Assembly (NCBI GenBank): GCA_027484685.1
Contig: JAIXSO010000025.1
Span: 1-39,792 of the forward strand
Length of the DNA stretch: 39,792 nt
Reading direction: 5' to 3'
Source of the DNA: Bacteroidota bacterium
GTDB taxonomy: Bacteria > Bacteroidota > Bacteroidia > UKL13-3
Position numbers and translations under genes: made by a program. This document shows, piece by piece, positions 1-39,792 of the stretch. The notes below the pieces were generated by a model. The model had not been told where the DNA came from and ran no database searches. It saw only the letters and a list, made by a program, of their open reading frames with translations. The number at the start of each line of letters is the position of its first letter. The first letter of the stretch is position 1.

Positions 1-247
1 AGTAATACAAATAGGCTTTAGCCAAATAATTATGAATTAAATGTTGCTAAAGCAAAAAAGGAATTTTTTAGTTAACAGTTGCTTAAAAGCAACTGCAATG
101 GATTTTGTCACTACAATTTTTTTATAATTGAAAGTAAAATATAGCTTTAAAGGAATTTATTGCAGTTGCTGAACAATTGATAATTAAGAGTAATTTCCAG
201 CAACTAAAGCATCTATTGCAGTTGCTTTTAAGCAACTGAAAAAAGAA
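1..247. repeat. Palindrome-rich 247-bp repeat, copy 1
   Basis: First of two near-identical 247-bp direct repeats. It contains a series of small palindromes: GGCTTTAGCC (14-23), TTGCTAAAGCAA (44-55), CAGTTGCTT-aa-AAGCAACTG (76-95), an AGTTGCTG...CAGCAACT stem with a 26-nt loop (164-205), and CAGTTGCTT-tt-AAGCAACTG (219-238). The 76-95 and 219-238 palindromes are also reverse complements of each other. Placed next to an HUH transposase gene, the unit resembles a REP/BIME-type substrate. That functional link is inferred. Copy 1 begins at the window edge, so further copies may lie upstream. Confidence 0.85.
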
Positions 248-494
248 AGTAATACAAATAGGCTTTAGCCAAATAATTATGAATTAAATGTTGCTAAAGC
301 AAAAAAGGAATTTTTTAGTTAACAGTTGCTTAAAAGCAACTGCAATAGATTTTGTCACTACAATTTTTTTATAATTGAAAGTAAAATATAGCTTTAAAGG
401 AATTTATTGCAGTTACTGAACATTTGATAATTAAGAGTAATTTTCAGTAGCTAAAGCATCTATTGCAGTTGCTTTTAAGCAACTGATAAAAGAA
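248..494. repeat. Palindrome-rich 247-bp repeat, copy 2
   Basis: Second direct copy of the 247-bp unit, differing from copy 1 by a few substitutions. Palindromes recur at 261-270, 291-302, 323-342, 411-452 and 466-485. In the long-loop stem the arms read AGTTACTG/CAGTAGCT here and AGTTGCTG/CAGCAACT in copy 1. One G-C pair has become A-T on both sides, so the pairing is kept. Confidence 0.85.
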
Positions 495-496
495 AA

Positions 497-525
497 AGTA
501 AAACAACTTGGCTTTAGCCACATAA
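497..525. repeat. Partial third copy of the palindromic repeat
   Basis: About 30 bases resembling the start of the 247-bp unit, including the GGCTTTAGCC palindrome at 510-519. It stops just before the transposase start codon at 536. The transposase gene thus sits where the third copy would continue. Confidence 0.6.
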
Positions 526-535
526 AATAAAAAAT

Positions 536-976
536 ATGAGTTGGGTAAGAGTTTATATGCACATGGTTTTTTCTACTAAAAATAGACAGCCATTTTTAAA
601 TTCAGCTGAATTAAGAAAAAAGGTTTTTCAGCATATTAAAAGTAATGCCGATGAAAAAGGAATTTGGCTTGATTGTATAAATGGCTATCAAGATCATGCC
701 CATTGCCTTATTTCACTAGGTAAAGAACAAACTATTAGTAAAGTTGCCCAGCTAATAAAAGGCGAATCATCTTATTGGATAAACCAAAACAATTTAACTA
801 CTGAAAAATTTATTTGGCAGGATGATTTTTGGGTTGTTGGGGTGAGTGAAAGCCATCTTGCACCGGTAAGAAAATATATACATAATCAAGAATTACATCA
901 TGCAGCTCATTCATTTGAAAGTGAAATAAATAGCTTCATGGAAAAATATGGGTGGACTTTTTTAAAAGAGAAATAA
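536..976 (+). CDS. IS200-like HUH transposase (REP-associated type)
   Basis: A 146-residue protein of the Y1_Tnp family (IS200/IS605 TnpA and RAYT enzymes), which cut and join single-stranded DNA at hairpins through a 5'-phosphotyrosine link. It opens with SWVRVYMHMVFSTKNRQP, typical of the family. It carries the HUH metal-binding motif as HAH near residue 55, and the presumed catalytic tyrosine in VRKYIHNQ near residue 113. Length is normal for a stand-alone domain. No TnpB or IS ends are visible. The gene directly follows a tandem array of palindromic repeats, so a REP-associated domesticated transposase is more likely than an active IS200. The gene looks intact. Confidence 0.88.
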   Translation: MSWVRVYMHMVFSTKNRQPFLNSAELRKKVFQHIKSNADEKGIWLDCINGYQDHAHCLISLGKEQTISKVAQLIKGESSYWINQNNLTTEKFIWQDDFWVVGVSESHLAPVRKYIHNQELHHAAHSFESEINSFMEKYGWTFLKEK

Positions 977-985
977 TAAACACTT

Positions 986-1348
986 ATGGAAACTAAAACA
1001 TGTGCCAGTTGTGGCGAAGTATTAAAAGGCCGTATTGATAAAAAATTTTGTGATGATGCTTGTCGAAGCAATTACAATAACAAATTAAATAGCGATAGCA
1101 CAGCATTGATGAAAACCATTAATAATGTGCTGCGCAAAAACCGAAGAATTTTAGAAAGCCTTATTCCACAAGAAGAAGGAAAAACAAAAGTAACTTTAAA
1201 AAAATTACAAGATTTAGGATATAATTTTAATTACCAAACGCATACTTACACCACCAAAGCTGGGGCTACTTATGTATTTTGTTATGAGTATGGCTATTTA
1301 GCATTAGAAGGAAATATTTTTATGTTGGTTAAAAGGTTGGAGAGTTAA
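986..1348 (+). CDS. Zinc-ribbon protein, function unknown
   Basis: A 120-residue protein with an N-terminal Cys4 zinc ribbon: CASC at residues 6-9, then Cys22 and Cys26 in KKFCDDACR. A basic stretch follows (VLRKNRRILESL), and the C-terminal part predicts as beta-rich. Similar small proteins occur widely in Bacteroidota without known function. The rest does not match a named enzyme I recognise. It starts 9 bases after the transposase and ends 1 base before the hydrolase, so the three are probably co-transcribed. A nucleic-acid-binding role is only a guess from the ribbon and basic residues. Confidence 0.75.
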   Translation: METKTCASCGEVLKGRIDKKFCDDACRSNYNNKLNSDSTALMKTINNVLRKNRRILESLIPQEEGKTKVTLKKLQDLGYNFNYQTHTYTTKAGATYVFCYEYGYLALEGNIFMLVKRLES

Positions 1349-1349
1349 A

Positions 1350-2282
1350 ATGAAAAAAAGTAAACGTAAATTACTCTATTTAATTGGTTTTGTATTTTTA
1401 TTGTTGAATACAATTGCATGCTTCCATGCATATAAATTTACTCATTTTGATGAAACTATTACCCAAAAACCAAAAGACCCAAAGGATTTAGTTTTTACTG
1501 AAAAGCTTCAAGCTCTTTTATTGGGAGTAAGTTTGCCTCGTCCTCAAAACTTAAATAGCCCTGATTTTCCTTTTTCTGAAATAACTTTAAACAGCAATAA
1601 AAAAATAGTTTGTTGGTTATCTAAAATTGACAACCCAAAAGGAACAGTTATTTTGTTTCATGGTTATGGTGGGCAAAAAGCTAAGATGATTGATAAAGCA
1701 AATGAGTTTATAAAATTAGGTTATAATACACTTTTGGTCGATTTTATGGGAAGTGGAAAATCGAAAGGAAACCAAACTACCATAGGTTTTAAAGAAGCAG
1801 AGCAAGTAAAAACAGCCTTTGATTATTTGGAAAGTTTAGGTGAAAAAAATATTGTTTTATTTGGTACTTCCATGGGAGCAGCGGCTATTTTAAAAGCACA
1901 AAACGATTACCAATTAAAAGTATCAAAAATTATTATTGAATGTCCATTTGGAACCATGCTTCAAACAGTAAAAGCTAGGTTTAATAATATGCATGTACCA
2001 AGTTTTCCTATGGCTTATTTGCTAGTGTTTTGGGGAGGTACAATCAATGGTTTCAACGCATTTAATCATAATCCCCAAAACTATGCCAGCCAAGTAAAAT
2101 GTCCAGTTTTACTCATGTATGGATTGAAGGATGATAAAGTTTCGATGGATGAAACCAATCAAATATTTAACAATTTAAACGGACCTAAAAAATTGGTAAC
2201 CTTTCCCAATGCGGCTCACGAAAATTATTTGAATAAATACAAAAAAGAATGGCTTTTAGCTGTGACTGACTTTTTAAAATAA
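1350..2282 (+). CDS. Alpha/beta hydrolase, membrane-anchored
   Basis: A 310-residue serine hydrolase of the alpha/beta fold. Residues about 8-28 form a hydrophobic N-terminal segment (signal anchor), so the catalytic domain probably faces the periplasm. Visible landmarks are the oxyanion region VILFHGYGGQ, the nucleophile elbow GTSMGA (Ser about residue 174), a likely acid in GLKDDKVS, and the catalytic His in NAAHENY. The pattern fits the BAAT/esterase-like and YpfH/FrsA-like hydrolases often annotated simply as 'alpha/beta hydrolase'. The substrate cannot be told. It begins one base after the zinc-ribbon stop codon. Confidence 0.85.
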   Translation: MKKSKRKLLYLIGFVFLLLNTIACFHAYKFTHFDETITQKPKDPKDLVFTEKLQALLLGVSLPRPQNLNSPDFPFSEITLNSNKKIVCWLSKIDNPKGTVILFHGYGGQKAKMIDKANEFIKLGYNTLLVDFMGSGKSKGNQTTIGFKEAEQVKTAFDYLESLGEKNIVLFGTSMGAAAILKAQNDYQLKVSKIIIECPFGTMLQTVKARFNNMHVPSFPMAYLLVFWGGTINGFNAFNHNPQNYASQVKCPVLLMYGLKDDKVSMDETNQIFNNLNGPKKLVTFPNAAHENYLNKYKKEWLLAVTDFLK

Positions 2283-2289
2283 TGGAATA

Positions 2290-2832
2290 TTATTGCTTAC
2301 CAATTATTACTTCACCAGTAAAATAATTCACCCTAACGCCATCAATATAATAGGCAGTATTTTCAGGGCGAGCACCTTTTATACTTGGCGTTTCACCATT
2401 GCGTGAATCTACTCCACGGAAATAAGCTGCTATAGCATTGATGTTTTGATTAGGTGCTTTAATGATAGGATTTGTAATTACATATCCATGTATGTTTCTA
2501 TTGCTATAATTAATCATATGAATGTTTAAATATTTAACCATTCGAGATGAAGTAATCGTAAAATTTCCAGTCTTGGTGAACATATAATCTTTTGCTTCCA
2601 CAGCATAAGTATAAATCCCTTCCTCCATATTGTCAATTTCAAAACCACCTCTAGAATTAGTAAAAACTTGGTAAGTTTTTGAATTGCTTTTTATCGTAAC
2701 AATAGCATTTTGAACTGGACTATATGTATCTTCATCATATATACTTCCATAAACTGAATAATTAGCTTTTTGAGCAAAGATGGCGCTGGAACATAACATC
2801 AACAGCATCCAAATGATGTATCTATTTTTCAT
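2290..2832 (-). CDS. Carboxypeptidase-regulatory/TonB-plug protein, short
   Basis: A 180-residue exported protein with a clear signal peptide (MKNRYIIWMLLMLCSSAIFA, cut before Gln). Residues about 25-110 form a carboxypeptidase-regulatory-like beta-sandwich, as found at the N terminus of SusC-type TonB-dependent receptors. Residues about 125-172 resemble the start of a TonB plug: GETPSIKGARPE followed by YYIDGVRV. A real receptor would continue for some 700 more residues with a beta-barrel. This one stops after the plug start. It converges with the hydrolase gene, 7 bases away. It could be a truncated receptor or a small stand-alone protein that kept these modules. Confidence 0.75.
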   Translation of the reverse strand: MKNRYIIWMLLMLCSSAIFAQKANYSVYGSIYDEDTYSPVQNAIVTIKSNSKTYQVFTNSRGGFEIDNMEEGIYTYAVEAKDYMFTKTGNFTITSSRMVKYLNIHMINYSNRNIHGYVITNPIIKAPNQNINAIAAYFRGVDSRNGETPSIKGARPENTAYYIDGVRVNYFTGEVIIGKQ

Positions 2833-2995
2833 AACAGTAAATTTTAAATGGTTAGAAATAGCGCGCTCTTACTACTAAGTCAACACCTTTTAAAAGATAG
2901 TTGTATGAAAGAAAAAAAATAGACGTTAATTGTCAATGGACGATAGACCATGGACTTTTTTTGCAAAGATTTTAATGCAAAGATTTCAATAAATG

Positions 2996-3982
2996 TTAAC
3001 TCAAATCTTTACCAATCAATAAATTTACTTCTGCTTCAATACTTTGTATATCTAAATCTTCCATGCATTTAAAATGTTTTTTAGGGCAACTGTGGTGCCC
3101 AATTTTACTGCAAGGTCTGCATGATAAATTATTGTTTTCAAACAAGGCTTGTTTTACATCATTATTCCCGTAATATGGATTCATACCAAGCAGGGGAGTG
3201 GTGTTGCCCCAAAGCGAAATAATACGTTTTTGATAAGCAGCCCCAATATGCATTAAGCCAGTATCGTTGGTAATTAAAAGGCTGCAATTTTTTACCACAT
3301 AAGCCGATTGATGCAAGCTTAATTTACCACATAAATTTACCACTTGGTTATGTGTTTGTTTGGCTATTTGGTTTCCATTTTCTTCATCTTCTTTTCCGCC
3401 TAATAAATAAATAGGCATATTTAGTTTATTGCAAATGCTAATAATTTTATGAATAGGAAAACGTTTGGTAAAATGTTGCGCTCCAATAGCCCATGCCAAG
3501 TAGGGTTTATTTATATCAATAGGATAATCAAAGTTAAAATGGCTAGGTAAAAAATAATCCAATCCTTTGCCATCGTTGGTTATGCCTAATAATTCAGCAG
3601 GTTTAAAATACCTTTCTACAATATGAATATTAGGCATTTTGTTTATTTTAAAATTAACCAAAAGCCATTTTTCAAAGTTTAATTTCGGGAAGGCATAAGC
3701 AGTTACACCCAGCGTAGTTTTAAAAATAAGTGTTCTTAAATTATTGTGTAAATCTATTACATAATCATATTTTTCAGATTGCAATTCCTTGGCTTTAGCT
3801 ATTAAACTTTTATCTAACACATGCAATTTATCAATGTATGGATTGGTGTTTATTATGCCAGCAAAATTGGGCTTGGTTAAATAATGTATTTCAGCATTCA
3901 ATTGTTGTTTTAAACACCTAATTACTGGGGTAGTAAGCACTATATCGCCAATTGAACTAAAGCGGATAATTAATATTTTCAT
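2996..3982 (-). CDS. Glycosyltransferase family 9 (heptosyltransferase-like)
   Basis: A 328-residue GT-B enzyme of the ADP-heptose:LPS heptosyltransferase family, which adds heptose or a related sugar to the LPS core at the inner membrane. The N terminus, KILIIRFSSIGDIVLTTPVI, is the family signature. LLITNDTGLMHIGAA and the ISLWGNTTP segment belong to the nucleotide-sugar site. A Cys cluster near the C terminus (LSCRPCSKIGHHSCPKKHFKC) is common in Bacteroidota members. It starts 12 bases downstream of the NamZ-family gene, so both probably share a transcript. The exact acceptor sugar is unknown. Confidence 0.9.
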   Translation of the reverse strand: MKILIIRFSSIGDIVLTTPVIRCLKQQLNAEIHYLTKPNFAGIINTNPYIDKLHVLDKSLIAKAKELQSEKYDYVIDLHNNLRTLIFKTTLGVTAYAFPKLNFEKWLLVNFKINKMPNIHIVERYFKPAELLGITNDGKGLDYFLPSHFNFDYPIDINKPYLAWAIGAQHFTKRFPIHKIISICNKLNMPIYLLGGKEDEENGNQIAKQTHNQVVNLCGKLSLHQSAYVVKNCSLLITNDTGLMHIGAAYQKRIISLWGNTTPLLGMNPYYGNNDVKQALFENNNLSCRPCSKIGHHSCPKKHFKCMEDLDIQSIEAEVNLLIGKDLS

Positions 3983-3994
3983 TTGGCAATAATT

Positions 3995-5164
3995 TTAGTC
4001 TTTGTATAAAATATATTTTTTACGCATGGCTTTAAACTTAACTAATTTTGGTTGCCAACTCTTTTCAATTTCAGTAGCCGAAAGCCCTTTTATTATTTGA
4101 TTTCTCAGTTCACTATTTCCCGCAAGTTTGTCAAAAAAAGGAATAAAGAAATGGGCAGTATCGTTGCTGGCTTGGTAAAAATCAATCAACCATTTTAAAT
4201 TGAGCTTTTTAATATTTTCGGCTTCATTGCTTAATAAAAAACCTCTACACAATACATCTTTTTGCGGAGGATTATCGGCCACTCCTGGAATAGATTTTGG
4301 TGTAAATTCATAAGTGCCAATGGCGCTATTTGGTAAACCTACACATTCAAAAGGTTTGTCAGTTCCTCGGCCTAAACTAATATTGGTTCCTTCAAAAAAA
4401 CATAAACTTGCATAAAGCCTAATGGCATTATAAGTCCTTAAATTGGGAGATGGAAATACAGGAGGCATGTACTTACTTTTATGCGTATAATTGCTCATAC
4501 AGATAACTTTTAAGTTACATTTTACTTTATTTTTTAACCAACCTTGTCCGTTAATCATTTGTGCATATTCGCCCATGGTCATACCATGTAAAACTGGTAT
4601 TGGATGCATACCTACAAACGATTTAAAGTTGGTATCTAACAAGGGTCCATCAATAATATCTCCATTGGGGTTTGGTCTATCTAAAACTATTAAGGTTTTT
4701 TTGTTTTCGGCCAAAGCTTCCATTACGTAATGTAAAGTACTGATATAGGTATAAAATCGTGCGCCTACATCTTGCAAATCAAATACTATGATGTCTATGT
4801 TTTTTAACTGAGCAGCAGTCGGTTTTTTATTGTTTCCATAAAGCGAAACAATGGGTAAGCCAGTTTTACCATCTACACCACTTTTAATTTTTTCTCCTGC
4901 TGAGTAATTTCCGCGTAATCCATGTTCTGGTGAATACAGTGTAGTAATATTTACTTTTAGGCTCAGTAGCGTGTCAATAAGATGTGTTTGCCCTATTAAA
5001 CTGCTTTGGTTTACCACCAAGCCCACTTTTTTATTTTTTAGCAATTGTAAATAGGTGTTGAGCCTAGCCGAACCTAATATTATTTGTGCGTTTATTTCAG
5101 AATTTAAAAGCAAAAGCACTATAAAACAAATGCTAATATTATATTTGACCATTCTATTTTTCAT
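3995..5164 (-). CDS. Exo-beta-N-acetylmuramidase NamZ family (DUF1343)
   Basis: About 389 residues, DUF1343/NamZ family, which removes terminal MurNAc from peptidoglycan fragments. Family hallmarks seen are YSPEHGLRGNYSAGE, IIVFDLQDVGARFYTY, VLDRPNPNGD, GPLLD and FFEGTNISLGRGTDKPFE. A signal peptide (hydrophobic core ISICFIVLLLLN, then AQ) directs it out of the cytoplasm. Three in-frame ATGs compete for the start: 5168-5170, 5162-5164 and 5150-5152. I chose the middle one because MKNRMVKYN gives a normal positively charged signal n-region. A GT9 gene follows in the same operon. The start lies almost back to back with the divergent permease gene. Confidence 0.9.
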   Translation of the reverse strand: MKNRMVKYNISICFIVLLLLNSEINAQIILGSARLNTYLQLLKNKKVGLVVNQSSLIGQTHLIDTLLSLKVNITTLYSPEHGLRGNYSAGEKIKSGVDGKTGLPIVSLYGNNKKPTAAQLKNIDIIVFDLQDVGARFYTYISTLHYVMEALAENKKTLIVLDRPNPNGDIIDGPLLDTNFKSFVGMHPIPVLHGMTMGEYAQMINGQGWLKNKVKCNLKVICMSNYTHKSKYMPPVFPSPNLRTYNAIRLYASLCFFEGTNISLGRGTDKPFECVGLPNSAIGTYEFTPKSIPGVADNPPQKDVLCRGFLLSNEAENIKKLNLKWLIDFYQASNDTAHFFIPFFDKLAGNSELRNQIIKGLSATEIEKSWQPKLVKFKAMRKKYILYKD

Positions 5165-5169
5165 TTCCA

Positions 5170-6387
5170 TTGCAATTAAGTTTTTTTATATCAAAACGGT
5201 TAAGCCAAAGCAAACAAACTTCGTTTAGCAAGCTAATAGTTCGTATAGCTACTTTGGCGGTAGCCATAAGCGTTACTGTAATGCTTTTGGCCATTGCTAT
5301 TTCGCGCGGATACAAGCAGCAGGTAAGCCAAAAACTTTCAAGTTTTCAATCGCATATTTTAGTTAATAATTTAGATCAAAATCAATCGTACCAAAGTTTA
5401 CCCATTGAAGGAAACGCTGATGTAGAGCAATTTTTGAATGCTAAAAATGGATTTACACACTTTCAAAAATATGCAATTAAAGCCGGTATTATAAAAACCG
5501 AAAACGATTTTCAAGGAATTGTGCTCAAAGGCGTTGATTCTCAATTTGATTTTACCTATTTAAAAAACTGTATCATGGCAGGAAATGTGCCTGCTTTTGA
5601 TTCTGCTAAAATTTCAAACGAACTTTTAATTTCTTCATCGTTAGCACAAAAGTTGGGTTTTAAAGTAGGTGATGGCGTTTTTGTTTATTTTATTCAAGAA
5701 CCTCCAAGGGTGCGCAAATTTAAGGTTTGTGGTATTTTTGATACCAATTTAGGTGAGTTAGATGATTTATATGCTTTGGTTGACATGAAGCAAATTCAAA
5801 AACTAAATGGTTGGCCTACTAACTTTTTTACTGGCTACGAAGTTTTTATCAATTCGTTCGACTCGCTAGAAGCAAAAGTTGATTTATTGGCAACTGTAAC
5901 ACCTTATACCATGGGCATTACACCAATTAACTTAATTTATCCTGAGTTGTTTAATTGGTTAAACATGCTTGATGTTAATGTTTTGATTATTTTGATTTTA
6001 ATGGCTGCTGTGGCTATTATCAATATGGTTACAGCTTTGCTTATTTTAATTGTAGAGCGCAGTAACATGATAGGCATGCTCAAAGCTTTAGGAATGAAAA
6101 ATAGGTCAATTATGAAAATATTCCTCAATTTGGCGGCATTTATAGTATTTAGGGGTTTGTTGCTTGGCAATGTTTTGGCTTTTGGAATTGGATTTTTACA
6201 ACAACAATTTCATTTGGTAAAACTCTCCGAAAAAGATTATTATGTTAGTTCAGTTCCTGTTAATTTTCAGCCATTTGATTTTGTATTGGTTAATGGAGCT
6301 TGTTTTGCCATTTGTTTAATTTTATTGCTGTTGCCAGCCAATGCGGTGAGCAAAATTAGTCCAGTAAAATCAATAAGATTTGATTAG
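5170..6387 (+). CDS. ABC transporter permease, FtsX/LolE-like
   Basis: A 405-residue permease of the MacB/LolC/LolE type, which couples an ABC ATPase to lipoprotein or peptide transport or extraction. The N terminus (LSFFISKRLSQSKQ, then a membrane segment around 22-46) is typical. A long periplasmic domain follows. Three C-terminal membrane segments lie around 263-293, 312-336 and 372-394, and the protein ends in the characteristic AVSKISPVKSIRFD. The start is a TTG. No upstream in-frame ATG exists, and the next ATG (5281) would remove the first helix. No ATPase gene is nearby. The start codon abuts that of the divergent muramidase gene, leaving no intergenic space for a promoter. Confidence 0.87.
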   Translation: MQLSFFISKRLSQSKQTSFSKLIVRIATLAVAISVTVMLLAIAISRGYKQQVSQKLSSFQSHILVNNLDQNQSYQSLPIEGNADVEQFLNAKNGFTHFQKYAIKAGIIKTENDFQGIVLKGVDSQFDFTYLKNCIMAGNVPAFDSAKISNELLISSSLAQKLGFKVGDGVFVYFIQEPPRVRKFKVCGIFDTNLGELDDLYALVDMKQIQKLNGWPTNFFTGYEVFINSFDSLEAKVDLLATVTPYTMGITPINLIYPELFNWLNMLDVNVLIILILMAAVAIINMVTALLILIVERSNMIGMLKALGMKNRSIMKIFLNLAAFIVFRGLLLGNVLAFGIGFLQQQFHLVKLSEKDYYVSSVPVNFQPFDFVLVNGACFAICLILLLLPANAVSKISPVKSIRFD

Positions 6388-6448
6388 TTTTATAAATTTG
6401 TAGCCTTAAATTACCAATTACAGTTTTTAAAGCCGTTATTTGTTAAAC

Positions 6449-7186
6449 ATGAACAATCCATTAGTTAGCATTATTACCCCAAGTTATAACCAAGCTCAAT
6501 TTTTGGAACAAACCATTTTATCGGTAATTAACCAAACTTACACCAATATCGAGTATTTTGTTATGGATGGAGGTTCTACCGATGGCAGTTTGGAAATTAT
6601 TAAAAAGTACGATTCGCATATTACTTATTGGCAATGTAAAGCTGATTTAGGCCAAGCTGATGCCATCAATCAAGCTTTTAAAATGTGTAAAGGCGAAATT
6701 GTTTGTTTTATTAACTCTGATGATATTTTAATGCCCAATGCAGTGCAAACAGCTGTTACATGTTTTGAAATAAATAGTGAAATAGCCATGGTGCATGGCA
6801 ATTGCTCTACTATTGATGAAAATGGTATCGAAATAAAACCTAAAGTTGGTAGTCCGGTAAAATTTAAAGAGGTGTTGAACATTGGCATGTTGCCTAATAT
6901 TTACCAACCTTCGTGTTTTTTTAATAAAAGCCAGCTTAATCGTGATTATTTTTTAGATACAAAATTTCACTATGCCTTCGATTATGAGTTAATTTTATAT
7001 ATTTTAAAAAATCGTACTTCGTTTTATACCAATATGCACATGGCTGCATACCGAGTGCATGGCAAAGCCAAGAGCCAAAATGTAAAAGCTGCTTTTAAAG
7101 AAAAGTTGCAAGTGCAGTGGATGTATATGAAAGGGATAAATTTTAAATGGATTTGGCGCAAATTTAAAACCACTGTTTTTAAATAA
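6449..7186 (+). CDS. Glycosyltransferase family 2
   Basis: A 245-residue GT-A glycosyltransferase. The N terminus PLVSIITPSYNQAQFLEQTI and the segment FVMDGGSTDGSLEIIKKYD are the nucleotide-sugar-binding core. CFINSDDILMPNA carries the DxD-like metal site as SDD. GT2 enzymes of this type build surface polysaccharide or lipid-linked glycans from NDP-sugars in the cytoplasm. I use the ATG at 6449 rather than the TTG nine bases upstream because MNNPLVSIITPS is the normal family start. A -7-like TAAATTTG lies at 6393-6400. The gene is followed after 6 bases by a second glycosyltransferase. Confidence 0.92.
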   Translation: MNNPLVSIITPSYNQAQFLEQTILSVINQTYTNIEYFVMDGGSTDGSLEIIKKYDSHITYWQCKADLGQADAINQAFKMCKGEIVCFINSDDILMPNAVQTAVTCFEINSEIAMVHGNCSTIDENGIEIKPKVGSPVKFKEVLNIGMLPNIYQPSCFFNKSQLNRDYFLDTKFHYAFDYELILYILKNRTSFYTNMHMAAYRVHGKAKSQNVKAAFKEKLQVQWMYMKGINFKWIWRKFKTTVFK

Positions 7187-7192
7187 TAAAGG

Positions 7193-7981
7193 ATGTTGCA
7201 AGCCTTAAAAAAAATATTTCCCAATAGCTTTAAATACCCATTTTACTACTTATTTAAAGCCCCGCAGCGCAGGTTTGCACCCAAAAGCTTGTATTTTGAT
7301 TTATGTGGCATTGGCATTTATATTTGGTACACTCTATTTCCTTTTAAAAAACTAAAACCCATTACTATTTGTACGGGTATTTACAATAGGTCTGATAATT
7401 ATTTAAACCATTTATTGCAAAGCATCAATCAGGCAAAACACAAGCATTTAATAACCCTTTCGGTGTTTGATTGTTATTCGAACGATGTACCTAATTTAGA
7501 AACAGAGATTAGAAAACATTGGCAAGGTTCGTTGATTTTTAATAGTGAAAATATCAAATTCAGTCGTGCTTATACTTTTAATAAAGCCGTTAGTCAAAGC
7601 GCTACTGATATTGTTTTTATTTGTGATGCTGATTTATCATTACCTAAAAATATAGTAGCTTATTGTAATTTTTTTACAGCACCTAAGCGTGTTTGGTATC
7701 CCATTTTTTTCTTTTTGTATAATCATAAACCAGCAGTTATAGCCAAACAAAATGGCGAGTGGGAGCAATATGGAAGTAAAGGCATGTTGGCTTGCTTAAA
7801 GCACGATTGGGAGAATATTGGTGGTTTGAATGAGGTCTACACTGTTTGGGGCAATGAAGATACAGAGCTTTGGGAAAATTTTCACAAACAGCAATATACC
7901 ATAGTGCGCAATAGAGCCCATATTTTACACCATTGGCACAGCAGCCATAATCCTAAATACCAGTTTATGAATGAAGAGTGA
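7193..7981 (+). CDS. Glycosyltransferase, GT2-like with galactosyltransferase-type C terminus
   Basis: A 262-residue glycosyltransferase. After a 50-residue N-terminal region with a possible membrane-associated helix, ITICTGIYNRSDNYLNHLL starts a GT-A fold. IVFICDADLSLPKN supplies a DAD metal site, and GGLNEVYTVWGNEDTELWENF matches the C-terminal domain of beta-4-galactosyltransferase and chondroitin-polymerase-like enzymes, where the GNED acid acts in catalysis. It is co-directional with and 6 bases from the preceding GT2 gene, so they probably act on the same glycan. Donor and acceptor cannot be read from sequence. Confidence 0.88.
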   Translation: MLQALKKIFPNSFKYPFYYLFKAPQRRFAPKSLYFDLCGIGIYIWYTLFPFKKLKPITICTGIYNRSDNYLNHLLQSINQAKHKHLITLSVFDCYSNDVPNLETEIRKHWQGSLIFNSENIKFSRAYTFNKAVSQSATDIVFICDADLSLPKNIVAYCNFFTAPKRVWYPIFFFLYNHKPAVIAKQNGEWEQYGSKGMLACLKHDWENIGGLNEVYTVWGNEDTELWENFHKQQYTIVRNRAHILHHWHSSHNPKYQFMNEE

Positions 7982-8139
7982 GGTTTTGTAAATCACACTT
8001 CACATTTTAGCATTTATAAATTGAAAAAATAAATGGTTTTAATATATTTGGTTTAAAAATAAAATACCGAAGTAAATTGAAATTAACTTTTGATTGATTG
8101 GAAATGCTTCTTATTGTTTAACCCTTTTGTCTTTTAAAA

Positions 8140-8532
8140 ATGAAATATTTAATACCGTTAGTAATAGTTTCAATAATTTTTGGTTCTTGTGTTCCAAAGG
8201 ATAAACTTTTTTCAATTTGGATAAAGAATAATTCAAATGAGAACATTTACTTTATTGTAAATAATTATGTAGATACTTTATTGCCATTAACCAATAAATA
8301 CTTAACTAAAGTAGAAGTGAATGATAGAATATCAATTGATAGTTATCAACCTTGGAATGAGGTTTTTTCAACAAAATACCCTAAAGACACTTTGCTAATT
8401 TACTTTTTTAATAATGATTCAATTAACAAATATGATTGGGAAACAATACGTAAATCAAATAAAATTATGGTGAAAAGAATATATAGTAAACAAGATTTGC
8501 AAAACTCAAACTGGTATATTAATTATCCATAA
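8140..8532 (+). CDS. Small lipoprotein, function unknown
   Basis: A 130-residue predicted lipoprotein. MKYLIPLVIVSIIFGSC is a type II signal with the lipid-attachment Cys at residue 17. The mature part has alternating beta-like stretches and ends in YDWETIRKSNKIMVKRI...NWYINYP, a closing pattern I associate with short Bacteroidota proteins of unknown role that often lie near polymorphic-toxin loci. It stands alone between the glycosyltransferase operon and a palindromic element. An immunity-like role is possible but nothing in the sequence proves it. Confidence 0.7.
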   Translation: MKYLIPLVIVSIIFGSCVPKDKLFSIWIKNNSNENIYFIVNNYVDTLLPLTNKYLTKVEVNDRISIDSYQPWNEVFSTKYPKDTLLIYFFNNDSINKYDWETIRKSNKIMVKRIYSKQDLQNSNWYINYP

Positions 8533-8605
8533 TGTTAAGTTTGAATTTTTATATAATGCATACAACAGACATATCTTGCAAATTTCTTTTTGTAAATCTC
8601 ACTTT

Positions 8606-8671
8606 ACCCTACTGTTCGTAGTCTTGTGCGCTTAGACATAGCAAAGAGTCCGAAAGTTTTCGAACTACGAA
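8606..8671. repeat. Palindromic element (CGTAG type)
   Basis: Arms TTCGTAGT (8615-8622) and ACTACGAA (8664-8671) enclose a loop with CGAAAGTTTTCG. Related copies lie at 12902-12987, about 14697-14740 and 14755-14796. The 8533-8917 gap holds this element, the phrase GAGTTTGTAACTC (8688-8700), also seen near 14810, and a terminator. I see no gene in it. Confidence 0.65.
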
Positions 8672-8863
8672 TTAATAAATGAAAAAAGAGTTTGTAACTC
8701 ATAAGCCCTATATATTTATTTCAATGAACCTAATTTTGGAGTTTCTGTCCTTGAGTAGGTAAGTTAAAGATAGTACAGTTATTGGAAATGAATTTATTTA
8801 TACTTTTAAGTGAAACCATTTCAAGTATTAAATTGAAGAATGAATTTATTTCAATCACACATA

Positions 8864-8901
8864 AAAAAGCCTGAATAGCGTTAACACTACTCAGGCTTTT
8901 T
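8864..8901 (-). terminator. Stem-loop terminator of the FnIII/T9SS gene
   Basis: AAAAAGCCTGA (8864-8874) pairs perfectly with TCAGGCTTTTT (8891-8901), an 11-bp stem. It lies 17 bases beyond the stop codon of the minus-strand gene at 8918. The A/T-flanked stem can work in both directions. Confidence 0.85.
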
Positions 8902-8917
8902 GGCGTTTATAAAGTAT

Positions 8918-11900
8918 TTATTCTTTTACTATTTTAGTAATAAATACTTGATTTTGGCTAAGTACTTTTATTAAGTAAATTCCGTTAACCAATTGCTCAG
9001 TATTTAATGAAATTTCATTTTTGCCAAGGGTATTAAATGTTTGGTTCATTACAACTTTTCCAGTTAAGTCAATAATTTCAACTTGCGCTGTTTTACCAAT
9101 ATTTTCGGGCAATTGAATATTTAATTGCTCTTTTATTGGATTTGGGTAAACCAGTAAGTTTGAGCTTACACTATTTTGAACACCTACCATAATACCTAAA
9201 GTAAAGTTAACAACTATAGAATCTGAATTTAAGTTAAACACACCAGAATTAGCTGTTACTTTAAATTTAAGTGAAATGCTTTGGTTGGTCGTTACACCTA
9301 ACGATGTGATTAAACCACGTATTTGACTATATGTAAATACTTTATTGGTATCTAAACCGCCATTACCCGATTGGTAAGTAGCTATTGGGTTTCTGAAATT
9401 ACCATTTAAACTATCAACTAATAAAGTATAAGTAGCAGTTTGAGTCAAAATATCATTGATTGATTTGGTCCAAATATAGTTTAGTATTTGAGTGGTGTCG
9501 CCTTGAATGGTAATATTGGCATTATTGGTCGGATTTATAAAACCAAATGTTGAAAGCGGATTGAAAGGAATAATATCAGCCGCATAACGAGGTAATATTT
9601 GATAACCGGTAAATGAATAAGGTGCATTATTGTTCGAAACCTGCGATCCTAAACCCTTTACATGGAAGTAAGTAGTAGTTGGTAATGGAGTTCCAACAAG
9701 GCCGCTGGTATTGTATATTCTAATTGTGAAGGTATCATTATTTAAATTAAGTACTTGATAATTGTTATTCACAGTCCAATTTCCAACTTGACGAGTTATA
9801 AATTTAACAATATTTATTCTTACTAAGTCATTTTCGGTAGATTCATTTAATTTGGTAATTGCTTTAGGATTAGCTAAAGTTTTTCCATTACCTAATATGG
9901 CTAAACTATCTATGGTGTTTAAAATTAATAAACCTCTTGTAGTTGAAACAACTCCAAATACCGAAATGCTGTCACCTTCTGTTGGAGTATAGCCTAATGT
10001 AGCTGCATTGCTAATGGTAATTCCACCAGTATTATCTCGCAATAAAAATTGAATGCCACCTTGATTGATTGTTCTTTGATTTAGACTATAAACAACTCCT
10101 CGTAAAGCTACTCTTACATTTAACGAATCAGGAACTCCAGTAGTTGAGCTAATTCCATTAATTTGCGAAATAGTATAATAAGTTGGTGTAGGAGGATTTG
10201 GTCCTGCTGTACCGTTTCCTATTGCTGAATTTATTGAGTATGTAGAATCAACATCACGAATTACATAAATTAAAACATGGTAATTGGTGAAATTATTTAT
10301 GGATGTAATATTTACAAAATTAGTGTCGCCTTTGTAAACGCACTTAGCAGTAGTATCGTTTTGGTAACGTGTGCTAAATGTTGATGCAAAGTTGGCATTG
10401 GCATTATAAAAATTTACAGTTCTAGTAGGTGTACCTTGGTTAATAGCTGTGTTTGCTTTAACAAATACCAATGTAGTTAAGCTATTATTGGTATAACTGC
10501 TTGGTTTGGTCCATGATATTTTGGTTGATGTGGTTGTAATTCCATTCACTGTAATTGCAGAAACATTCTCTGGAGGTAGGCCTCTGGTTGTTCCTCCTGC
10601 AATGGTAGGATTTGAATACAATGAGTCAACATCGCTCACTACATAAATTAATGCAAAATAAGTAGTAGCAGGATTGAGGCCTGTTGGCGTAACAGAGCTT
10701 GAATCGCCTTTGTATACGCAAAATGCTGCTGTGTCGTTTTGGTAAACAGAACCTAACCTAAAAGTGTCGTTTGCTAATATAGTTGCCACGTCTTTATTAG
10801 GCGAACCTTGGATTACATTGGAGCCTTGTTTTAAAAACACCAATGTGGTAAAGTTAGCATTGTTATAACTAGTATCTTTTGTCCACGATATTCTGCAATT
10901 ATTACTGCTTAATGAAACTAAAGTAGCAGACTTTACATTAACAGGTCCAAGGCTATTGGTTCTAAAAGTACCACTTAAAACTGGTGAGTAATTAGAGTCA
11001 ATATCATTAATGGCATAAGCTGCTATGAAGTAATTGGTGCTAGGATTTAACCCAGTAACTGTTACTTTGGTAGTATCACCTTTATAAACGCAACGAGCGT
11101 TCGAATCGAGCATTAATGCAGAGCCTGAACCTAAAAAGGAAGAATCGACATTAATTAATAATGGATTGGTATTAGGGGTTCCTGAAGTAACCGCTGTGTT
11201 TGCTTTCAAATAAATAACAATGGTATTATTAGCGGTATTATAACCTGTTGGCCTTGTCCAGTTAATAGTAGCTTCGGTTTGGCCTATTGCTGTTATATTT
11301 AAACCTGTAACTGTTCTTGGAGCAGTGCTTAATGTAGTTACACTTGAATTGGTAGGTGTTGAATAAGCACTATCTAAATTTCTCACAGTTAAAATTGAAA
11401 CTTGGTATAAAGTGTTTTGGTTTAAACCTGTTAACGAAAAAGTATTACTATCGCCTAAAAATACACATTTTGCAGCACCATCATTTTGATAAAATGAATT
11501 AGCCAAAGCAAAATTAGCGTTAGCTGTGTAAGCATTTGGCGATAAGTTTGGTGTGCCAATATTAATTGGAGTAATCGGTTTTACAAACACCATGGTTGTC
11601 ATTAATGAATCTACATAGTTTCCGTTTTTTGTCCAAGTAATTCTAGTAGATGAAGTGGTTGTAGTAGAAAAATTAATGCTAAATGGCGATGGTTGAATGG
11701 TACTTGTAGCAGCATTTAGTTCGGCCCAAGTATTTGCAGATCTAATGCCATCAATTGTTAAACGAGGTGCATTTGTAGCAGTTCCTTGGCGTAAAGCCAA
11801 CCTACTTAAAGTTGTTACATCGGCTGTGGTTCCACCAGAAGTAAATACAGTAGGAGTTGGTTCAGCACTTGGGAACGATGAGGTGAAATTAAATACTGAA

Positions 11901-12448
11901 ATAGTATCGTTTAAAGTTCCAATTGTAAATTGGTATTTTACAACTACCAATGAAGTATTATTTAATGCAAAGCTATCTGCACTATAAATAATTGTCTCAT
12001 TGGTTGCAGCGCCTTTTGTAACTCCAATTCTATAAAATCCTGTTCTGGCTGCTCTAATGTATAATCTTCCAGTGTATCCTGTTGTTGAATTTTGTGGCAA
12101 GTAAGCAAAAAAGTAATCGCCAGCGGTGGTAGCTTTATTTACGTTTAACATAAACGAGGTAAATAAATTACCAGAGGAGGTATTATTATATAAATCGCGG
12201 TAAAAATCTTGCCCCACAGTATCAACTTTAGCTGCATTGCCCAAACCAGACAATACATAACTTGAAAAGTTTAAACCAGTATTGGTAATAGATACAGGTA
12301 AAGTGGCTGTTGATGGAATAATAGTCCAACTATTTGAAGTTAATGGACTGCCCGAAGTGTAATCAAAATTTTCGGTCATCAACTGCTGTGCATTTGCATA
12401 AAAGCCTAACGCAAAAAGCATGGCCAAAAGAGTAAATTTTATTTTCAT
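8918..12448 (-). CDS. T9SS-secreted multidomain protein with four FnIII-like repeats
   Basis: A 1176-residue secreted protein. Signal peptide: residues 1-20 (ends FYANA/QQ). Residues about 22-245 look like a jelly-roll domain. Four related fibronectin-III-like repeats follow at about 252-374, 375-497, 498-623 and 624-749. Each carries ITWTK-type and TTLVFVK-type strands, a conserved C-V-[FY]-x-G-D box (CVFLGD, CVYKGD three times) and a closing DVDSxYS. Residues about 755-890 resemble the OB-fold/DUF5689-like domain of cell-surface nuclease-like proteins. The last about 80 residues (LVYPNPIKEQLNIQLP...GIYLIKVL) are a T9SS type A sorting domain. No catalytic site is evident. Adhesion or ligand binding at the cell surface is likely. 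Confidence 0.88.
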   Translation of the reverse strand: MKIKFTLLAMLFALGFYANAQQLMTENFDYTSGSPLTSNSWTIIPSTATLPVSITNTGLNFSSYVLSGLGNAAKVDTVGQDFYRDLYNNTSSGNLFTSFMLNVNKATTAGDYFFAYLPQNSTTGYTGRLYIRAARTGFYRIGVTKGAATNETIIYSADSFALNNTSLVVVKYQFTIGTLNDTISVFNFTSSFPSAEPTPTVFTSGGTTADVTTLSRLALRQGTATNAPRLTIDGIRSANTWAELNAATSTIQPSPFSINFSTTTTSSTRITWTKNGNYVDSLMTTMVFVKPITPINIGTPNLSPNAYTANANFALANSFYQNDGAAKCVFLGDSNTFSLTGLNQNTLYQVSILTVRNLDSAYSTPTNSSVTTLSTAPRTVTGLNITAIGQTEATINWTRPTGYNTANNTIVIYLKANTAVTSGTPNTNPLLINVDSSFLGSGSALMLDSNARCVYKGDTTKVTVTGLNPSTNYFIAAYAINDIDSNYSPVLSGTFRTNSLGPVNVKSATLVSLSSNNCRISWTKDTSYNNANFTTLVFLKQGSNVIQGSPNKDVATILANDTFRLGSVYQNDTAAFCVYKGDSSSVTPTGLNPATTYFALIYVVSDVDSLYSNPTIAGGTTRGLPPENVSAITVNGITTTSTKISWTKPSSYTNNSLTTLVFVKANTAINQGTPTRTVNFYNANANFASTFSTRYQNDTTAKCVYKGDTNFVNITSINNFTNYHVLIYVIRDVDSTYSINSAIGNGTAGPNPPTPTYYTISQINGISSTTGVPDSLNVRVALRGVVYSLNQRTINQGGIQFLLRDNTGGITISNAATLGYTPTEGDSISVFGVVSTTRGLLILNTIDSLAILGNGKTLANPKAITKLNESTENDLVRINIVKFITRQVGNWTVNNNYQVLNLNNDTFTIRIYNTSGLVGTPLPTTTYFHVKGLGSQVSNNNAPYSFTGYQILPRYAADIIPFNPLSTFGFINPTNNANITIQGDTTQILNYIWTKSINDILTQTATYTLLVDSLNGNFRNPIATYQSGNGGLDTNKVFTYSQIRGLITSLGVTTNQSISLKFKVTANSGVFNLNSDSIVVNFTLGIMVGVQNSVSSNLLVYPNPIKEQLNIQLPENIGKTAQVEIIDLTGKVVMNQTFNTLGKNEISLNTEQLVNGIYLIKVLSQNQVFITKIVKE

Positions 12449-12506
12449 TTTTAGTGTGTTTTGAATGTCAATAATAAATGAAAATTATGGTTATGTTATT
12501 TTACTT

Positions 12507-12536
12507 TAAACTTACTGTAAAAATTTGACAATCAAA
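12507..12536 (-). promoter_or_regulatory. Putative promoter of the FnIII/T9SS gene
   Basis: Read on the minus strand: TTTG (12536-12533), an 18-base spacer, then TAAGTTTA (12514-12507). This differs by one base from the Bacteroidota -7 consensus TAnnTTTG. It sits about 60 bases upstream of the start codon. Confidence 0.4.
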
Positions 12537-12726
12537 GGGTAATAATTTAAACAGATTAGCGAATTTTAATTTTAAATTTTTTTGTTGTTGTCTAAAATTA
12601 CTTGCAAATTGTTTATGTTGATAATTGTAACATTAGATTTTATAGTCTCAACTGTTATTAAAGTTAATTTGAAGTTGTACAAAAAATGACGATGCATTTG
12701 ATAAGTTGCTATGATTTTCATGAAAA

Positions 12727-12758
12727 TGCCCCCAAATAATATCTAACTTTGGGGGGCA
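12727..12758. other. Strong GC-rich hairpin
   Basis: TGCCCCCAAA (12727-12736) pairs with TTTGGGGGGCA (12748-12758) with one bulged G. It is notable in such AT-rich surroundings. There is no clean T-tract, so a terminator is uncertain. The 12449-13058 gap holds the promoter above, this hairpin, a carB relic, a palindromic element and a second hairpin. I see no intact gene. Confidence 0.5.
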
Positions 12759-12780
12759 GTTCATTTTAAAAATGGCTTTT

Positions 12781-12897
12781 TTATTTGCTTAAGAGCATAT
12801 TCTTTTCGCTTTTTAATTAGTGGAAATGAGGGTCGTTCCAAATCATTTATAAACCTAATTGCTTCTTCCGTACTTTATATTTCTAGTACTAATTCCT
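12781..12897 (-). pseudogene. carB 3'-end relic (fragment A)
   Basis: On the minus strand this stretch matches the last ~38 codons of the intact carB (20937-21052). The decoded relic reads STEEAIRFINDLE where CarB has STGEAIRFIKDLN, and ends near the same stop codon. A 17-base block, GGAAATGAGGGTCGTTC, is identical in both. An in-frame TAA replaces the Lys codon before STEEA, and the last ~10 codons have shifted frame. Similarity extends left into the T-run of the carB terminator. This is clearly a decayed duplicate and not expressed as protein. Confidence 0.85.
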
Positions 12898-12901
12898 ACT
12901 T

Positions 12902-12987
12902 ACCCCACTATCCATAGTCTTAAGTTAAGCCAAAGCAGAGAATCTACGGATTTAAAATGAATAAGAATCCGAAAGCTTTCGTATTAT
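12902..12987. repeat. Degenerate CGTAG-type palindromic element
   Basis: It contains ACTATCCATAGTCTT...AGAATCTACGGAT and the palindrome CGAAAGCTTTCG, the same family as the elements at 8606 and 14755. It separates carB relic A from the first Rhs unit. Confidence 0.6.
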
Positions 12988-13004
12988 AACTCTTACTTTT
13001 AACC

Positions 13005-13038
13005 AACCGCTTTAGCCAAAAACTAAAGCGGTTTTTTT
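13005..13038 (+). terminator. Repeated hairpin CCGCTTTAG/CTAAAGCGG, copy 1
   Basis: AACCGCTTTAG (13005-13015) and CTAAAGCGGTT (13023-13033) form an 11-bp stem followed by a T-run to 13038, the form of an intrinsic terminator. Close copies at 14834, 16885 and 17069 mark each unit boundary of the Rhs-tip array. Confidence 0.75.
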
Positions 13039-13040
13039 AT

Positions 13041-13203
13041 GTAAAAACCGTTATTGTTTTGGTATATTTGAAGTACAAAATGTACTTAACCAATTTTCAT
13101 TTTTACTCCCGATACATCGGGATAAAAAACTACCTTTATAGCAAGCCTATAAAGGGTTTGCGTGGTTGTGAGGTATGTTATGGCTTCGCCTTCAATGGTA
13201 AAG
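13041..13203 (+). repeat. Conserved Rhs-unit 5' module, copy 1
   Basis: About 165 bases shared by three sites (also 14945-15107 and 17173-17346), from GTAAAAACCGTTATTG to TTCAATGG. It includes TATATTTG (13063-13070), which fits the -7 promoter consensus, the palindrome CCCGATACATCGGG, and a hairpin CCTTTATAG...CTATAAAGG. It encodes the start of the Rhs-tip frames. Copies 2 and 3 carry ~70 extra upstream bases that are missing here between short GTAAAAAC direct repeats. Confidence 0.85.
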
Positions 13204-14000
13204 AATGTGACAATGAAACTTATGGTGAAGGAAATGCTTATGACTTTGGGGCGAGGGTTTTAGACGTAAGATTGGGTAGATGGATGAGTGTTGATCCTTT
13301 AGTTCATAAACTTCATTATTTGAGTCCATTTAATGCATTCAATAATAACCCAGTTTTTTATATTGATCCTACTGGAAAGGTTGTAAAACCCTCAACACAG
13401 GAAGCATTGGAGGTAATAAAAAGTATCTTACCTAAAGAATCTAGGGAATTTGTTGTTTTAAATCCTGATGGAAATATTGACTTAAATAAGCTTTTGGAAT
13501 TTAAAGGATCTGTAAAAGGCGGTAATTTTTCTTCATTGATTGGTTTAGTTGAAGATAAAGAAGTTATTATTTTTTCTGTTGTAAAAGGTGATTATGAGTT
13601 AAAACCATCTATAGCAGATGGTAAAGAAGCTCCATTCACTATAAATTTCGGAGAGGCTCGTCCAATGACAGAAAAAGAAAAAAAAGAAGGTTATAATGGA
13701 GACCCTGAATATAATTTAACAACAGGAGAAGCGGCTGATGGATTTTCAGGAATGACCACTCCAAAGAAAGAGTCAAAGAGTGGAAATATAGAAGTACTTG
13801 TAAATGGAAATTTGTCGAAACAAGGACAAGCTGAAGTTGCTGCTCATGAGCTTTTTGGACATGGAAAGGTTGAAGTTATCGAAAAAGGAAATGGTAGCCA
13901 TGATATCGATTCTGGAACTAGAACTGATAAAAACAAATATTTGAAAGAAACTATTAAAAAAAGTGTAAATGAAGCTATTAAGAATTTTAAAAACCTATAA
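13080..14000 (+). CDS. Rhs C-terminal tip with putative HExxxH metalloprotease toxin
   Basis: A 306-residue orphan Rhs tip. Residues about 40-100 match the RHS repeat-associated core end (YGFAFNGKE, then AYDFGARVLDVRLGRWMSVDP, LSPFNAFNNNPVFYIDPTGK), which normally closes the YD-repeat shell. The variable region after it is the presumed toxin. It contains AEVAAHELFGHGKVEV, an HExxxH zinc-protease-like site near residue 265. A complete Rhs would have >1000 residues before this. None is present, so expression would need the module's own TATATTTG box or recombination into a full rhs gene. I use ATG 13080. A TTG at 13059 is also in frame. The stop overlaps the next gene by 32 bases. Confidence 0.75.
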   Translation: MYLTNFHFYSRYIGIKNYLYSKPIKGLRGCEVCYGFAFNGKECDNETYGEGNAYDFGARVLDVRLGRWMSVDPLVHKLHYLSPFNAFNNNPVFYIDPTGKVVKPSTQEALEVIKSILPKESREFVVLNPDGNIDLNKLLEFKGSVKGGNFSSLIGLVEDKEVIIFSVVKGDYELKPSIADGKEAPFTINFGEARPMTEKEKKEGYNGDPEYNLTTGEAADGFSGMTTPKKESKSGNIEVLVNGNLSKQGQAEVAAHELFGHGKVEVIEKGNGSHDIDSGTRTDKNKYLKETIKKSVNEAIKNFKNL

Positions 14001-14676
14001 AATTATTTTATTTGGAGTCGTGATTAGTTTTTCATTTACTGAAAAACTAAAATATGATGAAATAGATATTAGTGGTAAAATTTTATTTTATAATTTTAAT
14101 GAAATAGAATACGCAAGTATTAAAACTTACTATAAAAATACTTCCAAAAAAGAAATTGTTTTATGGTTGCAAGACTGGAGATCAATTGATTTTTATGATA
14201 ATGATAGTCAAAAAAAAATATGTCCGATTTTTTTTCTTACTCCCCACATAAATACCATCATTTTTTTACATGATAGTATTACTGTAGTTTCTGAACGTAA
14301 TTACAAAGATTTAATTCAAAAATCGGCCAAAACGGAGGCAAATTTTTATTATAAAAAGATAAAGCCGAATGAAATTTTTTTAGTTAATATGATTATTACA
14401 GATACTTCAGTTATTCATTTACTCAAACAAAATTACTACACAAATGCTTTAGTTTGGTACTCTTGTTACGACTATAAAAAAGGGAAACAAATTAATAATA
14501 AATGGTTTCTAAATGATGATGAAATAACGCTCTTAATGAACGAAAAGTTTAATGATGATTGTTTTGCAAAAGAAATATTAATAGATAAGAACAACCAAGA
14601 AATTTCTATGACTGAATTGCCATTTGAAAAAAATCTTACTAGTCATAGAAAAGGAGTTATTTATAAAAAGAATTAA
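13969..14676 (+). CDS. Putative immunity protein of Rhs tip 1, exported
   Basis: A 235-residue protein I do not recognise. A hydrophobic N-terminal stretch (YKIILFGVVISFSFTEKL) acts as signal peptide or anchor, so the rest probably faces the periplasm. The mature part alternates beta-like and charged segments, including KNTSKKEIVLWLQDW and TNALVWYSCYDYKKG, with no catalytic motif. Its first 32 bases overlap the toxin frame. This is the position and coupling expected of a cognate immunity gene, and it is the basis for the call. The partner's predicted protease activity suggests a direct inhibitor. Confidence 0.6.
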   Translation: MKLLRILKTYKIILFGVVISFSFTEKLKYDEIDISGKILFYNFNEIEYASIKTYYKNTSKKEIVLWLQDWRSIDFYDNDSQKKICPIFFLTPHINTIIFLHDSITVVSERNYKDLIQKSAKTEANFYYKKIKPNEIFLVNMIITDTSVIHLLKQNYYTNALVWYSCYDYKKGKQINNKWFLNDDEITLLMNEKFNDDCFAKEILIDKNNQEISMTELPFEKNLTSHRKGVIYKKN

Positions 14677-14696
14677 TTTTGAATATTCTAACTACT

Positions 14697-14740
14697 CACT
14701 ATCCATAGTATGCAGCAAAGCAATTGAGGGGGTATGACAG
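14697..14740. repeat. CGTAG-type palindromic element, degenerate copy
   Basis: CACTATCCATAGTATGC followed by CAAAGCAATTGAGG and GACAGATTTAAAAC matches the framework of the better-preserved copy immediately downstream. The two lie in tandem after the immunity gene of unit 1. Confidence 0.5.
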
Positions 14741-14754
14741 ATTTAAAACCTACT

Positions 14755-14796
14755 ATCCGTAGTCTCCGCCAAGCCAAAGCAGAGGGGACTACGGAT
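14755..14796. repeat. CGTAG-type palindromic element, best copy
   Basis: ATCCGTAGTC (14755-14764) and GACTACGGAT (14787-14796) are perfect 10-bp inverted arms. Pairing extends inward by T-G, C-G and C-G around a loop containing AAGCCAAAGCAGAGG. This is the clearest member of the family in the window and lies between Rhs units 1 and 2. Confidence 0.8.
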
Positions 14797-14833
14797 TTTA
14801 AATTGAAAAGAGTTTGTAACTCCAACCAAAAAC

Positions 14834-14872
14834 AAAAACCGCTTTAGCAAAAAAAAACTAAAGCGGTTTTTT
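14834..14872 (+). terminator. Repeated hairpin CCGCTTTAG/CTAAAGCGG, copy 2
   Basis: AAAACCGCTTTAG (14835-14847) pairs with CTAAAGCGGTTTT (14858-14870), a 13-bp stem with a T-rich tail. It lies between unit 1 and the conserved 5' module of unit 2. Confidence 0.78.
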
Positions 14873-14891
14873 ATGTAAAAACTGCTTTATA

Positions 14892-14921
14892 CCGCAAATA
14901 ATTTTATAAAAAATTATGCGG
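14892..14921. repeat. CCGC/GCGG hairpin in Rhs-unit leader, copy 1
   Basis: CCGCAAATAATTTT and AAAATTATGCGG form an imperfect hairpin. The same sequence recurs at 17121-17148 but is absent from unit 1. Confidence 0.7.
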
Positions 14922-14944
14922 CATAACCAAAACTAATAAAGGTA

Positions 14945-15107
14945 GTAAAAACCGTTATTGTTTTGGTATATTTGAAGTACAAAATGTACTTATCCAATTT
15001 TCATTTTTACTCCCGATACATCGGGATAAAAAACTACCTTTATAGCAAGTCTGTAAAGGGTTTGCGTGGTTGTGGGGTGGGTTATGGCTTCGCCTTCAAT
15101 GGACAAG
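14945..15107 (+). repeat. Conserved Rhs-unit 5' module, copy 2
   Basis: Close to copy 1 (13041-13203) over ~165 bases, with TATATTTG at 14967-14974 and CCCGATACATCGGG. It is preceded by the AACCAAAACTAATAAAGG leader that copy 1 lacks. After TTCAATGG the two units diverge quickly, so the module marks the exchange point for different tips. Confidence 0.85.
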
Positions 15108-15988
15108 AAAAGGATGATGAGATTTCAGGTGAAGGAAATATAATGACTGCCGAATTTTGGGAGTATGATGCACGGTTAGGTAGAAGATGGAATGTGGATC
15201 CAATTTCAAAACATTCATCAAGTAATTTTTCATGCTTTTCAAATAATCCATTGACTAGAATTGATCCTAATGGAAAATCAGATTATTATACTGAAAAAGG
15301 TAAATATTTGGGGAGTGATGGATCTGAGAAGACAGATATTATTATTATTACCGATAAAAATCTAATAAAAAAAATTAACGCACAATCCGAAGAAGTGTTG
15401 AAAAAAAATCCGGATGCATATGTAGAGGTAAAAATAGAACTAAAAGAAAATACCTATTTTATTCTACCCTCTTTTAAAGACAGATCTGAAATCAAAGAAA
15501 AAATTGAAAAAGTAGATTACTCTGACGGTAAATATTACGAAATAGGGGGAGCTAGTTACACAATAGACGGTAAAACTACAAGAAATGATAATACAGGGGA
15601 AAAGCAAACATTACAACAAATGGCGGAAAGTGCAGAAAATAATCTTTTACCCCTAGGAGTGGGTCTTTTAACAGAAGGGCTGCCAGATGCTAATGTAAAT
15701 TACACATGGCATTTGCATCCAGATAAAATGATTCTTATCAAAGATCCTATAACTTCTAAATTTTCAATACTTGCAAAAGATAATTCATCATATTCTGGCA
15801 AGTTTCAAACTATTGGAGGTCTTGAACCAAGTAGTACCGATGAAAATAACTATTCTAGTACATTTAAATCTAACTTTCTCTTTACAAAAACTGGAGAAGA
15901 CGTAATGTTCTATGATAAGAATAAAAATGTAACATTGGACAAGAAATTCTTTTTTAATACACAAGCAAAAATAAAACCAAAACAATAA
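14984..15988 (+). CDS. Rhs C-terminal tip with putative JAB/JAMM-like toxin
   Basis: A 334-residue orphan Rhs tip. The core end is recognisable as YGFAFNGQEKDDE, then AEFWEYDARLGRRWNVDPIS and FSNNPLTRIDPNGK. A pretoxin segment (DYYTEKGKYLGSDGSEK), seen before many Bacteroidota Rhs toxins, follows. The C-terminal region has YTWHLHPDK (HxHP) near residue 242 and EPSSTDENN (SxxD-like) about 40 residues later. Together these resemble the zinc site of JAB/JAMM isopeptidase-type toxins. An upstream catalytic Glu may be that in YYEIGGASY. No YD-repeat shell is present. I use ATG 14984. TTG 14963 is also in frame. The next gene follows after 5 bases. Confidence 0.75.
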   Translation: MYLSNFHFYSRYIGIKNYLYSKSVKGLRGCGVGYGFAFNGQEKDDEISGEGNIMTAEFWEYDARLGRRWNVDPISKHSSSNFSCFSNNPLTRIDPNGKSDYYTEKGKYLGSDGSEKTDIIIITDKNLIKKINAQSEEVLKKNPDAYVEVKIELKENTYFILPSFKDRSEIKEKIEKVDYSDGKYYEIGGASYTIDGKTTRNDNTGEKQTLQQMAESAENNLLPLGVGLLTEGLPDANVNYTWHLHPDKMILIKDPITSKFSILAKDNSSYSGKFQTIGGLEPSSTDENNYSSTFKSNFLFTKTGEDVMFYDKNKNVTLDKKFFFNTQAKIKPKQ

Positions 15989-15993
15989 ATAAT

Positions 15994-16779
15994 ATGATAA
16001 ACCGATTTTTAATAATGTTTTTTGTCCTATTGGCTTTTAAGTCTTATTCTAAAAAATTAAACGACACTGAACATGAATTAATATGGAGAAAATGTATTAG
16101 TGTTGGTGAATTAAGAATTTGGAACACATGGGATGCTATCGCATTCTTAAATATGTATGAAGAATCTCTATCAATTAAGGAACTTTGGATAAGTAACTTT
16201 GATTCATTTAATTCTTTTAGGGAAGAAATATTTAGAAAATTAGAAAATCAAACTAAAATTGAGAAATTAAGAATAGAATACTTTACGATTAATAATGATA
16301 GTAATACTTTCTGGAAAAACATAAATGTTAAAGGTGGAAGTTTACAATCGATATTTATATCCAATAGTAAATTAGATTCAACAATATTTGAGAATTTTAT
16401 TAATATAAATAATCTTTCAAATATCATATTAGTAAATAATAATATAAAAGATATTACTTATATTCTATCGATTTTAAGTAGGTGTTCAAATTTAGAATCA
16501 GTTAATTTTTCAAAGAACCCTATAATTTTTGTTCCTAAAAATTTCTTATTATACGGAAACATTAAATTTTTGGATTTTTCGTATACAAAAATTAAGGAAA
16601 TACCTTTACAAGAATTATTAAATTCAAATATTAAAGGTATACATGTTTTTGGATGTAAATTAAAAAAAATGAAAATAAAAAAAACTAATTCACCAAAATG
16701 TATGATCTTGAGCGGTAGTAATGAATTTTTAAAACAAAATCGAAAGATTTTAAAACAAATTCAATGCAAGAGTCTATAG
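15994..16779 (+). CDS. Leucine-rich-repeat protein, putative immunity partner of Rhs tip 2
   Basis: A 261-residue protein with a signal peptide (MINRFLIMFFVLLAFKSYS/KK). From about residue 60 it consists of leucine/isoleucine-rich repeats of ~23 residues: IKELWISNFDSF, IEKLRIEYFTIN, LQSIFISNSKLD, LSNIILVNNNIKDI, LESVNFSKNPI, IKFLDFSYTKIKEIP. LRR solenoids bind proteins. Exported, and 5 bases behind the tip 2 toxin, it probably binds and neutralises that toxin. The functional assignment rests on position only. Its AT content is even higher than that of the core genes around the array, consistent with a transferred cassette. Confidence 0.65.
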   Translation: MINRFLIMFFVLLAFKSYSKKLNDTEHELIWRKCISVGELRIWNTWDAIAFLNMYEESLSIKELWISNFDSFNSFREEIFRKLENQTKIEKLRIEYFTINNDSNTFWKNINVKGGSLQSIFISNSKLDSTIFENFININNLSNIILVNNNIKDITYILSILSRCSNLESVNFSKNPIIFVPKNFLLYGNIKFLDFSYTKIKEIPLQELLNSNIKGIHVFGCKLKKMKIKKTNSPKCMILSGSNEFLKQNRKILKQIQCKSL

Positions 16780-16884
16780 CACCCCCTAACCTAGTTAGCG
16801 CAAGAGCAAATAAAGCAAAGCTGTTGCCCTTCCGAAATCTTACGGAATTTGGCGTGTTTCATAGTAACAAAAGTAAAACTATCT

Positions 16885-16917
16885 AAACCGCTTTAGCCAA
16901 AACTAAAACAGTTTTTT
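16885..16917 (+). terminator. Repeated hairpin, degenerate copy 3
   Basis: AAACCGCTTTAG then CTAAAACAGTTTTTT. The right arm has lost pairing at the GCGG positions. The 16780-17426 gap holds this, a second hairpin (17069), two related phrases ending in AACAAAAGTAAAA (16865-16878 and 17048-17061), the unit 3 Rhs piece and a carB relic. I see no intact gene. Confidence 0.6.
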
Positions 16918-17068
16918 AAAATTAAACAGGAAAATAGGCGTTCACTGAATAAAATCAATACAAAAAGACATACCAAAATCATACAAGAGTTTTGGAATAG
17001 ATGCTTTTAAAAGCCAATGCTGGTGCACGTCTTAGACGTTTTCAAAGCAACAAAAGTAAAATATAAAC

Positions 17069-17101
17069 AAAACCGCTTTAACTAAAACTAAGCGGTTTTT
17101 T
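17069..17101 (+). terminator. Repeated hairpin, copy 4
   Basis: AAAACCGCTTTA and TAAGCGGTTTTT form a stem with a T-tail just before the third Rhs-unit leader, the same design as at 13005 and 14834. Confidence 0.65.
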
Positions 17102-17120
17102 ATTTTAAAAATGCGTTATA

Positions 17121-17148
17121 CCGCCAATAATTTTATAAAAATTATGCG
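17121..17148. repeat. CCGC/GCGG hairpin in Rhs-unit leader, copy 2
   Basis: CCGCCAATAATTTT and AAATTATGCGG repeat the element at 14892-14921, again followed by CATAACCAAAACTAATAAAGG. Confidence 0.7.
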
Positions 17149-17172
17149 GCATAACCAAAACTAATAAAGGTA

Positions 17173-17346
17173 GTAAAAACCTTTATTGTTTTGGTATATT
17201 TGAATTACAAAATGCACTTAACCAATTTCCATTTTTACACCCGATACATCGGGATAAAAAACTACCTTTATAGTAAGCCTGCAAAGAGTTTTTAGTCCTA
17301 ATTTATTAGAAGTTATATTGGTTATAACTTCGTTTTCAATGGCAAA
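17173..17346 (+). pseudogene. Gutted Rhs unit 3: conserved 5' module without toxin
   Basis: Third copy of the ~165-bp Rhs-unit module, with TATATTTG (17195-17202) and the CCCGATACATCGGG palindrome intact. The second half is eroded. Where the other copies read GTTATGGCTTCGCCTTCAAT, this one reads GTTATAACTTCGTTTTCAAT. Immediately after TTCAATGGCAAA the Rhs similarity stops and carB similarity begins. No toxin or immunity frame follows. Confidence 0.8.
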
Positions 17347-17387
17347 ATGAATTTTCATCAAACTTCTAAAATTAGTTTTTATTGGCT
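17329..17387 (-). pseudogene. carB internal relic (fragment B)
   Basis: On the minus strand the sequence decodes as KTNFRSLMKIHFAIENE, against KMNIRGLMNMQFAIKNE in the intact CarB (DNA 21258-21315). By eye about 48 of 58 bases agree, with one gap. The first ~18 bases fit both the Rhs module and carB, so the junction lies in a microhomology around TTCAATGGCAAA. Orientation is the same as in intact carB. Confidence 0.8.
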
Positions 17388-17426
17388 TTTTATTTAATAT
17401 TGTCATCAAATTTTTTATATAAAAAC

Positions 17427-20400
17427 ATGAAAAAATCAATACTAATCTTTTTATTTACTTTTATTTCGTTTGTGGCTTTCTCTCAATCAATTGGAGATAC
17501 CATAAAAGTTAAAACATTTCACTATGGTAGCAATACCAGAGATACTCTAATTGCTTTTCCAAACAATAATTTATCGTACGAAAAAATTATTATGAAATAC
17601 AATATGCGTTGTAAAAATGCTTTGATTTCAACTGGTACAAACCGTAACCAAGGCTGTGGGGAGTGGGATTATAGCTGTAATACCTACATTGTTGATTCCA
17701 ATAAAGTAGAAGCTGTTTTAACTACACAACCAAACTATGTAATCAATAATTTTAATGGAAGTACCTTTAAATACACCACAAAAATGCCTCATGATTATTT
17801 AAGATTTACTCAACAAAAAACGGTTGTTGATAGTGTAATTTCTGAAAATATTTACACCATACAAAATGGAACTGATACCATAAATAACTTTATAAAAGCT
17901 AACGAAAATTCAGGAAAATCTCAAATTATTTATAAAGCCTCTGAGTTAATTTCAGCTGGAATTACAGCAGGAAATATAAATGGTATTACATTGAATGTTT
18001 TAAATAATGGAGGAACAGCAAATTTTTTAAAAATTAAAATAAAAGGTGTATCAAATACTTTTTTATCATCAAGCAATCTTGTTCTAAATGGCTTTACTGA
18101 AGTTTATAATCAAAACTACAATTTTGTAAATGGAGAAAATGTGATTCATTTTAAAACACCTTTTGCTTGGGATGGTATTCAAAATTTAATTATTGAAGTT
18201 TCATTTACAAACACAATTCCTCAAAATCAAATTAATTTTGCTGGAAATACCGATTCATTAACCGTAGGTCTATATGCAACCAATAATTATGCATTAAACT
18301 TAATGAATAGTGGTTTTCTAAAATTAGATACAACTGGTTTTTTTCAAATTAATAAAGAACTTACCATATCGTTTTGGACTTTTGGAAATGCAAATGTGAT
18401 GCCTACTACAACTACTATTTTGTATGGTTTTCCAACCAATGAAAACGAAAGACAGTTGAACATTCATTTACCACACGGCAATACCAATGTATATTTTGAT
18501 TGTGGTTATTCAGCAGGTGGTTACGACAGAATAAATAAAGTAGCAACCGCGCAAGAACAAGGAGGAAAATGGAACCACTGGACTTTTACTAAAAATGCCA
18601 ATACTGGAACTATGAAGATTTTTTTAAATGGTGCGCTTTGGCATTCAGGAACTGGACTAACAAAAGCCATTACTCTTTTAAATTTATTGCTAGGAAAAAA
18701 TCAAAATAAAGACGCCAATTACAAGGGAAAAATAAATGAATTGGCTATATTTAAAAAAGAATTACCAGATTCAATAGTGTTAGGTTGGTATAAAAAACCA
18801 ATTACTTCATCACATCCTTTTTATTCAAATTTGTTGAGCTATTATCCGTTTAACGAAGCAATGGGGCAACAAGTTAAAAACAATGTATCGAATGTGGTTT
18901 TAAATGGCGAAAACTTAACATGGACGTTTGAAAGAGGCGATCAACTAGACAGAACATTTTTTGAAACCAATAAAAGACCTAATATTAAATTTATAAAAGC
19001 AAATTATGTTTCAACAATCCAAAACACTTTTGCTTTAGATTCTATAGCTAGAAACACTGCATTAATAGAAAAATTTAGTATTGATTCAAAAGCAGATGTT
19101 ATTCCTTTAACCAACGATATAGTAAAACTTGATACTACTTATAGAAACTATTATTCAGCCGAAAACAGTACAATTATAAACGGTGACAGTGGAAATATAA
19201 TTTCATCAGTTCCGGTAAGTTCTGAAGGTGCGTTAAGTCTAAGTAATTTAAATTACTATAAACGTTACCCTTTTTATAACGAAATAATGTCGTTTGTAAC
19301 TCCTTATGGTATTGGTTTAGACTTAGGTGTAAATGGCAAAACATGGTATTTTGATGTAAGTGATTTTGAACCTTTACTAAAAAACAATAAAAGAATTTTG
19401 ATGACACTAGGTGGGCAAAATCAAGAACAAATGGATGTGGAATTTTGGTTTGTAGTAGGTACCCCGGTAAGAAAAGTTTTAGCGTTTAATCAACTTTGGC
19501 AAGGCACAAACAGAACAGGCTCGCCATCAATTGGTAGCATCAATAACGAGTCGGTTTACTCAGCCATTTCTGTTCCAACTTTAAGTACAGGTAAGGCATT
19601 TAAAATTCGCTCATCTATTACAGGGCATGGTGCTGAGGGAGAATTTGAATCAAATGGTGGACCAATTGATCATTCAATAAATATTAATGGAGGAAGTACT
19701 GAATTTATTTGGAGTATTTATCAAAAATGTGCTTCTAATCCTGTTTTTCCTCAAGGTGGAACTTGGGTTTACGATAGGCAAGGTTGGTGTCCCGGTCAAA
19801 GCTCTTTACTAAAAGAAAATGATGTTACATCGCTTGTAAATCCCGGAACTCCAATTACAGTTGATTACAATGCTTCAATACCTAATAAAACTTCGGGCGA
19901 CTACAGATACCATATTGCGCATCAATTAGTAACTTATGATGTTCCAAGTTTTAATATTGATGCTAGAATATTAGATGTTATAGAGCCTAGCGATAAAATT
20001 GTAAATGCAAAATTCAACCCTTCTTGTAGTCAACCAAAAATTATAGTTCAAAACTCTGGAAAAAATAACATAACCAGTTTGGTTATAAACTATTGGTTAA
20101 ATAATTCCACAGTTAAACAAGCTTATACTTGGATCGGAAATTTAGCCTTTTTAGACACTGCAATTATAACATTACCAAATTATTGGTTATGGTATAATGG
20201 CATTACAGAAAACAATAATAAATTTTACGCTGAAATAAAAAGTGTAAACAATACAACGGACGAATATGCTTATAATAATAAATATGAATCGGCATTTAAT
20301 AAGCCAGATGTAGTTACTGGTAAATTTACTATCGATGTAAAAACCAATAATAATCCCGCAGAAAACTCTTACCAATTATATGATTCTGACGGAAAGCTAG

Positions 20401-20897
20401 TTGACAGTAAAACTTTTGATAAAGCAAATACTTTATTTAGTAATACCTATACTTTAGGTGGGTTTTATAAATTAGTAGTAAATGATGAAGGAGAAGACGG
20501 AATAAATTGGTGGGCAAATACCGCTCAAGGAACAGGTTTTGTAAGAATTAGAAACGAGGCAGGTGCTGTTGCAAAAACTTTACAGCCCGATTTTGGAAAA
20601 TTTATTGAATATAGTTTTACCACCAGATGGAAATTAAATAATGAAGAGGTAGCCGAAGAAAATCTTTTTGGTATTTACCCTAATCCAGCTAGTAATTTAT
20701 TTTACTTAGAAGGTTTAAATATAAACAATGCTATTATTAAAGTTACTGATATTTTAGGACATGAAATGGCTCTAAATAAAAACACTATTGAAACCAATAA
20801 GATAGAATTTAATAGTGCTGTTTTAAAACCGGGAGTCTATTTCGTTTCAATATACAATAACGGTGTTCAAACGGTAAAACAACTTGTGATTCAATAA
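17427..20897 (+). CDS. PNGase F-related T9SS-secreted protein with LamG domain
   Basis: 1156 residues. Signal peptide MKKSILIFLFTFISFVAFS/Q. Residues about 22-110 resemble the N-terminal domain of peptide-N-glycosidase F relatives (SYEKIIMKYNMRCK, GCGEWDYSCNTYI). A concanavalin A/LamG-like domain lies at about 300-455 (ELTISFWTF, GGKWNHWTFTKN, INELAIFKKELPD). Residues about 635-900 match the PNGase F C-terminal part (KTWYFDVSDFEPLL, VEFWFVVGTPVRKVL). A T9SS type A sorting domain ends it (GIYPNPASNLFYLEG...GVYFVSIYN). These enzymes remove N-glycans from glycoproteins, but the catalytic acids were not verified here. ATG 17427 gives a clean signal peptide. An upstream TTG lies inside the carB relic. 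Confidence 0.85.
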   Translation: MKKSILIFLFTFISFVAFSQSIGDTIKVKTFHYGSNTRDTLIAFPNNNLSYEKIIMKYNMRCKNALISTGTNRNQGCGEWDYSCNTYIVDSNKVEAVLTTQPNYVINNFNGSTFKYTTKMPHDYLRFTQQKTVVDSVISENIYTIQNGTDTINNFIKANENSGKSQIIYKASELISAGITAGNINGITLNVLNNGGTANFLKIKIKGVSNTFLSSSNLVLNGFTEVYNQNYNFVNGENVIHFKTPFAWDGIQNLIIEVSFTNTIPQNQINFAGNTDSLTVGLYATNNYALNLMNSGFLKLDTTGFFQINKELTISFWTFGNANVMPTTTTILYGFPTNENERQLNIHLPHGNTNVYFDCGYSAGGYDRINKVATAQEQGGKWNHWTFTKNANTGTMKIFLNGALWHSGTGLTKAITLLNLLLGKNQNKDANYKGKINELAIFKKELPDSIVLGWYKKPITSSHPFYSNLLSYYPFNEAMGQQVKNNVSNVVLNGENLTWTFERGDQLDRTFFETNKRPNIKFIKANYVSTIQNTFALDSIARNTALIEKFSIDSKADVIPLTNDIVKLDTTYRNYYSAENSTIINGDSGNIISSVPVSSEGALSLSNLNYYKRYPFYNEIMSFVTPYGIGLDLGVNGKTWYFDVSDFEPLLKNNKRILMTLGGQNQEQMDVEFWFVVGTPVRKVLAFNQLWQGTNRTGSPSIGSINNESVYSAISVPTLSTGKAFKIRSSITGHGAEGEFESNGGPIDHSININGGSTEFIWSIYQKCASNPVFPQGGTWVYDRQGWCPGQSSLLKENDVTSLVNPGTPITVDYNASIPNKTSGDYRYHIAHQLVTYDVPSFNIDARILDVIEPSDKIVNAKFNPSCSQPKIIVQNSGKNNITSLVINYWLNNSTVKQAYTWIGNLAFLDTAIITLPNYWLWYNGITENNNKFYAEIKSVNNTTDEYAYNNKYESAFNKPDVVTGKFTIDVKTNNNPAENSYQLYDSDGKLVDSKTFDKANTLFSNTYTLGGFYKLVVNDEGEDGINWWANTAQGTGFVRIRNEAGAVAKTLQPDFGKFIEYSFTTRWKLNNEEVAEENLFGIYPNPASNLFYLEGLNINNAIIKVTDILGHEMALNKNTIETNKIEFNSAVLKPGVYFVSIYNNGVQTVKQLVIQ

Positions 20898-20899
20898 AC

Positions 20900-20936
20900 A
20901 AAAAAGGCGTTAAATAATTTATTTAACGCCTTTTTT
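20900..20936. terminator. Bidirectional terminator between PNGase-like gene and carB
   Basis: AAAAAAGGCGTTAAATA (20900-20916) pairs with TATTTAACGCCTTTTTT (20920-20936), a 17-bp perfect stem with a 3-base loop. It sits exactly between two convergent genes and serves both. Confidence 0.92.
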
Positions 20937-23756
20937 TTATTTACTTAAGAACATGCTCTTTTCGCTTCGCAATTGGCGGAAATGAGGGTCGTTCAAATCT
21001 TTTATAAATCTAATTGCTTCTCCTGTACTTTTCATTTCTGGTCCTAATTCCTTATTCACATTCGGGAATTTATTGAACGAAAATACTGGCTCTTTTATGG
21101 CGTAACCGGTAAGCTTTCTTTCAAAAGTAAAGTCGGTTAATTTATTTTGGCCTAACATTATTTTAGTAGCAATATTTACATAAGCTATTCCGTATGCTTT
21201 GGCTATAAACGGAACGGTTCTACTAGAGCGTGGATTAGCTTCAATTACATACACCTTTTCGTTTTTAATGGCAAATTGCATGTTCATCAAACCTCTAATA
21301 TTCATTTTAAAGGCTAGTTTAGTGGCAATATCTTCCATTTGTTTTTGAACATTTTCGCTCAAGCTAAATGGAGGTAATACCGCACTTGAATCACCACTAT
21401 GGATTCCAGCAGGTTCTATATGTTCCATCATGCCTATAATATGAACAGTTTCACCATCGCAAATCAAATCAATTTCGGCTTCTTCTGCTCTATCTAAAAA
21501 ATGATCAATTAATACACGGTTTCCAGGTAAATCGCCTAATAAATCAATTACGGCTTTTTCCAAATCCTCATCATTGATTACAATTTTCATTCCTTGTCCG
21601 CCTAATACATAACTTGGGCGAACCAAAACAGGATAACCAACTTTATTGGCTACAGCAATGGCTTCGTCAGCATCTTCGGCCACACCATAATTAGGATAAG
21701 GAATATCTAATTCTTTTAATAAATCAGAGAACGAACCTCTATCTTCCGATAAATCCATATCAGGGAAACTGGTTCCTATAATTTTGATGCCATGCTCATG
21801 TAATTTACGAGCTAATTTCAGCGCAGTTTGGCCACCTAATTGGACAATTACACCTTCTGGTTTTTCTTTTTCTATAATCTCGCGGATATGTTCCCAGAAA
21901 ATTGGCTCAAAATATAACTTGTCAGCCATGTCAAAGTCGGTTGAAACTGTTTCAGGATTACAATTAATCATAATGGCTTCGTAACCACATTCCTTTGAGG
22001 CTAAAAGTCCATGAACGCAGCAATAATCAAATTCAATTCCTTGGCCAATTCTATTTGGTCCTGAACCTAAAACTATGACTTTCTTTTTATCACTAACTAT
22101 ACTCTCATCTTCTTGGTCAAAGCTTGAGTAAAAATAGTTGGTTGGTGATGGAAACTCAGCCGCACAAGTATCTACCATTTTGTAAACACGCTTCACATTC
22201 ATTTGTGTGCGCAAGTTCCAAACATCATCTTCAACGGTATTGCCACCTAATAAATGAGCTATTTGCGCATCGCTATAACCTTTTTGTTTTAACTCAACCA
22301 TTACCTCTTTAGGCATATTGGTTACGTTAAAACGTTTGGCTGTATTTTCTAAATGCACCATATCGCTAATTTGGTTTAAGAACCAACGGCTAATACGCGT
22401 CATTTTCTCTACTGATGATATTGGAACACCTAAACTCAAGGCATCTTTTACTGCAAATATTCTATCCCAACTTGGGTTTTTTAATTTGTCAACTATATCC
22501 TCTAATTTCTTTTGTTGGTAACCATCAGCACCTAAACCATTGCGTTTAATTTCTAACGATTGAATGGCTTTTTGTAGTGCCTCGGTAAAGGTTCTTCCAA
22601 TTCCCATGGTTTCACCTACCGATTTCATTTGTAAGCCTAAAGTTTTATCAGCACCTTTAAATTTATCAAAATTCCAACGTGGTACTTTTACAATTACATA
22701 ATCAATGGCAGGTTCAAAAAATGCTGAAGTAGTTTTTGTTACAGGATTTTTTAGTTCATCTAAATGATAACCAATAGCCAATTTTGCTGCAATTTTTGCA
22801 ATTGGATAACCCGTTGCTTTACTTGCTAATGCCGATGAGCGCGAAACACGAGGGTTAATTTCAACGGATATAATTTGCTCGTCTTCAGGATTTACAGCAA
22901 ATTGAACATTACATCCACCTGTAAAGTTTCCAATACTGCGCATCATGTGTATAGCCATATCGCGCATGCGTTGGTAAGTGCTATCGCTCAATGTCATGGC
23001 AGGCGCAACTGTAATTGAATCACCAGTATGAATTCCCATTGGGTCAAAATTTTCAATGGTACAAATTACTGTTACGTTATTATTTTTATCGCGCAATAAC
23101 TCTAATTCATATTCTTGCCAACCAAATAATGCTTTTTCAACCAAAACCTCGTGAGTAGGCGAAGCTTCTAAGCCACGTTTTAAAGCAGCATCTAATTCCG
23201 ATTTTTCGTTAACAAATCCACCACCACTTCCACCTAAAGTAAATGAAGGTCGTATAACTAATGGAAAACCAATTGTTTGTGCAATTTCTTTTCCTTCTAA
23301 AAAGGAGTTTGCCACTTTTGATTGAGCAACTGGCACACCAATATCAATCATTTTTTGGCGGAATAACTCGCGATTTTCGGTGGTGTTAATGGCAGCAATA
23401 TCAACCCCAATCATGCGTACATTGTATTTTGCCCAAAGCCCAATTTCATCGGCTTCAATAGCTAAATTTAATGCTGTTTGTCCTCCCATAGTTGGTAAAA
23501 CTGCATCAATGTGGCGCTCTTTTAAAATTTGTTCAATACTTTCAATTGTTAACGGCAATAAGTAAACATTATCTGCCGTAACTTTATCCGTCATAATAGT
23601 AGCAGGGTTAGAGTTAATTAAGGTAACTTCAATTCCTTCTTCTTTTAATGAACGAGCAGCTTGGCTTCCCGAATAATCAAATTCGCATGCTTGACCAATA
23701 ATAATAGGTCCACTTCCAATAATAAGTACTGATTTAAGGCTGGTATCTTTAGGCAT
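20937..23756 (-). CDS. carB: Carbamoyl-phosphate synthase large subunit
   Basis: 939 residues. CarB makes carbamoyl phosphate from bicarbonate, ammonia (delivered by CarA) and two ATP, for arginine and pyrimidine synthesis. Two ATP-grasp halves are evident: KSVLIIGSGPIIIGQACEFDYSG opens the first, and KKVIVLGSGPNRIGQGIEFDYC (from about residue 555) the second. ISVEINPRVSRSSALASKATGYP and YVIEANPRSSRTVPFIAKAYG are the paired metal/ATP sites. E. coli CarB has about 1073 residues. This protein ends right after the second synthetase half, without the MGS-like allosteric domain, as I recall for many Bacteroidota. Two decayed fragments of the same gene lie at 12781 and 17329. No carA is adjacent. 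Confidence 0.97.
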   Translation of the reverse strand: MPKDTSLKSVLIIGSGPIIIGQACEFDYSGSQAARSLKEEGIEVTLINSNPATIMTDKVTADNVYLLPLTIESIEQILKERHIDAVLPTMGGQTALNLAIEADEIGLWAKYNVRMIGVDIAAINTTENRELFRQKMIDIGVPVAQSKVANSFLEGKEIAQTIGFPLVIRPSFTLGGSGGGFVNEKSELDAALKRGLEASPTHEVLVEKALFGWQEYELELLRDKNNNVTVICTIENFDPMGIHTGDSITVAPAMTLSDSTYQRMRDMAIHMMRSIGNFTGGCNVQFAVNPEDEQIISVEINPRVSRSSALASKATGYPIAKIAAKLAIGYHLDELKNPVTKTTSAFFEPAIDYVIVKVPRWNFDKFKGADKTLGLQMKSVGETMGIGRTFTEALQKAIQSLEIKRNGLGADGYQQKKLEDIVDKLKNPSWDRIFAVKDALSLGVPISSVEKMTRISRWFLNQISDMVHLENTAKRFNVTNMPKEVMVELKQKGYSDAQIAHLLGGNTVEDDVWNLRTQMNVKRVYKMVDTCAAEFPSPTNYFYSSFDQEDESIVSDKKKVIVLGSGPNRIGQGIEFDYCCVHGLLASKECGYEAIMINCNPETVSTDFDMADKLYFEPIFWEHIREIIEKEKPEGVIVQLGGQTALKLARKLHEHGIKIIGTSFPDMDLSEDRGSFSDLLKELDIPYPNYGVAEDADEAIAVANKVGYPVLVRPSYVLGGQGMKIVINDEDLEKAVIDLLGDLPGNRVLIDHFLDRAEEAEIDLICDGETVHIIGMMEHIEPAGIHSGDSSAVLPPFSLSENVQKQMEDIATKLAFKMNIRGLMNMQFAIKNEKVYVIEANPRSSRTVPFIAKAYGIAYVNIATKIMLGQNKLTDFTFERKLTGYAIKEPVFSFNKFPNVNKELGPEMKSTGEAIRFIKDLNDPHFRQLRSEKSMFLSK

Positions 23757-23823
23757 TTTTTATAATTTGTTGATTGAATGGAGCAATCTAAAGCTAGGTT
23801 CTAAAATGGAACTGCTTAAAATT

Positions 23824-23844
23824 GGGCAAAGATAATTATTGCCC
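23824..23844 (-). promoter_or_regulatory. Possible carB promoter/operator
   Basis: Inverted repeat GGGCAA (23824-23829)/TTGCCC (23839-23844) overlaps TATCTTTG read on the minus strand (23834-23827), which fits the -7 consensus TAnnTTTG. No good -33 box is seen. It lies about 70 bases upstream of carB. Confidence 0.35.
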
Positions 23845-23950
23845 GCAAACTATAAAGCGTGTGGAAAAGAAATGATAAAATGATTTTAATACAATTGGCC
23901 TTAATACCAATAAAACAAGGAGGATAGGTTATAAAATGTATTTTATTTTT

Positions 23951-25318
23951 TTACCCAAATAAAAAACTAAGCATTTCTTCAATTTTACCCACTTGTACTA
24001 TTTTAATGGCTGTATTTTTTGGTAGCTTGTTAAATTTTGATAAGTAAATGGTGGTAAAACCCAATTTTTCAGCTTCACTTAATCTTTGCTCTATGCGGTT
24101 AACTGCCCTAATTTCTCCACTTAAACCAACCTCCCCAACAAAGCAAATTTTGCTATCAATGGCTATGTTTTCGTAACTAGAAACAATTGCGGCTATAATA
24201 CTTAAATCAATTCCTGGATCTTCAACTCTTAAACCCCCTGCTATATTTATAAATACATCTTGCATGCCCATGCGTAATCCGCATTTTTTTTCCAAAATAG
24301 CTAAAAGCATGTTTAAACGTTTGGTGTCATAGCCATTGCTATTGCGTTGTGGAGTTCCATAAACTGCTTGGCTTACCAATGCCTGTGTTTCAATAAGTAA
24401 TGGGCGCATGCCTTCAATAGTAGCAGCTATAGTTACACCACTTAATGCTTCATCGCGCTGGCTTATTAATATTTCCGATGGATTTGAAACTTCTCTTAAC
24501 CCGCCATTTTGCATCTCGTAAATACCAATTTCGCTAGTACTTCCAAAACGGTTTTTAGTGGTACGCAATATTCTATAAACATGGTGACGGTCGCCTTCAA
24601 ATTGTAAAACAGTATCAACCATGTGTTCTAATAATTTTGGCCCGGCTATGGCTCCATCTTTGGTAATATGGCCAATTAAAAAAACAGGCGTTCCGGTTTC
24701 TTTTGCAAACCTAATCATATCGCTAGCCGTTTCTTTAATTTGCGAAATACTTCCTGGTGTAGCATCAATTAATTCACTTTGAAGTGTTTGTATAGAATCT
24801 ACAATTACAATGTCAGGTTGAAGTTCTTGAAAAGCTTTGCCAATTTTTTGAGTAGATGTTTCGGTATATAAATAACAATCATCGTTTCTAAATGGCAACC
24901 TTTCGGCACGCATTTTTATTTGAGTATCACTTTCTTCGCCACTAATATAAAGTACTTTTAAACCACTAAATTGTAAAGCTACTTGTAGTAAAAGCGTTGA
25001 TTTACCAATACCAGGTTCACCTCCAATTAAAATAACTGAACCAGGAACCAAACCTCCTCCTAATACACGGCTTATTTCTCCATCTTTTAAAACTATGCGC
25101 ACATCGTTTTTTTGCTCCACTTGGTTAATTGGAACTGGTTTTAAGGCACGGCTATTTCCGCCAGTATCTTTCCAAGTGCTTTTGTAATCAGGTTTTTCTT
25201 TATGAATTACTTCTTCTACGTAAGTATTCCACTCCCCGCAGCTATTACATTTCCCTACCCATTTGCTTGATGAAGCGCCACAATTTTTACAAAAAAACGA
25301 AGTTGAAGTTTTAGCCAT
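23951..25318 (-). CDS. radA: DNA repair protein RadA
   Basis: 455 residues. RadA is a RecA-like, DnaB-type ATPase that promotes branch migration during recombination. An N-terminal Cys4 zinc finger (Cys10, 13, 24, 27: FFCKNCG...GKCNSCGEW) is followed by a Walker A motif (GGEPGIGKST, about 99-108), a Walker B region (DIVIVDSIQTL) and the family-specific KNRFGSTSEIG. The C-terminal Lon-like domain (MQDVFINIAGGLRVEDPGID, CFVGEVGLSGEIRAV) is complete. Length is normal. TATGTTTG, a -7-type box, lies just upstream on the minus strand. Confidence 0.97.
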   Translation of the reverse strand: MAKTSTSFFCKNCGASSSKWVGKCNSCGEWNTYVEEVIHKEKPDYKSTWKDTGGNSRALKPVPINQVEQKNDVRIVLKDGEISRVLGGGLVPGSVILIGGEPGIGKSTLLLQVALQFSGLKVLYISGEESDTQIKMRAERLPFRNDDCYLYTETSTQKIGKAFQELQPDIVIVDSIQTLQSELIDATPGSISQIKETASDMIRFAKETGTPVFLIGHITKDGAIAGPKLLEHMVDTVLQFEGDRHHVYRILRTTKNRFGSTSEIGIYEMQNGGLREVSNPSEILISQRDEALSGVTIAATIEGMRPLLIETQALVSQAVYGTPQRNSNGYDTKRLNMLLAILEKKCGLRMGMQDVFINIAGGLRVEDPGIDLSIIAAIVSSYENIAIDSKICFVGEVGLSGEIRAVNRIEQRLSEAEKLGFTTIYLSKFNKLPKNTAIKIVQVGKIEEMLSFLFG

Positions 25319-25442
25319 AATTTAAAGCTGCTAAGTTAATGTTTTCAAACACAAACATATATTTAATGGTAAGCCAAAAAATTATTTGATAAAAAATCAG
25401 CAGATTAAATTTAAATTTATAGCATACAAGCATTTATTTAAA

Positions 25443-25450
25443 TATATTTG
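25443..25450 (+). promoter_or_regulatory. -7-type promoter box of the TPR histidine kinase
   Basis: TATATTTG matches TAnnTTTG. Transcription would begin near 25456, which supports ATG 25496 over the upstream TTG at 25448. No clear -33 box. Confidence 0.4.
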
Positions 25451-25495
25451 TGTTCAAAAATTTATAGCAAATTAGTTAGCTTAAAACATTTATTT

Positions 25496-27967
25496 ATGTT
25501 AAAACTCAAATTTATAGTTACTTATATTTTGATGTTCATGCTATCGTTTAACTTTTTATATGCCCAAATAGAAAGTGAAAAGGATAGTTTGGAGTCATTG
25601 TTACCATATGCAAAGGACAATCAGCGTGTAGATATTTACATTGGGCTAGCAGAGTTAATTAAACAAACAGATACCACTGGCGCCATTAATTATGCTAAAC
25701 AAGCACAAAAATTATCTAATGCATTAAGTTATAGCAAAGGTTTGGCAGGCTCTAACATTATTTTAGGCTATATTGATAGAAGTAATGGAAATTATAAAAA
25801 TGCTAAAGTAAAGTACTTGTTTGCAATTTCTTATGCTTTGAAATCGGCTGATGATAACACCATAGCTTGGGCATATCAAAGCATGGGTAATTTGTATTTT
25901 ATTCAGTCAGATTATACAAAAGCCATGCGTTATTATTTAGGGGCTTTAAGCAAAGGCGAAAAGGCAAATAATCCTAAGCGTGTTGCGTTGGCTTGTAATC
26001 AAATTGGATCTTTATATTCTAATATCAATGATGATAATAAAGCAGCTTTTTATTACAACAAGTCTTACATGCTTTTAAAAGATTTAGGAGATGAAATAGC
26101 TTATGCAAGGGTTTCAAATAATTTAGCAAATATTTACAAAGGTCAGGGCGATGATTTAAGAGCTTTACACCATTACAGTCAAAGTTTAGATGTATTCAGA
26201 AAAAACAATTTAACAAGCGATATTTCTACTGTTCTTAATAATATTGGAACTATTTATTTAGCCAAGAAACAAATTAACAAAGCCTTCCCTTTTCTGTATG
26301 AATCATATAGCGTTGATATTCATTCGAACGATAAGTTAAATGCAACAACTTCAGCCATAAATATTTCGAGTGCTTATTATGAAATGAACAAGTTTGATAG
26401 TGCTATATATTTTGCAGAGCAATCGCTTAAGCTAGCTAAGCAAAATAATTATGCTATTGAATATGCAGATGCTTGCAAGCAATTGAGTAACTTATACAAT
26501 AAAAAAGGAGATAAAGAAAAAGCATTTTATTACTTAAATGAAAGCAACGAAAAAGACGTATTAAGTGCTAACAAAGGTGCAGAAATAGAAGGCGTTAGAT
26601 CTGATTTTGAAAAAGCTAAAAAAGATGAAGCTATTACAAAGCTAGATGCTGAAAATAAAGTAAATAAGCTTACACTTATAGAAAATGCCATTGTAGCTCA
26701 GCGTAAAAATGTTGTTTTACTTGGTCTTATATGTGTTATTGTATTCTTGGTTTTAACTACCATTTTGTTCATTTATTTTTTAACTCAAAAGAAAAAACGC
26801 AAGAATTTAGAAATTTCATCGGCAGCTAAAAGCCATATTTTAAATAGAATTAACCATGAGTTGCGCACTCCTCTTAACTCTTTAATTAATTTTAGTTATT
26901 TGGCCAACGAAAGTAAAAACTTAACTGAATTACGCGATTTTCTTTCAGGAATAAATGCTTCGGGAAATGATTTAATGTTTAGCATGAACAATATTGTAAG
27001 CTATTTGCAAATTGATGCTAAAAATGATGTGGTTGTAAATTCACCCTTTAATTTGGTGGAAACTTTGCAAACTGTATTCACTGCATTCCAAATTCAATGC
27101 AAACAGAAAAACATATTGTTTTCACAACTAATTTCGCCCGATTTACCGCATTATATTATTGCCGATAAGGCTAAAATAACCACCATAGTTCAAAATATTT
27201 TGAGCAATGCTCTTAAATTTAGCGATAGTGGAGTTATAAAAATTGAAATAAAAATTTTGAATACACAACATAATCAAGATTTTACCCAAGGAACGCTATT
27301 TATTTCGGTTATTGATGAAGGTAGAGGCTTAAATGGCAAAACGCTTAAAGATTTAGTTTTATCAAACAATAAAAAAGAAGAAAATAATGGTTTTGGTTTA
27401 GGCCTATACATTGTAAAAAAATATGTAGAAGATTTAAAGGGTAAATTTGAATTAAACAATAATGATACAGTTGGTTGTAAGGCTCTTGTATCTTTTGATG
27501 TGCAATTTGAGAATATTTTAAATACGCCTTATAATCATATAAATACAATTTCAGATGGTAAGTCGTTAAATGTGCTATTGGTTGAAGATGATTTAACCAA
27601 TAGTTATACTTTACAAAAAATATTAGAACGCAAAGGCCATAAGGTAGAGTCGGTGTTTAAAGGTAAAGATGCGTTTGAAGTTTTATTAAATCAAAACATT
27701 GATTTGGTTTTGGTTGATTTAGGCTTACCTGATATGAGCGGGGTAGAATTAGCTAAATTTATTAGGATGGGAGGGGAGTTTTCGAGCGATAAAGATATTC
27801 CAATCATTGCATTATCGGCCAATGCTGATCCGATAGAAATGCAAGAATGTTTAGATATTGGAATAAATGAATATTTAACCAAACCAATTAATAAAGAATT
27901 ATTATTACAAAAAATGAGTGAGTTGGTTCGTTCAAAAACCGAACACTTGGTTTATGTTAATACATGA
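25496..27967 (+). CDS. TPR-containing hybrid sensor histidine kinase
   Basis: 823 residues. Signal peptide to about residue 24 (FNFLYA/Q). A periplasmic TPR solenoid at about 30-355 (repeats such as AWAYQSMGNLYFIQSDYTKAMRYY and VLNNIGTIYLAKKQINKAF), a short coiled region, and one membrane helix at about 406-430. HisKA phosphoacceptor His454 lies in LNRINHELRTPLN. An ATPase domain follows (NILSNALKFSDSG, VIDEGRGLNG, GFGLGLYIVKKYV). A receiver domain at about 692-810 has the phospho-Asp near 741 (LVLVDLGLPDMSG) and Lys in YLTKPI. No separate output domain, so the phosphoryl group is probably relayed onward. Start chosen for its signal peptide. Confidence 0.93.
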   Translation: MLKLKFIVTYILMFMLSFNFLYAQIESEKDSLESLLPYAKDNQRVDIYIGLAELIKQTDTTGAINYAKQAQKLSNALSYSKGLAGSNIILGYIDRSNGNYKNAKVKYLFAISYALKSADDNTIAWAYQSMGNLYFIQSDYTKAMRYYLGALSKGEKANNPKRVALACNQIGSLYSNINDDNKAAFYYNKSYMLLKDLGDEIAYARVSNNLANIYKGQGDDLRALHHYSQSLDVFRKNNLTSDISTVLNNIGTIYLAKKQINKAFPFLYESYSVDIHSNDKLNATTSAINISSAYYEMNKFDSAIYFAEQSLKLAKQNNYAIEYADACKQLSNLYNKKGDKEKAFYYLNESNEKDVLSANKGAEIEGVRSDFEKAKKDEAITKLDAENKVNKLTLIENAIVAQRKNVVLLGLICVIVFLVLTTILFIYFLTQKKKRKNLEISSAAKSHILNRINHELRTPLNSLINFSYLANESKNLTELRDFLSGINASGNDLMFSMNNIVSYLQIDAKNDVVVNSPFNLVETLQTVFTAFQIQCKQKNILFSQLISPDLPHYIIADKAKITTIVQNILSNALKFSDSGVIKIEIKILNTQHNQDFTQGTLFISVIDEGRGLNGKTLKDLVLSNNKKEENNGFGLGLYIVKKYVEDLKGKFELNNNDTVGCKALVSFDVQFENILNTPYNHINTISDGKSLNVLLVEDDLTNSYTLQKILERKGHKVESVFKGKDAFEVLLNQNIDLVLVDLGLPDMSGVELAKFIRMGGEFSSDKDIPIIALSANADPIEMQECLDIGINEYLTKPINKELLLQKMSELVRSKTEHLVYVNT

Positions 27968-28110
27968 TTTTAATTTTTTTTGAGTAAATAGCTCTATAAA
28001 TCAAATAATTGTAAATTCTACAAAATCAATAAAAATATTTGGTGGCTTATAAAAAAGCTAGTTTTATTTAAATAAAATAGCATATTTGCCACACTTTTAA
28101 AAAAATAAAA

Positions 28111-28995
28111 ATGGCAGTTTTAGTTAATAACGATTCAAAAGTAATTGTTCAAGGATTTACAGGTAGCGAAGGAACTTTCCACGCTCAACAAATGATAGAA
28201 TACGGAACCAACGTAGTTGGTGGTGTTACTCCTGGCAAAGGTGGTCAAACTCATTTAGATAGACCTGTATTTAATACAGTTAAAGATGCTGTAGAAAAAG
28301 CAAGTGCTAATACATCAATTATATTTGTACCACCAGCTTTTGCTGCTGATGCAATTATGGAAGCAGCTGATGCAGGAATTAAAGTAATTATTTGTATTAC
28401 TGAAGGTATTCCGGTAGCTGATATGATTCCAGTAAAAGAATATATCAAATCGCGCGGTTGTACCTTAATTGGTCCAAACTGCCCAGGAGTTATTACTCCA
28501 GGACAAGCTAAAGTTGGTATTATGCCAGGGTTCGTTTTCAAATCGGGTAGAGTAGGTATTGTTTCTAAATCAGGTACTTTAACTTACGAAGCCGCTGATC
28601 AAATTGTAAAAGCTGGCTTAGGTATTTCTACCGCTATTGGTATTGGTGGTGACCCAATTATCGGAACTCCAACTAAAGACGCAGTTGAACTATTAATGAA
28701 CGATCCTGAAACGGACGCCATTATTATGATTGGTGAAATTGGTGGAAGCTACGAAGCTGATGCTGCACGTTGGATTAAAGCTAATGGTAATAAAAAACCT
28801 GTAGTAGGTTTTATAGCTGGACAAACTGCTCCTGCTGGCCGTAGAATGGGTCATGCTGGTGCAATTGTTGGTGGACACGATGATACTGCTGCTGCTAAAA
28901 TGAAAATTATGGCAGAATGCGGTGTTCATGTTGTTGATTCTCCAGCAGAAATTGGTTCAAAAATGGCTGAAGTATTAGGCTTAAAAGCTAACTAA
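28111..28995 (+). CDS. sucD: Succinate-CoA ligase alpha subunit
   Basis: 294 residues. The alpha subunit of succinyl-CoA synthetase binds CoA and carries the phosphohistidine in the TCA step converting succinyl-CoA to succinate with NTP formation. Seen are [20 protein letters not shown] (CoA site), [43 protein letters not shown], and the phosphohistidine segment [17 protein letters not shown]. Full normal length. The beta subunit gene is not adjacent, which is common in Bacteroidota. It has its own strong terminator. Confidence 0.97.
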
Positions 28996-29017
28996 TATTT
29001 TAATATAACATGATTTT

Positions 29018-29045
29018 AAAAAGCTAATTCTTTAATTAGCTTTTT
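29018..29045 (+). terminator. Terminator of sucD
   Basis: AAAAAGCTAATT (29018-29029) pairs with AATTAGCTTTTT (29034-29045), a 12-bp perfect stem with a 4-base loop and a further T-run. Confidence 0.9.
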
Positions 29046-29151
29046 TTTTGCCTCAAAGTGTATTTTTATTGTTCTAATTTACCTATATCTTACTGATTAT
29101 TAAAAGTTTTTACTACTTTCGATTAATTTGAAAAACTGCCCCAATTAAAAT

Positions 29152-31449
29152 ATGAGCCATGAAAATATACCTTCGAACTTAGAAGATAAAATATTGCTTT
29201 TAGCCGAGATGATAGAAAATAGCTCAGAAGCTATCATTGCCCACGGACCAGATAAAAAGCTTATTTGTTGGAATTTAGGAGCTGAAAAACTTTTTGGCTA
29301 TTCAAAACATGAAGCTTTAGGCCAATATGTATCCGATTTAAAATTTACTATTCTTACTGCTACAGAAATTACTTCTATTGAGAATCAAATTCAAGAATTT
29401 GGTTCTTGGAAATCTGAAAGAACTTTTTTTCACAAAAATGGAATACCTTTTTGGGGTGCAGTTACTGGTAATAAACTATCGAGCAAAAATGGCGGTGAAG
29501 ATTATTTCTATTTCATTATCAAAGATATCAGTAATCATATAAAATTAGAAGCAAATCTTCAACGTAATAATGATGAGTTAGAATTACTTTTAAAGTTTAG
29601 AACCGAGGAACTGCATAAGACTGAAGAGTATTATAGGTCGGTATTTGAAAATAATCCTATGCCCATGTGGGTTATTGATATAGAAACTTTCAAGTTTTTA
29701 GATGTAAACCAATGTGCTATTCAGCAATATGGTTATAGTAGAGAAGAGTTTTTAAGTATGACAGCCCTTGATATTAGAGAAGAGGATGATAAAGAAAAAT
29801 TTAAAAATTTATACAGAGGTTTAGATACAGGTTCAAAAACAATAAATAGGGGTGTTTGGAAACATAAAATTAAAGACGGTTCAATCATTTATGTAGAAAT
29901 TACAGCTCAAAACTTAGAATACCATGGTGTGGCTGCACGCTTAATTTTGGCTAATAATATTACTGAAAAGTACATGGCCGAAGAAAAACTGATTGTAAAT
30001 GAAAAACGTTTTAAATCACTAATTGAAAATAGCCACGATGCGTTTACCATGTTTGATGAAAAATTAAACATCATTTACCGAAGCCAATCTTCCGAACGTA
30101 TTACTGGTTGGCCAAATAACGAAGTAATTGGTTTGAATTTTATAAGCGGAATTCATCCTGATGATTTTAAATCAACTTACAGAAAAATCTTAGAAATAAA
30201 AAATACGCCATTTAAAAGCAGTATTTTGGAATTTAGATTAAAACATAAAAACGGCAATTTTATTTGTGTAAATGGTTTTGTTTCTAACCTTATGAATGAT
30301 GAAAATGTAAAGGCCATTGTTTTTAATTTTCAAGATGTTACCGACCGAAAAATTAGTGAAGAAAAATTACAGGCTAGCGAAGTACGTTTTAGATCGTTAA
30401 TTGAAAACAGCAAGGATGTTTTTGTTATGTTTGATAAATCTTTTAATATTATTTACCGCAGTCCATCAGCTAATAGGGTTACGGGTTTTAGTGATAGTGA
30501 TTTATTAGGTGCAAATGGAATGATTAATGTGCATCCTGACGATTTAGCAGAAGCTAAAGTAATTCTTGTCGATTTATTAGCCAATCCTGGAAAAAAAATT
30601 AGGATTTTATATAGGAATAAACATAAAGATGGCCATTATATAAATATAGATGGGGTAATGACCAACTTGTTAAATGATGCAAGTGTTAACGCCATAGTAT
30701 TTAGTTTTCAGGATGTTACTGACGTAATTAAGGCTGAAAAAGAGCGCAATAGAATGAACGATGAAATAATTAAAAGAAGCAAAAGGTTAGAGCAGTTTGC
30801 TTATATTATTTCGCATAATTTACGTTTGCCTGTAGCCAATATTCTAGGTATTGCTGATTATTTAAAAGGAGATATTACCGATGATGATTGTGCCAATATG
30901 GTAGATTTTTTAAGTTCAGCTACAGTGAAGCTCGATGAAGTAATTAAAGACTTAAATAATATCTTACAAATTCAGTCGCAAATAGCTGAATACAAAGAAG
31001 TTGTTTCTATGTCAAAATTGGTGGCCGATATTGAGTCGAGCATCAAAATGCTACTGCATAATTACCATGTTACTATAAATATTGACTTTGAAGCTAAAGA
31101 CGAAATAACTACTATAAAAAGCTATTTGTACAGCATTTTTTATAACCTAATAAGCAATAGTGTAAAATACCGAAAATTAGATGAGCCACTTGTAATTTCG
31201 TTGCGAAGCAAAGTAGTACAAGATAAACTTATAATTACAGTAAAAGACAATGGTTTAGGTTTTAACTATAAGCAAAATGCCGAAAAAATATTTGGTTTAT
31301 ACAAACGTTTTCACCCAGAGATAGAAGGCAAAGGAATTGGTTTATTTTTAGTAAAAACCCAAGTAGAAAGTTTAGATGGAACCATTAGTGTAAGCAGTGA
31401 ATTAGGCCTAGGAACTGAATTTACCATGGAGTTTCCGTTGAGTAATTAA
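29152..31449 (+). CDS. Multi-PAS cytoplasmic sensor histidine kinase
   Basis: 765 residues with no signal peptide or membrane helix, so probably a soluble sensor. Four PAS domains lie at about 15-130, 155-275, 285-400 and 410-525. The third and fourth are clearly duplicates (KRFKSLIENSHDAFTMFDE against VRFRSLIENSKDVFVMFDK). The phosphoacceptor is His555 in FAYIISHNLRLPVAN, the SHNLR variant frequent in this phylum. The ATPase part has FYNLISNSVKYR, VKDNGLGFN and GKGIGLFLVKTQVE. No response regulator is next to it. The ligand is unknown. Confidence 0.93.
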   Translation: MSHENIPSNLEDKILLLAEMIENSSEAIIAHGPDKKLICWNLGAEKLFGYSKHEALGQYVSDLKFTILTATEITSIENQIQEFGSWKSERTFFHKNGIPFWGAVTGNKLSSKNGGEDYFYFIIKDISNHIKLEANLQRNNDELELLLKFRTEELHKTEEYYRSVFENNPMPMWVIDIETFKFLDVNQCAIQQYGYSREEFLSMTALDIREEDDKEKFKNLYRGLDTGSKTINRGVWKHKIKDGSIIYVEITAQNLEYHGVAARLILANNITEKYMAEEKLIVNEKRFKSLIENSHDAFTMFDEKLNIIYRSQSSERITGWPNNEVIGLNFISGIHPDDFKSTYRKILEIKNTPFKSSILEFRLKHKNGNFICVNGFVSNLMNDENVKAIVFNFQDVTDRKISEEKLQASEVRFRSLIENSKDVFVMFDKSFNIIYRSPSANRVTGFSDSDLLGANGMINVHPDDLAEAKVILVDLLANPGKKIRILYRNKHKDGHYINIDGVMTNLLNDASVNAIVFSFQDVTDVIKAEKERNRMNDEIIKRSKRLEQFAYIISHNLRLPVANILGIADYLKGDITDDDCANMVDFLSSATVKLDEVIKDLNNILQIQSQIAEYKEVVSMSKLVADIESSIKMLLHNYHVTINIDFEAKDEITTIKSYLYSIFYNLISNSVKYRKLDEPLVISLRSKVVQDKLIITVKDNGLGFNYKQNAEKIFGLYKRFHPEIEGKGIGLFLVKTQVESLDGTISVSSELGLGTEFTMEFPLSN

Positions 31450-31548
31450 ACCATAAAATTGCTTTTAAAGAATCGAACAAATATTGTATAATTGCAATGG
31501 TTTTTGAGGGTTAAATTAACTGCCTAAAAATAAAACAATTAAGTTTTT

Positions 31549-31620
31549 GGCCTCATAGTTCAATGGATAGAATAGAAGTTTCCTAAACTTTTGATATGGG
31601 TTCGATTCCCGTTGAGGCTA
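31549..31620 (+). tRNA. tRNA-Arg (anticodon CCT)
   Basis: Cloverleaf folded by eye: acceptor GGCCTCA/TGAGGCT (with a G-U first pair), D arm GTTC/GAAT, anticodon stem GAAGT/ACTTT with loop TTCCTAA (anticodon CCT), T arm ATGGG/CCCGT with TTCGATT, discriminator A. The CCA end is not encoded. A terminator follows directly. Confidence 0.93.
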
Positions 31621-31625
31621 CTCTT

Positions 31626-31657
31626 AAAGCCTAGTATTTTTATAAATGCTAGGCTTT
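31626..31657 (+). terminator. Terminator after tRNA-Arg
   Basis: AAAGCCTAGTATTT (31626-31639) pairs with AAATGCTAGGCTTT (31644-31657) with one G-T pair, 4-base loop. It resembles the terminator after tRNA-Glu at 32459. Confidence 0.88.
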
Positions 31658-31702
31658 GTTGTTTTTGTAAACTGTTTGATAAATAAACAACTGAAAGCTA
31701 AT

Positions 31703-32137
31703 TTATTCATTATCAATCAAATCACCATAATAGTCTTTTAAGCGATCAATAACATGACAATCACTCCATATTGCAAATTCCTCTAATCCAATGCACTGTT
31801 CCTTATTGGCAGGTCTAAAACTTCCATTTTCATAAATAGAATACTCCTCTGGATCACTTCCTATACTTAAATGAAACATAGGTGGATCTTTAGAAAAGTT
31901 CTCGTCTAAAATTGTAGTTCCTACAAGAGTCCAAATTCCCTTCTTAAAAATACCGTCAAATACGTAAATTGTAAATAAAATTTTATGCTTAATAATCTCT
32001 TCTAGTTTTAAATCATCACTTTTGCATAGGCAATCTAATACAGAGATTGTTCCGTCTCTGTATATTCCATAAGTGAAATAAATGCTATTTATGGGTATTT
32101 TGTAAATACCACCCTTGATAATTTTTGATCTTTTCAT
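31703..32137 (-). CDS. Orphan immunity protein, Imm26-like
   Basis: 144 residues, cytoplasmic (no signal). The pattern fits the Imm26 family of polymorphic-toxin immunity proteins: an N-terminal KGGIYKIPINSIYFTYGIYRDG, a central GIWTLVGTTIL with the conserved Trp, then PPMFHLS and a C-terminal ECxGLE-like stretch (KEQCIGLEEFAIWSDCHVIDRL). No toxin gene is beside it. It lies alone, reversed, between two tRNA genes. Such orphans are thought to protect against toxins of neighbouring strains or to remain after toxin loss. Family assignment is from remembered pattern, not a search. Confidence 0.65.
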   Translation of the reverse strand: MKRSKIIKGGIYKIPINSIYFTYGIYRDGTISVLDCLCKSDDLKLEEIIKHKILFTIYVFDGIFKKGIWTLVGTTILDENFSKDPPMFHLSIGSDPEEYSIYENGSFRPANKEQCIGLEEFAIWSDCHVIDRLKDYYGDLIDNE

Positions 32138-32327
32138 AATTCATCTTTAGTTATTATTATTCAAACTCATTTACAACACATCAAATAAACTAGTTTTTAC
32201 TTAAAAATCATTTGGGTAAAGTTCATTTGGGGTTATTGTCTCCTGCTTTATTTTAGAAATAATTATGGATATTATGTTTGTTAATTAGTTGATTACTAAA
32301 TAAAAGCAATTGGTTGCTAACAAAAAA

Positions 32328-32358
32328 TTTGGATAATTGAATATAATTTCTACTTTTG
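32328..32358 (+). promoter_or_regulatory. Promoter of tRNA-Glu
   Basis: TTTG (32328-32331), a 19-base spacer, then TACTTTTG (32351-32358). This is an exact Bacteroidota sigma-A type promoter ending 12 bases before the tRNA 5' end. Confidence 0.78.
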
Positions 32359-32370
32359 CAGTCCCAAAAT

Positions 32371-32445
32371 GGCCCGTTCGTCTATCGGTTAGGACAAATG
32401 GTTTTCATCCATTAAAGAGGGGTTCGACTCCCCTACGGGCTACCA
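32371..32445 (+). tRNA. tRNA-Glu (anticodon TTC)
   Basis: Acceptor GGCCCGT/ACGGGCT, D arm GTCT/GGAC, anticodon stem AATGG/CCATT with loop TTTTCAT (anticodon TTC), T arm AGGGG/CCCCT with TTCGACT, discriminator A. CCA (32443-32445) is encoded, unlike in the tRNA-Arg. Confidence 0.95.
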
Positions 32446-32458
32446 ATGAAGGTAACAT

Positions 32459-32486
32459 AAGCCTAACATTTTTAAATGTTAGGCTT
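32459..32486 (+). terminator. Terminator after tRNA-Glu
   Basis: AAGCCTAACATTT (32459-32471) and AAATGTTAGGCTT (32474-32486) form a 13-bp stem with a 2-base loop. It also lies downstream of the convergent minus-strand gene at 32518 and may serve both. Confidence 0.9.
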
Positions 32487-32517
32487 TCTTGTTTTTAAAG
32501 CTTTTTATAATTTTCTA

Positions 32518-33906
32518 TCAACTAAGCATTTCAAAGTCTAAACCAATAATTTCCCACCAATCGTGGGTGCAAACCAAGTTAAAATTCATAGGAATTTTGG
32601 TTTTGGCTTTGGTTCCTTCTTTTTTTAGTTCAAGTTGGCCTATTACCCTGGCTTTGGTTTGGTCTTTGTTAAATGTAATTTCTTTTTTGCGGTAATCCAT
32701 TACCTCATCGGTATTGGTTATTAAATGAAAGTACTTTACTTTTTCGTCAAGTTGTTCTAAAGTAATTGGTTCTCTGTTTAATATAAAATTTTGATTACAA
32801 GTATATTTAAAATTACCAGCTTCCAGTTCTGGATCTAACAGGTTGTAAATAAAGTGTTTTAGCCTATTTTTTATATCAAACTCGTGGTTTGGGTGAAACT
32901 CTTCGTAAATAAAATGGGTGATCATGCCTGGCATGTTTAAGCTTTGTGTTTCTTGTTTCATCAGCTCTTCGGTTATAAATTTATATTTTACCAAATCGCT
33001 ATAATTAGACAAAAAATCAAGCTGAATATATTTTTTATTAAGCAAAATATTAGCCTTATTCAGTTCTGATTTTAGTTGTTTTTCAGTTAAACTTTCAGCA
33101 GGTTTAAATTTAGGTTTGCCTAATACTTCAAAAACGGTTGTTTGCTTGCTGGCTTTGGCATGTTTTTCAAACTCAATGATATTTTTAAGGAAAATATTTT
33201 CAATTTCGGCCGGAATTTCAGAACTGTTACCATTCATAATTTGGCCACCCAAAATATCCTCAATTTGTAATTTCATTAACTGATTTTCCATGTACAAATT
33301 TTCGCTTCGGCTCAGTTTAGTATCATCGTTCTTTAGCTTTATTAAATCGGTTTCGGCACTACGGGCATCAAAATTTCCAATTGGGTCTTCGCCTTTTAAG
33401 TAATTGTTCCAGTAATTAGTAGGTGTAAAAAAATTAGCCGGACCATTGCCATGCAAATAATGCATTAAAATATTTTCTTCCTCTTCCAAATCAATTTCTT
33501 CAAAACTTTCGTAGGTGTACATCCTATAAATTATTTGGTCAATAATGCCGTTCATTTGCCCAAGCATTTTGCGGCTATTGGTTTTGGTAATTATTGGGTT
33601 ATCAAAAGCTGCCATTTGTTCACTTATAAAAGCTTCAGGAAACGAAAAACGGGAAAGTAATTTTTTCAACCTTTTTTCAAATTCAGGAAAAGTTTTTTTA
33701 ATAGTTTTGCCAGTGGTTATTACTGTCATTAAACTTTCATAATGCACATATACTACAAAGCTTTTGCCTTTAAATGAACTGCTTACAGTATTGGCATACC
33801 ATTGTCCAAGAGTTGTAATTTTAGCATCTTGTAAATCTATAATGGCAGGTTTAATTCGTTGCGTATTGAGTAGTTTTTGAGTAGCTCTAACTATTATCAT
33901 GTTCAA
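32518..33906 (-). CDS. DUF6933-type protein with conserved Bacteroidota C-terminal region
   Basis: 462 residues, cytoplasmic. The first ~165 residues (IIVRATQKLLN, TLGQWYANTV, KSFVVYVHYESLMTVI) resemble the DUF6933 domain of unknown function. The C-terminal half (from about 235: IPAEIENIFLKNIIEFEKH, then FITEELMKQETQ, GMITHFIYEEFHPNHEFDI, THDWWEIIGLDFEM) is a region I associate with hypothetical proteins of this phylum. Acidic ESFEEIDLEEEE links them. No catalytic motif stands out. The first in-frame ATG is used, but an ATG two codons on (33898-33900) fits both the family start MIIVRATQ and the promoter distance better. Confidence 0.72.
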   Translation of the reverse strand: MNMIIVRATQKLLNTQRIKPAIIDLQDAKITTLGQWYANTVSSSFKGKSFVVYVHYESLMTVITTGKTIKKTFPEFEKRLKKLLSRFSFPEAFISEQMAAFDNPIITKTNSRKMLGQMNGIIDQIIYRMYTYESFEEIDLEEEENILMHYLHGNGPANFFTPTNYWNNYLKGEDPIGNFDARSAETDLIKLKNDDTKLSRSENLYMENQLMKLQIEDILGGQIMNGNSSEIPAEIENIFLKNIIEFEKHAKASKQTTVFEVLGKPKFKPAESLTEKQLKSELNKANILLNKKYIQLDFLSNYSDLVKYKFITEELMKQETQSLNMPGMITHFIYEEFHPNHEFDIKNRLKHFIYNLLDPELEAGNFKYTCNQNFILNREPITLEQLDEKVKYFHLITNTDEVMDYRKKEITFNKDQTKARVIGQLELKKEGTKAKTKIPMNFNLVCTHDWWEIIGLDFEMLS

Positions 33907-33917
33907 TTTTAAGGCTA

Positions 33918-33947
33918 CAAATTTACAAATACAATAGTTAGGTGCAA
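33918..33947 (-). promoter_or_regulatory. Promoter of the DUF6933-type gene
   Basis: Minus strand: TTG (33947-33945), exactly 19 bases, then TAAATTTG (33925-33918). The predicted transcript starts only a few bases before the first ATG, implying a very short leader. Confidence 0.68.
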
Positions 33948-34016
33948 TTTTATTTTAAAACCATATAAAATTTTAAAAATAGGCTAAATGAAAAAAAATT
34001 TCGTTTATTTGAATTA

Positions 34017-35276
34017 ATGAAATACAGTATAATTATTCTTTTATTTTTTAAAGGTATGTTATTGTTTGGGCAAGCTTCGCTCGATAACGTAATATACGAT
34101 AAAAAGGTGCAAACTGTGCAGCTTACCTTAAATGGAACTGACGAAAGGTACCCCATTATTTCGCTTAATTCTGGTCAACAACTAAAGCTTAGTTTTGATA
34201 TTTTAGGTTCCCAAAACGAATTTTTTCAATATACTTTGATTCATTGCGATCAAAATTGGCAGCCTACCAATATGCAACAAAGCTTGTACTTAAAAGGCTT
34301 AACTTTTGATAATATTTCTGATTTTAAATTCAGCACCAATACCTACGTAAAATATGTTCATTATAATTTGGTGGTTCCAAACGAAAACATGACACCAAGT
34401 ATTGCAGGAAATTATATTTTAAAAGTATATCGCAACTTTGATGAAAAAGATTTACTCATTACCCGTAGGTTTATGATTTTAAATAATCAAACAAAAATAA
34501 CTGCTACTGCCAAACCTGCTTCACTTGCCGAATTTAGATTTACCAAGCAAGAACTTAATTTTACCATTGATTACAATGCTACCTTAATTCCAAATCCTTT
34601 ACAGGATATAAAGGTGGTAATTTTACAAAATAACCGTTGGGATAATGCGCTGCGCGATGTTACACCACAATTTGCAAGTAACGGAAAGCTTGATTACAAT
34701 TATTTTGATAAAACATTATTTAATGGTGGAAACGAATTTAGGTTTTTCGACATCAGGAATTTGCGTCAGTTTAGCCAAAATGTAAGAACCAAGTATTTTG
34801 ATTCTGTATATCGTTGTTTGCTAAATATGGATGAACCCCGAGGCAGTAAACAATATTTTCAATATACCGATTTTAATGGAAAACGTGTAGTGGCTAATAG
34901 AGAAGGAATTAACTCCGATGTGGATGGTGATTACGCTTTGATTCAGTTTCAATTAAGTGCCATTGCCAATATTCCTGCAAATACTGATGTGTATGTTATT
35001 GGTGAGTTTTCTGATTGGAAGTTAAAACCTGAATATAAAATGACTTATAATGCCAATAGGTCGCGGTACGATTTGGAAGCCCCTTTTAAGCAAGGTAGAT
35101 ATGAATATATTTATTCATTATTTGACAATGAAACCCAAAAACCCGATGAAAGTATTTTTGAAGGCAACCATGCTAATACAGAAAACGAATACCTTATTTT
35201 GGTGTATAACAGAAATTTGCAATTTAATTATGATGAATTAATTGGTTCAACTGTTTTTAACTCCAACCGACCATAA
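34017..35276 (+). CDS. Type IX secretion system plug protein homologue (DUF5103)
   Basis: 419 residues, signal peptide MKYSIIILLFFKGMLLFG/QA. It matches the DUF5103 pattern: YPIISLNSGQQLKLSFDILG, FQYTLIHCDQNWQPTNMQ, YVKYVHYNLVVPNENMTPSI and LITRRFMIL. The C-terminal domain has VYVIGEFSDWKL. In Flavobacterium johnsoniae a protein of this family plugs the periplasmic side of the SprA outer-membrane translocon of T9SS, which gives the domain its name. Two T9SS cargo proteins are encoded in this window, so the system is evidently present, although no core secretion genes (gldKLMN, sprA) are here. It is divergent from the DUF6933-type gene. Confidence 0.88.
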   Translation: MKYSIIILLFFKGMLLFGQASLDNVIYDKKVQTVQLTLNGTDERYPIISLNSGQQLKLSFDILGSQNEFFQYTLIHCDQNWQPTNMQQSLYLKGLTFDNISDFKFSTNTYVKYVHYNLVVPNENMTPSIAGNYILKVYRNFDEKDLLITRRFMILNNQTKITATAKPASLAEFRFTKQELNFTIDYNATLIPNPLQDIKVVILQNNRWDNALRDVTPQFASNGKLDYNYFDKTLFNGGNEFRFFDIRNLRQFSQNVRTKYFDSVYRCLLNMDEPRGSKQYFQYTDFNGKRVVANREGINSDVDGDYALIQFQLSAIANIPANTDVYVIGEFSDWKLKPEYKMTYNANRSRYDLEAPFKQGRYEYIYSLFDNETQKPDESIFEGNHANTENEYLILVYNRNLQFNYDELIGSTVFNSNRP

Positions 35277-35348
35277 ATTTTAAAAATAATAAAACCAAAG
35301 CATTATAAATTGTTTATAAATAAATAATGGTGGTTAAAAAAGCACCCT

Positions 35349-35356
35349 TACTTTTG
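35349..35356 (+). promoter_or_regulatory. -7-type promoter box of recA
   Basis: TACTTTTG, identical to the -7 box of tRNA-Glu, lies 21 bases before the recA start codon. No convincing -33 box and no recognisable SOS operator were seen. Confidence 0.45.
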
Positions 35357-35377
35357 AACTAAAAATAGCATAGAATT

Positions 35378-36400
35378 ATGAGCGATAATAAAGAAAAATT
35401 AAAAGCCCTTCAGCTTACTATAGATAAATTAGATAAGCAATATGGTAAAGGCACTGTAATGCGCATGAGCGATAAACTGGTAGTTGAAACGCAAGTTATT
35501 TCTACTGGTTCGTTAAGCTTAGATATTGCCTTAGGTATTGGTGGATTGCCTGTAGGTAGAATTATTGAAATATATGGTCCTGAAAGTTCAGGTAAAACTA
35601 CTTTAAGTTTGCATGCCATTGCTGAAGCACAAAAAAAAGGTGGCATTGCTGCTTTTGTGGATGCTGAACATGCTTTTGACAGAACTTATGCCGAAAAATT
35701 AGGTATTGATGTAGATAATTTAATTATTAGTCAACCTGATGATGGGGAGCAAGCTTTAGAAATTGCTGATGCATTAATTCGCTCAGGAGCAATTGATATT
35801 ATTGTAATTGACTCAGTAGCTGCTTTGGTTCCTAAAGCCGAAATTGAAGGCGAAATGGGCGAAAGCAAAATGGGTTTACAAGCTCGTTTAATGAGTCAAG
35901 CTTTGCGTAAATTAACGGGTACTATTAATAAAACAGGCTGTGTTTGTATTTTCATTAACCAATTACGCGAAAAAATTGGTGTAATGTTTGGAAATCCTGA
36001 AACTACTACGGGTGGTAACGCATTGAAATTTTATGCATCAGTTCGTTTGGATATTCGTAGAATTGGTCAAATTAAAGAAGGTGTAGAAATTATTGGTAAT
36101 CGCACACGTGTTAAGGTTGCTAAAAATAAATTATCGCCTCCTTTCCGTACTGTAGAGTTCGATATTATTTATGGCGAAGGTGTTAGCCGTTTAGGCGAAA
36201 CCATTGACTTAGGTGTAGAATACGAAATCATTAAAAAATCGGGTTCATGGTTCAGTTATAACGATACCAAATTAGGCCAAGGCCGCGATTCGGTAAAACA
36301 AATTTTAAGCGATAATCCAGAATTAACAGCCGAAATTGAAGCTAAAATATTTGAAAAAGCCAGCTCTGGCGAAATCAAAATAAAAGCATCTGCTGAATAA
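35378..36400 (+). CDS. recA: Recombinase RecA
   Basis: 340 residues. RecA forms filaments on single-stranded DNA, drives strand exchange and stimulates LexA-type self-cleavage. Walker [11 protein letters not shown] (67-76), the [10 protein letters not shown] segment, Walker [22 protein letters not shown], loop 1/2 region [27 protein letters not shown] and [15 protein letters not shown] are all intact. Normal length, complete C terminus. It stands as a single-gene unit with its own terminator. No recX or lexA next to it. Confidence 0.99.
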
Positions 36401-36419
36401 TTTTTCTAATCAAATTACG

Positions 36420-36446
36420 AAAAGCCACTCAATTAGGGTGGCTTTT
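36420..36446 (+). terminator. Terminator of recA
   Basis: AAAAGCCAC (36420-36428) and GTGGCTTTT (36438-36446) pair, with inner T-G and C-G pairs and loop AATTA, followed by T residues. Confidence 0.88.
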
Positions 36447-36635
36447 TTATTTTATAAAAACAGCAATTAGTTCATCAAAATAGCTTGGTGGTTGGTTATA
36501 AAAATTTCTCAAAATTGGTCTTTTTACAATAGTTGTAAATTTATTTTTGATTAAAAGATATAGCAATTTAACAGGTGCAATAAACTAATAATCATTATAT
36601 TAAATGCCATTAAGGGTATAATAAATTCAAAGTTG

Positions 36636-36663
36636 TTGTTTTAGTACATAAAGCCTATTTTCG
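36636..36663 (+). promoter_or_regulatory. Possible hppA promoter
   Basis: Two overlapping TTG triplets (36633-36638) lie 17-20 bases before TATTTTCG (36656-36663), one base off the TAnnTTTG consensus. The start codon is about 42 bases further. TATTTTTG at 36542-36549 is an alternative. The 36401-36705 gap otherwise holds only the recA terminator. Confidence 0.35.
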
Positions 36664-36705
36664 CTCGATTTTTAAAAAAGAGATAAACAATACAAAATTT
36701 AATTT

Positions 36706-39132
36706 ATGCAGAGTGTAATTTACGCAATTCCCGCCTTGGGTGTGGTTGGCCTTATTGTAATGGCCGTTAAGAGTGCTTGGGTAAACAAGCAAGATGCTGG
36801 TGACAAAAACATGCAAGAACTTGCAGGTTATATTGCCGATGGTGCAATGGCATTTTTAAAAGCTGAATGGAAAGTATTAAGTATTTTCGTAGTATTTGCT
36901 GCGGCTTTATTGGCTTATTCAGGAACAATTCACGAAGTTAATGGAAAAGCAATCCACTCAAGCTGGATTATTTCTATTTCATTTATAATTGGTGCAGTAT
37001 TTTCGGCAACTGCTGGTTATATTGGTATGAAAGTAGCTACAAAAGCTAACGTTCGTACTACACAAGCTGCACGTACTAGTTTAAAACAAGCCTTAAAAGT
37101 TTCATTTACTGGTGGAACTGTAATGGGTTTAGGAGTAGCTGGTTTAGCTGTTTTAGGTTTAGGAGGATTATTCATTGTTTTCTTAACCATTTTTGCTGAT
37201 TTGGGCGAAAACACAGTTATTACTGCTATTGAGGTATTAACAGGTTTCTCATTAGGAGCAGAATCAATTGCTTTATTTGCACGTGTTGGTGGTGGTATTT
37301 ACACCAAAGCTGCCGATGTTGGAGCTGATTTAGTTGGTAAAGTAGAAGCTGGAATTCCTGAAGATGACGTTCGTAACCCTGCAACTATTGCCGATAACGT
37401 AGGCGATAACGTAGGTGACGTTGCTGGTATGGGTGCCGATTTATTTGGTTCATATGTAGCAACTATTTTAGCTACTATGGTTTTAGGTCAAGAAATTAAA
37501 GTTACTGATAATTTTGGTGGTATGTCGCCTATTTTATTACCAATGGTAATTTGCGGTTTAGGTATTTTATTTTCTATTGTTGGAACTTGGTTTGTTACCA
37601 TTAAAGACGATAAATCAAATGTACAAAACGCTTTAAATTTAGGTAACTGGTCTTCAATGATTTTAACAGTTGTAGCTTCTTATTTTATTGTAAATTGGAT
37701 GTTGCCTGAAACTTTAAACTTACGTGGTTATGAGTTTTCTAAATTAAATGTATTTTTAGCTATAGTTGTTGGAACAGTTGTAGGTGCTATTATGAGTATT
37801 GTAACTGAATATTACACAGCAATGGGTAAAGGTCCAGTTTTATCAATTATTCAACAATCATCAACAGGACATGCTACTAATATCATTGGTGGTTTATCAG
37901 TTGGTATGAAATCAACAGTTATTCCTATTTTAACTTTAGCTGGCGGTATCATGGCTTCTTATTATTTTGCAGGTTTATACGGTGTGGCTATTGCTGCTGC
38001 TGGTATGATGGCAACTACTGCAATGCAATTAGCCATTGATGCATTTGGTCCTATTGCTGATAATGCAGGTGGTATTGCTGAAATGAGCCAATTACCTCCT
38101 GAAGTGCGTGAAAGAACTGATAATTTAGATGCAGTTGGTAATACTACTGCTGCTACAGGTAAAGGATTTGCTATTGCTTCTGCTGCTTTAACTTCGTTAG
38201 CATTATTTGCTGCGTTTGTTGGTATTGCTGGAATTGATGCAATTGATATTTATAAAGCTAACGTATTAGCTGGTTTATTTGTAGGTGGAATGATTCCATT
38301 TATTTTTTCAGCATTATGTATTCAAGCAGTTGGTAAAGCAGCTATGGATATGGTTCAAGAAGTTAGACGTCAGTTCCGCGAAATTCCAGGAATTATGGAA
38401 TACAAAGCTAAACCTGAATACGAAAAATGTGTAGCTATTTCTACTCAAGCTTCTATCCGCGAAATGATGTTACCTGGTGCTATTGCTTTAATTACACCAG
38501 TTATTGTTGGTTTTATTTTTGGACCAGAAGTATTAGGTGGATTATTAGCAGGTGTTACTGTTAGTGGAGTGTTAATGGGAATTTTCCAAAGCAACGCTGG
38601 TGGTGCTTGGGATAATGCTAAAAAATCATTCGAAAAAGGTGTAATGATTAATGGCGAAATGTTCTACAAAAAATCTGAGCCACACAAAGCTTCGGTAACT
38701 GGTGATACAGTTGGTGATCCTTTTAAAGATACTTCAGGACCTTCTATGAACATCTTAATTAAATTAATGTCAATCGTTTCGTTGGTTATTGCTCCTTATA
38801 TTGCTGTTCAAGGTGGTATGAAAGCTGACCAAGCTGGAATGGTAAATGGTGCAAAAACAGAATGCTGCGCTATGGATTCAGTAGATATGGACCATTGCGG
38901 TATGATGGGCAATTGCGATATGGAAAAATGTATGACCATGACCAAAGAAGAATGTGCTGCTTATTGCGATAGCATGCAATGCTCTCCTGAGCAAAAAGCT
39001 ATGTGCCAAAGTATGTACGGTGCCGATGGTAAATTTGACATGGCTAAATGCAAAGAAATGTGTAAAGAAGGCGCTGGTAAAGAAAAGAAAGCTTGCTGCG
39101 CTGAAGGCGAAGAACATGGACATGGTAAATAG
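36706..39132 (+). CDS. hppA: Membrane pyrophosphatase with Cys/Met-rich C-terminal tail
   Basis: 808 residues. HppA hydrolyses pyrophosphate to pump Na+ and/or H+ across the inner membrane. Many membrane helices are evident. The PPi/Mg site is intact ([22 protein letters not shown], then [20 protein letters not shown]). [10 protein letters not shown] has Ala and Gly where K+-independent enzymes have Lys and Thr, so a K+-dependent, probably Na+-transporting type. The family body ends near residue 702 (IAPYIAVQ). Then comes a 106-residue tail with 13 Cys and 14 Met ([40 protein letters not shown]), which looks metal-binding and is not part of the standard enzyme. Confidence 0.95.
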
Positions 39133-39152
39133 TAATTAACTGTTTATAAAAC

Positions 39153-39180
39153 AAAAAACACGCTCTCGGGCGTGTTTTTT
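39153..39180 (+). terminator. Terminator of hppA
   Basis: AAAAAACACGC (39153-39163) pairs with GCGTGTTTTTT (39170-39180), 11-bp stem, 6-base loop, T-tail. Confidence 0.92.
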
Positions 39181-39246
39181 TATGGCATCAAATTGGTTTA
39201 ATTTGAATTTTATAAAAGATCTTAATTAACAAAAGAAATATATAAT

Positions 39247-39393
39247 ATGTCATTTATAAGGGGCAAAAAATTTCCTACTGAAGAGCAAACTGATTATTTT
39301 ACAATAAGCGCTAATTATATGCTTATAACGCTGACAATTATTATTGGAGTAATAATATTTATTATTGTAAGGCGTTATAAAAAAGGTCGTTAA
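39247..39393 (+). CDS. Small single-pass membrane protein
   Basis: A 48-residue reading frame starting MSFIRGKKFPTEEQTDYF. It has one strong hydrophobic helix (about 25-41, MLITLTIIIGVIIFIIV) and a basic end RRYKKGR. The charge pattern suggests a cytoplasmic C terminus. No family recognised. Start ATG 39247, stop TAA 39391-39393. The clean membrane topology supports a real gene, but length alone does not exclude chance. Confidence 0.5.
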   Translation: MSFIRGKKFPTEEQTDYFTISANYMLITLTIIIGVIIFIIVRRYKKGR

Positions 39394-39484
39394 ACCAATT
39401 ATAAGTAGTTTTCATTACTAAAGTATTTCTATGATTTGCTCAAACAGTAAGAAGAAGTTTGAAGTAGTTTAATAATGAATGTAA

Positions 39485-39792
39485 ATGAAAAAGATAATAT
39501 TGTTTGTTTATTTATTGATATTGTTTCAGGAAAAAGATGTTTTTGGGCAAGATTTTTATAGCTGTAAACCTCATGAAATATGCATAGATAAAGACTTTAA
39601 GGATATAATAATTAAAATTTTCAATGATAAACAATTAGATACAATAACGTTATTTAATGAAATAGATATCCAATCTATATTTTTTGAAACAAAATGTAAT
39701 GAACTTTTAAATAAGGATAGTATAACTCTTCCTCTACAGATTCCTGTTGGTAAAATAATAATAAGCTATGTTTCCAATGCAGAAGCTAAAAA
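39485..39792 (+). CDS. Exported protein of unknown function, cut by window end
   Basis: An open frame from ATG 39485 to the window edge (102 codons) with no stop. The N terminus MKKIILFVYLLILFQEKDVFG/Q looks like a signal peptide. The visible mature part (YSCKPHEICIDKDFKDII, then LFNEIDIQSIFFETKCNELL) has no motif I recognise. The last bases hint at a beta-rich continuation (VGKIIISYVSN). Confidence 0.6.
   Translation, partial: MKKIILFVYLLILFQEKDVFGQDFYSCKPHEICIDKDFKDIIIKIFNDKQLDTITLFNEIDIQSIFFETKCNELLNKDSITLPLQIPVGKIIISYVSNAEAK

Follow-up and report, generated by a model that had tools for sequence, protein, structure and literature searches.

A likely recombination scar beside carB: two carB fragments around a block of Rhs cassettes

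We found that a 51-base segment at 17329-17379 of the window, that is, the entire 39,792-nucleotide contig (C28) of a 4.5 Mb genome in 72 contigs, whose junctions are taken from the assembly, matches the neighbouring carB gene far beyond chance. Together with a first carB fragment at the other edge of a block of Rhs cassettes, this segment is best read, at a probability of roughly 0.55, as part of a recombination scar without present function of its own, in which insertion of an N-glycanase gene made a single dead copy of the 3' end of carB and the Rhs block later entered that copy. The features on which this reading draws are the following.

12777-12897, minus strand: first carB relic, the carB 3' end, 85% identical over 121 nt to 20933-21052 and frameshifted in the alignment
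12898-17346, plus strand: Rhs cassette block, with two orphan Rhs tips, one gene following each, and a decayed third module (repeat families D1, D3 and D7)
17173-17346, plus strand: third, decayed Rhs module, whose homology to the other modules stops in the junction tract
17329-17379, minus strand: second carB relic, 43/51 ungapped to carB 21258-21308
17329-17346, no strand assigned: junction tract compatible with carB (17/18) as well as with the end of the Rhs module
17347-17360, minus strand: carB-only stretch, 11/14 to carB, belonging neither to Rhs nor to the native N-glycanase upstream
17361-17430, plus strand: DNA native to the upstream side of the N-glycanase gene, matching relative G007 (L039 2159-2228) at 94.3% over 70 nt
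17427-20897, plus strand: secreted protein gene with N-glycanase_C, Laminin_G_3 and Por_Secre_tail domains (Pfam)
20893-20941, no strand assigned: palindromic terminator-like sequence common to the convergent N-glycanase gene and carB (inverted match in self-BLAST)
20937-23756, minus strand: intact carB with CPSase domains (Pfam), the sole full-length copy found in the genome

Results

When 17320-17400 was aligned pairwise with carB, the segment gave a score of 62 (+2/-3 scoring), in the orientation first proposed, and the same pair had an E value of 9.6e-9 in a self-BLAST of the window. The original prediction had allowed that such a likeness might be no better than chance for AT-rich DNA, and four comparisons contradicted this. 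Dinucleotide shuffles of 17320-17400 reached a maximum of 37 (n = 2000, both carB strands), with a Gumbel fit to the shuffles giving P ~4e-10 for the observed score. Among 920 real segments of the window, each of 81 bases and taken at steps of 40 bases with carB excluded, scores above 34 occurred only at the first relic (98, 74 and 72) and at the second (62 and 46). Past the end of the Rhs homology, 17347-17379 continued in unchanged register with 26/33 matches to carB, a count for which the best of the other 33-mers of the window was 21/33 (n = 76,516). Pairs scoring as high in the self-comparison appeared, judging by their positions, to be repeats, palindromes or duplicated domains. By its similarity to carB above chance the segment is a carB pseudogene fragment, and, at 51 bases in a genome with a single full-length carB, it lies outside any working gene. 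The match was absent from the results of whole-genome searches, each of which scored 40 of 70-211 first-look candidates and one of which returned the first relic without the second; presumably this reflects a seed limit, since the longest exact run to carB is 10 bases and only those 40 candidates were scored.

The segment was made up of three parts, namely the tract shared by Rhs and carB, the carB-only stretch, and 17361-17379, where carB and the native upstream of the N-glycanase gene overlap. Over the 18-base tract, the two intact Rhs modules of the window matched the segment at 15/18 and 14/18 and carB at 14/18 and 13/18, and on this alignment the Rhs/carB junction is somewhere inside 17329-17346. 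It had been proposed that the junction word fits both sequences; the junction does fall inside a tract of dual fit, but carB has TTTAATGGCAAA and not TTCAATGGCAAA there, giving one mismatch. The carB-only stretch would be about 14-17 bases long with a similar word on either side, and its 11/14 fit to carB was equalled by 10 of 76,554 other 14-mers of the window.

To the right, 17361-17430 corresponds to DNA that also precedes the N-glycanase gene in G007, where it is part of a full long hairpin (-17.0 kcal/mol); the window retains the right arm of this terminator-like hairpin and has lost the left one, 17341-17400 folding at -4.0 kcal/mol. Positions 17361-17379 matched carB at 15/19, the G007 version of these bases matched carB at 14/19, and with the place of the second relic and carB itself excluded, nine of 76,544 window 19-mers reached 14 and one reached 15. 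Such a likeness is therefore unusual, and would be accounted for if the junction had arisen at a similar word. This second junction, between carB and the native N-glycanase upstream at ~17361-17379, was overlooked in the original prediction; a short similar word is thus present at both illegitimate junctions, Rhs/carB (14/18 and 13/18) and carB/native upstream (15/19). The proposed illegitimate recombination at a short shared word is supported, the likeness to carB being beyond chance and the Rhs junction lying in a tract that fits both partners.

The first relic was nearest to the genome's own carB. Its identity to the carB of relatives was 82.6% over 86 nt (G009), 80.7% over 140 nt (G006), 79.3% over 140 nt (G003), 79.2% over 72 nt (G005), 75-77% over 108-109 nt (G004, G001 and G008) and 71.4% over 119 nt (G007), and a 43-nt piece of G011 matched at 83.7%. 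The match to G003 and G006 runs on for ~13 bases beyond the own-carB match, to 12764, and this flank looks like the old carB terminator as it occurs in those two genomes. The second relic follows the first in carB order and orientation, with 21053-21257 (~205 bases) missing and the Rhs block in their place. Being collinear, the two relics probably represent the two halves of a single dead copy, so that of the claim of a second, separate relic the carB origin stands and the separateness probably does not.

Of 29 intervals of 100 nt along intact carB, 28 had their closest match in G003 and/or G006 alone and the other showed a tie of G003 and G008; carB matches in the genome comprised one full-length and three weak partial ones. 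The gene now ends in the terminator shared with the N-glycanase gene, like that of G007, in which 20893-20941 is also present (92.1% over 38 nt). A second carB 3' copy was found in none of nine relatives' carB loci (11-19 kb each, E <= 0.01).

The N-glycanase gene showed an affinity at odds with that of the core genes. Its DNA identity was 91.8% to G007, 83.4% to G009 and 70.1% to G003, whereas hppA was 94.8% identical to G003, 93.4% to G006 and 85.9% to G007, and recA 95.2% to G006 and 88.5% to G007 (recA of G003 being cut by a contig end); three core genes were 85-89% identical to G007. Judged by these identities the genome is nearest G003/G006, and with its nearest relative in G007 the N-glycanase gene was probably transferred, the segment having probably been exchanged between the G007 lineage and the host lineage in either direction. 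In a scan of genome contigs, one of 32 N-glycanase-type loci had carB in the fetched stretch (L077), and this locus proved to be letter for letter the G007 contig, leaving no further relative with such an arrangement.

Elsewhere in the window, a secreted fn3/Por_Secre_tail protein encoded at 8918-12448 was 62% identical to G001, G004 and G008, 59% to G005 and 55% to G009, and 47-49% to the core-gene sisters G003/G006; these affinities hint at another exchange of surface genes. Positions 1-525 hold a 247-nt tandem duplication with inverted repeats, adjoining an IS200-like transposase gene at 536-976.

The Rhs block begins with DNA that aligns with intergenic cassette DNA on contigs C9 and C61, and its open reading frames lie at 13059-14000/13969-14676 and 14963-15988/15994-16779. 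We take these to be Rhs genes from a core motif. The layout of orphan cassettes, in which a core tip lacks the long Rhs body and has a small gene after it, is present in the block, and from this layout the genes may be assigned toxin and immunity roles; the four open reading frames gave no Pfam hits and, in particular, no Phage_integrase domain. A repeated hairpin-like element (ACTATCC.TAGT ... CTACGGAT) lies between cassettes at 12904-13048 and 14749-14882, and also in L057 and L055.

We aligned 12 Rhs module starts, of which one (C24_2130) hardly resembles a module in its 5' part, leaving out two copies cut by contig ends (C9 and C24). Save for one 12-base insertion, the third module of the window tracks the others through FNGK. 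In GGTTATGGCTTCGCCTTCAATGG it differs from the second module at four positions, each of them a G-to-A or C-to-T change, the pattern that decay would give. The continuation at 17347-17360 occurs in none of the 11 other aligned copies. Breaks at the GGTTATGGCTTCGCCTTCAATGGNAAA word were seen in two of the 12 copies, the third module (at 17346) and a copy at L055 8623, in which the core breaks off directly behind GTTATGGC and gives way to a different tip. That Rhs modules here break preferentially at this short conserved word and pair with unrelated genes, making it a hot spot for capture or invasion of other DNA, seems doubtful.

The L055 copy (8623-9118) has a core to GTTATGGC and then a short tip open reading frame, without a Pfam hit, that contains HEIYH, an HExxH motif of the kind typical of zinc peptidases. 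The same locus (G000:C61) carries at 9764-11554 two adjoining genes with Phage_integrase domains amid at least six Rhs cassette modules, the second of these genes having weaker relatives elsewhere in the genome.

Discussion

We favour a history in which both fragments are remnants of a single dead carB copy. In a first step, a G007-like lineage would have supplied the N-glycanase gene together with half of the upstream hairpin and the downstream shared terminator. Insertion of this segment behind carB would have left on its far side a 5'-truncated second copy, consisting of the final ~370 carB bases and the old terminator, with carB and the N-glycanase upstream joined in the imperfect similar word (15/19). 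In a second step, the Rhs cassette block would have been joined into the dead copy by illegitimate recombination, replacing ~205 bases (the equivalent of 21053-21257), its right end joining carB within 17329-17346 and its left end lying at ~12897; the first and second relics would then be what remains of the dead copy. The order of events and the pathway are what we infer, and joining at short similar words is supported.

We prefer this history because the relics share carB order and orientation, the first being nearest to the genome's own carB and having a G003/G006-like flank; because none of the nine relatives' loci has a second 3' copy and the N-glycanase gene is G007-like; and because the Rhs homology ends in the junction tract while 17361-17430 recurs in G007 ahead of its N-glycanase gene. 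Several points weigh against it. The carB-only stretch is merely 14-17 bases long, the missing 205 bases left no trace, so that the choice between one copy and two pieces rests on collinearity, and the likeness to the old terminator extends only ~13 bases past the own-carB match. The intermediate stage was not found in the relatives examined, for 370 bases to be duplicated on insertion, a sister chromosome or template switch would have been required, and the whole-genome searches did not list the match of the second relic.

The main rival, which we regard as possible though not probable, is that the segment is templated filler, copied when repair of the Rhs end and the N-glycanase upstream took ~20-50 bases from nearby carB via both similar words, with the first relic of independent origin. 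Both flanks do fit carB in a single register (17/18 and 15/19), which is what a template bridging them would need, and the carB-only stretch is short, but such a repair would leave the first relic as an unrelated second carB duplication within 4.6 kb, equal in order and orientation by chance. Templated filler and the one-copy history are both illegitimate recombination at short similar words.

An integrative element that attaches at the 3' end of carB, with the displaced old 3' end at the far edge, would agree with the direct repeat of a gene 3' end that flanks ~8 kb here. We consider it improbable, as no integrase domain was present in five proteins encoded between the repeats that were tested, the intact carB is G003/G006-like and not G007-like up to its stop codon, and the repeat has decayed to an 85% match. 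We also considered, and disfavour, Campbell-type insertion of a circle whose carB end was G007-like, the intact carB being G003/G006-like to the stop and the first relic far from G007.

Very improbable, too, is that the segment is a decayed continuation of the third Rhs module: Rhs homology does reach 17346 and some later bases resemble module 1 by eye, but the continuation is missing from the other aligned copies (the contig-end copies on C9 and C24 standing outside the alignment) and fits carB at 26/33. Chance resemblance of AT-rich DNA, favoured in so far as Rhs on the left and native upstream on the right partly explain the segment and genome searches did not list the match, is refuted for the segment as a whole by the score of 62 against a shuffle maximum of 37 (n = 2000) and by 26/33 outside Rhs against a best of 21 (n = 76,516), and is conceivable only as to how far exactly the carB part extends.

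The scar records, almost to the base, how an Rhs block and a gene that was probably transferred came to sit beside a carB that stayed intact, and it suggests that two neighbouring relics are one.

Comparison with known systems

In homology-facilitated illegitimate recombination, foreign DNA is anchored by homology at one end and joined illegitimately at the other. The pathway proposed here resembles this: the Rhs block has cassette DNA with homologues elsewhere in the genome on one side and meets an unrelated gene at a short-word junction on the other, and the N-glycanase segment looks similar. The anchors at the other end could be Rhs repeats for the Rhs block and carB for the N-glycanase segment, but here the process is read from a decayed scar alone, in which donor, anchor and pathway are not observable. 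At the borders of integrative elements, displaced gene 3' ends are found, and here too inserted DNA has a repeated gene 3' end at its far edge; in contrast to such elements, the five proteins tested here include no integrase, and the intact carB does not look donor-like. Homology-facilitated illegitimate recombination has been put forward as a possible cause for Rhs loci and Vibrio T6SS immunity arrays (PMC5361080), and the rows of orphaned Rhs 3' regions and of immunity genes without partners in such loci share with the present block its stacked cassette ends, whereas here the right end meets a piece of a biosynthetic gene and not another cassette. The scar is of a known, ordinary sort and reveals no new mechanism.
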